This document shows, in pieces, positions 1 to 64,000 of a stretch of DNA of 64,000 nt. Source of the stretch: Pseudomonadota bacterium (GTDB taxonomy: Bacteria; Pseudomonadota; Alphaproteobacteria; Rhizobiales; MH13); NCBI GenBank assembly GCA_039024915.1, contig JBCCPK010000003.1:1-64000 (forward strand). The letters run 5' to 3'. The position numbers and the translations under genes are program-made. Under the pieces are notes generated by a model. The model made no database searches and was not told the DNA's origin. It saw only the letters and a list, made by a program, of their open reading frames with translations. How positions within the stretch are numbered: position 1 is the stretch's first letter; each line of letters opens with the position of its first letter.

Positions 1-182
1 ATCTCTTTGATCCGCTGTTCCAGTGGGGCCTGATCGGGTCGGCGAGACGTAAAGCGGTAGGTCTTGGGGTCAAACCTGATCACCGAGCAGGCCCGGCGAA
101 TGGAGACAGCCCAATCCGCGCGCATCTCATCGACCAGCGTCCTCTTCCGAGCAGGCCTCAGAGCTTTCGCTTGGTGATGCCA
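1..182 (-). mobile_element. IS3-family transposase OrfB fragment, cut by the window edge
   Basis: Read on the minus strand, this stretch gives the N-terminal part of an IS3-type OrfB: a basic segment (ALRPARKRTLVDEM), then VSIRRACSVI and a YRFTSRRPDQAPLEQRI-like segment, the usual start of IS3-family integrases of the IS407/IS2 type. The DDE catalytic core would lie beyond position 1. The open frame continues upstream to about position 209 without resembling an OrfA, so the upstream half of the element seems lost and this is probably a remnant. It cannot be told from the window whether the rest of OrfB is intact. Family assignment is from recalled motif similarity only. Confidence 0.7.
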
Positions 183-417
183 TATGCAAGCGTTCCGATT
201 AGATGAAAGCGTTGCCTGGGCAATGACGATCAGGACTTTGCGCACGTGGCCAAACGAAACTGGAATTCAACCGGTTCGTCTGTGCCCGATGACCAAGCGG
301 AATTCTGCTCAGATTGAAGTCTCGCCGGTGTTTGAATCGACCAAGGCACGGTCGAAGCACACAGCACCGCAAGATGTGCGGGCAAGATGGCGGTAAGGAA
401 CGTACCCTTTTCAACCG
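183..417. other. intergenic stretch, nothing recognised
   Basis: Between the IS3 remnant and the SelA-like gene. Short open frames exist on both strands but none has a good ribosome binding site or a recognisable product. It may be decayed IS sequence. Confidence 0.4.
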
Positions 418-1641
418 CTACTTGCGAGCCAACCAATTGAGGTAGCCCTCAATGCTGCCTTGTCGCGCACGGGCCAGATCATCGTCCGATGGTGTGAGCG
501 AACCAGCCTTGGACACCGTTTCTCTAAGCGCATCAGCTACGATATCTGCGTGACCAGGCGCTAAATTGCACGGATCGAGTTGGAAGTACCCGAGTTCAAC
601 CTCATGGTCTCTCACGACGATCGCTGGATCTCGTTGGCCCAGCGCGCGTGCTACCGTGGCGGCGGTTGTGCCCAGCACGTCTTCGCTAACATGAACCTGG
701 AGCCTCTCAAGAGGATTTCCCGTTGGATCGGGAATTGGAAAGGCTCGAATACCCTCGATTCCATCAAGTGCTTGCTGCCAGAGCTCCAGCGCCGCTGTTT
801 GTTCTTCTCGGATCGCATCATGATCAAGCCGTTGCCAGGCCTCCATCGCTGCGATTGCGCCAGCAATACTCTCTTTTCCAGCCTTCATGCCGCGGGCGAT
901 GCCAATGTTCTGCAAGTAGGCTGAGCGGACAAGATCGCGCTTGCCAGCGATTATGCCTGCGGTTGGACCACCCAGGAACTTTTGCGCTGAATACACAGCC
1001 AAATCCGCACCAGCATCGATGAAGCCCTTAAGGTCATACTCTGAGGCCCCATCAACAATGACCGGCACGCCCTTCGCGTGGGCAATCTCAATGAACCGTC
1101 CCAGTGGTATCTGACCATAGTGCACCACATGATGCGAAACGACGTACATCGCGGCCGCCGTCCTGTCTGTCAGCGCACCCTCGAGCTGATGGTCCATCGC
1201 CAAAGTTGACTGTCCAACTGGCCGCACCGTCGCGCCGGCCAGCTCAATGCCAGTTGAGACTGGAGCGCCATAGCCGCACAGATGGCCCAACTGAATGACG
1301 ACCTCGTTCCTCTCGCCGGGCGCGGTCGGCAGGGCTTCTGCCCGGGCAGGATCCATCCCAGTCATGGTTGCGGCAACACACAGTGTAAGGCCGGCACTGG
1401 CCGACGCGGTTATGCAACCCGCTTCCGCACCAGTTAGCTCCGCTATGACGCGACTGGCGTGCGTTTGAAGGTCGTGAATTTTCACAAAGCGAGCCATCGT
1501 TGCCTCAACGGCTTCGCGAATATCCTTTCGAACGATGGAGCCGCCTAGCCCTGTCATCGTTCCCGAGACATTCACAAACCGCTGGTAGCCGTGGCGGTCG
1601 TGCCAGGCCCAATAGCGTTTGGGGTCTTCAAAGTCGGTCAT
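418..1641 (-). CDS. SelA/DgaE-like PLP-dependent enzyme (aminotransferase class V fold)
   Basis: A 407-residue fold-type-I PLP enzyme of the SelA-like group that includes D-glucosaminate-6-phosphate ammonia-lyase. The segment VYSAQKFLGGPTAGII matches the PLP-lysine loop (SGDKxxGGPQAG in SelA), placing the Schiff-base lysine near residue 221; VIVDGASEYD holds the conserved Asp that contacts the pyridine nitrogen. I start at ATG 1641 because GGCAGAG precedes it; a GTG at 1662 in the same frame has no such site. Relatives catalyse eliminations on amino acids or amino sugars. The divergent IclR gene and the amidohydrolase and RidA genes downstream suggest it handles an amino acid released by the amidohydrolase, with RidA clearing an enamine/imine product. 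The exact substrate is unknown. Confidence 0.8.
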   Translation of the reverse strand: MTDFEDPKRYWAWHDRHGYQRFVNVSGTMTGLGGSIVRKDIREAVEATMARFVKIHDLQTHASRVIAELTGAEAGCITASASAGLTLCVAATMTGMDPARAEALPTAPGERNEVVIQLGHLCGYGAPVSTGIELAGATVRPVGQSTLAMDHQLEGALTDRTAAAMYVVSHHVVHYGQIPLGRFIEIAHAKGVPVIVDGASEYDLKGFIDAGADLAVYSAQKFLGGPTAGIIAGKRDLVRSAYLQNIGIARGMKAGKESIAGAIAAMEAWQRLDHDAIREEQTAALELWQQALDGIEGIRAFPIPDPTGNPLERLQVHVSEDVLGTTAATVARALGQRDPAIVVRDHEVELGYFQLDPCNLAPGHADIVADALRETVSKAGSLTPSDDDLARARQGSIEGYLNWLARK

Positions 1642-1667
1642 TTCTCTGCCTTGCGAAGTCACTTGAA

Positions 1668-1688
1668 ATTCTATTATTATGGAATAAA
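1668..1688. promoter_or_regulatory. probable IclR-family operator in the divergent promoter
   Basis: An AT-rich imperfect palindrome, ATTCTATTATTATGGAAT at 1668-1685 (14 of 18 positions symmetric), lies between the divergent PLP-enzyme and IclR genes. Its right part, TTATTATGGAATAA (1674-1687), recurs with one mismatch at 9479-9492 just upstream of the ABC importer operon. Binding by the adjacent IclR protein is inferred from position and repetition. Confidence 0.6.
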
Positions 1689-1706
1689 GGATTTGGAGAG
1701 TTTTCT

Positions 1707-2474
1707 ATGGCCCCCAGGACCCGCACCAGCGGTATTGATCGTGCAATCCAGGTCATGGATATCTTGACCGAACGGCAAATGCCGATGACAGCGTACGATC
1801 TGGCAAAGTCAACGGGCGCCCCCGTCTCGACGATCTACCGTGTGGTGGATGAGTTGATTGAGCGCGACATGCTTTCCCGCAGCGACGGCAAGATGATCTG
1901 GCTGGGCCCTAGGCTGATGCGGTACGGCTTGGTCTACCGCTCCAAGATGGACATGTTTGCCGAAGCCAAAGCAGAGATGCGAGAGCTTAGCCGCAGAACG
2001 GGTGAAACGGTCCAGGTGTGCGCACGCGATGATATGATGATGGTTGTCATCGCCATGGCGGTTGGTGAAGGGCACTTCAGAGTGACCTCGGATGTTGGAA
2101 CGCGCGTGCCTTTGAATTGGACAGCATCAGGCCGGCTCCTGCTCGGCCATCTGCCGGAAGACGAAAGACTGGCCATCTTCAAGGCTGCCGCCCGCCCCTC
2201 GCAAACGGGCATTGCGGACATTGATCCGATCGAGCTGTCTCGCCAATCGCGCGAAGACTATACACGCCGGCTGGCCCTCCAGATGGGAAACTCGGAGTAC
2301 TCGGTCGCCTGTATTGCGGCCCCCATCCGTGACATCGATGGGGCCTGCGTGTCGACCATGTCGATCGTCCTGCCCGAGCAGCGCGTTCAGGAGCGTCTGG
2401 GCGAGCTGACAATTGAAGTTCAGCGTGCCGCCGAACTCGTCGAGCGGGCGCTTGGACGCAAACAGGCAGCCTAG
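1707..2474 (+). CDS. IclR-family transcriptional regulator
   Basis: A 255-residue regulator. Residues about 8-65 form the winged helix-turn-helix (AIQVMDILTERQMPMTAYDLAK, then the recognition helix around VSTIYRVVDEL); residues about 80-250 are the IclR effector domain, with the typical RVPLNWTASGRLLL and YSVACIAAPI segments. The start is ATG 1707, preceded by TTGGAGAG at 1694-1701; the open frame extends upstream without another good site. It is divergent from the PLP enzyme and convergent with the RidA gene (14-bp gap), so it sits inside the locus it most likely controls. IclR proteins usually bind an organic-acid or aromatic ligand; the ligand here is unknown. Confidence 0.93.
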   Translation: MAPRTRTSGIDRAIQVMDILTERQMPMTAYDLAKSTGAPVSTIYRVVDELIERDMLSRSDGKMIWLGPRLMRYGLVYRSKMDMFAEAKAEMRELSRRTGETVQVCARDDMMMVVIAMAVGEGHFRVTSDVGTRVPLNWTASGRLLLGHLPEDERLAIFKAAARPSQTGIADIDPIELSRQSREDYTRRLALQMGNSEYSVACIAAPIRDIDGACVSTMSIVLPEQRVQERLGELTIEVQRAAELVERALGRKQAA

Positions 2475-2488
2475 ATGCTGCGCAGCGG

Positions 2489-2974
2489 TCATTGCGGTAC
2501 TTCGAAGATCGCTTCGATCTCGACTGTGATCTGATTGGGCAATGAGCTCACTCCGAACGATGAGCGGGCATGCACGCCGTCCTTGCCAAAGACCTCAGCG
2601 AACAGGTTCGACGCACCGTCGATGACATAGGGGTGGTTCGCAAAGTCTGACGTTGCGTTGACCAAGCCTAGCAGCTTGATGACCCCTGCGACGCCGTTTA
2701 GATCGCCAAGATTGTCCCTGAGCGCGGCAAGGATGTTGATTGCGACGAGCTTTGCATGCTCACGCGCGGCCTCCGAGGTAACATCAGCGCCAACCTTGCC
2801 CGTTAGCAGCCTACCATCAGACGTGACTGGACCTTGCCCTGAGACAAAGACGAGATGCCCCGAGCGTCGCACGTTGCAAAACGCGCCAATCGGAACAGGC
2901 GCTAGATCGGGCAACTCGATGCCCAATTGCGCCAAGCGGTCTTCTGGCGCATCCACGCGTTCCATAAGGGTCAT
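2489..2974 (-). CDS. RidA/YjgF-family enamine/imine deaminase-like protein
   Basis: A 161-residue member of the YjgF/YER057c/UK114 superfamily, longer than canonical RidA (about 130 residues) because of an N-terminal extension (RLAQLGIELPDLAPVPIGAF) typical of the longer subfamily. Core motifs are HLVFVSGQGP, the HARSSFGVSSLP loop whose Arg137 matches the arginine that binds the substrate carboxylate in RidA, and a VEIEAIFEV C-terminus. RidA proteins hydrolyse reactive 2-aminoacrylate-type enamines released by PLP enzymes. Its ATG overlaps the TGA of the upstream ATPase gene (ATGA), so it is the last gene of the importer operon. Together with the PLP enzyme and amidohydrolase this supports a pathway that makes an imino-acid intermediate. 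Confidence 0.9.
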   Translation of the reverse strand: MTLMERVDAPEDRLAQLGIELPDLAPVPIGAFCNVRRSGHLVFVSGQGPVTSDGRLLTGKVGADVTSEAAREHAKLVAINILAALRDNLGDLNGVAGVIKLLGLVNATSDFANHPYVIDGASNLFAEVFGKDGVHARSSFGVSSLPNQITVEIEAIFEVPQ

Positions 2975-3951
2975 GCGACTTCTCCCAAACGCTTGCAGTA
3001 CGATTGATGTCCGGCGGAGATGAGGACAGCGTCGGGAACGCCATGCGCGCATTCTTCAGCTGCGTTAGGACACCGTGTTCGAAACACGCATCCCGATGGG
3101 GGCGCTAACGGGCTGGGAATATCGCCCTTCAGGATCGTCCGTTGGCGCGAGAGCGCAGGGTCAGGCAGCGGTATCGCGGACAAAAGGGCTCGGGTGTAGG
3201 GATGTGAGGGGCTCGAATAGAGCGGGCGCGACGGGCCGATCTCCACCACTTTGCCCAGATACATAACGACGATCTGATCGCAGAGGTACTCCACAACAGA
3301 CAGATCATGCGCGATGAAGAGCATCGTCAGGTTTCGCTTTTCGCGCAGCTCGAGCAACAGGTTCAGCACCTGCGCCTGGATCGATACATCAAGGGCCGAA
3401 ACGCTCTCGTCCGCCACGATGAAATCAGGTTCTAGGGCGAGCGCTCGGGCAATGCCGATGCGCTGTCTTTGCCCACCTGAAAACTCGTGCGGGAACCGGG
3501 TCATGTGATCGGCCTGGAGCCCCACCTCTTCAAGCAGAGAGGCCACACGATCACGACGCTCGGCGGGCGAACCAATGCCGTGCGCAACAAGCCCTTCAGC
3601 GATGATCGACTGAACCTTCATTCGAGGGTTCAGTGAAGAAACCGGGTCCTGAAAAATGATCTGCATGCGGCGACGAATGTCCCGCATCTGCGCCGGGCTA
3701 AGCGCGTTCAGGTCCTGCCCTTGGAAAAACGTCTGTCCCTCGGAAGGCTCAGTCAGCCGAAGAAGCGCGCGCCCAAGCGTGGTTTTCCCCGAGCCACTCT
3801 CGCCCACGAGACCGGTGATGGAGCCTTTAGGAATATCGAAGCTGACATCATTGACAGCGTTGACCGTTCCGCGCGCGGTCTCGAACCGCTTCGATAGGTG
3901 GCGTATGCTGATCAAAGGGTCTGACTTGGACCAAGGCTCGATTTCATACAT
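2971..3951 (-). CDS. peptide/opine-type ABC importer ATPase, DppF/OppF class
   Basis: A 326-residue ATP-binding subunit. Walker A is GESGSGKTT near residue 50, the Q-loop is IIFQDPVSSLNPRM, the signature is EFSGGQRQRIGIARAL and Walker B is FIVADESVSALD. The C-terminal oligopeptide-transporter domain is present (YTRALLSAIPLPDP and a cysteine-containing GCVFRTRCPNAAEEC segment). The gene overlaps the preceding ATPase gene by 8 bp and the RidA gene by 4 bp, so the operon is tightly coupled. It should pair with the DppD-class ATPase to drive import through the two permeases encoded upstream in the operon. Confidence 0.95.
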   Translation of the reverse strand: MYEIEPWSKSDPLISIRHLSKRFETARGTVNAVNDVSFDIPKGSITGLVGESGSGKTTLGRALLRLTEPSEGQTFFQGQDLNALSPAQMRDIRRRMQIIFQDPVSSLNPRMKVQSIIAEGLVAHGIGSPAERRDRVASLLEEVGLQADHMTRFPHEFSGGQRQRIGIARALALEPDFIVADESVSALDVSIQAQVLNLLLELREKRNLTMLFIAHDLSVVEYLCDQIVVMYLGKVVEIGPSRPLYSSPSHPYTRALLSAIPLPDPALSRQRTILKGDIPSPLAPPSGCVFRTRCPNAAEECAHGVPDAVLISAGHQSYCKRLGEVA

Positions 3952-4948
3952 GCGCGACGTCCTCCTCTGCCTTCACACAGGCGACCTGGTGTCCCGGCGC
4001 AATCTCGCGCAGGGACATCGGATGCCCGCAAGCCCCTGAGGCAAAGGAGCACCGGGGAGAAAAGGCACACCCTTCCGGCATGGCGTTGAGGGGAGGAACG
4101 GAGCCCGGGATGGATACCAGGAACTCATCTTCGCGGCGCCCCGGTTGCGGGATCGAAGCCAGAAGGCCCTGCGTATAGGGATGGCGGGTCTGAGCGAACA
4201 GGTCCTTTGCGGACGCCTGTTCAACCACGGCACCAGCGTACATCACGGCAACATCATCAGCCATCTCAGCGACCACACCCATGTCGTGGGTGATGAAGAG
4301 AATGGACATGCCCAGCTCCTTTTGGAGGCGGCGCATCAAGTCGAGAATTTGCGCTTGGATGGTGACGTCGAGAGCCGTTGTGGGCTCATCGGCGATCAGG
4401 AGCGCTGGATTGCAAACCATGGCAAGCGCAATCATGATCCGTTGGCGCATGCCGCCGGATAGCTCATGAGGATAGGTGTCCAGCCGTGACGCTGCCGCCG
4501 GGATCTCTACCAGCTCAAGCATTTCCAAGGTTCGCTTCCGGCGGGCGGCTGCGTCCATGGATCCGTGGAGCAGGAGCATTTCGCTGATCTGATCGCCCAC
4601 CGTGAAGAGCGGATTGAGCGATGACATCGGCTCTTGGAAGATCATCGCTATCTCAGCACCGCGCATCTCGCGCAGTTCTTGCTCACTCGATCCCGTCAAA
4701 TCGAGCGGATTGCCGTCTCGGCGTCGGTATCGAATGCGGCCGCCGGTGACGGATCCGTTCCTGGGAAGCAGCCCCATGATCGCGAGCGACGTCACCGACT
4801 TGCCTGAGCCCGACTCCCCAACAAGAGCAAGTGTTTTGCCAGCATGAAGCTGGAAACTCACTTCGCGCAGGGCCGTCACGCTTCCGCGGTTGGAGCGGAA
4901 AGCGACTTGCAAGCTCGAGACGTCGAGTACCAGATCGGTATCGGTCAT
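3944..4948 (-). CDS. peptide/opine-type ABC importer ATPase, DppD/OppD class
   Basis: A 334-residue ATPase. It has Walker [12 protein letters not shown], the Q-loop [14 protein letters not shown], signature [16 protein letters not shown] and Walker [13 protein letters not shown], with the C-terminal oligopeptide domain ending in a cysteine cluster ([15 protein letters not shown]). This cluster is typical of Dpp/Opp ATPases, some of which bind an iron-sulfur cluster. Its start ATG overlaps the stop of the amidohydrolase gene (ATGA at 4945-4948). It is the D-class partner of the following F-class subunit. Confidence 0.95.
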
Positions 4949-6060
4949 GCGCCTCTCCGAGCAGCATGTTCAACGCTTGTGCCGATGACGGTCATCTGCG
5001 GGGCAAACATGGAGGTCAACACCAAGGTGTTGCCCTGGCTGTCCGTTGCTTCAACGTTGGTCTCCTCCACCTCAAAGATCGTGAAATCGGCCGTCATTCC
5101 AGGCGTCAGCCCATCGCTTCCGCTGAGCCCCAGCATGCGCCTCGGTCTATCCGTTGACGAAGCGATGCACTCCTCCAACGGGAGGCCGACTGCGAGCAGC
5201 TTCGACATCGTTGTCGCCATATCGTGGACTGGGCCGTCTATGTTCCGACGATGCAAATCGGTTGAGATCGAGAACGGCGTCAGACCAGCTGCCATGGACT
5301 GGCGGGCCACTTCAAAGTCGAAGGACGCCACGCCATGGCCGATGTCCATCCGGACGCCCCTATCAGCCAGCCTTTGTGCGTGTTCGAACAAGGCGTTGGT
5401 GTCTCGGATGGACCCTGCACGCTTCCCATTGAAACAGTGTGTGACGATGTCACCTGGTCCTAAGATATCGAAGACCTCATCAAGCAACGGCGGTGGTTCA
5501 CCGACATGGGCCATAAGAGGCAGGCCCGAAATCTCCGCGATGCGTTTGGCTATTTTCGCAGGCGTGATGCCCCAGCCACCGACAATGACCCCGCTGGCCC
5601 GCACTTTAACGCCGCAGATAACATCACGATTGGCCTCGATGACATCGAGCGTTCGGTCGACATCAATGGAACGCAGATCAATGAGCTCGGACACGCGGTT
5701 GCAGGCGACCAAGCCAATCGATCCAATGTTCAGAAAGGCTTTGATTGTCTCAGAATGCGGCTCGATGACGTATTCGCGCAGCCCGTGAAAGTTGGCCTCG
5801 CCGGCGGACCCTGCATCGGCCATCGCCGTGACCCCGGTTGATCGACCGGCCTGACTGGCGCGAACGGAAATGTCCGTACCACCATGCCAAACGTGAACAT
5901 GCAGGTCACACCAACCCGGCGAGAGATAAGCGCCATTGCAATCAATGAGCCTCGCGCTAGCGTCAGCCTCATGCGCGACGTTTCCAGCTGCATCGACATG
6001 AATCTCCGATGACGTCTCATCGAAGCCGATTGCGCGAAAGTTTGTGAGCGTGAGCGCCAT
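4945..6060 (-). CDS. COG3964-type amidohydrolase/deacetylase metallohydrolase
   Basis: A 371-residue amidohydrolase-superfamily enzyme with all the binuclear-site ligands: HxH in CDLHVHVW (about His54 and His56), a probable carboxylated lysine in GVKVRAS (Lys152), histidines in LMAHVGE (185) and VTHCFNG (208), and Asp268 in SISTDLH. This arrangement fits the COG3964 group once called dihydroorotase-like; from memory, the Agrobacterium member Atu3266 hydrolyses acetyl-(R)-mandelate. It sits between permease and ATPase genes of a peptide-type importer, so its substrate is probably what the importer delivers, perhaps an N- or O-acyl compound. ATG 6060 has AAGGA nine bases upstream; a GTG at 6066 overlapping the permease stop is an alternative start. 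Confidence 0.87.
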   Translation of the reverse strand: MALTLTNFRAIGFDETSSEIHVDAAGNVAHEADASARLIDCNGAYLSPGWCDLHVHVWHGGTDISVRASQAGRSTGVTAMADAGSAGEANFHGLREYVIEPHSETIKAFLNIGSIGLVACNRVSELIDLRSIDVDRTLDVIEANRDVICGVKVRASGVIVGGWGITPAKIAKRIAEISGLPLMAHVGEPPPLLDEVFDILGPGDIVTHCFNGKRAGSIRDTNALFEHAQRLADRGVRMDIGHGVASFDFEVARQSMAAGLTPFSISTDLHRRNIDGPVHDMATTMSKLLAVGLPLEECIASSTDRPRRMLGLSGSDGLTPGMTADFTIFEVEETNVEATDSQGNTLVLTSMFAPQMTVIGTSVEHAARRGA

Positions 6061-6062
6061 GG

Positions 6063-6920
6063 TCACAAGTCCTTGGCCAGTCTCGGATCAAGCGCATCGC
6101 GCAAACCATCGCCGATGAGCTGAAGCGCGAGCACCGAGATGGAGATGGCGAGGCCCGGGAAAAGGATCAAAAACGCCGCCTGATCGATGAACTGGCGCCC
6201 TTCGTTGATCATCGTTCCCCAAGTGGGCGTGGATGGATCGACGCCAACACCAAGGAAGGACAAACCAGCTTCGGCCAACATGGCGTAGGCAAAAATGAAG
6301 GTTGCCTGGACGATGATCGGCGACAGAATGTTCCGCAGCACATGGCTTGTCATGATCGTCCAGGTTGACGAGCCCAGCGCCCTTGCGGCTTCGACGTAGG
6401 GGAGCTCTCGGATAACAAGCGTGGAAGCCCGAACAACGCGGGCAATGCGGGGTGCGTAGACAATGGATAGCGCTAGGATGACGTTGATCATCGACCCGCC
6501 CAAGATCGCCACCAACGCAATCGCGAGAAGGATGTCGGGAAAGGCCATCATCGCGTCGATCAAGCGAGAGAGCGGTCCATCGAGGCGCCTGAAGAAGCCT
6601 GCAAAAAGCCCAATGGCCATTCCGACCACGGACGACAGGATTGCGACCCCGAGCCCAATTGTCAGCGATACTTGGCCTGCATAGAGCAGCCGAGACGCCA
6701 CATCGCGTCCGAAGGCGTCGGCCCCGAGCAAGAAGTCAGCGCCCGGTGGGGTTAATCGCGCACGAACGGACATCGCTTCGGGATTGGCCGGTGCAATGAG
6801 CAACGCTAAGGCGCAAAGGCTCACGATGGCGACGAACGCGATCAGCGCAAACAGAACGGTGCGCCTGGAAAACAACAGCATCAAAAACTTTGGCTCGTCG
6901 GAGAGTGCGGACGCGGCCAT
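6063..6920 (-). CDS. peptide/opine-type ABC importer permease, DppC class
   Basis: A 285-residue inner-membrane permease. An N-terminal helix (about residues 22-45) is followed by a loop with the DppC hallmark LLGADAFGRDVASRLLYAG, then five predicted helices. The EAA motif, which docks on the ATPases, is around YVEAARALGSSTWTIMTSHVL. The LSFLGVGVDPSTPTWGTMI segment near residue 225 is typical of DppC. It lies 4 bp downstream of the DppB-class gene and touches the amidohydrolase gene, within one transcription unit. Confidence 0.95.
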   Translation of the reverse strand: MAASALSDEPKFLMLLFSRRTVLFALIAFVAIVSLCALALLIAPANPEAMSVRARLTPPGADFLLGADAFGRDVASRLLYAGQVSLTIGLGVAILSSVVGMAIGLFAGFFRRLDGPLSRLIDAMMAFPDILLAIALVAILGGSMINVILALSIVYAPRIARVVRASTLVIRELPYVEAARALGSSTWTIMTSHVLRNILSPIIVQATFIFAYAMLAEAGLSFLGVGVDPSTPTWGTMINEGRQFIDQAAFLILFPGLAISISVLALQLIGDGLRDALDPRLAKDL

Positions 6921-6924
6921 CGGC

Positions 6925-7866
6925 TTAATACTTCACGCGTTTGTCGACGACCAGGTAGAGCAGGTCCGTGAGCAGATTGATGATCACATACAGCGATGCG
7001 ACGACGATGAGCGTCCCTTGGATAACCGGGTAATCCCGGCGCAGAACGGCACTCACCACCAAGTTCCCCATCCCCGGGATGTTGAAGACGCGCTCCGTCA
7101 CCACCGCTCCGGACACGAGCAGCGCAAAGGTGAGACCGACAACCGTGATGATCGGGATAGCTGCATTCTTAAGCGCATGGCGCAGAACAACGCGGCGCTC
7201 CGACATGCCTTTTGAACGCGCGGTGCGGATATAATCCTCGCCCAAAATATCGAGCATGGACGCACGCGTGAACCGCAGGATCAGCGCTGAATTGACGATC
7301 CCCAGGACAATGGATGGCAGCACAAGATAGCCCATGCGCTCGAAGAAGGTGGCGTCTGGCCCACCATATCCGGAAGCGGGGAACCAACCGAGCTCTGTTG
7401 CCAGATAGCGCTGGAACATGAGCCCCGTCCAAAAACTGGGTATCGACGCCGCCAGCATCGCCAGTGAGATAGCGCTTTGATCGAGGAAAGAACCGCGCCG
7501 ATAGGCTGCATAAATGCCAATCGGTGTCGCTATGATCAGTGCAATCAGCAAAGAAAACACGGACAAGAAAATCGTTGGTTCAGCGCGGCGCACAAGCACG
7601 TCGGTGACCGGTTGATTGAAGAAGATCGACGTCCCAAGGTCGCCTTGGACAGCGTTTAAAACGAACGTAGCATATTGAACGGGTATCGGACGATCGAGCC
7701 CTAGCCGCGCTCGAAGCTCTTGTGCATCCTCAACCGTGGCTACAGGTCCCAGCATCAGCGCGGCGGGGTCACCAGGCGCCAACCGCACAATGATGAAAGC
7801 GATTGTGAGGACCAAAAAGATAACCACGACCATGCCGAAAAGCCGTCGCAGAATGTAATTGGTCAT
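6925..7866 (-). CDS. peptide/opine-type ABC importer permease, DppB class
   Basis: A 313-residue permease with the usual DppB start (NYILRRLFGMVVVIFLVLTIAF), the periplasmic RLAPGDPAALMLGP segment, and the EAA-like loop YIRTARSKGMSERRVVLRHALKN contacting the ATPases. The C-terminus LTDLLYLVVDKRVKY is typical. I start at ATG 7866, preceded by AGGCGG; the open frame has upstream in-frame codons to 7929 but the extra sequence is not DppB-like. A gap of about 70 bp separates it from the binding-protein gene, long enough for an mRNA processing site, as is common after binding-protein genes. Confidence 0.94.
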   Translation of the reverse strand: MTNYILRRLFGMVVVIFLVLTIAFIIVRLAPGDPAALMLGPVATVEDAQELRARLGLDRPIPVQYATFVLNAVQGDLGTSIFFNQPVTDVLVRRAEPTIFLSVFSLLIALIIATPIGIYAAYRRGSFLDQSAISLAMLAASIPSFWTGLMFQRYLATELGWFPASGYGGPDATFFERMGYLVLPSIVLGIVNSALILRFTRASMLDILGEDYIRTARSKGMSERRVVLRHALKNAAIPIITVVGLTFALLVSGAVVTERVFNIPGMGNLVVSAVLRRDYPVIQGTLIVVASLYVIINLLTDLLYLVVDKRVKY

Positions 7867-7939
7867 GGTCGCCGCCTGGTAGGAGGAGAGTTCGGGGTAT
7901 TCGGCCCGCACATGCATGCGCGGGCCCAAAGTCTAGCGC

Positions 7940-9466
7940 TTATTCGGCGCTTGCGTTCCAGAAGAATGGCCAGGGGGTCGGTGCAACGCCCTCAACGCCG
8001 GCGGCGATACCGGACAGAGCATTGAAGCCGCCAATCTTGATGAAGCCGACGTCCTCAAAAACCTGCTCCTGCAAATCTGCGAACAGCTCCTGGCGACGCG
8101 CCGTGTCCGTCTCGGTTGTAAAAGAGGCCAGGATCGCGTCCTTCTCCGGGTTTGACCAGCCAAGGCGCGAGCTGGCTGCATAGAGGCTTGTCAGGGCAGG
8201 CTCTGGCAGGAATGGTGAGTGGGTAATGTAGATGTCCCACAAGGCCGGGTCGTTGCGGCGCTGACCGAGAGTGGCCCAATCCACGACATCCATCTGGACG
8301 GTGAAACCTGCCGCTTCCAAGGCAAGCTTAGCAACCTCAGCCATCTTGAAGTGGAAGTCGAACTGGCGTGAGGTCAGAATGCGCAGCGGCGTTCCGTCAT
8401 ACCCTGCTGCTTCGAGCAGGGCGCCTGCGGCGGCCTGATCGTTTTGATTGTACAGCTCGGTCCCCGCATCGTTGCGCCACGACCAGCCCTCCGGATACAT
8501 CGGCCCATCAACAACAAAAAAGTTATCGTCGCCGAACGCGGCGAACAGCATATCATCAATAGGCAGAGCAGCCTGCAAGGCCTGACGCAACGGCAGATCG
8601 GTCAGAAGGCCCGCCTTGTGATTGATGGCGAAGATCGGCCACCCAAACGGGCGGAGTAACAGCGGTTCAGCCGCATCGCTGTCAGAAATTCGAGCGAAGC
8701 TTTCGGCGGGAAGACTTTCCGCAAAGTGGAACTGGCCCGACAGAAGCCCTTCAACGCGGGTGTTGGGGTCGGGAACCGGCAGGAACCGGATTTCATCGGC
8801 CACTTGCATGCGAGCACCGGCAGCCCCGCTGGATGGCTCATCGCGAGAGACATAGCCATCAAACCTTACGAGTTGCAGGTACTGGTCCGGCACGTGCTCG
8901 GCGATCCGGTAGGGCCCCGTGCCGATTACCTCGTCAATGGTCTCGCCAATGATTTCTTCCGGGTAGACCACAGCTGCCGAATTGGAGAACGCCAACAAGG
9001 AGAGCAGAGGGGAATACGGCTCGTTCATGGTGATGGTGACTTCGTAGTCGCCTGTCGCATCGACGGACGCCACCGTGTCAGCGACGCCTCGTCCACGCGT
9101 TGCGACTTCAAGCCAGCGATTGAGAGAAGCAACCACGTCCGCAGAATCCATGGAAGAACCATCGTGGAACGTGATGCCCTGGCGTATTCCGATCGTGTAG
9201 GTCAGCCCGTCATCGCTTATGGTTGGCAGTCCTGTCGCCAGCAGTGGCGCCACATTCCAATTTTCATCGAACGTGTAGAGGGTCTCGACGAAGTGCTGTG
9301 TGACCACGCTGACAACATCTTTGGTCGAAATCATCGGATCGAATGTGTCGGCCTCACCAACAATGGCGACGTCGATCGAGGTTTGGGCATGGGCCGGTAC
9401 GGCGAATGCCGTCGTGGCCAGCAGGGCAACGGCCAACGAGGACCGCCTGGAAAACGCGAATGCCAT
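7940..9466 (-). CDS. family-5 periplasmic substrate-binding protein of the ABC importer
   Basis: A 508-residue solute-binding protein. A Sec signal peptide (SSLAVALLATTAFAVPAHA) precedes mature sequence that begins near residue 28. The family-5 (SBP_bac_5) hallmarks are present: WNVAPLLATGLPTISDDGLTYTIGIRQGITFHDGS, then a GTGPYRI segment and a C-terminal domain. It is the first gene of the operon SBP-permease-permease-amidohydrolase-ATPase-ATPase-RidA. AAGGGAG at 9474-9480 is the ribosome binding site, and a palindromic operator candidate at 9479-9504 overlaps its promoter/leader. Family-5 proteins bind peptides, opines, nickel-histidine or glycans; the ligand cannot be read from sequence. 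Confidence 0.93.
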   Translation of the reverse strand: MAFAFSRRSSLAVALLATTAFAVPAHAQTSIDVAIVGEADTFDPMISTKDVVSVVTQHFVETLYTFDENWNVAPLLATGLPTISDDGLTYTIGIRQGITFHDGSSMDSADVVASLNRWLEVATRGRGVADTVASVDATGDYEVTITMNEPYSPLLSLLAFSNSAAVVYPEEIIGETIDEVIGTGPYRIAEHVPDQYLQLVRFDGYVSRDEPSSGAAGARMQVADEIRFLPVPDPNTRVEGLLSGQFHFAESLPAESFARISDSDAAEPLLLRPFGWPIFAINHKAGLLTDLPLRQALQAALPIDDMLFAAFGDDNFFVVDGPMYPEGWSWRNDAGTELYNQNDQAAAGALLEAAGYDGTPLRILTSRQFDFHFKMAEVAKLALEAAGFTVQMDVVDWATLGQRRNDPALWDIYITHSPFLPEPALTSLYAASSRLGWSNPEKDAILASFTTETDTARRQELFADLQEQVFEDVGFIKIGGFNALSGIAAGVEGVAPTPWPFFWNASAE

Positions 9467-9478
9467 AGCAAAACTCCC

Positions 9479-9504
9479 TTATAATGGAATAACTTCCAAA
9501 ATAA
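9479..9504. promoter_or_regulatory. palindromic operator candidate upstream of the ABC/amidohydrolase operon
   Basis: Arms TTATAATGGAA (9479-9489) and TTCCAAAATAA (9494-9504) are inverted repeats (9 of 11 positions pair) around a 4-bp centre. The left half, TTATAATGGAATAA, differs in one base from 1674-1687 beside the IclR gene. This suggests one regulator controls both promoters. It lies 13-38 bp upstream of the binding-protein start codon, so binding would block transcription or its first steps. Confidence 0.6.
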
Positions 9505-9875
9505 GGCTATTTAGGTCGTCTCAGGCTGTCAAGCGTTGCTTGCTGGGCCGAAAACCAAGCCTTACGCCTCAATGGGGCGCTTGTTTGCAGCATCATGCCT
9601 GCTTCAACAAAGGCGAATTTGTATCACTGGAAGCACGAGCGTGAGTGATCCCAGGCTGCCGCTGCTGCGGATCGGGGCAAGCTGCCAAGAGTGGACCGAG
9701 CAACTGATCGTGACCGCTACTGTTTTGCTGTCGGTCTGGATTGGTTGTTTCCCGCAGTTTCCAAGACCAATGGTTTTCAGCGCACCCAACGGATTTCGGG
9801 AAAGATGGCTCACTGCCGTTGTCTGCAAATGCGATTAGCCGTCTCATCCGCAGCAAAGCACGAGCCAGGGCAAAG
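9505..9875. other. intergenic stretch, nothing recognised
   Basis: About 370 bp between the first importer operon promoter and the 3' end of the TetR gene. Several overlapping short open frames exist on both strands, but none has a recognisable product or a convincing start. I see no strong terminator. Confidence 0.4.
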
Positions 9876-10469
9876 CTAGGTCAGCAGTCTTCTGGCCGCG
9901 TTGCGCGCGTGATCGGCGACGGTCGCATCCTTTGTGACGAGCGCGGCGACGATCGCGCCGTCGATGAGAAGCGCCAGCTCATGCGTCAGACCTTCGGGAT
10001 CTTCGGGACGCACATCGGCGGTCAGGCTGGTGATTTTATTCAACACAATCGTCTTGTGCTGGATCGTTAGCAGCCGGATACGGTCATCTTCCTTATCGTG
10101 TTCGCCGACAGCATTGATGAAGGGGCAACCATAGAAGCTGTCTTCCTGGAACCAACGCTTAAGCACAGCGAACACGTGCAGCAGCTTTTCGGCTGGCGCT
10201 CCATCGTAGGCGTCTATTTCGTTGGAGAACCAATCGCGCCAGCTCTGGCCCTCATGCGCAAGGACAGCCTCAATCAAACCCTCTTTGGAGCCGAAGGCTT
10301 TGTAGAGCGTGGTCTTGGCTGTACCCGCTGCCTCAACAATGCTGTCCACACCGGTCGCATTGATCCCGTATCGACAGAAAAGATCGCAGGCGGCCAAAAG
10401 CAGTCGTTCGCGCGCCGCGCCGCTATGGTGAGGAATATTCTTGGCCATCACTGTCGACACATCAGCCAT
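9876..10469 (-). CDS. TetR-family transcriptional regulator
   Basis: A 197-residue repressor. Residues about 18-65 form the TetR helix-turn-helix (RERLLLAACDLFCRYGINAT, then GTAKTTLYKAFGSKEGL). The C-terminal half contains YGCPFINAVGEHDKEDD, a segment seen in a widespread TetR subfamily that senses small reactive or xenobiotic molecules. Start ATG 10469 is preceded by AAGGAGG with ideal spacing. It is divergent from the S-C-N operon, with a perfect 19-bp palindrome in the shared 288-bp intergenic region, so it probably controls that operon and itself. Confidence 0.92.
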   Translation of the reverse strand: MADVSTVMAKNIPHHSGAARERLLLAACDLFCRYGINATGVDSIVEAAGTAKTTLYKAFGSKEGLIEAVLAHEGQSWRDWFSNEIDAYDGAPAEKLLHVFAVLKRWFQEDSFYGCPFINAVGEHDKEDDRIRLLTIQHKTIVLNKITSLTADVRPEDPEGLTHELALLIDGAIVAALVTKDATVADHARNAARRLLT

Positions 10470-10517
10470 TTTCGACCTCCTTTTTGGCGAACTGGCTCCC
10501 GGACCTACTATCCGGGG

Positions 10518-10547
10518 AAATAGCGCTACTCAATGCGCTGGCTATTT
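10518..10547. promoter_or_regulatory. inverted repeat near the TetR gene start
   Basis: AAATAGC (10518-10524) and GCTATTT (10541-10547) are inverted repeats that enclose a second GCGC pair. The element lies 49 bp upstream of the TetR start codon and could be an autoregulatory operator or a weak hairpin. Confidence 0.3.
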
Positions 10548-10555
10548 TATGGGTA

Positions 10556-10574
10556 GGTGAACCTGAGGTTCACC
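10556..10574. promoter_or_regulatory. perfect 19-bp palindrome, operator candidate
   Basis: GGTGAACCT-G-AGGTTCACC: two 9-bp arms with perfect symmetry around one base. With almost no loop it cannot act as an ordinary RNA hairpin terminator, while its size and symmetry suit a dimeric TetR repressor. It lies between the divergent TetR gene and the ABC/cyanase operon. Confidence 0.6.
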
Positions 10575-10757
10575 ATGTGCAAAAAGGCGGCGGCTGCGCC
10601 ACCCATAGGCACGATCTGGGTGCATCAGATTGATCTGCCCGAAGCTTTCGAAAAAACGCAATCGCATATCTAAATGTCTGAATGCATTGGAATAATCCGC
10701 CTTGAATAAAGGTTGGCATGCGTAATGCAATGAGGGAAACAGAAAGGTTTGTTTCCT

Positions 10758-11654
10758 ATGGATCCGGAGTTATGCATGACTTCAGCGCATGTCCAAGTCT
10801 CAGGCGTCAATCACATCTACAAGCGTGGTCAGACCCCGGCGCTGAGTGACATTTCCTTCGACGTTCAACCAGGCGAAGTATTGGGGCTTGTGGGTCGCTC
10901 GGGCTGCGGCAAGTCCACCCTCCTGCACATTATGGCTGGTCTCATGTCGCCCACCCGCGGTGAGATTCGCGTTGATGGAAAACGGGTCACGGAGCCATCC
11001 CCCAAGTGGGTGATGATGTTTCAAAAGCCATCGCTCTTTCCCTGGATGACCGTAACCCAAAGCGTGGCTTTGGGCTTGAAGTTCACCAACCGCTCGCACG
11101 AGATCGCCAAGCGGGTCCCGGAACTTTTGGAACTGGTCGAGCTTTCCGACTATGCGGACCGAAACGTCCAAGACCTTTCAGGCGGACAACAACAGCGCGT
11201 CGCGCTTGCGCGTTCGCTGGCGCTCAGGCCTGAGGTCCTCTTCCTGGATGAGCCGTTCTCGGCCCTCGATGCATTTACCCGTGCGAGCCTTCAGCGCGAT
11301 GTCAGGCGGATCGCCAAAGACCTCGACATCACCGTCGTTCTGGTCACCCACGATCTGGCTGAGGCAGTCATTATGGCCGAACGGGCGATCGTTTTGACCG
11401 CCAATCCTGGGCGTATCAGTTCAACCGTTCCCATTAACTTGGAGAATCGCGACGACCTCCGCTCAGGCGAGTATGCAGCTGCACGCGCCAGGTTGAACAA
11501 AGCTTATGAGCGCGCAGCCGGTCTGGAGTTAGACGGTGCCGGTAGGGGCGACGCAAACGAAGGCGAAGCCGCCCACAAGCTCAACACGTCACTTCCCAAA
11601 GCCTCTCCCTCCCTTTCCGCGAGCCCGACGGGCGAGCGAACGGTGGCCCTGTGA
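10758..11654 (+). CDS. nitrate/taurine/cyanate-type ABC importer ATPase
   Basis: A 298-residue ATPase of the SsuB/TauB/NrtD group. Walker A is GRSGCGKST, Q-loop FQKPSLFPWMTV, signature DLSGGQQQRVALARSL, Walker B VLFLDEPFSALD, and the switch histidine is in VTHDLAEAV. The last 50 residues or so (rich in Ala, Ser, Pro) extend beyond the usual family length of about 260 and are likely disordered. ATG 10758 has GAAAGG ten bases upstream; ATG 10776, with GGAG six bases upstream, is an equally good start. It begins the operon that continues through the cyanase gene. In this family the substrate is set by the binding protein. Confidence 0.92.
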   Translation: MDPELCMTSAHVQVSGVNHIYKRGQTPALSDISFDVQPGEVLGLVGRSGCGKSTLLHIMAGLMSPTRGEIRVDGKRVTEPSPKWVMMFQKPSLFPWMTVTQSVALGLKFTNRSHEIAKRVPELLELVELSDYADRNVQDLSGGQQQRVALARSLALRPEVLFLDEPFSALDAFTRASLQRDVRRIAKDLDITVVLVTHDLAEAVIMAERAIVLTANPGRISSTVPINLENRDDLRSGEYAAARARLNKAYERAAGLELDGAGRGDANEGEAAHKLNTSLPKASPSLSASPTGERTVAL

Positions 11655-11679
11655 ACACGAGTTTTTGAAAGGATACCCC

Positions 11680-12942
11680 ATGACGGACCGCAAACAAGAA
11701 ACATCGGACGCTCATTCTCTCGTCGACGAGTACGCCAAGACCGATTTCACCCGTCGTCAAACGCTCGACATGTTTGCAGCTGGCGGACTGATGACCGCGC
11801 TCGCACCGCTTATCGGCGCAATGAACTCTCCTGCCTTTGCGTCTGCAGACGATGAGGTTGTCCGAGCAGGCTACATTCCCATCACAGACGCAACAGCGCT
11901 CCTGGTTGCTCACGGCATGGGCTATTTCGCCGATGAGGGACTCGAGGCCGAGCGCCCGACGCTCATCCGCGGTTGGTCACCATTGGTTGAAGGCTTCGTC
12001 GCGGGTCGCTTCAACCTTGTACACCTGTTGAAGCCGATCCCCGTTTGGATGCGCTACAACAACAACATCCCCGTCAAGGTCATGGCCTGGGCACACACCA
12101 ACGGGTCCGGCCTCGTTGTCGGTGGCCACACCGACATAACGGACTTCAGCCAGTTGGGTGGCAAGCAGGTCGCAGTGCCGTTCTGGTACTCTATGCACAA
12201 TATCGTGCTGCAGTACGCGCTTCGCCAGTCTGGCGTTGTGCCGGTCATCAAGAGTCAGGATGAACCGCTCGCGGCCAACGAGTGCAATCTGCAAATTCTG
12301 CCGCCGCCGGAGATGCCTGCAGCGCTCGCCGGTCAGAAGATTGACGCTTACATCGTGGCTGAACCGTTCAACGCAATGGGCGAGCTGCGCGCTGGCGCGA
12401 CCATGCTTCGCTTCACCGGTGACATCTGGAAGAACCATCCGTGCTGCGTGATCTGCATGCACGAGCAGGTCACCTCCGAAAAGCAGGAGTGGACCCAAAA
12501 GGTGGTCAACGCGGTGGTCCGCGCGCAGGTCTATGCGTCTCAGAACAAGTCTGAAGTGGCCCGGCTCATGTCGCGAGATGGCGAGGGCTATCTGCCCATG
12601 CCCGCAGCGGTCGTTGAGCGGGCGATGACGCTCTACGGCGAGGAAAACAGCTACACCGAGAGCGGCGCGATCAAGCACGCGAGTGACTGGGGCAATGGCC
12701 GTATCGACTTCCAGCCTTGGCCCTATCCTTCGGCGACCAAGCTCATCGTTGAAGAGATGAACAAGACCATTGTTGGTGGCGACACCACCTTCCTGGACGG
12801 TCTCGACCCGCAGTTCGTGTCCGATGATCTGGTGAACTACGACTACGTGCGCAACGCGCTGGAACTCTACCCCGATTGGAAAAACGACCCGTCGGTCAAT
12901 CCTGACGATCCGTTCAACCGGGAGGAAGTCCTCGCGCTATGA
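11680..12942 (+). CDS. NitT/TauT-type periplasmic substrate-binding protein, probable Tat substrate
   Basis: A 420-residue NrtA/CmpA/TauA-like binding protein. The N-terminus has a twin-arginine-type signal (TRRQTLDM at residues 24-31, then a hydrophobic stretch and cleavage near AFASA, residue 56). Mature motifs include VRAGYIPITDATALLVAHGMGYFADEGL and GRFNLVHLL, typical of the NMT1/NrtA fold, and a cysteine cluster in NHPCCVICMHEQ. Start ATG 11680 is preceded by GAAAGGA. Its stop overlaps the permease start (ATGA). The family binds nitrate, bicarbonate, cyanate, sulfonates or similar small anions and organosulfur compounds; with rhodanese and cyanase downstream, thiocyanate or cyanate is my preferred candidate ligand, by inference only. 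Confidence 0.9.
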   Translation: MTDRKQETSDAHSLVDEYAKTDFTRRQTLDMFAAGGLMTALAPLIGAMNSPAFASADDEVVRAGYIPITDATALLVAHGMGYFADEGLEAERPTLIRGWSPLVEGFVAGRFNLVHLLKPIPVWMRYNNNIPVKVMAWAHTNGSGLVVGGHTDITDFSQLGGKQVAVPFWYSMHNIVLQYALRQSGVVPVIKSQDEPLAANECNLQILPPPEMPAALAGQKIDAYIVAEPFNAMGELRAGATMLRFTGDIWKNHPCCVICMHEQVTSEKQEWTQKVVNAVVRAQVYASQNKSEVARLMSRDGEGYLPMPAAVVERAMTLYGEENSYTESGAIKHASDWGNGRIDFQPWPYPSATKLIVEEMNKTIVGGDTTFLDGLDPQFVSDDLVNYDYVRNALELYPDWKNDPSVNPDDPFNREEVLAL

Positions 12943-13814
12943 CAACGGACGTCTCCTTGAACGATCCTGCCTCCCTGAGCGGTGGCCAGCCCGCGGACAT
13001 CGTCGACGATGGCGATGGCGATCACGGAGCCTCGCGCGAAGCAGGATCGTTTAAAGCGCTCTACAACTTGCTCTACGCAGCCATTGGCATGGGCCTGCTG
13101 TTCGGGCTCTGGTGGCTTGGGGGCTACGTCATCGCCAACGACCCAAGCATGTTTGCGTTCGCCGATTTTGCGCCGGGCCCGGCCATCAGCCGCTTCGTGG
13201 ACATGATCTCAAGCGGCGAAGCCTGGGCCATGACGTGGCCAAGCCTGCAACGTGTCATGCAGGGCCTTATCATTGCGATCGCCATCGGGGTGCCTGTCGG
13301 TATCCTCGTCGGTCGTGTGGCCGTCATCCGAGAGATCACAAACATCCCGTTTCAGTTTTTGCGGATGATCTCGCCGCTATCGTGGATGCCGCTGGCCGTG
13401 ATGGCCTTCACAACCTGGGACGGGGCGATCGTGTTTCTTATCGCCGTGGCGGCGGTCTGGCCGATCCTGTTCTCAACCGCGGCCGGTTTGCGACGGGTTG
13501 AGCCGGACTGGTTCAAGGTGGCACGCAATCTTGGTGCTCGGCCCTGGCATATGCTGTTCACGATCATTCTGCCGGCTATCTCGCAGGACATCCTGACCGG
13601 TGTTCGGCTGGCGCTGGGTGTGGCGTGGATCGTGCTCGTCCCCGCCGAATATCTCGGTGTCACGTCTGGGCTTGGCTACGCCATCAACGATGCGCGCGAC
13701 ACGCTCGAATACGACCGGCTGGCGGCCACCGTCATCGTCATTGGAATTATTGGATTTGCTTTGGATTTCGCCTGCCAGCAGACGATCGCAAGGCTCAGTT
13801 GGCATCGCTCGTGA
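12939..13814 (+). CDS. NitT/TauT-type ABC importer permease
   Basis: A 291-residue SsuC/TauC/NrtB-like permease with about six membrane helices, beginning near residue 45. The EAA loop is around EPDWFKVARNLGARPWHMLFTIILPAI, followed by GVRLALGVAWIVLVPAEYLG, typical of the nitrate/sulfonate family. The first 40 residues are acidic and cytoplasmic. Its ATG overlaps the stop of the binding-protein gene, so the ATPase, binding protein and permease form one importer. About 50 bp separate it from the OsmC-like gene. Confidence 0.94.
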   Translation: MTTDVSLNDPASLSGGQPADIVDDGDGDHGASREAGSFKALYNLLYAAIGMGLLFGLWWLGGYVIANDPSMFAFADFAPGPAISRFVDMISSGEAWAMTWPSLQRVMQGLIIAIAIGVPVGILVGRVAVIREITNIPFQFLRMISPLSWMPLAVMAFTTWDGAIVFLIAVAAVWPILFSTAAGLRRVEPDWFKVARNLGARPWHMLFTIILPAISQDILTGVRLALGVAWIVLVPAEYLGVTSGLGYAINDARDTLEYDRLAATVIVIGIIGFALDFACQQTIARLSWHRS

Positions 13815-13862
13815 GAGGCGATGCTCAACGCATCTGCCCCCTTAAACACATGGAGGAAACAC

Positions 13863-14399
13863 ATGTCTCAACCTGCAACCGCCCTCACTGGCTGCCTCGC
13901 CCCCATCTCTAAAGATGGCCTGGACGCGCTGATCGCCAAAGGCAAAGCCGATCCCAAGGCCGTTAAAACGCTGAAGTGCAAGACTGTTGCGGAGGGTCGT
14001 TTCCGGCACGCCAATTACATCCGCGATCTTGAGCCATACATCGTTGATGAGCCACCGGGCCTGTTAGGTGACGATACCGCCCCGAACCCATCGGAAGCGT
14101 CGCTTGCTGCACTGGGCTCCTGTGTCGCCGTTGGCTTACACGCCAACGCCGTCGCACGCGGCATCACCGTCAAGAAGCTCGAGATCGCGCTTGAGGGCGA
14201 CCTCAATATCACGGCGGTCTGGGGGACCGGTGACGTCTCTGAGAAGCCCGTTGGTTTCACTGACGTGCGGATCATCGTGGACATGGAAGGCGACTGCCCC
14301 AAGGAAGAAATCGACGAGTTGGTGCAGCACGTCATCCAATGGTCGCCTGTTTTCAACACATTCTCTCGTCCGGTGAACATGGTCGCTGAGACTGTCTAA
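13863..14399 (+). CDS. OsmC-family protein lacking the second cysteine
   Basis: A 178-residue OsmC/Ohr-fold protein. The first family cysteine is present in LAALGSCVAVGLHANAVARG (Cys87). At the second position, where OsmC peroxidases have CPV, this protein has WSPVFNTFSR, so Ser161 replaces the cysteine. A dithiol peroxidase cycle therefore seems unlikely. OsmC-like proteins of this type occur with sulfur-metabolism genes, where they may bind or relay sulfur species. ATG 13863 is preceded by GGAGG; a longer frame upstream is unneeded. It follows the importer and precedes the flavoprotein, separated from the latter by an intercistronic hairpin. Confidence 0.88.
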   Translation: MSQPATALTGCLAPISKDGLDALIAKGKADPKAVKTLKCKTVAEGRFRHANYIRDLEPYIVDEPPGLLGDDTAPNPSEASLAALGSCVAVGLHANAVARGITVKKLEIALEGDLNITAVWGTGDVSEKPVGFTDVRIIVDMEGDCPKEEIDELVQHVIQWSPVFNTFSRPVNMVAETV

Positions 14400-14407
14400 T
14401 GCCCGAC

Positions 14408-14444
14408 TGCGCCCTGTTCTCGCTTCAACTGAAAGCAGGGCGCA
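14408..14444 (+). other. intercistronic hairpin after the OsmC-like gene
   Basis: TGCGCCCTG (14408-14416) and CAGGGCGCA (14436-14444) form a perfect 9-bp stem with a 19-base loop. No T-run follows, so it is more likely an mRNA stability or processing element than a terminator. Confidence 0.45.
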
Positions 14445-14474
14445 AACGTTCCCCCCAAGAGCCGGAGACCAGGC

Positions 14475-15584
14475 ATGAACATTGTGACCCCAATCAAGAC
14501 CAACGATCTTTCAGAGATTAAGGCAATCACGGATTCCGATTTGAAGGCGATTGCTCGAAAGATTGATGAGGAGCGTTTCTATCCTGAGGACATCATGCGC
14601 GCGCTTGGCGGTGCCGGGGCCTATGGCAGCCACTTGAGTGGCCGCAACGGAAAGGTCGATGTCAGTCATGCAATTCTCGCCATGGCTTCCGCCGCCGAGC
14701 ACTGTCTGTCGACGGCGTTTTGCATGTGGTGCCAAGACACGCTCGGTTGGTACATTTCATCGTCCGACAATGAGTTCCTGAAAACTGAAATCCTGCCGAA
14801 GATCGCCCAGGGTAAATCGCTTGGGGGGACAGGCATGTCCAACCCGATGAAGGCACTTGCTGACATCGAAAAGATGCGCCTGAAGGGTACGCGCGTCGAA
14901 GGCGGATACATCGTCAAAGGATCGCTTCCGTGGGTCTCGAACCTCTTGGAAGACGGCTACTTCGGGACGATGTTCCACGCAGAGGTTGAAGGCGAAGCTC
15001 AACCCAAGCGGGTCATGGCCATCTTTCATGCCGAGTGGGAAGGTCTGAACTTACGTCTGGACCACGATTTCGTGGCGATGGGCGGCACTGCCACCCAAGC
15101 GATCCAAATGCGGGAGGTGTTCCTTCCCAACGACTATATCCTTGCAGATCCTGCCGATCAATTCATCAAGGATATGCGCCCCGGCTTCGTGCTCATGCAG
15201 TGCGGAATGGCCGCCGGGATCATCCGCAACTGCATTGATCTGATCAAAAAGGTTGAGGGGCCGCTTGGGCATGTGAACCAGTATCTAGAAAAGCAATCTT
15301 CAGACCTTGAGGCTGACTATAAGGCGCTTCTCGACGAAGTTCTGGAGCTGGCCAAGACGCCCTACGATACGTCCAACAGCTTCTTTAAGCGGGTCTTGAA
15401 GGCCAGGCTAAAGGGCGGCGAGTTGGCGGTCGAAGCTGCGCACTGGGCTCAGCTCCACTGCGGTGCTCGCGGCTATGTCTCCAATGGCACAGCGCAGCGT
15501 CGGCTGCGTGAAGCGTATTTCGTCGCAATCGTCACGCCGGCGACCAAGCATTTGCGCAAAATGATCGCTGAAATGGACGCTTGA
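14475..15584 (+). CDS. acyl-CoA-dehydrogenase-fold flavoprotein (possible monooxygenase/desulfurase-type)
   Basis: A 369-residue protein of the acyl-CoA dehydrogenase superfamily: an N-terminal helical domain, a middle beta domain around GGTGMSNPMKALADIEKMRL and VEGGYIVKGSLPWVSN, and a C-terminal helical bundle with LHCGARGYVSNGTAQRRLREAYF. The family includes FMN/FAD monooxygenases such as DszC and SfnC as well as true dehydrogenases; the middle-domain sequence is nearer that divergent group than fatty-acid enzymes. With rhodanese and cyanase next to it, I suspect action on a small sulfur- or nitrogen-containing molecule rather than on acyl-CoA. The substrate and electron partner cannot be read from the sequence. 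Confidence 0.8.
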   Translation: MNIVTPIKTNDLSEIKAITDSDLKAIARKIDEERFYPEDIMRALGGAGAYGSHLSGRNGKVDVSHAILAMASAAEHCLSTAFCMWCQDTLGWYISSSDNEFLKTEILPKIAQGKSLGGTGMSNPMKALADIEKMRLKGTRVEGGYIVKGSLPWVSNLLEDGYFGTMFHAEVEGEAQPKRVMAIFHAEWEGLNLRLDHDFVAMGGTATQAIQMREVFLPNDYILADPADQFIKDMRPGFVLMQCGMAAGIIRNCIDLIKKVEGPLGHVNQYLEKQSSDLEADYKALLDEVLELAKTPYDTSNSFFKRVLKARLKGGELAVEAAHWAQLHCGARGYVSNGTAQRRLREAYFVAIVTPATKHLRKMIAEMDA

Positions 15585-15668
15585 AAACTTGGCGCTTCAG
15601 CGCGGCACACGCGCCTCGCGGGCGAAGCCAAAAAACAAAACGAACACAACATGCAGAGGACAATTGAC

Positions 15669-16520
15669 ATGGAAAGCGCGCTTGTTTCTTCAGTCGACCT
15701 CAAGTCGATGATTGATGCCGGATCAGCAGTTGTTATCGATACGCGGGACCCGGCTAGCTTCAAGGCTGGGCACATTCCAGGTGCGGTCAATATGCACGAC
15801 ATCTTCACCTTCCTAGCGACGTCCGATCCGGCTGGTATGGCTGAAGTAAAAGACAAGTTTGCCGGTGAGTTCGCCGCAGCGGGCCTCGATGGTACCAAGA
15901 CAGCGGTTATCTACGAGGCGTCAATGGACACCGGCTTCGGCCAGTCGTGCCGGGGCTATTACCTCCTTTCCTTTCTCGGCTATCCGAAAATCAAAGTCCT
16001 CCACGGCGGCTATGCAGCCTGGGCGACAGCCGGTCTGCCCATCTCAACGGAGGTCGAGACTCCAACGCCAGGCGGCTTTGAGGTCGATCCGACCGCGTCA
16101 TCTATCATGATGGACAAGGAAGACATGATGGCAGCCATCTCTGATGGCTCTTCCGTCATCCTCGACGTTCGGGACGCCGATGAATGGATAGCGGAATCCT
16201 CGTCCCCCTATGGCAAGGACTTCTGCCCGCGGAAAGGACGCATACCAGGCGCCGTCTGGATTGAATGGTATCGCATGATGAAGCCGACCGCCGAGGGCTC
16301 AGTCCTGAAGTCGAAAAGTGAAATCCTTGCAGAGTGCGCAACGGTGGGCATCAAGCCGGACACACCCGTCAAGCTCTATTGCTTTAAAGGCGCGCGCGCC
16401 TCCAACACCTTCGTGGCACTCAAAGAAGCGGGCGTGAAAGACGTCTCCATTTATTTTGGTTCTTGGAACGAATGGTCGCGCGATCCAGCCCTACCGATTG
16501 AAGAGGGCCTGCCCTACTAG
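15669..16520 (+). CDS. tandem-domain rhodanese-type sulfurtransferase
   Basis: A 283-residue protein with two rhodanese domains: residues about 8-130 (VVIDTRDPASFKAGHIPGAVN) and 150-280 (VILDVRDADEW, then GRIPGAVWIEW). The active-site loop of the second domain is LYCFKGARASNT, with Cys238 in the CxxxxR form of active sulfurtransferases. The first domain, as usual, lacks the cysteine loop. Such enzymes move sulfane sulfur between thiosulfate, thiols and cyanide, forming thiocyanate. I start at ATG 15669, preceded by GCAGAGGA; ATG 15651 is in frame but poorly placed. It lies between the flavoprotein and the cyanase gene, which ties it to S-C-N chemistry. Confidence 0.93.
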   Translation: MESALVSSVDLKSMIDAGSAVVIDTRDPASFKAGHIPGAVNMHDIFTFLATSDPAGMAEVKDKFAGEFAAAGLDGTKTAVIYEASMDTGFGQSCRGYYLLSFLGYPKIKVLHGGYAAWATAGLPISTEVETPTPGGFEVDPTASSIMMDKEDMMAAISDGSSVILDVRDADEWIAESSSPYGKDFCPRKGRIPGAVWIEWYRMMKPTAEGSVLKSKSEILAECATVGIKPDTPVKLYCFKGARASNTFVALKEAGVKDVSIYFGSWNEWSRDPALPIEEGLPY

Positions 16521-16585
16521 CCCTAGTTGAAGCTCTGGCGTCGTTGTTCACAAACCAGACCTCAGTCCAACGCCCTGCGTGGATT

Positions 16586-16617
16586 TGAGCGCCCGCAAGA
16601 CCCTTCGGGGGCGCTCA
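16586..16617 (+). terminator. hairpin between the rhodanese and cyanase genes
   Basis: TGAGCGCCC (16586-16594) pairs perfectly with GGGCGCTCA (16609-16617); TCTTCT follows, a weak U-rich tail. It may be a leaky terminator that lowers cyanase readthrough, or an mRNA-stabilising hairpin. Confidence 0.4.
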
Positions 16618-16663
16618 TCTTCTCACGACCCAAGTTTTCACAGTTTAATAAAGGAGACGAACG

Positions 16664-17137
16664 ATGTCAGAGCTTACTGGTTTGATGTCCAAGGTGGAGA
16701 TGACCGAAGTCATTATGGCCGCGAAGTTCATGCAGGGAAAAACCTGGAAGGAAATCTCTGCAGCGGCAGGCATGTCGGAGGTTTTCGTGGTTTCTGCCTG
16801 TCTTGGTCAGAACGCACTGCCAGCAGACGTGGCTTCAAAGGTCGCGGGCGCTCTTGATCTAGGCAACCGCGCAAAAGACGTCGAAATCGCTTTGCAAAGG
16901 CCACCCAAGAAAGGTCAAGAGGCGGAGGCGGTGTCCAAAGATCCTCTGATCTACCGCTTTCACGAGATCATTTACGTCTACGGCGACACCATCAAGGAAC
17001 TGATCCATGAGGAGTTTGGCGACGGCATCATGAGCGCGATCGACTTTGATTTATTTATTGAACGCATCGAGAACCCCAAAGGCGATCGGGTCAAGGTGTC
17101 CATGACCGGCAAGTTCCTCGCCTATAATCAGTGGTGA
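16664..17137 (+). CDS. cynS: cyanase (cyanate hydratase)
   Basis: A 157-residue cyanase, of normal family length. The N-terminal helix-turn-helix-like domain (residues 10-80) precedes the catalytic C-terminal domain. The catalytic triad is visible: Arg98 and Glu101 in DPLIYRFHEIIYVYG, and Ser124 in GDGIMSAIDFDLF. The enzyme decomposes cyanate with bicarbonate to ammonia and carbon dioxide (via carbamate), and acts as a cytoplasmic decamer. AAAGGAG precedes ATG 16664. Cyanases are usually found with cynR and cynT or a cyanate importer; here cyanase closes an operon with an importer, OsmC-like protein, flavoprotein and rhodanese, consistent with cyanate arising inside the cell from an S-C-N compound. 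Confidence 0.97.
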   Translation: MSELTGLMSKVEMTEVIMAAKFMQGKTWKEISAAAGMSEVFVVSACLGQNALPADVASKVAGALDLGNRAKDVEIALQRPPKKGQEAEAVSKDPLIYRFHEIIYVYGDTIKELIHEEFGDGIMSAIDFDLFIERIENPKGDRVKVSMTGKFLAYNQW

Positions 17138-17453
17138 GCGCCGATACATCGTCATTCGGCATTGGTGGCTTTCCGACGCGTGGCCGCTGGCTGCATACCC
17201 GCTTCTCTAATCGGGTGTATCAGTCAAGCTCCGATCTTATTTGCTCTGGGTTTCGCATTCACCTGGGTCACGCTTCTCTTCGCAGTCTGTTGGCGCGTGT
17301 CATATCGTGCGCTGCTGCATGCATGTGTCTGACCGGCTGTGGAGAGCCCTGCTTTGCCTCGCGCTCGAAAGTCGCACGGACATGAATCGACTTCATCCAC
17401 GAACCTCGTCCAGGTGAGGACGATCCCGTTGGAACGAGTGGTTCGGTTCTATC
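17138..17453. other. intergenic stretch between cynS and the IS110 transposase
   Basis: No convincing gene. The part next to the transposase gene probably includes the right end of the IS110 element; its exact boundary is not visible because IS110 elements often lack terminal inverted repeats. Confidence 0.4.
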
Positions 17454-18488
17454 TCATGCGTTGACCTCCCCAGCGCTCCAACGGAATTGAGTGCCATCAA
17501 TCCAGATGCGATGCAGGATGACGGCAAGCTTGCGGGCAACGGCGACAGTGGCGCGTTTGCGGCCCTTGGTCTTCATGAGACGAAGACCCCATGCCTTGAG
17601 GCTGGAGAAGTTGCCGGCGCGGGTCAGCATCGAGTTGGCTGCCGAATAGAGATAGCCGCGAACAGCCGGATCACCGGCTTTTGAGATGCGCCCCAGATTA
17701 TCTATTTCACCTGATTGAAAGCGTCTTGGTGTAAGACCGAAGTGCGCGGCCACGTTGCGCGAGGATGTGAACCGAGCTGGATCATCGACGGCCGCCTTGA
17801 AGCTCAGCGCGGTGACCTCGCCGACGCCTGGCACGCTCATCAGCCGACCACAGACCTCGTCGTCCCTGGCTGCCTTCGTAACGCGTCGGTCCAGCTCCTT
17901 GAACGTTGCCAGAAGCGCTTCGTGAGCATCAAGCATCGGCAACAGGGCATGGGCCAGTCGATCATCAGCGGAGATGATTGGCCGGATGTCACGATCAAAG
18001 GTGTAGCGCCTGACCGTTCGAGGCAACCGAATACCGAAGGCCTTGAGCAAGCCGCGGATCTCATTCTCCAGGTCGATGCATTTGCGCAGCACGGTCTTGC
18101 GACTGGTCAACAGCGCGCGGTCGTAGTGGCTGGCCCTGCTCTTGATGTGAATCTGATTGTACCAGCCTGACCGAACCACCTGCGCAATACCCCGCGCATC
18201 ATTCTTGTCGGTCTTTTTGCGCATCGCCGATAACGCGGCGGCAACCTGCCGAGCTTCCATGCAGACGACGTCAAAGCCCCCCGCGCACAGACCATGAAAG
18301 AGTGTCTGGCTCATCGTGCCGGCTTCAAAGCCGATCAACGCGACCGGCTCACCGAAGGCTTCAAGACAATCCGCGATGTCAGCAACTTCACACGGCAAAG
18401 ACCGTTCTAGAACGATCTCGCCCTTGGCATCCACAATGCAAAGCGCCAGCGTACGTAGCCCAACATCCAGTCCGACATAGTAGGTCAT
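17454..18488 (-). mobile_element. IS110-family element, transposase gene (344 aa, apparently intact)
   Basis: The transposase has the DEDD catalytic set of the RuvC-like domain: Asp8 in YVGLDVG, Glu55 in IGFEAG, and Asp94/Asp97 in KKTDKNDARG. The C-terminal Transposase_20 domain follows (LMSVPGVGEVTALSF, then FGLTPRRFQSGE and GYLYSAANSML with the candidate catalytic serine). Length is normal and the frame is intact, so the element may be active. I start at ATG 18488 (MTYYVGLDVG). It lies just downstream of cynS on the opposite strand and marks the end of the S-C-N operon. IS110 elements use an RNA bridge encoded in a non-coding end, which here would lie in one of the flanks. Confidence 0.93.
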
Positions 18489-18680
18489 CAGTATCTCCCT
18501 CAAATCGCAGCTTCAAATCTGCGAACTGTACGGGAGCTCGACAGTTTAGCACCAAGCCCGATTACTCATGCTTTGCCGCCATTAGAGGGCGTCGGCGTGG
18601 CACCATGAGAAAGCTGCTCCGCACGCTGCTTTGCTAGGCGCGCAAGCAAGCGACCCTTGTTTCGCCCGGAGCGCCAGAAG
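18489..18680. ncRNA. non-coding flank of IS110, possible bridge-RNA region
   Basis: About 190 bp upstream of the transposase gene has no gene. In the IS110 group the bridge RNA is encoded on this side; in the IS1111 group on the other side. A candidate inverted pair (CGCAG/CTGCG around 18507-18524) is visible, but no full fold was computed. Confidence 0.25.
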
Positions 18681-19457
18681 CTATGCTATCTCAACCAGGG
18701 CCAGCATGACTGAGCGCACATGATTGGTATCCATTGCGGCCGGATGGGGCGACGCAAATCGCCCACTGTCATTGTCGAAGTACTTTCCAGATGCACCAGC
18801 GAAAGCCGGTTCGAGCGCGGCAGAGATCAGGATATCGGCACCGATGCTGAGGTCGTTGCCTGCAACGCCAAAGCCCTCGTGCACCATCTTTGAGGCCAAC
18901 AACGACCCTGGGTTCACGGCGATTATCGCGGGGCCGTTTGGATGCTGTTTTGCAAGTTTCGCCGTCCAAATGGTGATCGCCAGTTTGCTTTGCGCATAGG
19001 CATCCATATCGGCCATCGGGCGATAGCTGCGCATGGCATCGACGCCGACCGGCGCTTGGGCCGCCGATGAGAGGTTCACAACGCGTCCATCCGTCGGAAT
19101 GATCGGCAACAAGAGCTGCGTCAGCAGGTAGGGCGCGATGGTGTTGACGTCGAAGCGAATGTCGCGGCCGGCTTCGGTCTGGGTCTCCGACGCCTTCAAG
19201 ACGCCAGCATTGTTGATCAGCACGTCCAGCGACGGAACATCGTCCAAGACGGCGTCGGCGAACGCCTTCACGTCACCCATTTTGCTCAGGTCAGCGCGAT
19301 AGGTCTTAGGTGCGCCGCCGATCATATCTGCAGCAGCCGCTAGCTTGTCCATGCTGCGACCGTGGACCAGTACCGTGTGGCCCGCGTCAGACAGCTTGCG
19401 TGCGGTCAAAAGACCGATGCCATCAGTGGCGCCGGTAATCAGGATGGTCTTGCTCAT
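18681..19457 (-). CDS. short-chain dehydrogenase/reductase
   Basis: A 258-residue classical SDR. The cofactor motif is TGATDGIG (residues 9-16), NNAG is at 82-85, the catalytic Ser lies in NLSSAAQ (130-131), and Tyr154 and Lys158 form YAQSK. After TGATDGIG the first strand leads to VHGRS, consistent with NADP preference. The conserved NPGS segment is also present. It is the last gene of a three-gene operon with a luciferase-like monooxygenase and a CmcJ-type oxygenase, separated from the monooxygenase by 9 bp. It probably oxidises or reduces a carbonyl in the product of those enzymes; the substrate is unknown. Confidence 0.93.
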   Translation of the reverse strand: MSKTILITGATDGIGLLTARKLSDAGHTVLVHGRSMDKLAAAADMIGGAPKTYRADLSKMGDVKAFADAVLDDVPSLDVLINNAGVLKASETQTEAGRDIRFDVNTIAPYLLTQLLLPIIPTDGRVVNLSSAAQAPVGVDAMRSYRPMADMDAYAQSKLAITIWTAKLAKQHPNGPAIIAVNPGSLLASKMVHEGFGVAGNDLSIGADILISAALEPAFAGASGKYFDNDSGRFASPHPAAMDTNHVRSVMLALVEIA

Positions 19458-19466
19458 ATCTGTTCC

Positions 19467-20432
19467 TTAGAGGCTGAACTCGGGTAGCAGATCGTCTGCA
19501 ATCCGCTTCATGGTGTCTTCGACATCAGCGCCGTTGAACCGCAGGTTGAGCGCGACATGGTTGATGCCCAACGCCCGAATGTCGGCGAGGTATTGGCGCA
19601 GGAATTTCGTGCCGGAGGCGAAGCCGAGATGGATCGGACGCGCTTCGGCATCCGCGTCCGCCTGAACGTCAACATAAAGCGATTGCACCACCGGCTTGTT
19701 AGGACCACCAAATGCGGCAACCCGCTTGCGATAGTCCGCCACGACCCGGCCTTGGCTCGCAGGATCGCGTGGATAGGTGATCCAGCCATCGCTGTTTTCA
19801 GCCACCCAATCCGGATGCTGCCGTGATCCTCCCGTCAGCAGCAAGGGGAGCCGACCGCCGGTTGGCTTGGGCAGCATGTCGGCGCTGCCGAAGACCACAC
19901 CTTGCTCGGTTTGAACCTGCGGGTAGTCGTCAGCCATTGCGCGAATGTAGGCGACACTGTCGCGGAACCGTTCGCCTCGGGTGGCGAAGTCCATGTTCAT
20001 GGCGGGGTACTCTTCCGGGCGGTCCCCTGACGCGATCCCCAAGAGCAACCGACCATTCGACAGCACGTCTACCGACGCCGCTGACTTCGCCACATGGGCA
20101 GGATGGCGCAGCGGCAAGATGATTGAGGCGACACCAAGCCCGATGGTTCTCGTCGCGCCTGACAAGAGGCCGAGATAAACAAACGGGTCGAACGTCTGCC
20201 CGGCATCCCCAAAGGACGGAACGTTGAAGGGAACGTCGCGCAGCCAAAGCGATGCGAACCCAAGCTGATCGGCGAGCTGCGCGCGTTGCAGATGCCGCTC
20301 GAGGTTGGGGACCGGATTGTTTCGGTGCGCCTCTAGCGGAACAACGAGCCCCAGCGTCAGCTTCTCTGGCTTGAAGGTTTGCGCGTAGGCCCCGTTGATG
20401 TGCGGAAAATCCTGTGTGTTCATGTCCAGCAT
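19467..20432 (-). CDS. luciferase-like (LLM class) flavin-dependent oxidoreductase
   Basis: A 321-residue TIM-barrel monooxygenase of the bacterial luciferase-like superfamily. Family features include LADQLGFASLWLRDVPF, RTIGLGVASIILPLRHPAHVAKSAASV in the middle of the barrel, and LLLGIASGDRPEEY. The C-terminal part LLTGGSRQHPDWVAENSDGWITYP also fits. These enzymes use FMNH2 from a separate reductase to oxygenate substrates. I start at ATG 20432 because GAGG lies six bases upstream; the open frame extends much further without matching the family. It follows the CmcJ-type gene by 7 bp, so both are co-transcribed. Confidence 0.9.
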   Translation of the reverse strand: MLDMNTQDFPHINGAYAQTFKPEKLTLGLVVPLEAHRNNPVPNLERHLQRAQLADQLGFASLWLRDVPFNVPSFGDAGQTFDPFVYLGLLSGATRTIGLGVASIILPLRHPAHVAKSAASVDVLSNGRLLLGIASGDRPEEYPAMNMDFATRGERFRDSVAYIRAMADDYPQVQTEQGVVFGSADMLPKPTGGRLPLLLTGGSRQHPDWVAENSDGWITYPRDPASQGRVVADYRKRVAAFGGPNKPVVQSLYVDVQADADAEARPIHLGFASGTKFLRQYLADIRALGINHVALNLRFNGADVEDTMKRIADDLLPEFSL

Positions 20433-20439
20433 GTTTGCC

Positions 20440-21216
20440 TCAGTACCGCACAAGCGTGCGGCTCTCGATGCTCTTGCGGATGCGCGTGATAGTGGGGTCT
20501 TCGACCAGATCGATGGCGCTGTGGCCGATGGAAGCCAACCCGCGATTGTCGTAAATATTGAAGATAGCAACCTCTTGGGGCGTCATCTTCGATAAGTACA
20601 CCCATTCGTGGTCGGCGTTGGCTACGAGACCTAAGATGTGGCCCCGCCGGTCCGGGTATATTAGATCGATCAGGATCCAGTCGTCTTCCGATACGGACGA
20701 CGGACGAATAAAGCCCAGCGGCGCTGAGTTGATCCAGGCACCAATGGGACGCCACACATTAATGAACGCGTAGTGGCCTTGTTCCCATTCCCGCGCCCGC
20801 TCTGACCCGAGGATGTCAAAAAGCCGGTTCTTTGCTCCCTCCTCGCTGTAGTCGCTGTGGACGTTTCGCGCTGGTTTCCTGTCGGAGTTAGGGTCATCCT
20901 CGCGGATGGTGTGGTCAAAAATGACCACCTCTTGTGCGGGGAGTTTGCGCCGCAGAATGTAGGTCAGCTCTGTATCGTAGGTCGATCGCCAACCGTCTTC
21001 CGAGAAGTCTTTAACAGCGCTGGGCGCAGTGGTCAGCCTCACGCTGTCATCGGCAAACGATACTGTGGTCTCGCCATCGCGCAGATCCCGTACCGGGATT
21101 TCGGTTTCCACCAACTCTGGCGAAACGAGTACGCCCACCACGCCGCCAGCGTCGATCTCGAACGCCTGCCGCTGGGGTTTGTGAACATGGTAGTTGACGG
21201 TGCCAGTCCGGGTCAT
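20440..21216 (-). CDS. CmcJ/NvfI-family oxidoreductase
   Basis: A 258-residue protein of the CmcJ/NvfI family, named for a cephamycin 7-alpha-methoxylase component and a fungal Fe/2-oxoglutarate oxygenase. The likely metal motif is His120 and Asp122 in RNVHSDYSEEGAKNRL, with a distal histidine at 203 in NADHEWVYLSKM. Other family blocks are NVWRPIGAWINSAPLGF and MTPQEVAIFNIYDN. Members probably carry out iron-dependent oxidation, but bacterial ones are little characterised. ATG 21216 is chosen because GGAAGG lies just upstream; an in-frame TTG at 21228 is unlikely. It opens the three-gene operon and is divergent from a LysR gene. Confidence 0.85.
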   Translation of the reverse strand: MTRTGTVNYHVHKPQRQAFEIDAGGVVGVLVSPELVETEIPVRDLRDGETTVSFADDSVRLTTAPSAVKDFSEDGWRSTYDTELTYILRRKLPAQEVVIFDHTIREDDPNSDRKPARNVHSDYSEEGAKNRLFDILGSERAREWEQGHYAFINVWRPIGAWINSAPLGFIRPSSVSEDDWILIDLIYPDRRGHILGLVANADHEWVYLSKMTPQEVAIFNIYDNRGLASIGHSAIDLVEDPTITRIRKSIESRTLVRY

Positions 21217-21266
21217 CTCGCCTTCCAAGTCGCGTATTCAACGCACCTTCATTTATAGATTGCGTT

Positions 21267-21304
21267 TTCGGAATAAACGCCGAATAATCGCATTTAGAAT
21301 TCGG
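21267..21304. promoter_or_regulatory. TTCGG repeats in the divergent LysR/CmcJ promoter
   Basis: TTCGG-N8-CCGAA at 21267-21284 is an inverted repeat, and a third TTCGG follows at 21300-21304. A paired site plus an extra half-site in a short divergent promoter is the usual layout for LysR-family regulators (a recognition site plus activation sites). Confidence 0.4.
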
Positions 21305-21321
21305 TTTTAGGATATAATGCG

Positions 21322-22245
21322 ATGGACACAGACGCGCTCCGGCTGTTCGTGCTGGCGGCGGACAAGCTCAACATAGGCGCCGCGGGGCGCGATCTTGGCC
21401 TAGCTCCAGCGGTCTCCAGCGCACGGCTGGCCAAACTGGAACAGGCGGTTGGCGCGGACCTTCTGCACCGCTCAACACGCAAGGTGTCGCTCTCACTGGA
21501 AGGCGCGGAGTTCCTGCCTTTTGCGCGAGAAATCCTAGCCCAAGAAGATGCTGCGTTCGCTGCGCTCGGGAAGGGTGAGGCGGAAGCATCAGGAACCTTG
21601 AGGTTTACGGCCCCAAGTAGTTTCGCACAGCTCTACATCGCCCCTATTTTGCCCGAGTTCCTCGCTCAGCACCCAAAGCTGACGCTAGACCTCCGACTGT
21701 CGGACACAGCCTTTGACCTGATCGAAGGCAGTTATGATCTGGCGTTACGGAACATGGTGATGGAGGACACCAGTCTTAAGGGCCGCAAACTCAGTGATGA
21801 CGTTCGCATCCTATGTGCGTCGCCGGACTACCTTACAGAGCAGCCGGCACCCGAACACCCAGACGAATTAGCTGATCATCAGCTGGTTGCATTCAAGGAT
21901 TTGGCATCTCGATCGCTCATTGGATCTGATGGGGAGCAAGCCGTCTTCGATCCGAAAGCTGCAAACAGCCGCCTGATCGTCGATGATGGGCTAAGCCAGA
22001 AGGTCGTGACGCTTGCCGGCGCTGGCATTTCGATCAACTCACTTTGGAGTGTCCAACGCGAAATCCAAAGGGGAGAACTGCTCCGCGTGCTGCCCGATTG
22101 GCAGGCGAGCGCACAGTCCGCCCTCTGGTTTGTCTATCCCAAGGCCAATGTCCTCTCGGTGAAGGTGCGAGCGTTTATGGACTTTCTCCTGGAGCGATAC
22201 CGCGGTGGGAAGGCTTGGGACATCCGATCTGACCTACGGCCGTGA
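21322..22245 (+). CDS. LysR-family transcriptional regulator
   Basis: A 307-residue LTTR. The N-terminal helix-turn-helix covers residues about 4-62 (ALRLFVLAADKLNIGAAGRDLGLAPAVSSARLAKLEQAVGA). The effector domain follows from residue 90 (GTLRFTAPSSFAQLYIAPILPEF), with the family's central LPDW segment. It reads divergently from the CmcJ-LLM-SDR operon over a 105-bp region with TTCGG repeats, so it most probably regulates that operon. TAGGAT provides a modest ribosome binding site. The sequence after TLRF is like regulators of the DsdC/CrgA-type group that act beside oxidoreductase genes. Confidence 0.93.
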   Translation: MDTDALRLFVLAADKLNIGAAGRDLGLAPAVSSARLAKLEQAVGADLLHRSTRKVSLSLEGAEFLPFAREILAQEDAAFAALGKGEAEASGTLRFTAPSSFAQLYIAPILPEFLAQHPKLTLDLRLSDTAFDLIEGSYDLALRNMVMEDTSLKGRKLSDDVRILCASPDYLTEQPAPEHPDELADHQLVAFKDLASRSLIGSDGEQAVFDPKAANSRLIVDDGLSQKVVTLAGAGISINSLWSVQREIQRGELLRVLPDWQASAQSALWFVYPKANVLSVKVRAFMDFLLERYRGGKAWDIRSDLRP

Positions 22246-22597
22246 AGTCGGTGCTTTGGTCGTGCCTGGCTGAGGGTGGCCAGCTGGCACCACCTGCTTC
22301 GGGCAAACTCGCTATGTTCCGCCCATCAAGAATCTGCATAGCAACCTCTGATTTGATCGGCCTTCAAGGCCTGCGGATCCTAGGGAGGCAATATCCATTC
22401 TGCTGTCAGTTGCAGCCAATCGCCAGGGTGCCGCCCGTTGCCCAAGGCGGAATTTGGTTCGACGGCTGCAAGAACGTCGATTTTCCGCGCTCCGTACGAG
22501 CGGCGACCAATAGTGCCTTAAGACCTTGGATGATCCCAACCGAGCCTGCTATTTGATCCGATACGCATGCTATCTGGGTAGCTGACAGAAATAGGCG
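22246..22597. other. intergenic stretch, nothing recognised
   Basis: About 350 bp between two LysR genes that converge here. No supported gene, and no strong hairpin terminator seen by eye. Confidence 0.4.
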
Positions 22598-23500
22598 CTA
22601 GCCGTCCAAAGCGTCGAGCAGCGCTTGCTGCACCTGATTGGCAAACCGCAGCGAGGCCACCGACAAGACACGGCCCCGCAATTGGCCCAGCAAAAGCCCG
22701 CCAGGCTTCATATCGCGGGTGGAAATCGGTTTGAAAGCAAGCCCAGTGTGCTCCGCTCCTTGCAAGCCCACCGGGATTTGGAACCCAACGGTCTGTTCGC
22801 GCAGGACATAATATCTGATCAGCTCGAAGGATTCCGTCTCAACCAGCGGTTCCACCGTTCGTCCAATCGACTTCGCTGCGGCATCAAGCAGGTTGCGCAC
22901 CCCGTACTTTCGCGCTGGCCCGACATGGGGATAGTCCAGACAATCGCGCAGACGCAGTTCACCCTTTTCGGCGAGCGGGTGGTCTGAGGCGAAGACCGCA
23001 CAAACCGGCTGCGGAATGGCTTGCAGAACCTGAAAATCTGCCAAAACGACGGGTTCGAAGACCAGCGCTAAGTCGCTGCTGAAACTCGCCAGCTCGGCTT
23101 CGGCTTGCTCGCGATCTCGCACGCTCACTGAAAACGTCACGCCAGGATACTGTTTCCGATAGCGCGCGATCTGCTGCGGCAAGAAGAAGGGCAACAGCGC
23201 CTGCGAGCAAGCGATGGAAACGTGGCCACGCCGTACCCCCGTCAGGTCAGCGACCTGGCTTTGCACGCGTGCAAGATCAGATCGCTGTGCTCTGTAGTGC
23301 TGCAGCACAAGTTCACCCGCCGCATTCAGACGCACGCCCCTTGGCAAGCGCTCGAAGATCGGCGCGCCGAACTCGCGCTCAAACCGCGCCAATCGGCGGT
23401 TCAAGGCTGAAGCGGTGATGTTGGAATCCTCCGCCGCCTTGCGAATGGATCCCGCGCGGGCAATCGCTTCGACAAATCGCAGGGTTTCAAGGTGCTGCAT
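22598..23500 (-). CDS. LysR-family transcriptional regulator
   Basis: A 300-residue LTTR. Helix-turn-helix at residues about 3-62 (LETLRFVEAIARAGSIRKAAEDSNITASALNRRLARFEREFGA); effector domain from residue 91 (GVRRGHVSIACSQALLPFFLPQQIARYRKQYPGVTF). The variant core NRRLARFERE replaces the commoner SxxIxxLE helix. It is divergent from the second importer operon, and the 121-bp intergenic region holds a perfect T-N11-A palindrome. It therefore probably governs uptake and use of the substrate taken in by that importer, together with allophanate hydrolase. Confidence 0.94.
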   Translation of the reverse strand: MQHLETLRFVEAIARAGSIRKAAEDSNITASALNRRLARFEREFGAPIFERLPRGVRLNAAGELVLQHYRAQRSDLARVQSQVADLTGVRRGHVSIACSQALLPFFLPQQIARYRKQYPGVTFSVSVRDREQAEAELASFSSDLALVFEPVVLADFQVLQAIPQPVCAVFASDHPLAEKGELRLRDCLDYPHVGPARKYGVRNLLDAAAKSIGRTVEPLVETESFELIRYYVLREQTVGFQIPVGLQGAEHTGLAFKPISTRDMKPGGLLLGQLRGRVLSVASLRFANQVQQALLDALDG

Positions 23501-23515
23501 GCAAGCCTCAATTGG

Positions 23516-23528
23516 TGCATTTCATGCA
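23516..23528. promoter_or_regulatory. LysR box (T-N11-A) upstream of the second ABC importer operon
   Basis: TGCAT-TTC-ATGCA: a perfect palindrome with exactly 11 bases between the outer T and A, the classical LysR binding pattern. It lies just outside the LysR start codon, as expected of an autoregulatory recognition site. Confidence 0.55.
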
Positions 23529-23537
23529 TCGGTCTGG

Positions 23538-23555
23538 TGAAATCATAGCATTTCA
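23538..23555. promoter_or_regulatory. second palindrome in the LysR/importer promoter
   Basis: TGAAAT-CATAGC-ATTTCA, perfect 6-bp arms with a 6-bp centre, 10 bp from the T-N11-A box. It fits an activation site or overlapping promoter element for the same regulator. Confidence 0.35.
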
Positions 23556-23621
23556 AGAACCGGTCGCAACATGGAATGCTGAAAGAACGAAAACTCAGCA
23601 CTCGTTTCGGAGACCCATGCG

Positions 23622-25229
23622 ATGAAGACGAACCGTAGAGACTTTTTGAAGTTCACTGCCGCAGCTGGCGGCGCTGCAATGGTGCCCTTCGCCTGGGCAA
23701 CAAGCGCGCACGCGCAAGCGCTCGACACAATGGTGGTCGCCTCGGGTCAAACCATCAACAGCCTTGATTTGCACCGCACGGGGACGAACCGTGCCAGCTA
23801 CCAAGTGGCGATCAACTGTTATGACCGTTTGGTTGGCTTCGGCTCTAAACAGCTGCCAACGGGCGAGATGTCCTACGATTACAACACCATCGTTCCCGAA
23901 CTGGCCGAAAGCTGGACCATATCGGACGATGGCCTCGTGCTGACCTTCACGCTTAAGGAAGATGCCAAGTTTTCTGACGGTTCGCCGGTCACAGCGGCGG
24001 ACGTGAAATGGTCCTTCGACCGCGCTGTCTCAGTCGGCGGCTTTCCTTCGGTGCAGATGCGCGCCGGCGGTTTTAACCGGCCCGATCAGTTCGAAGCGCT
24101 CGATGATCGGACCTTTGTGTTGACACTCGATTTTCCTTCGAAACTGTCACTGCCAAACCTCGCGGTGCCCGTGCCGTTCATCATCAACTCCAAGGTCGCC
24201 ATGGAAAACGCGACAGACGACGACCCTTGGGCGATGGAGTATCTGCACACCACCACGGCTGGTTCGGGTGCCTACATTGTAACGCGTTGGGACCAGGGTC
24301 AGCAGCTGGTTTATGAGCGCAACGACGCGTGGACCGGTGGACCGGTGCCTGCCATTCGCCGTGTGATCATGCGAGAAGTCCCAAGCGCTGCAACACGCCG
24401 CGCGCTTATTGAGCGCGGTGACGTTCAGGTCTCCTTCAACATTCCAGACCGCGATGCGTCCGAGCTTGCCGGTACAGTGGACGTGTTCTCGACACCGATT
24501 GAGAACTGCATCCATTGCGCATGCCTCAACTCCAACTTTGAGCCGTTTCAGGACCCCGATGTGCGCAAGGCGGTTGCCTACGCCATCCCCTACGAGGCGA
24601 TCTTTCAATCCGCAGCCTATGGGCGTGGCGCGCCGATGTGGGGTGGGTCCCAGGAGATCACCGATACCGCCTGGCCGCGCCCGTTCCCCTATTCAACCAA
24701 CATGGATCTCGCGCGCGAGCATTTGGAAAAGTCGTCTTTTGCTAATGGCTTTGACGTGACGATGTCGATCAGTCTTGGACTTGCCAGCTGGATGGAACCG
24801 ACGGCGCTCTTGATGCAAGAGAGCCTTGGCCAATTGGGCATCACAACCGAAATCGAACGGATCCCGGGCGCGAACTGGCGCACGGTTGCGCTGGTCGATA
24901 AGACACTGGATTTGCACCTAGAGAACTTCGGCGGCTGGCTGAATACCCCTGACTACTATTTTTTCTGGGCGTACCAGCGCGAACGCCTGTTCAACTCCTC
25001 GAACTACGACAATGAGGAGGTGCATACGCTGACCGATCAGATTTTGCACCTGCCCATGGATGATCCCGAATGGGCGCCGGTGATGAAGCGTCTGATGGAA
25101 ATCGTTATTGAGGACATCCCGCGCATTCCGCTTTATCAGCCGGCATTGAACGTCGCTGTGAACGGTGCGTCGGGCTATGAGTTCTGGTTCCATCGGCAGC
25201 TTGATCCTCGCCGCATGACGGGCGTCTGA
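23622..25229 (+). CDS. family-5 substrate-binding protein with Tat signal
   Basis: A 535-residue SBP_bac_5 protein. The N-terminus NRRDFLKFTAAAGGAAMVPFA is a twin-arginine signal, cleaved near SAHAQA (residue 34), so it is exported folded. Family blocks: LAESWTISDDGLVLTFTLKEDAKFSDGSPVTAADVKWSFDRAV, and a GSGAYIVTRW segment. Compared with the binding protein at 7940-9466 it has a different signal type and is a distinct branch. It is the first gene of the operon with two permeases, a fused ATPase and allophanate hydrolase. Its ligand is unknown; a nitrogen-rich amide compound would fit the hydrolase. Confidence 0.93.
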   Translation: MKTNRRDFLKFTAAAGGAAMVPFAWATSAHAQALDTMVVASGQTINSLDLHRTGTNRASYQVAINCYDRLVGFGSKQLPTGEMSYDYNTIVPELAESWTISDDGLVLTFTLKEDAKFSDGSPVTAADVKWSFDRAVSVGGFPSVQMRAGGFNRPDQFEALDDRTFVLTLDFPSKLSLPNLAVPVPFIINSKVAMENATDDDPWAMEYLHTTTAGSGAYIVTRWDQGQQLVYERNDAWTGGPVPAIRRVIMREVPSAATRRALIERGDVQVSFNIPDRDASELAGTVDVFSTPIENCIHCACLNSNFEPFQDPDVRKAVAYAIPYEAIFQSAAYGRGAPMWGGSQEITDTAWPRPFPYSTNMDLAREHLEKSSFANGFDVTMSISLGLASWMEPTALLMQESLGQLGITTEIERIPGANWRTVALVDKTLDLHLENFGGWLNTPDYYFFWAYQRERLFNSSNYDNEEVHTLTDQILHLPMDDPEWAPVMKRLMEIVIEDIPRIPLYQPALNVAVNGASGYEFWFHRQLDPRRMTGV

Positions 25230-25232
25230 GCG

Positions 25233-26258
25233 ATGGACGGCCGAGCGCGGGCTGTCGGATTGCGGCTGCTGCAAACCATCCCTGTGATTGTGGGGGTGGT
25301 GGTCATCAGCTTCATCCTGACCCGCGCCCTTCCTGGTGATCCGGCGGTCTATTTCGCCGGCGCCATGGCGGATGCGGAATCTATTGAACAGGTTCGCCAG
25401 GATCTGGGGCTGGATAAGCCGCTTGTTACCCAGTTCGCTGTGTACGTCGGGGATTTGCTGCGCGGCGATCTTGGCCAGGCCGTGAGCACGGGGCAGCCAG
25501 TGCTCACAGATCTCGCGACGCGACTGCCCGCATCATTGGAGCTCACGATTTGCGCGCTGATGCTGTCGTGCTTGATTGCGATACCGCTGGGCGTTTTGGC
25601 TGCGGTTCGCCAGGGCTCGTGGGTCGATCATCTGTGCCGCGTGATCGTGACCGCGGGCGTATCGTTGCCGACCTTCTTCACCGGCATTCTGCTTGTTTAC
25701 GTTTTCTACTATCTTCTTGGTTGGGCGCCTTCACCGCTCGGCAGGCTTGATTTCATCTATCTCGATCCGCCGCGGGTCACCGGATTTCATTTGATCGACA
25801 GCCTGCTCGCCGGCGATACCGAAACCTTTTGGGCAGCCGCCCGACAGCTAACGTTGCCAACCATCACGCTGGCTTTGTTCACCCTCGCACCCATTGCACG
25901 CATGACGCGAGCCGCCATGCTGCAGGCTCTATCATCGGACTACATCCGGATGGCGCGTGCTGCAGGCCTCTCGCGGCGCAAGGTGCTGTTCGGTTACGGT
26001 CTGCGTAATGCTCTGTTACCGGTGGTGACGACATTGGGCATGGTGTTCTCGTTCGTGCTGGGCGCTATCGTGCTGGTGGAAAAGGTGTTCGCTTGGCCCG
26101 GGATCGGATCTTATGCGGTCGAAGCGCTCATTGCGTCGGACTACGCAGCCGTCCAAGGCTTCGTGTTGACCATGGCGCTTCTGTTCGTGACGCTCAATCT
26201 CGTTATTGACCTGAGCTACGCGTTGATTGATCCGCGCATCGGGTTCGGCGCGAAATGA
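25233..26258 (+). CDS. DppB-class ABC importer permease
   Basis: A 341-residue permease beginning GLRLLQTIPVIVGVVVISFILTRALPGDPAVYF, typical of DppB/OppB. The loop YIRMARAAGLSRRKVLFGYGLRN near residue 240 is the ATPase-docking EAA-type motif, and LVIDLSYALIDPRIGF is the usual C-terminus. It starts 3 bp after the binding-protein stop and overlaps the next permease gene by 4 bp, so the importer genes are translated together. Confidence 0.95.
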   Translation: MDGRARAVGLRLLQTIPVIVGVVVISFILTRALPGDPAVYFAGAMADAESIEQVRQDLGLDKPLVTQFAVYVGDLLRGDLGQAVSTGQPVLTDLATRLPASLELTICALMLSCLIAIPLGVLAAVRQGSWVDHLCRVIVTAGVSLPTFFTGILLVYVFYYLLGWAPSPLGRLDFIYLDPPRVTGFHLIDSLLAGDTETFWAAARQLTLPTITLALFTLAPIARMTRAAMLQALSSDYIRMARAAGLSRRKVLFGYGLRNALLPVVTTLGMVFSFVLGAIVLVEKVFAWPGIGSYAVEALIASDYAAVQGFVLTMALLFVTLNLVIDLSYALIDPRIGFGAK

Positions 26259-27133
26259 CCGACACCACCCACCTCCCCGAGCGAACGCCAGACAGCACGT
26301 TCGCGCATCTCGTCTATGTTCTGCGGGAAAACCCGGTCACGCTGCTGTCGTTCAGTATGTTTGCGTTTTTTATCGCCCAAGCCTTCTTTGGCGCGATGCT
26401 TGTGCCGTTTGATCCGCTTGCCACGAACGCGGCCAATGCGCTCCAACCGCCCAATGCCACCCACTGGTTTGGCACGGACAATCTCGGTCGCGATGTGTTT
26501 TCCCGCGTTGTGGTGGCCACGCGATTGGACCTCACAATTTCGGTGCTCGCCGTTGCGATCTCGTTCGTCATCGGCTCGGTGCTAGGTGCGGTCGCTGGCT
26601 ACTGGGGCGGCTGGATCGATGCGGTCCTCAACCGGCTTCTCGACACGATCATGGCCTTTCCCCTGTTCGTTCTGGCAATGGGTATCGTGGCCGCGCTCGG
26701 CAACACGGTCGAAAACATCATCTACGCGACTGCCCTGATAAACATCCCGTTTTACGCACGTCTTGTACGCGCGGAGGTCAATATCCGGCGCGAAGCGGGC
26801 TTCGCCCTGGCGGCTCGCCTATCAGGCAACAGCCACATTCGAACGCTGGCCTTTCACATTTTTCCCAATGCGCTGCCGCCTATGATGGTGCAAATCTCGC
26901 TCAATATGGGCTGGGCTATCCTCAACGCAGCGGGCCTGTCCTTCATCGGTTTGGGGGTTCGGCCCCCTACGCCGGAGTGGGGCATCATGGTTGCAGAGGG
27001 AGCAAATTATATCATCTCCGGGCACTGGTGGATCGCGCTCTTCCCCGGCCTTTGGCTGATGCTGGCAGTATTCACCTTCAACCTCATGGGGGACGGCTTG
27101 CGGGACATCGTCGACCCACGCAGGAGAACGTAG
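26255..27133 (+). CDS. DppC-class ABC importer permease
   Basis: A 292-residue permease. The first helix is around residue 30, then the DppC loop ATHWFGTDNLGRDVFSRVV, followed by five helices. The EAA-like segment is EAGFALAARLSGNSHIRTLAFHIFPNALPP, and LSFIGLGVRPPTPEWGIMVAEG is family-typical. Its start overlaps the DppB-class stop (ATGA), and the fused ATPase begins 1 bp after its stop. Confidence 0.95.
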   Translation: MTDTTHLPERTPDSTFAHLVYVLRENPVTLLSFSMFAFFIAQAFFGAMLVPFDPLATNAANALQPPNATHWFGTDNLGRDVFSRVVVATRLDLTISVLAVAISFVIGSVLGAVAGYWGGWIDAVLNRLLDTIMAFPLFVLAMGIVAALGNTVENIIYATALINIPFYARLVRAEVNIRREAGFALAARLSGNSHIRTLAFHIFPNALPPMMVQISLNMGWAILNAAGLSFIGLGVRPPTPEWGIMVAEGANYIISGHWWIALFPGLWLMLAVFTFNLMGDGLRDIVDPRRRT

Positions 27134-27134
27134 C

Positions 27135-28787
27135 GTGCTGTCGATCAAGGACCTGGCTGTCTCGTTCACGACCCGAAAGGGCGAAGTCGACGCCGTGCGC
27201 GGCATATCGTTCGACCTTGGCAAAGGCGAAACCCTGGGCATCGTCGGCGAAAGCGGCTCGGGCAAATCGGTGACGTCCTACGCGTTGATGCGCATTCTCG
27301 ACGCAGGTGGACGCATCAAGGCGGGCAGTGCGGAGTATGACGGCCAAGACCTTGCAAGGGCCGCAGAGCGTGACATGCTCAACATTCGCGGGCGCGAGAT
27401 CAGCATGATCTTTCAAAATCCGCGCGCAGCCCTCAATCCGATCCGAAAGGTTGGCCACCAACTTGAGGATGTGCTGCGTGTGCATGCGCAAGCGGTTGCG
27501 TCTGATGCGAAGAACAAGGCTATTGAAGCGCTGGAGGCCGTTCGTATCCGAGATGCGGAGGCACGTTATGAAGCCTATCCGTTTGAGCTGTCAGGCGGCA
27601 TGTGCCAACGGGTCGTCTTTGCGATTGCGCTGGCGTGTAACCCAAGGCTTCTGATTGCCGATGAGCCGACCACCGGCCTCGACATCACCACGCAGAAAGC
27701 AGTTATGGACCTTGTTCGCGACCTGACGCGCGAACGAAACATGTCGTCCATTCTCATCACCCATGATCTCGGGCTGGCGGCGGAATACTGCGATCGGCTG
27801 GCCGTGATGAAGGATGGGCTGATCGTTGAGACGGGGAAATCCTCCAATCTCTTCTCCGCGCCTCAACATGCCTACACGCGCAAGCTGGTCGATGCGACGC
27901 CGCGGCCAGGTGCGCAATTGCGGGACCTTCTACCGGCCGAAAATCGAACACCACTCGCGCCTCATACCGTTGGTGACCAGCCTCTAATCGAGGTGAAAGA
28001 GCTCGTCAAAACCTATCCGGGCAAGGCAGGACCTGTGCACGCCGTGAAGGGCGTCTCGTTCTCCATCTTCGAGGGGCAAAGTGTCGGTCTCGTAGGCGAG
28101 TCGGGATGTGGAAAATCGACAACGTCGTCCATGCTGGTCCGGTTGCTCGACCCCACTTCGGGCGAGATTGTGTTCGGCGGAGATGACATCGCGCAGGTCA
28201 AGGCCGACCTGTTCGTGCGCGATCCAAGACGCAGCGACATCCAAATGGTATTTCAGGACGCCACGGACAGCCTTAATCCGCGCGACACAGCGCGCCGCGC
28301 CATCAGCGACCCGATCTTGCGGATGAGCAAGCTTCGTGGCGCCGCGCTCGCGACGCGCGTTGAAGAACTGGCGAGCCTGTGCGGGCTGCCCACCAACCTT
28401 CTTGATCGGTTTCCCCACCAGCTTTCGGGCGGACAAAAAGCGCGTGTCGGGATCGCTCGGGCAATCGCGCTTGATCCAAAGTTTCTCATTCTCGATGAAC
28501 CGACCGCTGCCCTTGATGTTTCGATACAAGCGGTGGTTTTGAACCTGCTTGCAGACCTGCGCAGTCGTCTGGGCATGACCTACCTGTTCGTCAGCCATGA
28601 CCTGCACGTTGTCAGGCTGCTGTGCGACTATGTGATCGTGATGCAGGCAGGCGAAATCGTCGAACAAGGGCTGGCCCATAAGGTCATGGACAATCCCCAA
28701 CATCCCTACACAAAGACGCTTCTTTCGGCAGCGCCCAAGCCACCTAGTTTGGACAGCGGCGCCGTTGATCGTGCGGCCGCTGAGTAA
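27135..28787 (+). CDS. fused double ATPase (DppD-DppF) of the second importer
   Basis: A 550-residue protein with two complete ABC ATPase domains, equivalent to DppD and DppF in one chain. Domain 1 (about 1-255) has [41 protein letters not shown] and [12 protein letters not shown]. Domain 2 (about 275-535) has GESGCGKSTTS, VFQDATDSLNPRDT, LSGGQKARVGIARAI and FLILDEPTAALD. The start codon is GTG 27135. Fused subunits of this type are common in family-5 importers. The DppF-type cysteine cluster is absent at the C-terminus, which ends AAPKPPSLDS. Confidence 0.94.
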   Translation: MLSIKDLAVSFTTRKGEVDAVRGISFDLGKGETLGIVGESGSGKSVTSYALMRILDAGGRIKAGSAEYDGQDLARAAERDMLNIRGREISMIFQNPRAALNPIRKVGHQLEDVLRVHAQAVASDAKNKAIEALEAVRIRDAEARYEAYPFELSGGMCQRVVFAIALACNPRLLIADEPTTGLDITTQKAVMDLVRDLTRERNMSSILITHDLGLAAEYCDRLAVMKDGLIVETGKSSNLFSAPQHAYTRKLVDATPRPGAQLRDLLPAENRTPLAPHTVGDQPLIEVKELVKTYPGKAGPVHAVKGVSFSIFEGQSVGLVGESGCGKSTTSSMLVRLLDPTSGEIVFGGDDIAQVKADLFVRDPRRSDIQMVFQDATDSLNPRDTARRAISDPILRMSKLRGAALATRVEELASLCGLPTNLLDRFPHQLSGGQKARVGIARAIALDPKFLILDEPTAALDVSIQAVVLNLLADLRSRLGMTYLFVSHDLHVVRLLCDYVIVMQAGEIVEQGLAHKVMDNPQHPYTKTLLSAAPKPPSLDSGAVDRAAAE

Positions 28788-28798
28788 AGCAGATTATC

Positions 28799-30622
28799 AT
28801 GACCGCATCACTCCAAGATCTCCCCTTCACTATCGGCAACTTGCAAGCGGCTTACGCCGAGGGCGCATCACCTACCGATGTCATCGCCGAGGTTTTTCGC
28901 CGACTGCGGCATGTGAATGATCCTGCGATATTCTTGCATCTGGCCGATGAGGAAACTGTGTTCGAACAGGCCAAGGCGCTCGGATCATACGACCCAAGCC
29001 GCCCACTGTGGGGCATACCCTTTGCGGCCAAAGACAATATCGATGTTGCCGGTATGCCGACCACAGCGGCGTGCCCAGCTTACCGGTACGAGCCGGATGC
29101 CGACGCGTTCGTGGTCGCCAATCTGCGGGCAGCTGGTGCGCTTCCAGTGGGCAAAACCAATCTCGATCAGTTTGCCACTGGCTTGGTGGGCGTTCGTTCG
29201 CCGTATGGCGTGCCCAAAAATGCGATCGACCCGGCGATTGTCCCCGGTGGATCGTCATCCGGCTCAGCCGTGATCGTTGCGCACGGCATTGTACCCTTTT
29301 CTCTCGGAACGGATACGGCTGGATCAGGTCGCGTGCCGGCCGCGCTTAACAACATTGTCGGCCTGAAACCAAGTTTGGGGGCAATCTCCGCGACGGGCGT
29401 CGTGCCAGCGTGCAGGACGCTTGATACAGTCTCAATCTTTGCGCTCACTGTTGAGGATGCACACGCCGTGTTCACGGTAGCTGGCGGTTACGACGAACAA
29501 GATGCCTATTCCCGTAAAACACCCTTGGACCCGATACCGGCTGCGCTGCCCACCCCACGCATTTGCGCACCCGATGCCGAAAGCTTGATCTTCTTCGGAG
29601 ATGAGGTTCAGGCCGAGGATTTTGATGCCTCGCTCGCGAGCCTTGCCGAGCAAGGCGCAGAGATCGAGCGGGTCGACTTTACGCCATTCTATCAGGTGGC
29701 AGAGATGCTCTACGAGGGCGCCTGGGTTGCCGAGCGCTACGCCGCGATTGAGCAGATGATGACTGCACAACCCGATGAGGTCCACCCGGTTACGCGCGCC
29801 ATTGTCGGCAAAGCCGAAACACTGAGCGCGGCAGATGCCTTCAAAGGCATGTATCACTTGGAAAAGTTGCGGCGTGCGTGTGACCCACTTGTCGCGCAGG
29901 CTGACATGATGTGCGTTCCGTCCATACCCACTTTCTATTCGTGTGAAGCACTTGAGGCCGACCCGGTAACGCCCAACTCCAACTTGGGCACCTACACAAA
30001 CTTCGTGAACCTTCTGAATCTGTGCGCCATCACAGCGCCCACCGGTCCACGACACGACGGACGCCCAGGGAGTGTGACATTGATCGCGCAGGCCGGAGAA
30101 GATGGGAAAGTCGCCGCGCAAGCGAGCAAGCTGGTAGCCACCCGCGCCCCAAAGTTAGGCGCAACGAACGCCCCCTATCCGATCCTTGAAACCAACAGCT
30201 CCAAAAAGGTGCAATCAAACTCCGATGAATTGGCCCTTGCTGTATGCGGGGCGCACATGTCCGGTCTGCCACTGAATGGCGAGCTGACATCTAGAGGTGC
30301 CCGGCTCATCGGCCCCACGCGGACGGCGCCTGAGTACCGCCTATTTGCGTTGCCCGGCGGGCCGCCTTATCGGCCAGGACTCGTTCGCGACCACAATGGC
30401 AGCGGTGTCGGTATCGATATCGAAGTCTGGGCGCTGCCAAGCGAAGCGGTTGGCAGTTTCATGGACGGCATCCCGTCGCCGCTCGCAATCGGAACCGTAG
30501 AGGTCGACGATGGGCGCAAAGTCAAAGGCTTTTTGTGCGAGGAGGCGGGGTTGGACGGTGCTCAGGATATATCGAAGTTTGGTGGATGGCGAAACTTCTT
30601 GAGTTTTCACCAGACAAGCTGA
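28799..30622 (+). CDS. atzF: allophanate hydrolase
   Basis: A 607-residue amidase-signature enzyme of allophanate hydrolase type. The catalytic Ser-cisSer-Lys set is visible: Lys78 in FAAKDNID, the cis-serine within GGSSSGSA (about Ser153) and nucleophile Ser176 in TDTAGSGR. The N-terminal amidase domain runs to about residue 450; the C-terminal domain (from about 480, with SGLPLNGELTSRGARL and YRLFALPGGPPYRPGLV) is the second domain seen in AtzF and urea amidolyase. It converts allophanate to two ammonia and carbon dioxide. No urea carboxylase or biuret hydrolase is in the window, so the source of allophanate lies elsewhere or comes from what the importer brings in. Confidence 0.94.
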   Translation: MTASLQDLPFTIGNLQAAYAEGASPTDVIAEVFRRLRHVNDPAIFLHLADEETVFEQAKALGSYDPSRPLWGIPFAAKDNIDVAGMPTTAACPAYRYEPDADAFVVANLRAAGALPVGKTNLDQFATGLVGVRSPYGVPKNAIDPAIVPGGSSSGSAVIVAHGIVPFSLGTDTAGSGRVPAALNNIVGLKPSLGAISATGVVPACRTLDTVSIFALTVEDAHAVFTVAGGYDEQDAYSRKTPLDPIPAALPTPRICAPDAESLIFFGDEVQAEDFDASLASLAEQGAEIERVDFTPFYQVAEMLYEGAWVAERYAAIEQMMTAQPDEVHPVTRAIVGKAETLSAADAFKGMYHLEKLRRACDPLVAQADMMCVPSIPTFYSCEALEADPVTPNSNLGTYTNFVNLLNLCAITAPTGPRHDGRPGSVTLIAQAGEDGKVAAQASKLVATRAPKLGATNAPYPILETNSSKKVQSNSDELALAVCGAHMSGLPLNGELTSRGARLIGPTRTAPEYRLFALPGGPPYRPGLVRDHNGSGVGIDIEVWALPSEAVGSFMDGIPSPLAIGTVEVDDGRKVKGFLCEEAGLDGAQDISKFGGWRNFLSFHQTS

Positions 30623-31239
30623 GCGGCGCATGTTGGGCTTCGGAACGGACTGGAAGCCGACAATCCCCGTATGTCCGCCTTGCGGCCAATTGCAGACGTA
30701 ACAAACGGTCTCAGTCGCTGCCGACACCGCGTAGCCTATCGCTGGGACTAGCTCTTCAATCTGTCCATGCTGACTAAGGATAACCGTTCCACCCAGCAGC
30801 ACATTGAACGGCTCTGGTCTCGGGGCATTCAATGCTGGACTGCAACTGCGGCGACCAAAAGGGAGCGCGGCCTGTTTTAGGCCCTAGGTCTGTTTTGCAT
30901 TGCAGCAAGCATTCGTTTTCAGGGCTTGTTGCCTACGAATGCGCCATTCCTCTGTGCGCCGCAACCAACAGCAAAAGCTCCTTGGGTGCGGTGACCTCGC
31001 CAGGGTCTACGGACCTGATATTTGGAAGGTCAGTCGTTGTAGCCCAGTCTTCTCAGGGACTTAGTCCTCAGATGACGCCCCGAGTCCTGCTCGGTTTCCT
31101 CTACAACCTAGCGCCAGTACCCTCGTCCTTTCGTAACATGTGAGCAAGGTTGGCATTCATATTGCTGCGCACAACGGACAGGGCGTGGGCTGAGCAAAGG
31201 CGGAGTCGCCCACATCTGCTTCAGAGGACGACGACGACC
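30623..31239. other. 617-bp stretch without a supported gene
   Basis: Between atzF and the xanthine-type permease. Open frames run on both strands but none has a family resemblance or good start. I see no riboswitch-like structure that I could support. Confidence 0.4.
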
Positions 31240-32619
31240 ATGACAGAGCCGACACCAACCAATCTGATCTACGGCTTGGAAGATGCTCCACCACCGCCTG
31301 CCAGTCTACTCGTGGCGGTTCAGCATATCCTGGCATCCGTCGTCGGTATCGTGACCCCAACACTGATCATTGGCGGCGTGTTGGGTTTGGGAGACCTGAT
31401 CCCATACCTTATCGCGATGGCGTTTTTCGTTTCGGGCGTGTCGACCTTTATTCAGTGCAAGACGATTGGGCCGGTTGGCTCGGGCCTCTTGAGCCTTCAG
31501 GGCACGAGCTTTGCTTTCCTTGGCGCACTTCTGGCCGCTGGCTTTGCCGTCAAAGGCGCCGGCGGCACGCCAGAAGACATTCTCGCAATGCTCTTTGGCC
31601 TGTGCTTGGCCGGCTGCGTGGTTGAGATCATCCTGAGCCAATTTGTTGACAAACTGGGCAAGATCATCACCCCCACCGTCACTGGCATCGTCATCACCGT
31701 GATCGGGCTCAGCCTTGTGAAAGTTGGCTTCACCGATTTTGCAGGTGGCGTGGGTGCGGGCGAAAGTCTTGGACTGCCGATCAATCTCCTGCTCGGCTCG
31801 GTCGTTGTTGTGACCATCTTGGCATTCACGTTTTACGGCGGCCCCATGCTCCGAATTTCGGCGATCATGATTGGGCTGATAGTCGGCTTCGTTTTAGCCG
31901 CCATTCTCGGTCAGGTGGACTTTTCGAGCTTTGGCGACGGTCCCGTTTTCGCACTGCCAACGCCGTTGAGGTTTGGCCTCGACTTCGACCTGGTCTTATT
32001 CATCCCGATCGCTTTCATCTATCTGGTCACTGCGATCGAAACGTCAGGAGATCTCACCGCAAACTCCATCATCGCCGGGCAGCCGGTCGAGGGGCCGACG
32101 TACATGAAGCGTATCAAGGGCGGCATTTTGGGCGATGGGATCAATTCGGGGATCGCAGCACTATTCAACACCTTCCCCAACACCACCTTTTCGCAGAACA
32201 ATGGTGTCATCCAAATGACGGGCGTCGCGAGCCGCCACGTTGGGCTCTACATCGCGGGCATTCTCGTTATTCTGGGTTTCCTTCCCATCATTGGATCTGC
32301 GTTCCTTCTCGTTCCCAAGCCTGTGTTGGGCGGGGCTACACTGGTGCTTTTTGGAACGATAGCGGTGGCTGGCATCCGGATACTGGCGACGCAAAAGATG
32401 GACCGGCGCAAAGTCTACATCATGGCGATATCGTTCGGCCTGGGCTTGGGCGTGACGCTTGTGCCCGATGCAACACAGCACATGCCCGATTTCCTCAAGC
32501 AGGTTGTTGCGACCCCGATCACCTTGGCAGGTCTCTCAGCCATTATCCTGTCGCTTGTCCTGCCGGAGGATAGAGAAGAACAGGCCGCTGAAAGCGCCAA
32601 AACCCAAGCGGTAGGGTGA
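31240..32619 (+). CDS. NCS2-family xanthine/uracil permease, xanthine-type motif
   Basis: A 459-residue transporter with about 14 membrane segments. The NCS2 motif QNNGVIQMTGVASRHVG (QNxGxxxxTG) is in the form seen in xanthine permeases of the XanP/XanQ type. The earlier helix motif SLQGTSFAFLGALLAAGFA and a conserved Glu in YLVTAIETSGD also fit. ATG 31240 is chosen over earlier in-frame codons because the N-terminus TNLIYGLEDAPPPPASLLVAVQHILAS is the family start; CAGAGGA lies upstream. It imports purine bases with protons. Purine breakdown gives urea and so may feed allophanate hydrolase nearby, but no purine-degradation enzymes are in the window. Confidence 0.93.
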   Translation: MTEPTPTNLIYGLEDAPPPPASLLVAVQHILASVVGIVTPTLIIGGVLGLGDLIPYLIAMAFFVSGVSTFIQCKTIGPVGSGLLSLQGTSFAFLGALLAAGFAVKGAGGTPEDILAMLFGLCLAGCVVEIILSQFVDKLGKIITPTVTGIVITVIGLSLVKVGFTDFAGGVGAGESLGLPINLLLGSVVVVTILAFTFYGGPMLRISAIMIGLIVGFVLAAILGQVDFSSFGDGPVFALPTPLRFGLDFDLVLFIPIAFIYLVTAIETSGDLTANSIIAGQPVEGPTYMKRIKGGILGDGINSGIAALFNTFPNTTFSQNNGVIQMTGVASRHVGLYIAGILVILGFLPIIGSAFLLVPKPVLGGATLVLFGTIAVAGIRILATQKMDRRKVYIMAISFGLGLGVTLVPDATQHMPDFLKQVVATPITLAGLSAIILSLVLPEDREEQAAESAKTQAVG

Positions 32620-32670
32620 GGCAAGTACAGCGCACTTCAATGAACTACCAAGGTGCACCTGGCATCGCAG

Positions 32671-33174
32671 CTATCGAACAGCCAGAGCGCTGGTTGCCTC
32701 TTCAAAAACACTGAGGTCGCCAGTCGAACGGGCAATCAGCATCGCACCTTCGAGTTGGGAGAGGATACGGGGGCCGTTTTGGGGTTCAACCTCATTTAGG
32801 GATCTGATCCCGAATTGAAGGAACCCTCGCGCTTCCTTGGCGACTTCGGGTGGCAAGCTGTCGCCCTCGGCGGCGAGGATACCGCATAGGCACATCAAGC
32901 CGTCCTCTTCAAAGGCCCTTTTGAACAGCAAGCGCCACGCCGCGACGCGGTCCATTCCTTCAGCCTCTGTCTCTTCCAGTGCCGCTGCAAAGCGTTCGCG
33001 GTAACGTTTCGCCACGGCTGCAGCTAAGTCTGGCTTCGTTGGGAAATGGTAGTGGACGCTGGCCGACTTTATGCCGACCTCGCTTGCGACCTCGCGAAAC
33101 GAAAATCCGCTATAGCCGTGCGTCCGGATGAGCTTCTCCGCAACATCGAGGATCTTGTCACGCCTATCGGTCAT
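32671..33174 (-). CDS. TetR-family transcriptional regulator
   Basis: A 167-residue repressor, somewhat short for the family. Residues about 4-52 form the helix-turn-helix (RDKILDVAEKLIRTHGYSGFSF, then GIKSASVHYHFPTKPDL). The C-terminal part is shorter than in typical members, with a cysteine pair in LMCLCGILAAEGD. Start ATG 33174 lacks a strong ribosome binding site. It is on the same strand and downstream of cupin-SDR-amine oxidase genes, separated by 92 bp; a palindrome upstream of the cupin gene is a plausible operator. The pairing is inferred from position. Confidence 0.9.
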   Translation of the reverse strand: MTDRRDKILDVAEKLIRTHGYSGFSFREVASEVGIKSASVHYHFPTKPDLAAAVAKRYRERFAAALEETEAEGMDRVAAWRLLFKRAFEEDGLMCLCGILAAEGDSLPPEVAKEARGFLQFGIRSLNEVEPQNGPRILSQLEGAMLIARSTGDLSVFEEATSALAVR

Positions 33175-33266
33175 TCGTGTCCATGATCGCTCTTACAGTA
33201 TGCATCGCTAGGTTGAGGGGGCAGTTGGAATGATCAACGCGCACCGCCTCCCTCTTCATACCTCAA

Positions 33267-34331
33267 TCACAGGCCCACTGCTTCGGCTGTTTTTAGGTGC
33301 TGGCGGGCGGCCTCCGCCGCCTCTAGAGCGCCTTCCAGATAGCCGCCGAATTGCGGAGCAACTTCGGTTCCTGCGAAGATCAATTTCTCGTCCCATAGTC
33401 CCATAAGTGCGGATGGCAGCCCGTAGTGAGGATGCGCATATTGGGGCGCCAAGTCGGCGTCGGTCGCAGTTAACGGATCAAACGCCCAGTCTTTGACGTA
33501 CAGTGCTTTCGGTTCCGCAGCATCTGACCCAAACAGCCGTACCAGCTGAGCCTCGATTGCCAGGCGAAGCAGCTGCTCATCGCTGCGCGCCTTTGGCGGC
33601 ACACCGATAAAGCCAAACAAAGCGAACGGCCCGCTCGAAGCTGGAGACGCATCATGGATCTCAACCATAGGGCCTCGTCGGCTCATGGCGTCCCCCGACA
33701 ACCCAGCATCGCGCCAGAAAGGTGTATCGTAAACCGCAACGGCTTTGGCCTGACCTGCCATCCAGGTGCTCACCGATTGCATGGCTCGGATAGCTGCCGT
33801 TGGTAGTGCAGGTTCAAAGGTTAGCTGGGCTGCAATCCGCGGCGGCATTGCGAGCACAATCTGATCGGCCGTCTGAGTCGAACCGTCCACGAGCTTGGCC
33901 GTGCACCGGGCCCCGTCGCGCACGACAGCAGTGACGCGGGTATTCAAGCGCTTGCGTGCTGGGGGTACCTGATCCGCCAAAGCTTCCGTCAGCTTTGCCA
34001 GGCCACCTTCGAGACGCCACGAGCCCTGCATGGACGCGAAGCCAGCCCCACGCTGAACGTGTCCTTGCTCGTCCTCAAAGACTAAATCGCCCGTCGCGTA
34101 CTGGTCAAATTTCTGCAATCCAAGCCGATCCAGCAGAGATGCGATACGCGGCTGACCAGGCCAAAACCAGGCGGGGCCCATGTCAAAATACCCAGCACCC
34201 AGTTGCTCGGTCATAATCCTCCCCCCGAAGCGGGCGCGCGCTTCGAGCAGCAGATAGTCTTGCCCCTCAGCTTCCAACTGCTCGGCTATGGCAAGACCGG
34301 ATAACCCTCCACCGATGATCAGCGTCTTCAT
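33267..34331 (-). CDS. FAD-dependent amine oxidase-family protein
   Basis: A 354-residue flavoprotein of the amine oxidase superfamily, short for the group (usually 420-500). The FAD-binding start is IIGGGLSGLAIAEQLEAEGQDYLLLEARARFGGRI, with the GGR element; VLAMPPRIAAQL is mid-protein, and IFAGTEVAPQFGGYLEGALEAAEAAR is the C-terminal FAD contact. The segment GSWRLEGGLAKLTEALAD also matches. Substrate unknown. It sits 3 bp downstream of the SDR gene. Similar amine-oxidase/SDR/cupin combinations occur in ChrR-controlled photooxidative-stress loci, but here no sigma factor is present. Confidence 0.9.
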   Translation of the reverse strand: MKTLIIGGGLSGLAIAEQLEAEGQDYLLLEARARFGGRIMTEQLGAGYFDMGPAWFWPGQPRIASLLDRLGLQKFDQYATGDLVFEDEQGHVQRGAGFASMQGSWRLEGGLAKLTEALADQVPPARKRLNTRVTAVVRDGARCTAKLVDGSTQTADQIVLAMPPRIAAQLTFEPALPTAAIRAMQSVSTWMAGQAKAVAVYDTPFWRDAGLSGDAMSRRGPMVEIHDASPASSGPFALFGFIGVPPKARSDEQLLRLAIEAQLVRLFGSDAAEPKALYVKDWAFDPLTATDADLAPQYAHPHYGLPSALMGLWDEKLIFAGTEVAPQFGGYLEGALEAAEAARQHLKTAEAVGL

Positions 34332-34334
34332 CGC

Positions 34335-35018
34335 TTAAAAACCCTCGGAGGCTGGGCGCAAATCCATCTCATGGGTCCAGGTGGACTGGGGTTGATGAGC
34401 GATCTGCCAATACACGTCTGCAATGTCTTCGGGACGCATCATCCTCGCTGGATCGAGGCTGTGAAGCTCACGCGAGCGCTGTGTATCGATGATCCCATCA
34501 AGGACTGTGTGGCAGACATGCACACCAGCCGGCTGGAACTCTCTCGCAAGCGACTGGGTCAGGCCGCGCAGAGCAAACTTTGCACTCGCAAAGGCTGAGA
34601 AGCGCGCACTACCTCTCAGCGAGGCCGTTGCACCAGAAACGATGAATGCGCCTCCCCCCGCGCGCACCATGGGTTGCAACGTTGATTGCGCTAGCAGAAT
34701 AGCCGATTGGACCATCGATTGCCAGGTACGCTGATAGTCGCTCAGATGGGTATCCGAGAACGGTGCGATTACAAGCTCGGCGGTGTTATGAACGACGACT
34801 TTGGGGGCACCATGTTCGGCGGTCACTTTGCTCATCGCGTCAAGCGCTGCGGCGGGATCGGCCAAATCAACCGCATGAAACTCACCAACAGGATCATCCG
34901 GTTCGGTGCGACCGAGCCCAACTGCGGTGTAGCCACCTGCGTCGAAGCGTTTAAGGATTGCTTGACCAAGCCCAGCGCCGGCACCAGCGACGAGGATCAA
35001 CGGTTGGGAGTTGGTCAC
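34335..35018 (-). CDS. SDR-family protein with Phe in place of catalytic Tyr
   Basis: A 227-residue Rossmann-fold SDR. The cofactor motif is AGAGAGLG (residues 11-18); SGAT holds a possible catalytic serine. At the YxxxK site the sequence is FASAK (Phe143, Lys147), so the catalytic tyrosine is missing, and NNAG is replaced by HNTA. It probably does not do normal dehydrogenation, or belongs to a subgroup with altered chemistry. The start is GTG 35018, whose GTGA overlaps the cupin gene stop, so it is translationally coupled. Other SDRs with an F/Y swap at this site are known; how common is not something I can judge here. Confidence 0.87.
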
Positions 35019-35686
35019 AGCAACACCGGCGCTCGCGCGTGGACAAGATGCCCGCTCTTGACCCAGACCTTCGCGCCATCGAGACCTGACTTTGCGTTCA
35101 TTGGCATCCCTGCTGGTAGGCGAAGCCAGCCGCCCGCTTCAAGCGTGTCGTCGCCCTCCGATAGGCTGCCATCGAGGACAAGAGCTTCGATCCCGCCTTC
35201 GTCCGCCAAAGCAAGCTCGGCGCCAGCAGCGAGTTGGTTGTACGTCACCCGTTCCTGTGGGTCTTCGTGCAGCAACGCTGTGGCGACGCCGTCCTTCGGT
35301 GCACCAAGTTCATTGGCCATATCTTTGCGAAACTGATTGCGGTCTGCCATGTCGAACTGCCAAAGCTTCACAAAGATGGTGCAACCGTCTTCGGAGCTTG
35401 GCGTATGCGCGGTCGCTGGCGGATTGCGCACGTAGGTGCCCGCAGGATAGTCACCATGCTCGTCCTGGAACACTCCCTGAAGGACGATGAACTCCTCGCC
35501 TCCACTGTGAGTGTGTTCCGAAAAGTGACTGCCGGCATCGTAGCGAACGATCGTCGTTGCCCGTGCGACCTCATCCCCAATCCTGTCCAACATACGACGG
35601 TGAACGCCGGGCATTGGCGAAGACAACCAGTCCATCTTCTCTGAGTGAATGACCACGCGGGCACCAAAATCTGCATTCAGTTCCAT
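35015..35686 (-). CDS. ChrR-like double-cupin protein
   Basis: A 223-residue protein with two cupin domains. The first (about residues 20-115) has the metal motif [18 protein letters not shown] and the second motif [12 protein letters not shown]. The second domain (about 140-220) is degenerate. It resembles the ChrR C-terminal cupin (zinc/sensor domain) but lacks ChrR's N-terminal anti-sigma zinc domain. Its stop overlaps the SDR start (GTGA). It opens the operon cupin-SDR-amine oxidase-(TetR). A palindrome lies 79 bp upstream. Its role may be sensing or catalysis on an oxidised metabolite; neither is shown by sequence. Confidence 0.83.
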
Positions 35687-35764
35687 GGAAGCCTTTCAAA
35701 GTGTCATCGGCCCGAGTTGCGATAAAAGCGCCAAGCAGGCTCCAGCCGGACAAGATACTCATTT

Positions 35765-35784
35765 TCTATCTATCAATAGATAGA
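35765..35784. promoter_or_regulatory. perfect 20-bp palindrome, TetR-operator candidate
   Basis: TCTATCTAT-CA-ATAGATAGA: perfect 9-bp arms with 2-bp centre, 79 bp upstream of the cupin gene. Short-spaced, AT-rich symmetry of this size suits a TetR dimer, and a TetR gene is the last member of the same gene run. Confidence 0.6.
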
Positions 35785-36077
35785 CGTTTCATCAAGCGCT
35801 ATCCGACCCAGCAAGACAGATCTCTGCCTCTCAGTCACCACAACCTAGTCAGGTAGCGGGTGGCCGCTGTGGCGCTGGTTGCAGCCTCTGCGCAATCCCG
35901 TAGTTGGCGAGCGCTGAGCGGTCCAGCACGTTGCGATTACCAAGACACTGGTCCGCCAAAGGCGACCGCCCGGCGCGTTCCGACAGCTCGTGAGAGCTCG
36001 ATCAATACAAAGCGTTTATTGTCGAGGGTTATATTTTTCACAGTCGAATTTATTCAACAGATCCATTATAATTAACA
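35785..36077. other. intergenic, GC-rich to AT-rich transition
   Basis: No gene seen. From about 36006 base composition turns noticeably AT-rich compared with the rest of the window, continuing into the start of the radical SAM gene, which may mark transferred DNA. Confidence 0.4.
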
Positions 36078-36107
36078 TTGATTTTTTATCTAGACTGAGA
36101 AGATAAT
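36078..36107 (+). promoter_or_regulatory. probable sigma-70 promoter of the radical SAM gene
   Basis: TTGATT (36078-36083) and GATAAT (36102-36107) with an 18-bp spacer in AT-rich DNA, 33 bp upstream of the chosen start codon. Confidence 0.4.
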
Positions 36108-36140
36108 CAGATTGATAGTACGGATTTGGGATCAATACTT

Positions 36141-37322
36141 ATGGTGCGATTTACCTCTAGGGAAGAGGCAAAAGATCAGTCGGATTCCAAAGCGCTCAAT
36201 ACGCTTCGATCGATCGTTTCGGTGAGCATGCAGCGGTTGCCGCTCGTCGCAAAAATCCTCAAGTTCCTTTTTAAGCGAACACTGGGCGCGTACCGAAACG
36301 AGAAGACGATCAGGTGCATCCAACCCTTCTACAACATGGAAATCTACACTGACGGTCGAGCGCTCACTTGCATATCCACAATCATGAAGCAGCCGATTGG
36401 AAACATAAATCAGGCTGGGATCTTAGAGACCTTCAACTCAATCGAAGCCAAAGCTGTCCGCGCATCGATCTATGACGGAACGTACGATTACTGTTGCGAG
36501 ACATGCCCGGTCTTTAACGAAGATCGTTTCCATCAGATCGACAGCGATTTCATAGACACATGGGAGTTTTTGAGGCCCGATCAGCGTCGCGCCATTCAAT
36601 CGAAGTCACTTCATGTACCGCTGGGACCGTCTAAAATCGCGGACAATGTAAATGTCGCGTGTCCGATCGGGTGCGAGTTCTGTTTTTTGACAGTTGAAAA
36701 GATGAACAACGGCACAGCTGCCAAAATGACAAATTTCGTGACAAGTAACCTACGCAATTTGAAGCTGGTGCATTTCTGCGGAGGTGAACCCTTTCTCCAG
36801 AAAACCACGCGCCGGATATTGCGTGAGGCGTCTCAGGTCGACGACCCGCCGAAGTTCGAATTCGTCACCAGCCTCTCCTATCTCGATGACGATCTGCGTC
36901 AGCGCATCACCGCCTCGAAGCTTCATTATGTCAACGTCTCGGTCAACGCGGCGACCCGGATGACCTACCAGAAGACGATTGCTCGCGGAAACTGGGAGCG
37001 CCTTATCGAAAACCTTGACTTCATCGAAGGCGCGCGCGGCAGCGGGCAACTGATGATGTCGTTCGTCGTCACTCGCAGCAATTTCCATGAAATCGAGCAA
37101 TTTGCGCATTTCTGTCAGAGGTGGTCCCCCGCCTCGATACATTACCACACACTGAAACCGGGAACCGAGAACTACGAAGACCTGCAACTGAACCGGGAAC
37201 AGGCAAAATCCGTTCTCGATCAACTCAAGGCGCCGATCTTCACACAGCTTGGCCATAAAGCGCATGTGGTTGTGCTGCGGGACATGTGCCGCGCAATCGC
37301 CGGACAAGCTGCTGCCGCCTGA
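36141..37322 (+). CDS. radical SAM protein with N-terminal twitch/SPASM-like domain
   Basis: A 393-residue protein. The radical SAM core carries CPIGCEFC (Cys174, Cys178, Cys181, the CX3CX2C cluster ligands) and the GGEP motif at 214-217 (HFCGGEPFLQ). Before the core, residues about 55-125 form an auxiliary iron-sulfur domain of SPASM/twitch type: IRCIQPFYNMEIYTDGRALTC (Cys59, Cys77), an RASI segment, and YDYCCETCPVF (Cys118, Cys119, Cys122). In most SPASM enzymes this domain follows the core; here it precedes it, as in N-twitch radical SAM proteins. The family's substrate is unknown. ATG 36141 is chosen over an upstream TTG. It stands alone, in AT-rich DNA. Confidence 0.88.
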   Translation: MVRFTSREEAKDQSDSKALNTLRSIVSVSMQRLPLVAKILKFLFKRTLGAYRNEKTIRCIQPFYNMEIYTDGRALTCISTIMKQPIGNINQAGILETFNSIEAKAVRASIYDGTYDYCCETCPVFNEDRFHQIDSDFIDTWEFLRPDQRRAIQSKSLHVPLGPSKIADNVNVACPIGCEFCFLTVEKMNNGTAAKMTNFVTSNLRNLKLVHFCGGEPFLQKTTRRILREASQVDDPPKFEFVTSLSYLDDDLRQRITASKLHYVNVSVNAATRMTYQKTIARGNWERLIENLDFIEGARGSGQLMMSFVVTRSNFHEIEQFAHFCQRWSPASIHYHTLKPGTENYEDLQLNREQAKSVLDQLKAPIFTQLGHKAHVVVLRDMCRAIAGQAAAA

Positions 37323-37600
37323 AAAAGGACGTAAGCTGGCCTTTCACGACCGGCGTTGATTTTGGTCAGCCTGCGGTACGCGGACCGCTTTGTCGGCATC
37401 TCGTAGGAGCCGGCACCGATCTGTCCAGATCGGTGTACGCATCGAAACACGGGCGTTGCGAAGCCGATCTCCTGCGTTGCCAACCGTAGTGGCGTGCCCC
37501 GGTAGCATTTACATAAAATGCCATCTGTTTCTCGCACCAGACCTCAAGGTTGAGCTGTTAGCGTCTTCGACATCGTAACAGTTTTCCAACGACGGACACC
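37323..37600. other. intergenic, nothing recognised
   Basis: 278 bp between the radical SAM gene and a small secreted-protein gene. No supported small peptide gene that would be an obvious radical SAM substrate was found here. Confidence 0.35.
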
Positions 37601-37900
37601 ATGGCAAAGCGCCCTACCCTTGCAAAACCCTGTCTCGCATCGCTCGCACTGGCGGCCGCGATTGCCGTACCTTCAGGTGCCCACGCGAGCGGGGGACTGA
37701 TTGCCGGATTTCAGGCGCTTGAAACGCAGTTTGCCGAGGTGGCTTCAACCCCGATCACGATCCAAATGACCCCCATTTCACGTGCAGCGCATGCAGAGCG
37801 CGCGCGCATGAACGTCAACACCGTGTTCGGCCAAACAAACTACCAGAAAAAGCACGTGGCGACGAAGCTCAAGGCGATTGCGCTGCATCAGCGTCACTGA
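37601..37900 (+). CDS. small secreted protein of unknown function
   Basis: A 99-residue protein. An N-terminal signal (LASLALAAAIAVPSGAHAS) with cleavage after AHA (about residue 29) leaves a short basic mature protein with no cysteines and no recognised domain. It starts at ATG 37601; the upstream site is weak (GGACACC). The last 32 bases overlap, on the opposite strand, the 3' end of the MFS gene, so the two are convergent and overlapping. It could be a coding artefact, though the signal peptide argues it is real. Confidence 0.5.
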   Translation: MAKRPTLAKPCLASLALAAAIAVPSGAHASGGLIAGFQALETQFAEVASTPITIQMTPISRAAHAERARMNVNTVFGQTNYQKKHVATKLKAIALHQRH

Positions 37901-39170
37901 CCGGCGGGACTGCGGCCTTCGGCTCCGCCTTGTCCAAAGTCGGGTTACCCAGCCGTAGTGCAGATGTTTGAGGTGTTGTGTTCCGCGCCGTTGGGGTGGC
38001 GACGAACTGCTGGCGTTCTGCCCTCGGAACAGCCGCGCGTCTTGTCATGCGGTAGCCGGCGTAGGTTATGACACCGACATGGGCGACAAGCGTCACCATA
38101 AACAGGCCGGTCGGCCCACCTGAGTTCATCATGAAGCCGGCCAGCAGCGGACCGACCATCGATCCTGACCCAAATAGCAGAAGCAGCCCGCCAGACGTCC
38201 GGACATATGCCTCGGGCGGAGCATGGTCGTTGGCGTGCGCAATGGCCAATGGATACATTGTGAAAATCGCCATACCGAACATGATCGCAAACGCGATCTG
38301 CACGGTGATGGTCGGCGTGGATGAGAAGATAAACATGAGGTCGGCCACGATCGCCAACGTTCCCATCATGATCATCACGAGGCGGCGATCGATCTTATCG
38401 GATACAGCCCCGACCGGGATCTGAATGAGGGCCCCCGCCAGAACGGGAAGCGCCACGAACAGGGCGATAAGGCCAATGCTGAGGCCGATCTGGCTGGCGT
38501 ACACCGCTGCTAGGGTGCCGAACGCGCTATTGGAGGCACCAATCAGGACAACAGATACGACCGCGACGGGCGAATTCTGCCACAGCTCCTTGATATTGAG
38601 CTTTGTTGCCACCAGCGGAGCCGGCGCACGCGATGAGGAAACCGCAGTTGGTATCAAGGCGAGCGCATAGACCATCGCCGCAAGCACAAAAAACAGATAG
38701 CCGCGCGTGTCGCCCAACGTCAGAACAAGCTGCCCAAGGGTCGACGCCGTCAGATTGACCATCTGGTAGACCCCGAAAACCTTCCCGCGCGACCCTTTGT
38801 CGACCCGTTCGTTGAGCCAGCTCTCAACAATCATAGCTGCGCCAGCGAAACAGAAGCCGGACAAGGCCCGCAAAGGCACCCAAGCGTACGGCGTCAGCAG
38901 CAGGAGCGAGGCCAGGACCGCAAGCGACGCGAGCGCGGCCATGACCGAAAACGACCTGATGTGGCCGACCCGCGCCACCAGATTGGAAACGACGATGCAA
39001 CCAGTGACGAAACCTACGGCCCAACCAGTGCCCAACAAGCCAAGCGCAAAAGGCGAAAAGCCTTCCTGTTGGCCACGAACGGGCAACAACAGCGCGTTCA
39101 TGCCTCCGGCGAAAAACAAGAAGCCAGAGCCAAGCAAAAGAGCGGCGATAGGAAGAATTTGACGGGTCAT
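37869..39170 (-). CDS. MFS transporter
   Basis: A 433-residue major-facilitator protein with 12 predicted helices, ending near residue 385 and followed by a cytoplasmic tail rich in Pro, Thr and Arg. The 2-3 loop is LVARVGHIRSFSVM and the later matching loop DKIDRRLVMIMMGTL; the motif RALSGFCFAGAAMIVESWLNERV resembles YcaD/TsgA-type MFS proteins. The substrate is unknown. Divergent from selO, with a perfect palindrome in the 151-bp gap. The tail overlaps the small secreted-protein gene on the other strand. Confidence 0.9.
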   Translation of the reverse strand: MTRQILPIAALLLGSGFLFFAGGMNALLLPVRGQQEGFSPFALGLLGTGWAVGFVTGCIVVSNLVARVGHIRSFSVMAALASLAVLASLLLLTPYAWVPLRALSGFCFAGAAMIVESWLNERVDKGSRGKVFGVYQMVNLTASTLGQLVLTLGDTRGYLFFVLAAMVYALALIPTAVSSSRAPAPLVATKLNIKELWQNSPVAVVSVVLIGASNSAFGTLAAVYASQIGLSIGLIALFVALPVLAGALIQIPVGAVSDKIDRRLVMIMMGTLAIVADLMFIFSSTPTITVQIAFAIMFGMAIFTMYPLAIAHANDHAPPEAYVRTSGGLLLLFGSGSMVGPLLAGFMMNSGGPTGLFMVTLVAHVGVITYAGYRMTRRAAVPRAERQQFVATPTARNTTPQTSALRLGNPTLDKAEPKAAVPPVSDADAAQSP

Positions 39171-39256
39171 AACTCAAGGTTTTCGTGAAGGATTGGGACT
39201 GTTTGTGCGTCGGGCGCTTTGAAAGTGTCAAAAATAAAGCCCACTTGTACCATTGT

Positions 39257-39275
39257 ATGCATGGCTGCCATGCAT
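39257..39275. promoter_or_regulatory. perfect 19-bp palindrome between MFS and selO
   Basis: ATGCATGG-CTG-CCATGCAT: 8-bp perfect arms and a 3-bp centre in the divergent intergenic region, 47 bp upstream of selO and 87 bp upstream of the MFS gene. It could be an operator for both genes; no regulator gene is adjacent. Confidence 0.45.
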
Positions 39276-39321
39276 GAGCGGGCTCGACTACCCGGGACGT
39301 CAAAACATTTGCGGAGAGATC

Positions 39322-40824
39322 ATGGACACCCTGACCACAACGACCACACCGCAGATTCCCAAGCTCGATATGCAGTATCGCACTTTGCCGGATGCGCTTC
39401 ATGCGACTGTCGAACCCTACGGCGCGTCGTCGCCCAAACTGGTCGCCTACAATGGCGATCTCGGGCGTTCGTTGGGATTTGATATTTCGTTTGCGGACGA
39501 GCCCGCAGCGGCGGCGACCTTTTTCGCGGGCAACCACCGGCCCGCTCCACAACCGGCTCTCGCTATGGCCTATGCGGGCCATCAGTTCGGTGGATTTGTG
39601 CCCAGGCTGGGCGATGGCCGGGCTCATCTGCTTGGGGAAGCGGTGACGGAAAGCGGCGAACGCTTTGACATCCAACTCAAAGGCTCCGGGCAAACGCCCT
39701 TCTCGCGACAAGGCGATGGGCGTGCTGCTCTCGGTCCGGTGCTGCGCGAATATGTTGTCGCCGAGGCCATGGCGGCGCTTGGAATACCAACAAGCCGAGC
39801 TTTAGCTGCAGTCCTTACGGGCGATATGGTGCTTCGCGAAGGCGTTCAGCCGGGCGCGATCCTGACGCGGGTTGCCGCGAGCCATTTGCGGGTTGGCACT
39901 TTCGAGTATGCCGCACGCCTTTCCGATCCAAACGTGCTCGACGCACTGGTTCAATTCGCGCTCCAGCGCCATCCGGTTGAGACTGACGCCGATATCGTCC
40001 GCGACGGGAGGCCCGGCTTGACCCTGCTACAAGCCGTTATCGCCCGTCAGGCGAAACTCATCGCTCAATGGATGGGCGTCGGTTTCATTCACGGTGTCAT
40101 GAACACCGACAACTGCACGATCTCTGGCGAGACCATCGATTATGGGCCATGCGCGTTTATGGATGGGTACAATCCGGCTCAGGTCTACAGCTCCATCGAC
40201 CATATGGGCCGCTACGCATTTGCCAATCAGCCGGGCATTGCGCACTGGAACATGGCTGTACTTGCTCAAGCACTACTGCGGGCCATTGATCCGAACGAGG
40301 AAACGGCGGTGAGCCTTGCGCAGGAAGCGGTCAACCACTTCCCCGCGCAGTTTGAGGCGGCCTACCGAACCGTCATGCGGACAAAACTGGCACTGCCAGG
40401 CACGGACGACGGGGACGTACAGCTGATCGACGACCTGCTGGGGCTTATGGCGGAAAGTGAAGCTGATTTCACTGGAACTTTTCGCGCGTTGGGTGCGGCA
40501 ATAGAAGACGGTGCACCACTCGTTCAGTTCCTGGGCGCAGATGCATCGAGCTGGTTGCAGCGCTGGCGCGATCGGCTGGGCAATATAGAAACTGCGGCGA
40601 TCAGAGTGCAGCTTAACGCGGTCAATCCGGCGATTATGCCACGAAACCATCGGGTCGAAGCCATGATTGCGGCCGCCTATGACGGGGATTTTGAGCCTTT
40701 CAGCGCCATGGTCGAAGCGCTCAAGTCTCCTTACGCGGAACCAGCCAGTTCTGGACAGGCCGCCTTACTCGCCACACCGCCCGCCGCCGACGAAGTCGTT
40801 CACGCGACCTTTTGCGGAACCTGA
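39322..40824 (+). CDS. selO: SelO protein AMPylator (YdiU/UPF0061)
   Basis: A 500-residue SelO, of normal length. The pseudokinase-fold motifs are visible: LKGSGQTPFSRQGDGRAALG (the nucleotide-binding loop), YAGHQFGGFVPRLGDGRAHL, and the active-site segment GVMNTDNCTISGETIDYGPCAFMD with the metal-binding Asn and Asp. SelO transfers AMP, rather than phosphate, to protein Ser/Thr/Tyr and is linked to redox stress. The C-terminus ends FCGT, retaining the terminal cysteine that is selenocysteine in animals. ATG 39322 is chosen because GGAGAG lies before it. It is followed by a membrane pseudokinase gene on the same strand. Confidence 0.95.
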   Translation: MDTLTTTTTPQIPKLDMQYRTLPDALHATVEPYGASSPKLVAYNGDLGRSLGFDISFADEPAAAATFFAGNHRPAPQPALAMAYAGHQFGGFVPRLGDGRAHLLGEAVTESGERFDIQLKGSGQTPFSRQGDGRAALGPVLREYVVAEAMAALGIPTSRALAAVLTGDMVLREGVQPGAILTRVAASHLRVGTFEYAARLSDPNVLDALVQFALQRHPVETDADIVRDGRPGLTLLQAVIARQAKLIAQWMGVGFIHGVMNTDNCTISGETIDYGPCAFMDGYNPAQVYSSIDHMGRYAFANQPGIAHWNMAVLAQALLRAIDPNEETAVSLAQEAVNHFPAQFEAAYRTVMRTKLALPGTDDGDVQLIDDLLGLMAESEADFTGTFRALGAAIEDGAPLVQFLGADASSWLQRWRDRLGNIETAAIRVQLNAVNPAIMPRNHRVEAMIAAAYDGDFEPFSAMVEALKSPYAEPASSGQAALLATPPAADEVVHATFCGT

Positions 40825-40962
40825 CACAAAGACAAACCGCTTCGATGCCGGCTTGCGTTGAGCTTTCCCGCTGGCGAAAAGATCATCACCGATGATAAGC
40901 GGACATCCAGTGCAGTTGGATGATGGTGATCATCAACGCGGGCATGCAGAGGTTGGGACAAG

Positions 40963-42366
40963 ATGCGCGAAGCGGACGGCAGGCTTTCGATCGGTGATCG
41001 TGCCGACGGGGTTGAGGTCACCGGTTCGTTGACACTCACCGGTCTGGGTTCGGCGTATTCTGGGATCGACAGCACCAAAGGCGACCAACCCGTCTCGATA
41101 GTCCTGCTTCAGGAAAGTCCTCCAGAAACTGGAGTTCGAGGCGAACTTCCACTTCTCAACGTCGATCGGATCATTCGTTACGGCACGGGTCCGGCAGCCG
41201 TTTTCAAGGGCGATCTGCACGGCGTCACCGTTGATCACTGGATACGACAGGCGGCGCCTGCTCCACTTGGTGAGTTCGCGGCAGGCATGCTGCCAATCGT
41301 CGAAGCGCTGCAAACCATGCATCGTGGGGGTTCTGCCCATGGTTATCTCAACGCCCACCACATCATACTCTTGACCACTGGTGAGTGGCGGCTTCTTCCT
41401 CCGCTCAAAATTGCCGATGCAGATTGGCAGCACGCATTTCAAGGTGCTCAAGCGCCGGAAGCACTTGGCGGCGAGGAACCGGGTCCTGCCGCTGACGTCT
41501 TCAGCGTCGGTTGCCTTATCTACCGGGCGATCAGCGGCTGTGTCCCATCGCCCGCGGCAGAAAGGCTCGATGCCCAGGCACGCCACGATAATGACCCTCT
41601 GACGGCGCTCGGCAGCTCCGAAGCTTCGGACGGCGCACTACGATCGGTCACCGACCGCGCGCTACGGCTTCATCCCGCCGTGCGCCCTCAATCTCTGGCT
41701 GATTTTCGCGAGGCATTGGCCGCACTTGCGCAGGACGCTCCAAAACCGATGGAGCAAACTGTGAAACGCAGTGCATCCGTTCCACCACCCTTACCACAAG
41801 GCTCCGGCACTGCCTCGCAGCGCGGACCCTGGGGCGAGAAGGAGCGGGCATCACCCTCAGGCGCAGTGCCGCCAATCCGCAAACGTACCTCGACCATCGG
41901 CGCACAGCCAGCAGCTACGGCGAAGCCAAAGCGCTCGATGGGCAAAGCCACCGTTATCGGCTTCATCGTTGCGCTGGCAGTCGCCTGGGTCATCAGCACT
42001 GGAGGCTTGGGGCTCATTGATGATCAACCAGGCAATCTTACACCGCCTACTCCGCAACCTACGCAGGATCGTCAGATAGAGCAGGTACGGACACCGCCGG
42101 CCAATCAGCCGTCTAACACCTTGCCGAACGATCCACTCGACCCACCAACTGCACGCAAAGGCCCATCAAGCACGCAAAGGCCGGTTGAGGATGACGCCGT
42201 CGATCTGGACATTTCGGATGGCGTACTCGAGAGCCTGTGTTCGAGCACGATAACCTTCCAGCAGGCCCGCGACGATGGCCCAGCGGCCTTGCGTCGTTAC
42301 ATCGAGCGATGCACACCGGTAGACGGTGAATTCGTCGATGAAGCGTTCGAGGCGCTCGACAATTAA
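40963..42366 (+). CDS. transmembrane protein kinase-like protein (probable pseudokinase)
   Basis: A 467-residue protein. Residues about 10-260 look like a Ser/Thr kinase fold: the HRD region reads SAHGYLNAHHIILL (catalytic Asp absent), QAPEALGG matches the APE motif and ADVFSVGCLIYRAISG matches the DVWSLG helix. The VAIK lysine and DFG Asp are not visible (SIVLLQE and KIADADW), so it is probably inactive as a kinase. A Pro/Ser-rich linker (265-328) leads to one membrane helix (329-352) and a C-terminal domain of about 110 residues, probably periplasmic, with two cysteines. Start ATG 40963. It follows selO by 138 bp. Whether it is a receptor-like regulator is speculation. Confidence 0.7.
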   Translation: MREADGRLSIGDRADGVEVTGSLTLTGLGSAYSGIDSTKGDQPVSIVLLQESPPETGVRGELPLLNVDRIIRYGTGPAAVFKGDLHGVTVDHWIRQAAPAPLGEFAAGMLPIVEALQTMHRGGSAHGYLNAHHIILLTTGEWRLLPPLKIADADWQHAFQGAQAPEALGGEEPGPAADVFSVGCLIYRAISGCVPSPAAERLDAQARHDNDPLTALGSSEASDGALRSVTDRALRLHPAVRPQSLADFREALAALAQDAPKPMEQTVKRSASVPPPLPQGSGTASQRGPWGEKERASPSGAVPPIRKRTSTIGAQPAATAKPKRSMGKATVIGFIVALAVAWVISTGGLGLIDDQPGNLTPPTPQPTQDRQIEQVRTPPANQPSNTLPNDPLDPPTARKGPSSTQRPVEDDAVDLDISDGVLESLCSSTITFQQARDDGPAALRRYIERCTPVDGEFVDEAFEALDN

Positions 42367-42430
42367 TGGCCGGTCCACAGCGTTGCCTCTTTTGCGCACG
42401 AACGTCTGATCCACGTCTTGAGGAGCACAC

Positions 42431-43285
42431 ATGTCACGCATTGCCTATGTAAATGGCGAGTTCGTTCCGCTCGAAGAAGCCAAGATTTCGGTTCTCGATC
42501 GGGGTTTTCTGTTTGCGGACGGCGTTTACGAGGTGACGGCCGTCATCGACGGCAAGCTGGTCGACAACGCCCCACACCTCGCCCGGCTCGAGCGGTCGCT
42601 GTCGGAACTGGATATGGCGCATCCCCTACCACTTAACGAACTGACCGACCTGCAGCTGGAGCTTGCACGACGCAACGGGCTCAAGGAGGGCGGTATCTAT
42701 CTGCAAATCACGCGCGGTGCGGCCGAACGCGATTTCAGCTTCCCCAAAGATGCCAAGCCGAGCCTTGTGATGTTCACGCAGGAGCGCGCGTTGGTAAACG
42801 ATCCACGTGCAGAAAAAGGGATCAAGGTGATCACCACACCTGATTTGCGCTGGAAGCGGCGCGATATCAAATCGGTATCGCTGCTTGCGCAAACCATGGC
42901 GAAGGAAGAGGCCGTGCGGGCGGGTGCCGGGGAAGCAATCATGGTTGAAGAAGGCACCGTGACGGAGGGTTCTTCCTCCACCGCATGGATTGTCAAAGAC
43001 GGAAAACTGATCACCCGCAACCTGTCAAATGCCGTCTTGCCCGGCGTGACGCGCCTGTCGGTGATGCAATTGTGCAACGAACTGGGATTATCGGTCGAGG
43101 AACGGACGTACGATGTCGATGAACTTTATCAGGCCGATGAAATGTTCATCACCGCAGCGACCACACTGGTTATGCCGGTTGTCGAGATCGACGACAGGGT
43201 GATGTCGAACGGTGCACCGGGGCCCATCGCAAGCCGGTTGCGCGATTTATATATCGAAACTGCTCGCCAAACAGCCACAGGCTGA
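42431..43285 (+). CDS. dat: D-amino-acid aminotransferase (fold-type IV)
   Basis: A 284-residue fold-type IV PLP enzyme of D-alanine aminotransferase type. The N-terminus YVNGEFVPLEEAKISVLDRGFLFADGVYEV is characteristic, the PLP lysine is Lys147 in WKRRDIKSVSLLAQ, and VEEGTVTEGSSSTAWIV forms the phosphate-binding loop. RPPxC-like features of branched-chain aminotransferases are absent, supporting the Dat assignment. It interconverts D-amino acids and 2-oxo acids, producing D-Glu or D-Ala for wall synthesis or catabolism. GGAG precedes ATG 42431. It is a single-gene unit between the pseudokinase and DUF4864 genes. Confidence 0.9.
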   Translation: MSRIAYVNGEFVPLEEAKISVLDRGFLFADGVYEVTAVIDGKLVDNAPHLARLERSLSELDMAHPLPLNELTDLQLELARRNGLKEGGIYLQITRGAAERDFSFPKDAKPSLVMFTQERALVNDPRAEKGIKVITTPDLRWKRRDIKSVSLLAQTMAKEEAVRAGAGEAIMVEEGTVTEGSSSTAWIVKDGKLITRNLSNAVLPGVTRLSVMQLCNELGLSVEERTYDVDELYQADEMFITAATTLVMPVVEIDDRVMSNGAPGPIASRLRDLYIETARQTATG

Positions 43286-43412
43286 CCGTCCGTCCCAGAC
43301 GCTCTTCAATCTGATGGCCACAATTCGCGCATCTTTTGCCCAAAGCTTACACTTGGAGATAGCAATTCCTGCGCTACCCTCCTGATTGTTAACCGCAATT
43401 GGAGGGTTCCCC

Positions 43413-43991
43413 ATGTCGTTTCTTACGCCGCAGTCCCAGTCCAGCGAGTTCAATCAGCGTCCCCTTTCTCACCAGAACCATCGCGCTCACGCACTTGTGC
43501 GCTCAACACGCGACGCCCAGACGGTGGCTTTTGCCAAGCTGACGATGCTCATGCTTGCGGCTTTCGTCATGATGGCTCTCACTCTGGCGCTGTTTACGCA
43601 TTCAGCGCGTGCAGACGAGGCGCCAGCTGCAACGGTCTCGAGTGACCTGGAAGAGCGCATGCATTCAATCATTGCGGCACAAATTGACGCGTTCCGCGCC
43701 GAGGATGCAGAGACGGCGTACTCTTACGCCTCTCCGGCAATCAAGCGCAGATTTTCCAACGCTCAGCGCTTCGCATCCATGGTTGAGCGCGGCTACCCCG
43801 CCGTCTACAGCGCTCAGAGCTATGAGTTCATCGAAAGCGCTCTAACCCCGCGGGGGCCGGCTCAGATGATTGAGATCGTCGCGCCCGACGGGCAGATTTG
43901 GGGCGGTATCTACACCTTCTCGGAAGATGATGAAGGCAGTCTTTCGATTTCCGGCGTTTATCTGCGCCGGCAAAACGCTCAGCAGATCTAG
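43413..43991 (+). CDS. DUF4864 exported protein
   Basis: A 192-residue protein. Residues about 42-61 are one hydrophobic segment ending HSARA, either a long signal peptide or anchor. The remainder matches DUF4864: IIAAQIDAFRAEDAETAYSYASPAIKRRF, FASMVERGYPAVY and IWGGIYTF. The function of the domain is unknown; it has a SnoaL/NTF2-like pattern and occurs widely in alphaproteobacteria. ATG 43413 is chosen for the GGAGGG upstream. The gene is convergent with tgt. Confidence 0.85.
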   Translation: MSFLTPQSQSSEFNQRPLSHQNHRAHALVRSTRDAQTVAFAKLTMLMLAAFVMMALTLALFTHSARADEAPAATVSSDLEERMHSIIAAQIDAFRAEDAETAYSYASPAIKRRFSNAQRFASMVERGYPAVYSAQSYEFIESALTPRGPAQMIEIVAPDGQIWGGIYTFSEDDEGSLSISGVYLRRQNAQQI

Positions 43992-44005
43992 ACCTCGCAC
44001 CAGCT

Positions 44006-45154
44006 CTAGGCGGCCCGCGGTTCGATATCACCGCGGGCCCACCCATCCTTGCAGGCCACGCGATAAGCGTCGAACTGTCCGCGCTCAATCGCATTGCGAG
44101 CGCCGGCCATCAGCTTCTGATAGTATGTAATGTTGTTCCAGCTGAGCAGCATTCCAGCCAGCGGCTCACCCGTTCGCACCAGATGATGCAAGTAAGCGCG
44201 TGAATAGTCGCGCGCGGCGGGACAATCACTTTCCTCATCAAGCGGTCTGGGATCGTCCGCATGACGTGCGTTCTTGAGATTGATCTTGCCGAAGCGCGTA
44301 TACGCCGTTGCATGGCGTCCCGCGCGGGTTGGCATCACGCAGTCGAACATGTCGATGCCACGGCCAACTGCTTCGATCAGGTCATCGGGTGTCCCGACAC
44401 CCATCAGGTAACGCGGCTTACCTTCAGGCAGTGCCGGACAAGTCTCATCAAGGACATGCAGCATCTCCTCTTGCGGCTCACCCACAGCGAGCCCGCCTAC
44501 CGAGTAACCCCAGAAGTCGATATCGGTTAGGAGCTCTGCCGAGCGCAAACGCAGTTCGATATCTGTACCGCCCTGCACGATCCCATACAGACCTTGGCCC
44601 TTCTGCGGGCCTCCCTGATCTTGGAACGCTCTTTTTGATCGCTCTGCCCAACGCGCGGAAAGCTCCATGGCACGGATAACCTCATTCCGCTCAGCAGGCA
44701 GCGCGATGCATTCGTCCAGCTGCATCTGGATATCGGAGCCCAACAGTGCCTGGATCTCGATCGATCGCTCAGGCGTAAGCGTGTGGGCGCTGCCATCGAC
44801 ATGAGATTTGAAGACGACCCCGGTCTCATCAAGCTTCCGAAGGGCGCCCAGCGACATGATCTGAAAGCCGCCGGAATCGGTTAGAATGGTGTGCGGCCAA
44901 CCCATGAAACGGTGCAGACCACCAAGCCGCGCAACACGCTCCGCAGTCGGTCGCAGCATCAGGTGATAGACATTGCCCAAAACGACATCGGCGCCCGCAT
45001 GCCGAACCTGGTCGAGGTACATGGCTTTGACGGTCCCTGCGGTCCCGACGGGCATGAATGCCGGCGTTTGGACATCGCCATGCGGCGTTGTGATCAGTCC
45101 ACGCCGCGCCCGACCGTCTGCGGCCCGCAGGTTGTAGGCAAAAGCGCCGCTCAC
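44006..45154 (-). CDS. tgt: queuine tRNA-ribosyltransferase
   Basis: A 382-residue TGT that exchanges guanine 34 for preQ1 in tRNAs with GUN anticodons. Catalytic features are present: [11 protein letters not shown] (Asp93), IVQGG, and the nucleophile Asp271 in [14 protein letters not shown]. The usual zinc site CxCxxC...H is broken: [16 protein letters not shown] keeps one cysteine (Ser309, Cys311, Ala314), and the histidine position has Asn340 (WNNITYYQ, where E. coli has IHNLRYYQ). I start at GTG 45154, overlapping the queA stop (GTGA), rather than TTG 45175. The tRNA hypermodification step QueA acts next, so the two genes are paired. Confidence 0.93.
44012..44039 (+). terminator. strong hairpin at the tgt 3' end
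   Basis: GGCCCGCGG (44012-44020) and CCGCGGGCC (44031-44039) form a perfect 9-bp GC-rich stem with a 10-base loop inside the last tgt codons. No T-run follows on either strand, so it may stop convergent RNA only weakly. Confidence 0.3.
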
Positions 45155-46251
45155 GGTGTGGCTCCCGCTTTCCAAAGAAGTGATGCGTCGCCATAGGAGT
45201 AGAAACGGTAGCCCCGTTCAATCGCATGGGTGTACGCCGCCTTCATACGGTCGAGGCCGGCAAGAGCCGAGACAAGCATGAACAGGGTCGACTTGGGCAA
45301 GTGGAAATTTGTCATCAAACCGTCGATCGCACGGAAGGTATGGCCTGGGGTGATGAAGATATCAGTCTTGGATTGAAGTGGCTTAATAAGACCGTCCGCC
45401 GAAACCGCGCTTTCCAGTATACGCAAACTGGTCGTGCCCACCGCAATGATCCGGCCACCGGCCGCTCTGGTCGCGTTGATACGGTCTGCAACCGAAGCGG
45501 TAATCTCGCCCCATTCGGCGTGCATATCGTGCTGATCGGTGGTTTCAGCCTTGACGGGTAGAAATGTTCCCATACCGACATGGAGCGTCACAAATGCTCG
45601 CTCGACGCCGCGCGCATCAAGGGCGGCGAACAGAGCATCGGTGAAATGCAGCCCTGCCGTTGGAGCGGCAACTGAACCGCGAAACTTGGCATATATCGTC
45701 TGATAGTCAGATAGGTCGGCATCGTCCGTTTGTCTTTTAGCCGCAATGTAGGGCGGCAAGGGAGGCTGACCGACGAGGGCTAAGCGCTCTGCAAAGTCTG
45801 CTGAAGGAACATCAAACGTGCAGGAGATCAGACCGTTCTCGTCCTTTCCCGTCACCGTCGCCGCAAGTTCCATGGAGACGTCCGGATTCTGAGAACGGAA
45901 GATAAGCCTGTCGCCGCGCTTTAACCGCTTGCCGGGCTTCGCCAGCGCCTTCCAGACTGGTCCAGCTTGTTGGTTGCCCCCTGAGACTTCTTCGACAAGG
46001 GTCACCGAACAGGCCAGCGGTTCAGCCCCTTCCCGGTAACGATGTCCAGAAAGCTGTGTCGGGATGACCTGCGTCTCATTCAGGACGAGAAGGTCGCCCG
46101 GGCGCAACAACTGCGGCAGGTCTCGAACTATATGATCGGAGAAGACACCATCGGGCGCAACCTGCAAAAGCCGCGCCCCATCGCGCGGCTTAACCGGCCG
46201 TAACGCGATGCGGTCTTCAGGTAAGACGAAGTCAAACGCATCAACGCGCAT
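45151..46251 (-). CDS. queA: S-adenosylmethionine:tRNA ribosyltransferase-isomerase
   Basis: A 366-residue QueA, full length. It begins [29 protein letters not shown], and the segments [31 protein letters not shown] and [19 protein letters not shown] are family hallmarks. It converts preQ1 in tRNA to epoxyqueuosine using the ribosyl part of SAM. It overlaps tgt by 4 bp and is transcribed before it. The first codon is ATG 46251. Confidence 0.97.
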
Positions 46252-46271
46252 AGTCGCCTATTTGCGTTCGC

Positions 46272-46724
46272 CTAAACCAAGCGTGCTTTGTTGATCTGGT
46301 CCGGATTACGGACCGGTTCCCCACGTGCGAACTGATCAACGGTCTCCATACCCTCGGTAACCTCGCCCCAAACGGTGTACTGACCATCAAGAAAGCGAGC
46401 ATCGTCAAAGCAGATGAAAAACTGCGAATTGGCGCTGTCCGGGTTAGCCGAACGGGCCATCGAGCAGATGCCGCGTACATGCGGTTCGCTGGAGAACTCC
46501 TGTTTGAGGTCTGGCAGCTTCGAGCCGCCCATTCCCGTGCCGGTCGGGTCGCCGCCCTGCGCCATAAATCCGTCGATGACGCGATGGAAGACGACGCCAT
46601 CATAGAAACCTTCGCTGACCAGCGTTTTGATCCGCTCGACATGGTTGGGAGCCAGGTCAGGCCGCAACTTGATGGTCACATCACCCTTTGATGTTTCCAG
46701 GACGAGCGTATTGGTATCGGCCAT
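46272..46724 (-). CDS. cytoplasmic cyclophilin peptidyl-prolyl isomerase
   Basis: A 150-residue cyclophilin of PpiB type without signal peptide. FYDGVVFHRVIDGFMAQGGDPTGTGMGG holds the catalytic Arg (FHRVI) and the FMAQGG core; ANSQFFICFDDARFLDGQYTVWGEV is the second half of the active site. It catalyses cis-trans isomerisation of prolyl bonds. GAAAGGGCC precedes ATG 46724. A secreted paralogue lies immediately upstream, and the order coaD-ppi-ppi-queA-tgt is typical of Rhizobiales. Confidence 0.95.
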   Translation of the reverse strand: MADTNTLVLETSKGDVTIKLRPDLAPNHVERIKTLVSEGFYDGVVFHRVIDGFMAQGGDPTGTGMGGSKLPDLKQEFSSEPHVRGICSMARSANPDSANSQFFICFDDARFLDGQYTVWGEVTEGMETVDQFARGEPVRNPDQINKARLV

Positions 46725-46759
46725 TGTGGGCCCTTTCGTTGCTTTGAAATTGTTTGGGA

Positions 46760-47371
46760 TCAGCTGCTGAGATCGGCCAGAATGCGCGCACGGACGATCG
46801 CATCGGGATCGTCGACCATCCCGTTACGGGCCGGGCTGCCTTTCTTGATCGCATCGACATTTTCCATCCCCGCCACGACGCGGCCGAACACCGTGTAGGC
46901 GCCGGTCAAGCTCGGCGCGGGGGCGAACATGATGAAGAACTGGGAGTTTGCGCTGTTGGGGTCGTTGGTACGGGCCATGCCCACAATCCCGCGCTCATAG
47001 TCAATGTCAGAGAATTCCGCCTGAAGGTCCGGGTAAGAGGAACCGCCGCGGCCGGTGCCGGTCGGATCGCCCGTTTGCGCCATGAACCCGTCGATCACTC
47101 GGTGAAACACCACACCATCGTAGAAGCCCTCCCCCGCAAGCTGCTTCATGCGGGCAACGTGGTCTGGTGCGACATCGGGAAGAAGCTCGATGAAAATCGC
47201 TCCGCCATCAACTTCAATCACCATCACATTTTCCGCGTCCAGCGCTTCGACGTCCGCAGGCACATCGACCGCGAGGGCGGACGTGATGAGTGCGAAGGAC
47301 GCAACGACGAACAGCGCGGTGGTCGAGAGCGATGCGGCGACAACACGCCGAAAATTGATATCTGCGGGCAT
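46760..47371 (-). CDS. exported cyclophilin peptidyl-prolyl isomerase
   Basis: A 203-residue cyclophilin with an N-terminal signal or anchor segment (SLSTTALFVVASFALITSALA, cleavage near residue 34). FYDGVVFHRVIDGFMAQTGDPTGTGRGG contains the active-site Arg; ANSQFFIMFAPAPSLTGAYTVFGRV completes it. It is a periplasmic counterpart of the adjacent cytoplasmic gene, probably assisting outer-membrane or periplasmic protein folding. The two genes are similar and arose by duplication. GGAAG precedes ATG 47371. Confidence 0.94.
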   Translation of the reverse strand: MPADINFRRVVAASLSTTALFVVASFALITSALAVDVPADVEALDAENVMVIEVDGGAIFIELLPDVAPDHVARMKQLAGEGFYDGVVFHRVIDGFMAQTGDPTGTGRGGSSYPDLQAEFSDIDYERGIVGMARTNDPNSANSQFFIMFAPAPSLTGAYTVFGRVVAGMENVDAIKKGSPARNGMVDDPDAIVRARILADLSS

Positions 47372-47434
47372 GAGGTTTGACTTCCTTTTCGTAGGATCGC
47401 GATTTGGAGGCAGCGTGCCGCGGCGTAGGCGGCG

Positions 47435-47941
47435 CTACGATGGCGATTTTGTGGTCGCGAGCGCTTGTGCGACCGCTTGTGGCACAAAGGGGGAAATGTC
47501 TCCACCCATCTGAGCGATCTGCCGAACGAGGGTGGCCGTTATATGCCGGTTAGCAGGCCGCGCCGGCACAAAGATGGTTTCCAACTCAGGCTCCATCGCC
47601 GCATTCATGCCTGTCATTTGCATCTCATAATCGAAGTCAGCGCCATCGCGCAGGCCCCGCAAAAGAATGTTTGCGCCCATCTCCCTCGCCGTTTTAACGA
47701 GCAGCCCGGAGAAGCCAACAGCGCGCACCGTGGCCGGGCGTTCTGTGCCTTGGGGAAGCTCACGCGCGATCCGTTCAATCAGGGCGCACCTCACCTCGAC
47801 TGGCAGTGTCGGCGTTTTGTTTGGGTTTTGACCGACACCAACAATCAACTCATCACAAACTGTTAGACCAGCGCGGATCACATCGAGATGGCCGTTGGTG
47901 ATGGGATCGAACGATCCGGGGAAGAACCCGCGTCGAACCAT
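47435..47941 (-). CDS. coaD: phosphopantetheine adenylyltransferase
   Basis: A 168-residue nucleotidyltransferase of normal size. It opens RRGFFPGSFDPITNGHLDVI with the (T/H)xGH-type motif NGH, has ILLRGLRDGADFDYEMQM, and ends with the RHITATLVRQIAQMGGD segment, a variant of the usual ISSTLVR. It transfers AMP from ATP to 4'-phosphopantetheine, the penultimate step in coenzyme A synthesis. The first of the coaD-ppi-ppi-queA-tgt series, separated from the cyclophilin by about 60 bp. Confidence 0.96.
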   Translation of the reverse strand: MVRRGFFPGSFDPITNGHLDVIRAGLTVCDELIVGVGQNPNKTPTLPVEVRCALIERIARELPQGTERPATVRAVGFSGLLVKTAREMGANILLRGLRDGADFDYEMQMTGMNAAMEPELETIFVPARPANRHITATLVRQIAQMGGDISPFVPQAVAQALATTKSPS

Positions 47942-48153
47942 GCTTGTCGCCTCGCAGTTGGTAACAGTTGGTGGCCCCGCACGTCGTGTCGGTCACAACG
48001 CTAGCCGGGCGCCCTTCCCTATCAAGGCGGTCTGCAAATCAGCAAGCACGCATTTCGTGATTCCTGTCACAGGCAGTCATCGGGCGTTCAGGCACGGTGT
48101 GGGCATAAAGACGGCGAACGTAACGCCGCTTAGAAAACAGATGGAGCATTCCC

Positions 48154-48486
48154 ATGATGAACCTGACCAAGACAATGGCATTGACCTCGCTGGCCATCAT
48201 CGCTGCCGTTTTCAGCGGATTCTGGCTCGCTTCAACCGCACCAGCCAACACCGGCAACGCGCCCTTTGAACCTACCCGCAGCGTTGAAAGCCGCCTGGGT
48301 GCTGCAGAACTCGATCTCTGCCAGGGCCAAGCCTGGCCGCACTTCACTGATGGCTGCGCCCGCTGGATTGCTGCCACCAACAACGCCGAAGGCTTCGACC
48401 GGAGTATCTCGATCGCGGTCACCGACGTCGAGCATGGCTTCACGGTGGTCCAGAAGGCCCAGCCGATAGATGTGGCGAGCCGCTAA
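48154..48486 (+). CDS. small exported protein with a paired-cysteine motif
   Basis: A 110-residue protein with a signal peptide (MALTSLAIIAAVFSGFWLASTAPA). The mature part carries LCQGQAWPHFTDGCARW: Cys56 and Cys68, spaced by 11 residues with a Trp-Pro between, probably disulfide-linked. I recall small rhizobial proteins with a similar C...WP...C pattern, but no function. ATGGAGC precedes ATG 48154, and a strong terminator follows at 48569. It is divergent from coaD. Confidence 0.75.
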   Translation: MMNLTKTMALTSLAIIAAVFSGFWLASTAPANTGNAPFEPTRSVESRLGAAELDLCQGQAWPHFTDGCARWIAATNNAEGFDRSISIAVTDVEHGFTVVQKAQPIDVASR

Positions 48487-48568
48487 TCGGAACGCGAGGC
48501 GGAGAAATCGCGTCCGTCGCAGCGACTATTAGACTTCACCCCGGTGGATACCTCCCCCACCAAACCTC

Positions 48569-48602
48569 AACACTCTCTCGGTCAGACGAGAGAGTGTTTT
48601 TT
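48569..48602 (+). terminator. rho-independent terminator
   Basis: AACACTCTCTCG (48569-48580) pairs perfectly with CGAGAGAGTGTT (48587-48598) around a 6-base loop, and T-rich sequence follows directly (48597-48602 and TTGTTTG). It ends transcripts of the small exported-protein gene. gyrA reads toward it from the other side. Confidence 0.88.
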
Positions 48603-48660
48603 GTTTGTTCACAGCAGCTTACATGACCCATCGCATGTGGCCAGACATTGCCCACAGGGC

Positions 48661-51408
48661 TCACTCGTCTTCACCCTCTGAATCAGCTTCAGGGGCATCG
48701 CCGTCTTCGGGTTCAGGTTCAGGTTCAGATATGCGCTCAACGGACACGACCTTGTCCGCGTCTGAAACGTTGAAAATTGTAACGCCCTGTGTCGCTCGGC
48801 CCGCTACGCGAATACCATCAACCGGGACCCGGATAAGCTGGCCAGATTCTGCCACGATCATGATCTGGTCGGTGTTCTCCACGGGGAAACTTGCAATGAT
48901 CGGCCCATTGCGCGGGGTGACGGCCATCGCCGTGATGCCTTTGCCTCCCCGACCTGAAACGCGGTATTCATAGCTCGACGAACGCTTACCGTATCCATTT
49001 TCGGACATGGCCAGAATAAACTGCTCAGCGGCCGACATTTCCACATAGCGCGCTTCGTCGATGCTGCCCTCGTCCTCTGCACCTTCCTCGTCGATGACCA
49101 CATCCTCGACTTCGCCTTCGAGAAGGCGACGCCGCTTGATGTAAGCCGTCCGCTCGGCAGGCGTCGCATCGAACCCGCGCAGGATCGACATCGCGATGAC
49201 CTCGTCGCCGTCGCCAAGATTGATACCGCGGACGCCCGTGCTGTCGCGTGACTGGAACACGCGAAGATCAGTAACGCGGAAGCGGATCGCCTGCCCCTTC
49301 GCCGTTGTCAGCAGCAAATCATCCTGCTCGGTGCACAGATCGACCGCAAGAATGCTCATGCCATCGTCGAGCTTCATGGCGATCTTGCCGTTGCGGTTGA
49401 TACGCTGGAAGTCAGACAGTTTGTTGCGTCGGACCGACCCCACGTTCGTGCAGAACACAACGTCGAGATTACCCCACGTGTCTTCGTCCTCCGGTAGCGG
49501 TAGAATGGAGGTGATCCGCTCGCCTTGCGACAACGGTAGAATATTTACCAGTGCCTTGCCGCGCGCTTGAGGAGCCGATAGCGGCAGACGCCAAACCTTC
49601 TCGCGATACACCTGCCCCGAGGACGAGAAAAACAGTACGGGTGTGTGCGTCGAGGCAACGAAGATGCGCGTAACGAAGTCTTCATCGCGCGTGGACATGC
49701 CCGAACGCCCCTTCCCGCCCCTGCGTTGTGCACGATAGGTCGAGAGCGGAACGCGCTTGATGTAGCCGGCATGGCTGACGGTGACGACCATATCCTCGCG
49801 TTGGATCAGGTCTTCGTCTTCGAAGTCAGCATCGCTTTCTGTGATTTCCGTGCGCCGCTCATTGGCAAACAGTTCGCGAACTTCGGCCAATTCATCCTTG
49901 ATGATCTGACGAATGCGCGCGCGCGACGCCAGAATGTCGAGATAGTCGCGAATCTCATCGGCGATCTTGTGCAACTCGTCGGCAATCTCGTCGCGCCCAA
50001 GCGCCGTCAGCCGCTGCAGCCTCAAATCGAGAATGGCCCGCGCCTGGGTTTCCGACAGTGTGTAGGTGCCATCATCAAGGACCTTGTGGCGCGGGTCGGC
50101 AATCAACTCAACAAGCGGCGCAACGTCACCAGCCGGCCAGTTACGGGCCATCAGTTCGGCCCTCGCCGAAGCTGGATCAGGTGCCGAGCGGATGACCTTG
50201 ATCACCTCATCAATGTTGGCGACTGCGATCGCCAGGCCAACCAAAACGTGGGCCCGGTCGCGCGCCTTGCCCAGCAGAAACTTTGTGCGGCGCGTGACGA
50301 CAGTCTCGCGGAAGGCGATGAATGCCGACAGCATGTCCAGAAGCGTCATCTGTTCCGGCCGCCCGCTGTTGAGCGCCACCATGTTGCAGCCAAACGTCGA
50401 TTGCAGCGGCGAGAAACGGTATAGCTGATTGAGCACCACGTCCGGGACAGCGTCGCGCTTAAGTTCAATAACGACGCGGATGCCGTCTCGGTCAGACTCA
50501 TCGCGAATATCGCCGATCCCCTCCACGCGCTTCTCGCGCACCAAGTCGGCGATTTTCTCAATCATCGAAGACTTGTTGACCTGGTAGGGAATCTCGGAAA
50601 TCACCAGCGCCTCGCGCTCCTTGCGGATCTCCTCGACTTCGACACGGCCGCGCATAATGACCGAGCCCCGACCTGTCGAGTAGGCTTGCCGGATACCTGT
50701 GCGACCGAGGATAAGCCCTCCGGTTGGAAAGTCGGGGCCCGGCAAGATCTCCATGAGCTGCTCAAGCTCTGTCTCCGGGTCATCTATCAGAGCGACCGTT
50801 GCGTCGATCACCTCGCCCAGATTGTGCGGTGGGATGTTCGTCGCCATGCCGACCGCGATACCGCCGGCACCATTGGTCAGCAGGTTCGGAAAGCGCGCAG
50901 GAAGCGCCGTCGGCTCGCTTTCGGTGTTATCGTAATTGTCCTGAAAATCGACCGTGTCCTTGTCGAGATCTTCGGTCAGGAAGTGCGCTGGGCGCGCCAT
51001 GCGCACCTCAGTGTAGCGCATCGCAGCCGGGGGATCGCCGTCGACCGAGCCAAAGTTACCTTGCCCATCGAGTAGCTGCAGACGCATGGAGAAATCCTGC
51101 GCCATGCGCACCAGTGCATCGTAGATCGATTGGTCGCCATGCGGGTGGTACTTACCGATGACGTCGCCGACAACGCGCGCAGACTTGCGGTAGCCCTTGT
51201 TCCAATCATAGCCCGATTCATGCATCGAGTAGAGAATGCGCCGATGCACAGGCTTCAGGCCGTCGCGCACGTCCGGTAGCGCACGGCTGACGATCACGCT
51301 CATCGCGTAATCAAGGTAGGATTTTCGCATTTCTCCGGAGATGGAGACCGAACGAATATCACCGCTGCCGCCCGACGGCGGCACTTGGTTTTCTGAGTCG
51401 TCTGACAA
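48661..51408 (-). CDS. gyrA: DNA gyrase subunit A
   Basis: A 915-residue GyrA if the TTG at 51408 is the start; a GTG at 51462 in frame would give 933. The winged-helix region [31 protein letters not shown], the QRDR segment [21 protein letters not shown] and the active-site Tyr in [12 protein letters not shown] are clear. The GyrA box in the C-terminal wrapping domain is QRRGGKGR. At the Ser83-equivalent position (E. coli numbering) the residue is Gln. The C-terminal tail is acidic. Gyrase introduces negative supercoils together with GyrB, which is not in the window. It is followed by the MarC-type gene on the opposite strand. Confidence 0.96.
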
Positions 51409-51552
51409 GGCGAATCTCTTTGTATTTGCGTCGCTTCTGACTAGCCGATTCAGCGCCCGCACACAAAAAATAGCGCCCCCGACGAGCGCTTTATCAACCG
51501 CTTAGAAAAGCAGGGCCTTGCGGAGTTGGAGATCGGCTGTCAGGGAGCCTTC

Positions 51553-52194
51553 ATGCTCCTTGATTTCGTCTCCAATGCGGCAGTCACCCTCCTCGTCACG
51601 ATTGATCCGATCGGGCTTGCACCCTTGTTCGTGACGCTGACGCAAGGGATGGACCGGGCCGCGCGTCTCGAGGTGGCGATCCGGGCTTGCATCGTCGCCT
51701 TTTGTATCCTGCTGGTGTTTGGCATCAGCGGCCAAAGCCTGCTTGATGCGCTGGGCATCACGCTGCCAGCTTTCCGGATCGCCGGCGGCGTCCTGTTGTT
51801 CTGGCTGGCGTTTGAGATGGTGTTCGAAAAACGCTCCGAGCGGCGCGATACGACTACATCGCGCGCCATGGACAAGGATCATATCAAGAATGTTGCGGTG
51901 TTCCCGCTGGCGATCCCGCTCATGGCAGGCCCTGGCGCTATCGCGGCGATGGTCCTGCTCTCCCACGAGGCACAAGAGACCGCAAGCTGGACCGGGACGG
52001 GTGCTCTGGTCGGCGTGTTGCTCGCCATCATCTTGATGTGCCTGACGGTCTTTCTGTTAGCCGGACGGATCGAAAAGCTTCTGGGCAATACCGGACGGAT
52101 TATCCTGACGCGACTGCTCGGCGTGATCCTATCTGCGCTGGCGGTCCAGTTCATCGCCGATGGGGTCACCGAACTGGTGGTGGCGGCCAGTTAG
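51553..52194 (+). CDS. MarC-family membrane protein
   Basis: A 213-residue integral membrane protein with six predicted helices, of the MarC/UPF0056 family. It opens LLDFVSNAAVTLLVTIDPIGLAPLFVTLTQGM, and the half-repeat NVAVFPLAIPLMAGPGAIAAMVLL follows; this NPIG/MAGPGAI pattern is characteristic. The function is unsettled (despite the name it is not clearly involved in antibiotic resistance). ATG 51553 is chosen for the GGGAG upstream. Its stop overlaps the convergent fatty-acid-hydroxylase gene by 4 bp. Confidence 0.9.
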   Translation: MLLDFVSNAAVTLLVTIDPIGLAPLFVTLTQGMDRAARLEVAIRACIVAFCILLVFGISGQSLLDALGITLPAFRIAGGVLLFWLAFEMVFEKRSERRDTTTSRAMDKDHIKNVAVFPLAIPLMAGPGAIAAMVLLSHEAQETASWTGTGALVGVLLAIILMCLTVFLLAGRIEKLLGNTGRIILTRLLGVILSALAVQFIADGVTELVVAAS

Positions 52195-53108
52195 CCCGTT
52201 GTATACGGGCGAGCCGGCGGGTCTTGTAGCGCCGACCGCGGTTCCTGTCGCTCGTCGACCAGTGGTGCGGTCCCTTCCGCCGGTGACGAGGCAAATTCTG
52301 CCCGCAGCTCGCTCGCCCATTTCTTGAACGGGTAGAAATAGATAGCGACCGGATCGTCGTGCTTGATCTCATCGATTCCAAGCTCGTGTGGGCACCGATG
52401 GGGGTTATGATACGTCCCGAACAGGACGTCCCAAATCGGCATCATATTCGCGAGGTTCTTCCCGAAAACCGATGGCTCGTTGGCGTGGTGCCAGCGATGA
52501 AAGCGCGGTGATGCCAGCAGATATTTGAACGGCCCGTGCTCCCAATCCAGGTCAGCGTGCACATAAGCATTGTGCAACAGATAGATAATGCCGCCGCCTG
52601 CGATCGCTTCTTTCGGGATACCGAGCCACGATGCGCCCAAGACGTACGAGATGATCATCACGTACGTCTCGAGGAAGTGCACGCGATAGGTCGTCAGACC
52701 GGTCATCTCTTCTTCGGAATGGTGCGCGGCATGCACCGGCCAAAGCCAGCGCATATGCATCCATCGATGCGTCCAATAGTCGATGAAGTCTTTGACCACG
52801 AGCGCTGCGAGGAACGTCAGAACGATTGGCACATCGTCCCAAAATGCGGGGTCGATGGTGGGCAAGCTGATAACGCTGTAAAGCTTGCTGATATCGAACA
52901 GAAACACCGTAATGGCGATCCCGGTGCAGACATTCATCGAGTACAGGATGATAGTCGCGGCGGAACCGGAGAAGAATTTTTTGGAGAATGTCTGCTTGAA
53001 GCCCTTGCGAAGCGCAGTAATGACCAGCAGCAAAAGGCTGAAGCCCAGAATAATGAACAGGCCTTTGTCGCCGACGGATTGGGCGATGGTCAGGACAGCA
53101 TCAAGCAT
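52191..53108 (-). CDS. fatty acid hydroxylase/sterol desaturase-family protein
   Basis: A 305-residue membrane di-iron enzyme. The eight-histidine pattern is present: HRWMH, HAAHH (in PVHAAHHSEEEM), HNAYVH and FHRWHH, with several membrane helices in the N-terminal half. The family hydroxylates or desaturates lipids and sterols, or modifies hopanoids and carotenoids; the substrate is not predictable. The start is either ATG 53108 or GTG 53114. The C-terminal tail is hydrophilic and Pro-rich. Confidence 0.9.
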   Translation of the reverse strand: MLDAVLTIAQSVGDKGLFIILGFSLLLLVITALRKGFKQTFSKKFFSGSAATIILYSMNVCTGIAITVFLFDISKLYSVISLPTIDPAFWDDVPIVLTFLAALVVKDFIDYWTHRWMHMRWLWPVHAAHHSEEEMTGLTTYRVHFLETYVMIISYVLGASWLGIPKEAIAGGGIIYLLHNAYVHADLDWEHGPFKYLLASPRFHRWHHANEPSVFGKNLANMMPIWDVLFGTYHNPHRCPHELGIDEIKHDDPVAIYFYPFKKWASELRAEFASSPAEGTAPLVDERQEPRSALQDPPARPYTTG

Positions 53109-53114
53109 ACCCAC

Positions 53115-53539
53115 CTACTCTACAAACAAAGCTTGTGATGCCCATCATCTAGCGGCTTGGGATTACAAAGGCCTTAAGTCGATACCTGAAACTCGGTTGC
53201 TTTTTCGCTAGCGGCCGCTTTGGTGCGGGCCCTCAAGCACTTCACTGCGAAAATGCGGCAGTCGGCAGCCATTCGAGATGCAGGCAACATTCCACTGCGC
53301 TCAGAGGGTTTTGGCGGCATATTCCCGGGTAAGCGACAGGCTTACCAACCACACAAAGCGCGAATATCCGGTCCGTCCTGGGGCTGGATTTATCGGCCTG
53401 ACGATACGGAACCGCTGTTACCTGTCACGCGGCGGACCTTTCCGTACAGACGATGCCATAGACGGTTCGGGTAGGGCTTCACCGCTTTTGCAGAGCCGCG
53501 GCGCGAGCGATCGCGGGAGGAAAAGTGCAGAGGATTGCT
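53115..53539. other. intergenic, nothing recognised
   Basis: About 425 bp between the hydroxylase gene (transcribed leftward) and the 3' end of the glyoxalase-fold gene. No supported gene; short open frames here are unlike any family I know. Confidence 0.4.
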
Positions 53540-53971
53540 CTAGAAGCGACCGGCCAATGGGTGGTCGTCCGCATGCTGCACCAGGTCCCAAAGATTGCCG
53601 TACAGGTCTTTGAAAACTGCGACCCGGCCGTAATCGAAGTCGGTCGGCGGGCGCGTAAACTCGACACCAGCATCGAGATACCGTTTGTAGTCGCGTTCGA
53701 AGTCATCGGTTTTGAGAAATAGGAAAACACGGCCCCCAGCCTGATCGCCTATGAAGCGTTCCTGCTCCGGCTTGGATGCACGGGCCAAGAGGATCGTCGA
53801 GCCTGAGGAATTGGGCGGTGCCACGACGACCCAACGCTTGTCTTGTGCCGGTTGGTAGGTGTCTTCGAGCAGATCGAAGCCGAGTTTGCCGACATAGAAG
53901 TCAAGCGCTTCGTCATAGTCTCGGACGACCAAAGCCACATGTAACAGTGATTGGCGTGTCACCCTAGGCAC
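53540..53971 (-). CDS. VOC/glyoxalase-fold protein
   Basis: A 143-residue vicinal-oxygen-chelate protein with the two beta-alpha-beta-beta-beta repeats of the family: LLHVALVVRDYDEALDFYVGKLGFDL and RDYKRYLDAGVEFTRPP...FKDLYGNLWDLVQ. The metal-ligand residues (His near the start, Glu or Asp later) are partly conserved. Members include glyoxalases, dioxygenases and resistance proteins; the particular function here is unknown. It lies downstream of a small secreted-protein gene on the same strand, 12 bp away. Confidence 0.88.
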   Translation of the reverse strand: MPRVTRQSLLHVALVVRDYDEALDFYVGKLGFDLLEDTYQPAQDKRWVVVAPPNSSGSTILLARASKPEQERFIGDQAGGRVFLFLKTDDFERDYKRYLDAGVEFTRPPTDFDYGRVAVFKDLYGNLWDLVQHADDHPLAGRF

Positions 53972-53983
53972 CGTCCGGCTCGG

Positions 53984-54445
53984 TTAACGTGCACGGACCT
54001 GCGCAATGATTTCTTCGGTCGGCAGGTCCCGCAAGGGAAGCAGGTAGATGCCCCGTTTGTTGTCCGCCAATGCTGCTGGATCACCATCGACGATATCTGA
54101 TGCCCGGGCCACGAACTCACCAATCGGTTGCGGTGGAAACTGGCCAGCGCCAAAGGTGCGTAGGATGACGTTTTCGCCCGTCTCATCGACGCGCCATCGC
54201 CCGGTCACAACCGTGGTGCTTTCGACCTGATAGTAGGTTCCGTCAGGCGCATAATAGACAATGCGGAGTGACGTGCTGCGATAGAGCGCTGTCTTGTCGT
54301 TGATACTATCGCACTGCCCGGCGACTGACGCTTCGCAGGAGGCGACACCAAATTTTGTGCCCCAAAAGAAAGCATTTGCCGAGGCGGGCAGCAGAGCGGC
54401 TGCGCCGATACCCAGTCCAACAACCCGCTTGAGCCAATCAGACAT
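53984..54445 (-). CDS. exported protein of unknown function
   Basis: A 153-residue protein with a signal peptide (VVGLGIGAAALLPASANA, cleavage about residue 25). The mature part has a cysteine pair (SCEASVAGQC) and a segment STSLRIVYYAPDGTYYQV. No domain is recognised. A short gap links it to the VOC gene, so they may be co-transcribed. A moderate ribosome binding site (GGTGAA) precedes ATG 54445. Confidence 0.75.
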   Translation of the reverse strand: MSDWLKRVVGLGIGAAALLPASANAFFWGTKFGVASCEASVAGQCDSINDKTALYRSTSLRIVYYAPDGTYYQVESTTVVTGRWRVDETGENVILRTFGAGQFPPQPIGEFVARASDIVDGDPAALADNKRGIYLLPLRDLPTEEIIAQVRAR

Positions 54446-54551
54446 TTCACCAATCCCGATCTAGAATGTCTCTGGCGCTTAAACGGGCATACAAAATCGA
54501 CGACATAACGACCAACCTTGCATGCATTGGCAAAGCTGTCTCGCCAGGCGC

Positions 54552-55025
54552 CTAGAATGGGATATCGTCGTCCAGGTCAGAACCAATGGCCGGTGCTGGT
54601 CCGCGATCTTGCGGCATTGACGCGCCTCCACTGCCATATCCCATCTGACCACCAGATGCCCCCTGACCGTCATTGCGGCCGTCAAGCATCGTCAGTTCGC
54701 CGCGATACTTCTGCAGCACAACTTCGGTCGAGTAGCGATCCTGACCGTTCTGGTCCTGCCACTTGCGCGTCTGCAGTGCGCCTTCGATGTAAATCTTTGA
54801 ACCCTTGCGCAGATATTGCTCAGCCACCTTGGCCAGGTTCTCATTGAAGATCACCACGCGGTGCCATTCGGTCTTCTCACGGCGCTCGCCAGACTGGCGA
54901 TCGCGCCACGTTTCGGACGTCGCCAAAGATAGGTTGACCAGCTTGTCGCCCGACTGCAACGAGCGCACATCAGGGTCCGCACCCAGATTGCCCACCAAAA
55001 TGACCTTGTTAACGCTACCTGCCAT
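54552..55025 (-). CDS. ssb: single-stranded DNA-binding protein
   Basis: A 157-residue SSB. The OB-fold is clear in [52 protein letters not shown] and [33 protein letters not shown] Gly/Gln-rich linker and the acidic tip DDDIPF, which binds partner proteins such as exonuclease I, close the protein. AAGGAGAG precedes ATG 55025. It is divergent from uvrA, with an SOS box in between. Confidence 0.98.
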
Positions 55026-55196
55026 GGTGCTCTCCTTGCTGGTGCCATCCAATCCGATGGGCGCCGCCTGCCGTAACCTCATTACCGTCAAGCCATACGC
55101 GCGCCGTGCACCCGCTGCGAGGCCTTTCGGTGGCTGACAGTATGGCCGGGATTGTTATCCACACCCTATCGAGACTTGTGTCAGGAGACAAGTGAT

Positions 55197-55211
55197 GTTC
55201 TATGTTTGTTC
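55197..55211. promoter_or_regulatory. alphaproteobacterial SOS (LexA) box
   Basis: GTTC-TATGTTT-GTTC: two direct GTTC repeats with exactly 7 bp between, the form bound by LexA in alphaproteobacteria. It lies 90 bp upstream of the uvrA start and about 170 bp upstream of ssb. Repression of uvrA, and perhaps of ssb, during normal growth is the expected effect. Confidence 0.85.
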
Positions 55212-55300
55212 ACACTGGTGAGTCCTCGCCCTTGCGCTAATGTTCTTGGTTCGGGCGCCTCGCTCCCCCCAACCCGTTCAGTCTTTGATCCGAGTTTTTG

Positions 55301-58213
<2,913 letters not shown>

Positions 58214-58224
58214 CATATCTACCA

Positions 58225-59001
58225 ATGCTCTCTTACCAACATGCCTATCATGCCGGGAATGCTGCCGACGTCCACAAGCATGCCCTGCTTGCACTCGCCT
58301 TGGAGTACCTCGTCCGCAAGGACAAGCCAATCAGCTACATCGAAACGCATGCGGGTCGCGGGATGTACGATCTCGCCGGCGCTGAGAGCGCGAAAACGGG
58401 CGAGGCGCGCCACGGCGTGCAGGCCCTCCTTCAACGCTTTGCCAAGGATCATCCTTACCGCAAAGCGATTGAGGCGTTTCGCAATGAGCATGGCCCGATG
58501 GCCTATCCCGGCTCGCCATTGATCGCGCACCAATTCAAACGCAGCGCGGACCGCTTCCAACTGGCGGAGTTTCACCCACAGGAACATACTGTACTGTCGG
58601 AGGCGATGCCAAAATCAGGCATCCATGTGTACCACGAGGATGGTTTCCCGTGGGCTGCGCGCATCTGCCCGCCGACGCCACGACGCGGATTGATCTTTAT
58701 CGATCCAAGCTACGAGCTCGACCACGACTTTTCCGGGCTGCCCAGCTTTCTAGGCGGGCTGCACAAGCTTTGGCCGGTTGGCGTGATCATGCTGTGGTAT
58801 CCCCTTCTCAAAACCGGCGAAGGCGCGGAAATGGCGAAAGCGATCGCTGCACTTGGGCTGCCGAAATGTGTCCGGCATGAGGTGAGCTTCGGTGCCGCCT
58901 CGGGACACCATCGGCTTATCGGTAGCGGCGTTTTATGCGTCAATGCACCGTACACGTTCGAAGCCGACGCGAAGGCTGTTGGAGCGCTTTTTCAGTCCTG
59001 A
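58225..59001 (+). CDS. rlmJ: 23S rRNA A2030-N6-methyltransferase
   Basis: A 258-residue RlmJ, of normal length. It opens LSYQHAYHAGNAADVHKHALLALALEYL and has ETHAGRGMYDL for SAM binding and FIDPSYELDHDF as the DPPY-type catalytic motif. It methylates one adenine of 23S rRNA. Its start is 11 bp after the uvrA stop, so it may be co-transcribed with uvrA. Confidence 0.95.
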   Translation: MLSYQHAYHAGNAADVHKHALLALALEYLVRKDKPISYIETHAGRGMYDLAGAESAKTGEARHGVQALLQRFAKDHPYRKAIEAFRNEHGPMAYPGSPLIAHQFKRSADRFQLAEFHPQEHTVLSEAMPKSGIHVYHEDGFPWAARICPPTPRRGLIFIDPSYELDHDFSGLPSFLGGLHKLWPVGVIMLWYPLLKTGEGAEMAKAIAALGLPKCVRHEVSFGAASGHHRLIGSGVLCVNAPYTFEADAKAVGALFQS

Positions 59002-59023
59002 TCCCGCCTTCGCGTCAGCAGAG

Positions 59024-59659
59024 CTAACGCGCCGCAAACCATGCTGAGAGTGGCATGACATCGACATCTTCAGCGTTACGATAGGGCCAAGGATCGATCG
59101 CCCACCGTTCGCCGCTCTCAAGTTCGGCAACAACCGCCGTTGCATGCGGGTACCGGCCATCAAGCAAGAAGCCCCGCGCGACCGGGTACTGCACGGAGTG
59201 ATGCCGCAGAAGGCCATTCTCAGACAGAATGATCAACGTTGAGGTGGTGTTGGTCGCTTCATCCAAGCAATCAGTCTGCCCCGCCACGCCGGAATTGTGC
59301 ATGTCAAAACCGCCTTCATCGTTGCCCGTTCCGGCAATCGGCGCGACACGTTCCTCCATCCACATAACCGCATTTTTGATGGCGCGCCGCTCGGCAGCTG
59401 GATCGGACGAGCCCCGAGCCATGATGCCGCGAAGCACGGTGACGTCCTGCCCGGTCAACTGGACACGGCTTGAGCGCATGCATCCGAAGCCATGGCAGAT
59501 CGTCACCTGCAGCCCGTTTGGCGCGACGCCGTTATGGTTGGGATACCACGATAGAGGGCTTGCGCTGCTTGACACGCAACCGGCCAGTAAGCCGGCCGAA
59601 AGGCAGATCAAAATGGACCGAGCTAAGCCGCGCACGCTGCATTCCTTGTTGAGGGCCAT
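59024..59659 (-). CDS. lipoprotein with a possible Cys-His-Asp triad
   Basis: A 211-residue lipoprotein. [14 protein letters not shown] is a lipobox, so Cys28 would be lipidated. The C-terminal half has [12 protein letters not shown] (Cys131), [11 protein letters not shown] (His172) and WAIDPWPY (Asp189), the order and spacing of a transglutaminase/papain-like fold. [13 protein letters not shown] precedes it. No family was recognised, so the enzyme activity is only a suggestion. Start ATG 59659 has a poor site; TTG 59677 is in frame. It is convergent with rlmJ and divergent from trmFO. Confidence 0.7.
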
Positions 59660-59794
59660 GGTCGCGGCTACCAACACCCGGGCTGCCGAGCAACGATCAA
59701 CCGGCCGTCAGGTTTGCTGTGCTGCACGATCGCCTTGAAGCGTTGCCATTGGGCCACTAAACCTTGTCAAGTTTTTCACAGCGGGAAGCTTACC

Positions 59795-61222
59795 TTGAAA
59801 CCCATTCACATCATCGGCGGGGGCTTGGCTGGATCGGAAGCCGCATGGCAGGTGGCGCAGCTCGGCGTCCCAGTGATCCTTCACGAGATGCGCGGTGCCC
59901 CGCAGCACGCCGGCACGGAAGCGCACAAGACTGATGGATTGGCCGAACTTGTCTGTTCGAACTCGTTTCGGTCGGATGATGCGACATCGAACGCCGTTGG
60001 CGTGCTGCATGCAGAAATGCGGCAGCTCAATTCGATCATCATGGCATCGGGAGACGCGCACCAGGTGCCCGCGGGCGGCGCGCTTGCTGTCGATCGGGAT
60101 GGATTTTCTGAAGCCGTGACCAAAGCGCTCCAGGACCACCCACTCATCACAGTTGAGCGCAAGGAGTTGGGAGGTTTACCGCCAGACGAGTGGGACAGCG
60201 TGATCATCGCAACAGGTCCACTCACCGCGCCATCGCTCGCCCAGGCCATTTTGGAGCTTTCCGGTGAGGATGCTCTCGCCTTCTTCGATGCCATCGCGCC
60301 GATTGTCCACTTCGACAGCATCGATATGGACAAGGCATGGTTCCAGTCCCGCTATGACAAGGTTGGCCCCGGTGGAACGGGCAAGGACTACATCAACTGT
60401 GCGATGGACGAAGCGCTGTACAATCGTTTCATCGACGCGCTGATCGAGGCGGATTCAACCGACTTCAAGCAGTGGGAGGCCGACACACCCTATTTCAACG
60501 GTTGCCTCCCCATCGAGGTCATGGCGGCGCGGGGCCGTGAGACCTTGCGGTTCGGACCGATGAAACCGGTCGGCCTGACCGATCCGAACAACCCGGACGA
60601 GCGGCCTTACGCCGTTGTTCAGCTGCGCCAGGACAATGCGCTCGGCACGCTGTTCAACATGGTCGGCTTTCAGACCAAGATCAAATACGGCCAGCAAACC
60701 GATATCCTGCGTATGATTCCGGGCCTAGAGCAGGCGCGTTTTGCCCGCCTGGGCGGGATCCACAGGAATACCTATCTCAATTCGCCTGTCGTTCTCGACC
60801 GGCAACTTCGCCTCAAAGCACAGCCGCGTTTACGCTTTGCCGGACAGATTACCGGCTGCGAAGGGTACGTTGAATCGGCGGCGATCGGGCTTTACGTCGG
60901 CCGTCTTGCGGCGGCTGAACGGCTTGGGCTACCGGTCCCGGATCTGCCTGAAACGACTGCTCTCGGTGCGTTGGTGAACCACATCACCGGCGGCCATGTT
61001 GTCTCCATTGACGAGGGCCCGCGATCCTTTCAACCCATGAACGTCAATTTCGGCCTTTTCCCGCCGCTCGACGGCCCACTGCTCGATGAAGCCGGAAAGC
61101 GGATCAAGGGCAAGGCAAAGGGCTTGGCGCGCAAGCAGGCGATGGCCAAACGCGCGCTTGCCGCTTCGGCGGATTGGGCGGCTCGTTTTGAGGCGGCCAT
61201 GCTCCCAAGTGCGGCGGAGTGA
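59795..61222 (+). CDS. trmFO: folate/FAD-dependent tRNA (uracil-54-C5)-methyltransferase
   Basis: A 475-residue TrmFO. It begins [24 protein letters not shown] (FAD-binding), followed by [25 protein letters not shown] and the conserved [30 protein letters not shown] near the C-terminus. It makes ribothymidine-54 using methylene-tetrahydrofolate. The best start is TTG 59795, with GGGAAG six bases upstream; no ATG fits the family N-terminus. The stop touches the convergent squalene-synthase-like gene. Confidence 0.95.
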
Positions 61223-62074
61223 TCATAGCCGGGGCATGCGTTTCGATGCACGCCATACCCTCCAAAGGAGTTTCCAACGCGCGTGCGAAAGTGCGCCGCG
61301 AAAGGGGTCGTCGGCCCACCCCTCTGCCTCCTTAAAGGTACGGCTTGCCAAGGATACCGGTAGCAAGATCGGATAGGCCGCGCTCGGCAAGGATCGTGCA
61401 GCTTCTTGCGCCTTGTGAACATGGCTTTGACCATAAGCGATAAAGGCCTTTAGCGCGTCAGATAGCCCTGCCGTCTGCTTGCCAAGCCGGAGCGCATCAG
61501 GCGTTGTGCCGGCCTCGTCCAGCATCGGCTTTGGGATGAGCGTCTGGCCCCGCGCCGTCCAATGATGGAAACCTGTCAGCACCCGAGCGACTGTCAGCGC
61601 CACGCCACCGTGCCCTGCCGCATCGGCGAACTGACCTGCCGGCTCGGAAGCAAGGTAGCCCATGGCAAGCGCCATTGGGCCTGACCAGACCTCACCAGCA
61701 TACCCTTCGAACGTGTGGGTTTCGGGCATCGGATCATCATAGAGGTCAAAAGTTCGGCCATCGAGAACTGCCTGGAGTGTTGCGGCGGGTAGGCCATCGC
61801 GTCCCATGGCTTCCAGCAGCGCCGCGGCGAGAGGGTTGGAGCCAACAGCGCCATGCTCAATCCCGCCGATAGCGTCGCGCCACCATTGCAACCGGATTTC
61901 TCCAGGCATCGGTTCTGAGATCATCGACCGGGTCCGCGCAACTTCGGCCAGGAACGCAAACAAGGCCATGACGGTTGCCCGCCTGTCCTCTGGTACGAAC
62001 TGCAAGCTGGCATGCCAGATAGGGTCATGCGTTCGCAGATGATCGGCAGCGTGCTGATTGGGGTTATCTGGCAC
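61223..62074 (-). CDS. squalene/phytoene synthase-like protein, NDUFAF6 type
   Basis: A 283-residue protein with the trans-prenyl synthase helical fold. The two aspartate-rich metal motifs of active synthases are missing: the first region reads FLAEVARTRSMISEPMPGEIRLQWWRDAI instead of DxxxD, and the second lacks its aspartates. It resembles the mitochondrial NDUFAF6 group, used in assembly of respiratory complex I, rather than carotenoid enzymes. It lies next to a Mth938/NDUFAF3-like gene on the same strand, which strengthens that reading. Start ATG 62074 gives the full domain. Confidence 0.82.
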   Translation of the reverse strand: MPDNPNQHAADHLRTHDPIWHASLQFVPEDRRATVMALFAFLAEVARTRSMISEPMPGEIRLQWWRDAIGGIEHGAVGSNPLAAALLEAMGRDGLPAATLQAVLDGRTFDLYDDPMPETHTFEGYAGEVWSGPMALAMGYLASEPAGQFADAAGHGGVALTVARVLTGFHHWTARGQTLIPKPMLDEAGTTPDALRLGKQTAGLSDALKAFIAYGQSHVHKAQEAARSLPSAAYPILLPVSLASRTFKEAEGWADDPFRGALSHARWKLLWRVWRASKRMPRL

Positions 62075-62102
62075 CCGCGTCTCCGTTTGCGGTTGTTCCC
62101 GG

Positions 62103-62489
62103 TTAGGTCAGCGCCATGAGCGCAGCGGCCACCCGCCGATCTTCGGACAGAAGGATATTGTAGGTACGAACGGCTGCGCGGGTTGCGCTTACCTCGGCGG
62201 CAAGACCGGCTTCGCGGACCGCATCAAGTGTTGTTTGGGGCAGAACCGCAACATGGGCCCCGGTCCCTATGACCAGAAGATCAAGGTTGTCCGCCAGGTC
62301 CAGGATCGGTTGCAAATCACGGGTGGCGAGAGCGGAAGCAGACGTGGGCGCGGCCCAGCTTTGCGTGCGCCCCGGCATTGTCATGATACTCCCCTGATGC
62401 GACATACCTGCGAAGCGAAACCCGGCGTCGAGCATCGCATCAATCGGCACCTGTTGCGGCAGAAAGCGTTCGGCGCTTTGCTCGTCCAA
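62103..62489 (-). CDS. Mth938-like (NDUFAF3-type) protein
   Basis: A 128-residue protein of the Mth938/DUF498 family. The core LDLLVIGTGAHVAVLPQTTLDAVREAGLAAEVSATRAAVRTYNILLSEDRRVAAALMAL is the family pattern (VGTG followed by an alpha/beta unit). Its human homologue NDUFAF3 acts in complex I assembly. It lies between secF and the NDUFAF6-like gene, an arrangement consistent with an inherited alphaproteobacterial pair. secF stop and this start are about 11 bp apart. Confidence 0.86.
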   Translation of the reverse strand: MDEQSAERFLPQQVPIDAMLDAGFRFAGMSHQGSIMTMPGRTQSWAAPTSASALATRDLQPILDLADNLDLLVIGTGAHVAVLPQTTLDAVREAGLAAEVSATRAAVRTYNILLSEDRRVAAALMALT

Positions 62490-62500
62490 CGCTTTGGTGC

Positions 62501-63487
62501 CTACACCACCGCACCGGCATTGGGGTCTTCGCTATCGACCGTGGCGCGCTTTGCACCTTTGGGCGCCTCAGGCTTGTCGTCTGACGACGGCCTGAGCTTG
62601 AGGAAGATGAGCACAGGACCAGCGACGAAGATCGAGGAATAGGTACCGACCAGCACACCCCAAATCATCGCCGCAGTGAAGGATCGAATGATCTCGCCAC
62701 CAAAAATAAACAGTGAACCCAACGCGATGAGGGTCGTGACCGAGGTCATGATCGTACGCGACAGCATCGAGTTGACGGACAGATCAATAAGATCGTCGAT
62801 CGCCATCTTCTTGTACCGCCGGAGATTTTCTCGCACACGGTCGTAGACGACCACGGTGTCATTCAACGAATAGCCTACAATCGTCAGGATCGCGGCGATG
62901 GACGACAGGTTGAACTCCAGCCCCGTCACCGCAAACAGCCCGAGGGTCAGGATCACATCGTGGACGGTGGCTATGATCGCTCCTATGGCGAACTGCCACT
63001 CGAAACGCACCCAAATGTAAATCAGGATCGCACAAAGCGCAGCCAGAACTGCGGTGATCCCAGCGATGGCCAGTTCGCCCGAAACGCGCGGTCCGACCAC
63101 TTCAAAGCGGCGATATTCGATGCCCTCTTCGCCCAACTCCGCTCGGACCGTGTTGACAACGGCCTGCTGCGCCTGATCGCCACCAGGTTGCTGCTCAATG
63201 CGGATGAGCACATCGGTTTCGTTGCCGAAGCTTTGAACCTCGACGTCGCCAAACTGGAGCTGGTTGAGCTGGGTGCGTATTCCGCCAACATCTGCTGGCC
63301 CGTCCGTTGTACGGATTTCAATGACGGTGCCGCCACGGAAATCGATACCCAGATTGAGCCCAAGGAAACTAAAGACGCCCAGAGATACCACCATCATAAC
63401 GATGGAGAAGGGAAAGGCCCAGTTGCGGTAGGCCATAAAGCGCAGCTTTGGCTCTGCAGGAAGCAACTTGATGAGCGCAAACGACAT
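62501..63487 (-). CDS. secF: protein-export membrane protein SecF
   Basis: A 328-residue SecF. Features: the first helix FPFSIVMMVVSLGVFSFLGLNLGIDFRGGTVIEI with the conserved GIDFRGG, the periplasmic P1-like segment, and GYSLNDTVVVYDRVRENLRR with the conserved D and R near helix 4. Six membrane helices are expected. It works with SecD to use the proton gradient in late steps of protein export. It lies 19 bp downstream of secD. Confidence 0.97.
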   Translation of the reverse strand: MSFALIKLLPAEPKLRFMAYRNWAFPFSIVMMVVSLGVFSFLGLNLGIDFRGGTVIEIRTTDGPADVGGIRTQLNQLQFGDVEVQSFGNETDVLIRIEQQPGGDQAQQAVVNTVRAELGEEGIEYRRFEVVGPRVSGELAIAGITAVLAALCAILIYIWVRFEWQFAIGAIIATVHDVILTLGLFAVTGLEFNLSSIAAILTIVGYSLNDTVVVYDRVRENLRRYKKMAIDDLIDLSVNSMLSRTIMTSVTTLIALGSLFIFGGEIIRSFTAAMIWGVLVGTYSSIFVAGPVLIFLKLRPSSDDKPEAPKGAKRATVDSEDPNAGAVV

Positions 63488-63506
63488 ACGTATCTCCTCG
63501 CCGCCG

Positions 63507-64000
63507 CTAGATCGGCAGAGCCTTTGGACGGCGTGACTTAACCCACAGGGCGATCATCAGACGGGTCATGGTGTATGCGGTAAAAACAGTCGTTACGATA
63601 CCGATCGCCAACGTGACGGCAAAGCCACGCACCGGGCCAGACCCTAGCTGAAACAGAATGACGGCAGCTATGAGAGTGGTGATGTTCGCATCGAGAATGG
63701 TGCGAAGCGCTTCGCGGAAGCCGACATCAATGGCCATAATGGTCTTGCGGCCCCGGCGAACCTCTTCACGAATGCGTTCGAAAATGAGCACGTTTGAATC
63801 GACTGCCATACCGACCGTGAGCACGATCCCTGCGATGCCCGGCAACGTCAAAGTGGCACCGAGGACGGATAAAGCCGCGATAATGAGCGAGATATTCACA
63901 AACAAGGCAACGTTGGCGAACAACCCGAAAAGGCCGTAAGACAAGCCCATAAACAGCAAGACGCCAATGGCGCCAATGACACCGGCGATCTCGCCTGCGG
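63507..64000 (-). CDS. secD: protein-export membrane protein SecD, C-terminal part (gene continues past the window)
   Basis: The C-terminal 164 residues or so of SecD, with the last membrane helices: [19 protein letters not shown], then [31 protein letters not shown] and the [24 protein letters not shown] segment. The gene begins beyond position 64000. It forms a complex with SecF and the rest of the translocon. Confidence 0.95.

Follow-up and report, generated by a model that had tools for sequence, protein, structure and literature searches.

The gene that follows SelO in the window (the 64,000-nucleotide stretch of contig JBCCPK010000003.1 that was analysed here) encodes a membrane-anchored protein which, by its sequence profiles, belongs to the bacterial Ser/Thr kinase (PF00069) superfamily, with homology extending across the whole kinase domain, and which is probably a catalytically dead adaptor descended from a transmembrane receptor Ser/Thr kinase. 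It would act as a non-catalytic membrane docking protein, and we regard it as a genus-wide pseudokinase of receptor type that has a probable active counterpart. The features on which the following analysis draws are collected in Table 1.

Table 1. Coordinates of the pseudokinase, its parts and its neighbours in the window
Feature	Position	Strand	Basis
SelO, with HGVMNTDN and DYG motifs	39322..40824	+	PF02696, E 5.5e-103
Pseudokinase gene, 467 aa, ATG start	40963..42366	+	ORF listing; PF00069; profile-profile alignment
Kinase-like domain, ~residues 8-257	40984..41733	+	hhalign 99.9%, E 8.1e-32
VAIK equivalent, VSIV; beta-3 lysine lost	41092..41103	+	hand placement in gappy block
HRDxxxxN equivalent, HGYLNAHH; His126 kept, Asp and Asn lost	41338..41361	+	alignment
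DFG equivalent, PPL	41398..41406	+	alignment
APE motif, residues 164-166, invariant 4/4	41452..41460	+	genus alignment
Asp178, invariant 4/4	41494..41496	+	genus alignment
TSTIG, cytoplasmic juxtamembrane motif, residues 309-313, invariant 4/4	41887..41901	+	genus alignment
Transmembrane helix, core residues 329-347	41947..42003	+	hydropathy maximum 2.24 (scan window starting at 331)
RKGP, outer-linker motif, residues 398-401, invariant 4/4	42154..42165	+	genus alignment
C-terminal mini-domain, residues 416-467, invariant C426 and C450	42208..42363	+	tail profile
D-amino-acid transaminase (DAAT)	42431..43285	+	NF005209, 395.8 bits (cut-off 320); PF01063
DUF4864 protein, next same-strand gene, start codon unsure	43386..43991	+	PF16156, E 6.2e-28

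Comparison of a profile of three orthologues with the active kinases of the order using hhalign gave an alignment of 263 columns at 99.9% (E 8.1e-32), against 1.1% over 25 columns in a single control with shuffled columns; the active set, chosen by its HRD and DFG motifs and excluding the sister-genus kinase L022 discussed below, is a friendly one for this comparison, as many of its loci had originally been fetched as matches to the pseudokinase profile. Taken singly, the protein is matched by PF00069 over residues 92-205 (E 5.9e-6) with 26.3 bits, short of its 31.7-bit cut-off, and the same Pfam search, carried to E 1, recovered besides this a weak Kdo match only, and no match to the SelO family PF02696. 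Five kinase-domain families of NCBIfam match it, all far under their cut-offs, and two antiporter models fall on its transmembrane helix. The best match among PDB sequences is PknA (E 3.1e-6), and the best 60 of the 113 PDB matches are by name kinases or kinase constructs with a single exception, SAKe6BC (E 0.023). AlphaFold2 models from two-row alignments reached a pLDDT of 35.2 for the whole protein of the window and of 42.9 (pTM 0.47) for the kinase-like domain of another copy, L017. The order of strands and helices in such a low-confidence model suits a kinase; the 50 Foldseek matches listed for the L017 model (pLDDT 42.9) are all kinases, at TM scores of only ~0.2, and its best VIA-align Z is 4.6 over 80 residues. 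With structural matches of this strength, it is the sequence profiles that carry the assignment of the kinase fold.

From its N-terminus the protein consists of the kinase-like domain, a cytoplasmic linker, the transmembrane helix, an outer linker and a two-cysteine mini-domain. Hydropathy rises above 1.6 in a single peak (residues 325-353), and the stretch KPKRSMGK on the N-terminal side of the helix suggests that the N-terminus is in the cytoplasm. Of the helix and periplasmic domain that the first-pass annotation had described, the helix is thus confirmed, and the outer part turns out to be a long linker capped by a mini-domain of ~50 residues rather than a large periplasmic domain. The two invariant cysteines of this mini-domain would form a disulphide. 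Each linker harbors one short conserved motif: TSTIG in the cytoplasmic linker is a run of five invariant columns, as was reached in 347 of 20000 column permutations, and RKGP in the outer linker comprises all four of the invariant positions among its 68, which are adjacent.

The motifs that define an active Ser/Thr kinase are degraded throughout the genus. The other three copies carry VTLI, VTLT and VLAI at the VAIK position, HGR, HGR and HGH at the HRD position, and APW, GPW and PGA at the DFG position, so that by alignment the VAIK lysine, the HRD aspartate and the DFG aspartate are gone from all four. The earlier description of a kinase homologue that lacks these three residues and retains APE is therefore borne out, by the profile alignment and by the motifs alike, and extends to every genus genome. 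His126, APE and Asp178 (the helix-F aspartate) are invariant in the four sequences and Arg241 in the three that cover its position; these residues have roles in the kinase fold. The segment between the DFG position and APE counts 21 residues, versus 30 in the active kinase L022. Kinase-fold proteins without the canonical residues can be transferases, as the available part of PMC12599244 describes, and an unusual chemistry or a retained capacity to bind nucleotide, as in SelO and SidJ, has accordingly to be considered. However, the four genus sequences share no lysine anywhere in the kinase domain, only His-Gly is invariant in the catalytic loop, with no invariant aspartate, asparagine or glutamate, and the DFG position holds the four different tripeptides given above. 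Hence, the altered chemistry once suggested for this protein is very unlikely.

Each of the four genus genomes carries the dead form: as full-length genes with intact frames in the genome of the window (G000), G002 and G003, and as two contig-end pieces in G001. At an E-value of 0.001, 14 of 61 relatives match the pseudokinase, with the strong matches confined to these four genomes. A profile search gave matches in 121 of 297 genomes of the order; those within the genus score at E 4e-32 to 9e-269, the next best (3e-22) is the active-type kinase L022 of the sister-genus genome G004, and no other genome among the 297 has a match of genus strength. A scan of genome contigs, which may leave out records near the window's own, confirmed one locus, L017, out of 164 pattern matches. 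Its source is a metagenome-assembled genome named Cohaesibacteraceae, a family of Hyphomicrobiales, and since all three of its proteins, SelO, pseudokinase and DAAT, resemble their G002 counterparts, the two are probably the same genome. Matches to the linker and transmembrane region in G010 and G060 are HflK-like proteins by eye and probably due to chance.

A kinase stripped of its motifs might simply be a receptor kinase left without a job, whose gene is decaying on its way to being lost. Its 36% identity to the G003 copy is the lowest among 23 collinear ORFs (54-93% for the others), which makes it the fastest evolving of them, and the window copy has a 9-residue gap near helix C. Between G002 and G003 its dN/dS is 0.373/1.497 = 0.25 by NG86 (0.22 by YN00), twice the 0.125 of SelO, with DAAT at 0.09 (both NG86), at a dS of 1.5 to 1.8 that is near or past saturation, other pairs being more saturated or giving no value. 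A ratio of 0.25 nonetheless indicates that the protein is constrained, though less than its neighbours. Three copies are complete with intact frames, and 77 positions are invariant in all four sequences, among them both cysteines and the two short motifs, whose linkers vary elsewhere. Decay of the gene is thus unlikely, and a dead adaptor that is still under constraint is the reading we favor.

The pseudokinase gene lies on the same strand as SelO and DAAT, 138 nucleotides downstream of the former in the window (91-138 nucleotides in the genus) and at most 64 nucleotides upstream of the latter in all four genomes (64 nucleotides in the window). Terminator-like sites were found in neither of the two gaps, by a scan that found fewer sites than its shuffles. 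It is likely that the pseudokinase and DAAT are co-transcribed as operon partners. Adjacency to SelO is seen in G000, G002 and G003, and in G001, where SelO and the start of the gene are on one contig and its end and DAAT on another, the join is inferred; the arrangement is therefore not peculiar to one strain.

This adjacency had been taken as suggesting that SelO and the pseudokinase form a signalling pair. In such a pair SelO might AMPylate the pseudokinase, for instance at TSTIG, or be brought to the membrane by it. The SelO of the window keeps its two motifs, which match the E. coli SelO row in Table 1 of PMC12599244 (in the part of that paper available), and the SelO family is described as AMPylating serine, threonine and tyrosine (PMC12409994, likewise in part). 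Further, SelO is a remaining candidate writer for TSTIG in G000 and G001, as these genomes gave no match to an FHA domain or a resident canonical kinase. Yet from the MFS gene to the end of the window 23 matched ORFs keep the order of their counterparts in G003, the only genome used for this comparison, and since the adjacency falls within this run, background synteny explains it with no need for special selection. Outside the genus neither the pseudokinase nor DAAT was found beside SelO in any of 35 genomes (mostly with ~1.5 kb examined on each side), where 30 of the SelO loci were the best-scoring ones of the search, and so not a random sample, and mostly belong to a SelO type just 33-38% like that of the window. 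SelO is present in 152 of the 297 genomes of the order, 148 of which have no pseudokinase match of genus strength. In the sister genus SelO is followed by a non-kinase gene of opposite orientation, and L022 is on a different contig. Thus, conservation of the pair across Rhizobiales fails in the genomes sampled, and a functional SelO-pseudokinase pair is improbable. The available part of the ProFaNA study of SelO neighbourhoods (PMC10364804) names no such partner, and neither the pair nor this protein is described in the titles and abstract openings searched, a coverage that excludes most subscription papers. Just outside the end of the collinear run, positions 36126-37322 of the window encode a radical-SAM-like protein with a CxxxCxxC motif recognized by eye.

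The best match to the pseudokinases outside the genus, L022, retains HRDISPDN, LIDFG and AIK and is matched by PF00069 at E 5.6e-38. It resembles them in combining a kinase domain with a hydrophobic segment and a two-cysteine mini-domain, and in lying on a contig with DAAT, DUF4864 and Tgt; it differs from them in its intact motifs, in the FHA genes that adjoin it, in lacking both TSTIG and RKGP, and in that SelO is not seen beside it. A profile made from the tails of the four pseudokinases alone matched, among 1308 ORFs of the fetched loci, only themselves and L022 (E 1.2e-9; next 0.21), and in a sample of 385 genomes of the class, which may not include G001-G004, the genome of the window was the sole match for the mini-domain. 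On contig C168 of G004 the genes run Tgt(+), DUF4864(-), DAAT(-), two further genes(-), response regulator(+), histidine kinase(+), L022(-), FHA(+) and FHA(+), with Tgt, DUF4864 and DAAT named by match to the window, the FHA genes by domain search, and the regulator and histidine kinase by eye. The DAAT on this contig matches at 70% over 142 residues, and the gene order places L022 upstream of it in the same orientation, ~4 kb away. Also near L022 is a 686-aa protein (L142:8691-10751, G004:C168) with an N-terminal FHA domain and, by eye, a nucleotide-binding oxidoreductase-like domain, which has a homologue at 47% in G003.

Two phylogenetic trees were built, with long-branch warnings on both. 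In the first, the pseudokinases and L022 group with two more long-branched kinases, L048 and L053 (86/37). In the second, which was made after the first had been seen and from which L028, L048, L053 and the copy L044 were also dropped, the pseudokinases and L022 fall on one side of a branch with 91/82, not starred; both trees omit the G001 fragment and the copies L105 and L013. Grouping the pseudokinases with L016, the other kinase of the genus, gave a p-AU of 0.048 in the second tree. L016 is an active kinase, which in G003 is carried by an FHA-TauE-like cluster that is homologous to the surroundings of L022 and is ~450 kb from the pseudokinase. As G004 is 58% complete, a pseudokinase orthologue may have gone unseen there, and L022 may be a paralogue. 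Taken together, the pseudokinase probably arose from a functional receptor kinase of a type still present in the sister genus, and most likely catalysis was lost in place, with the receptor kinase staying near the DAAT locus.

If the protein is such a dead adaptor, the outer domain and linker may sense or bind something periplasmic, the kinase fold would be a docking surface rather than an enzyme, and TSTIG just inside the membrane could be a contact or modification site for signalling, with an output probably tied to the D-amino-acid or cell-wall gene that likely shares its transcript. TSTIG would be a fitting site for a phospho-mark to be read by an FHA domain, as in MviN (PMC6180346, PMC12599244). 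Neither G000 nor G001, however, gave a match to the FHA domain, and phosphothreonine-FHA signalling at TSTIG was for this reason set back. PF00069 has no match in G001, where a very diverged kinase could escape, as it missed the pseudokinase pieces of that genome too. In G000 its single match beyond the pseudokinase is in a mobile-looking island and was not counted as resident, since it sits among transposase, PP2C-like, SIR2-like and integrase genes (by eye). That row (L092:1521-4908, G000:C2, ~348.0-351.4 kb), with PP2C-like, SIR2-like and Ser/Thr kinase genes in succession from transposase to integrase, looks like a defence island, its names being by eye except for the kinase. In G002 a gene divergent from a partial active-type kinase gene (L093:2-1411, G002:C26) encodes what is by eye a trypsin-like serine protease, carrying an FHA domain at its C-terminus. 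One can imagine a dead receptor rewired to SelO, where AMPylation of TSTIG takes the place of phosphorylation at the membrane, on one transcript with the D-amino-acid enzyme, in a genus where the resident Ser/Thr kinase and FHA machinery seems to be gone from two of the four genomes; we give this scenario a very slender chance, and continue with the dead adaptor outlined above.

Several known families come close to this protein. According to the available parts of PMC12599244 and PMC6180346, the ActPs3 pseudokinases, such as the kinase-like domain of the mycobacterial MviN/MurJ, have likewise lost the three motifs, have a deletion in the activation loop and are associated with a transmembrane region. 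PknB phosphorylates the tail of MviN, to which FhaA is recruited. The combination of three degraded motifs with a shortened activation loop is found here too (21 versus 30 residues). However, ActPs3 are mainly actinobacterial and the MviN domain is attached to what is proposed to be a lipid II flippase, whereas G000 and G001 gave no match to an FHA domain that could read such a phospho-mark. The GLW pseudokinases, in the available part of PMC12599244, are proteobacterial, have lost their motifs and have a transmembrane helix after the kinase domain, as here, but are characterized by GLW at the HRD position, where the genus has HGY, HGR or HGH; at the VAIK stretch, where the GLW pseudokinases carry LLLL/W, the four copies read VSIVLL, VTLIWL, VTLTRL and VLAILV. 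EssB/YukC, as presented in the same part, are membrane-anchored non-catalytic scaffolds with all motifs degraded, and in this they resemble the present protein, differing from it as components of the Firmicute type VII secretion system. SelO itself is a kinase-fold protein without the canonical catalytic aspartate, but unlike the pseudokinase it preserves a motif set of its own, HGVMNTDN and DYG. Alongside these systems, an active-type counterpart that shares the tail and lies close to the same genes in the sister genus would provide a before-and-after case of a receptor kinase losing catalysis, for which the two short motifs and the cysteine pair supply testable features.
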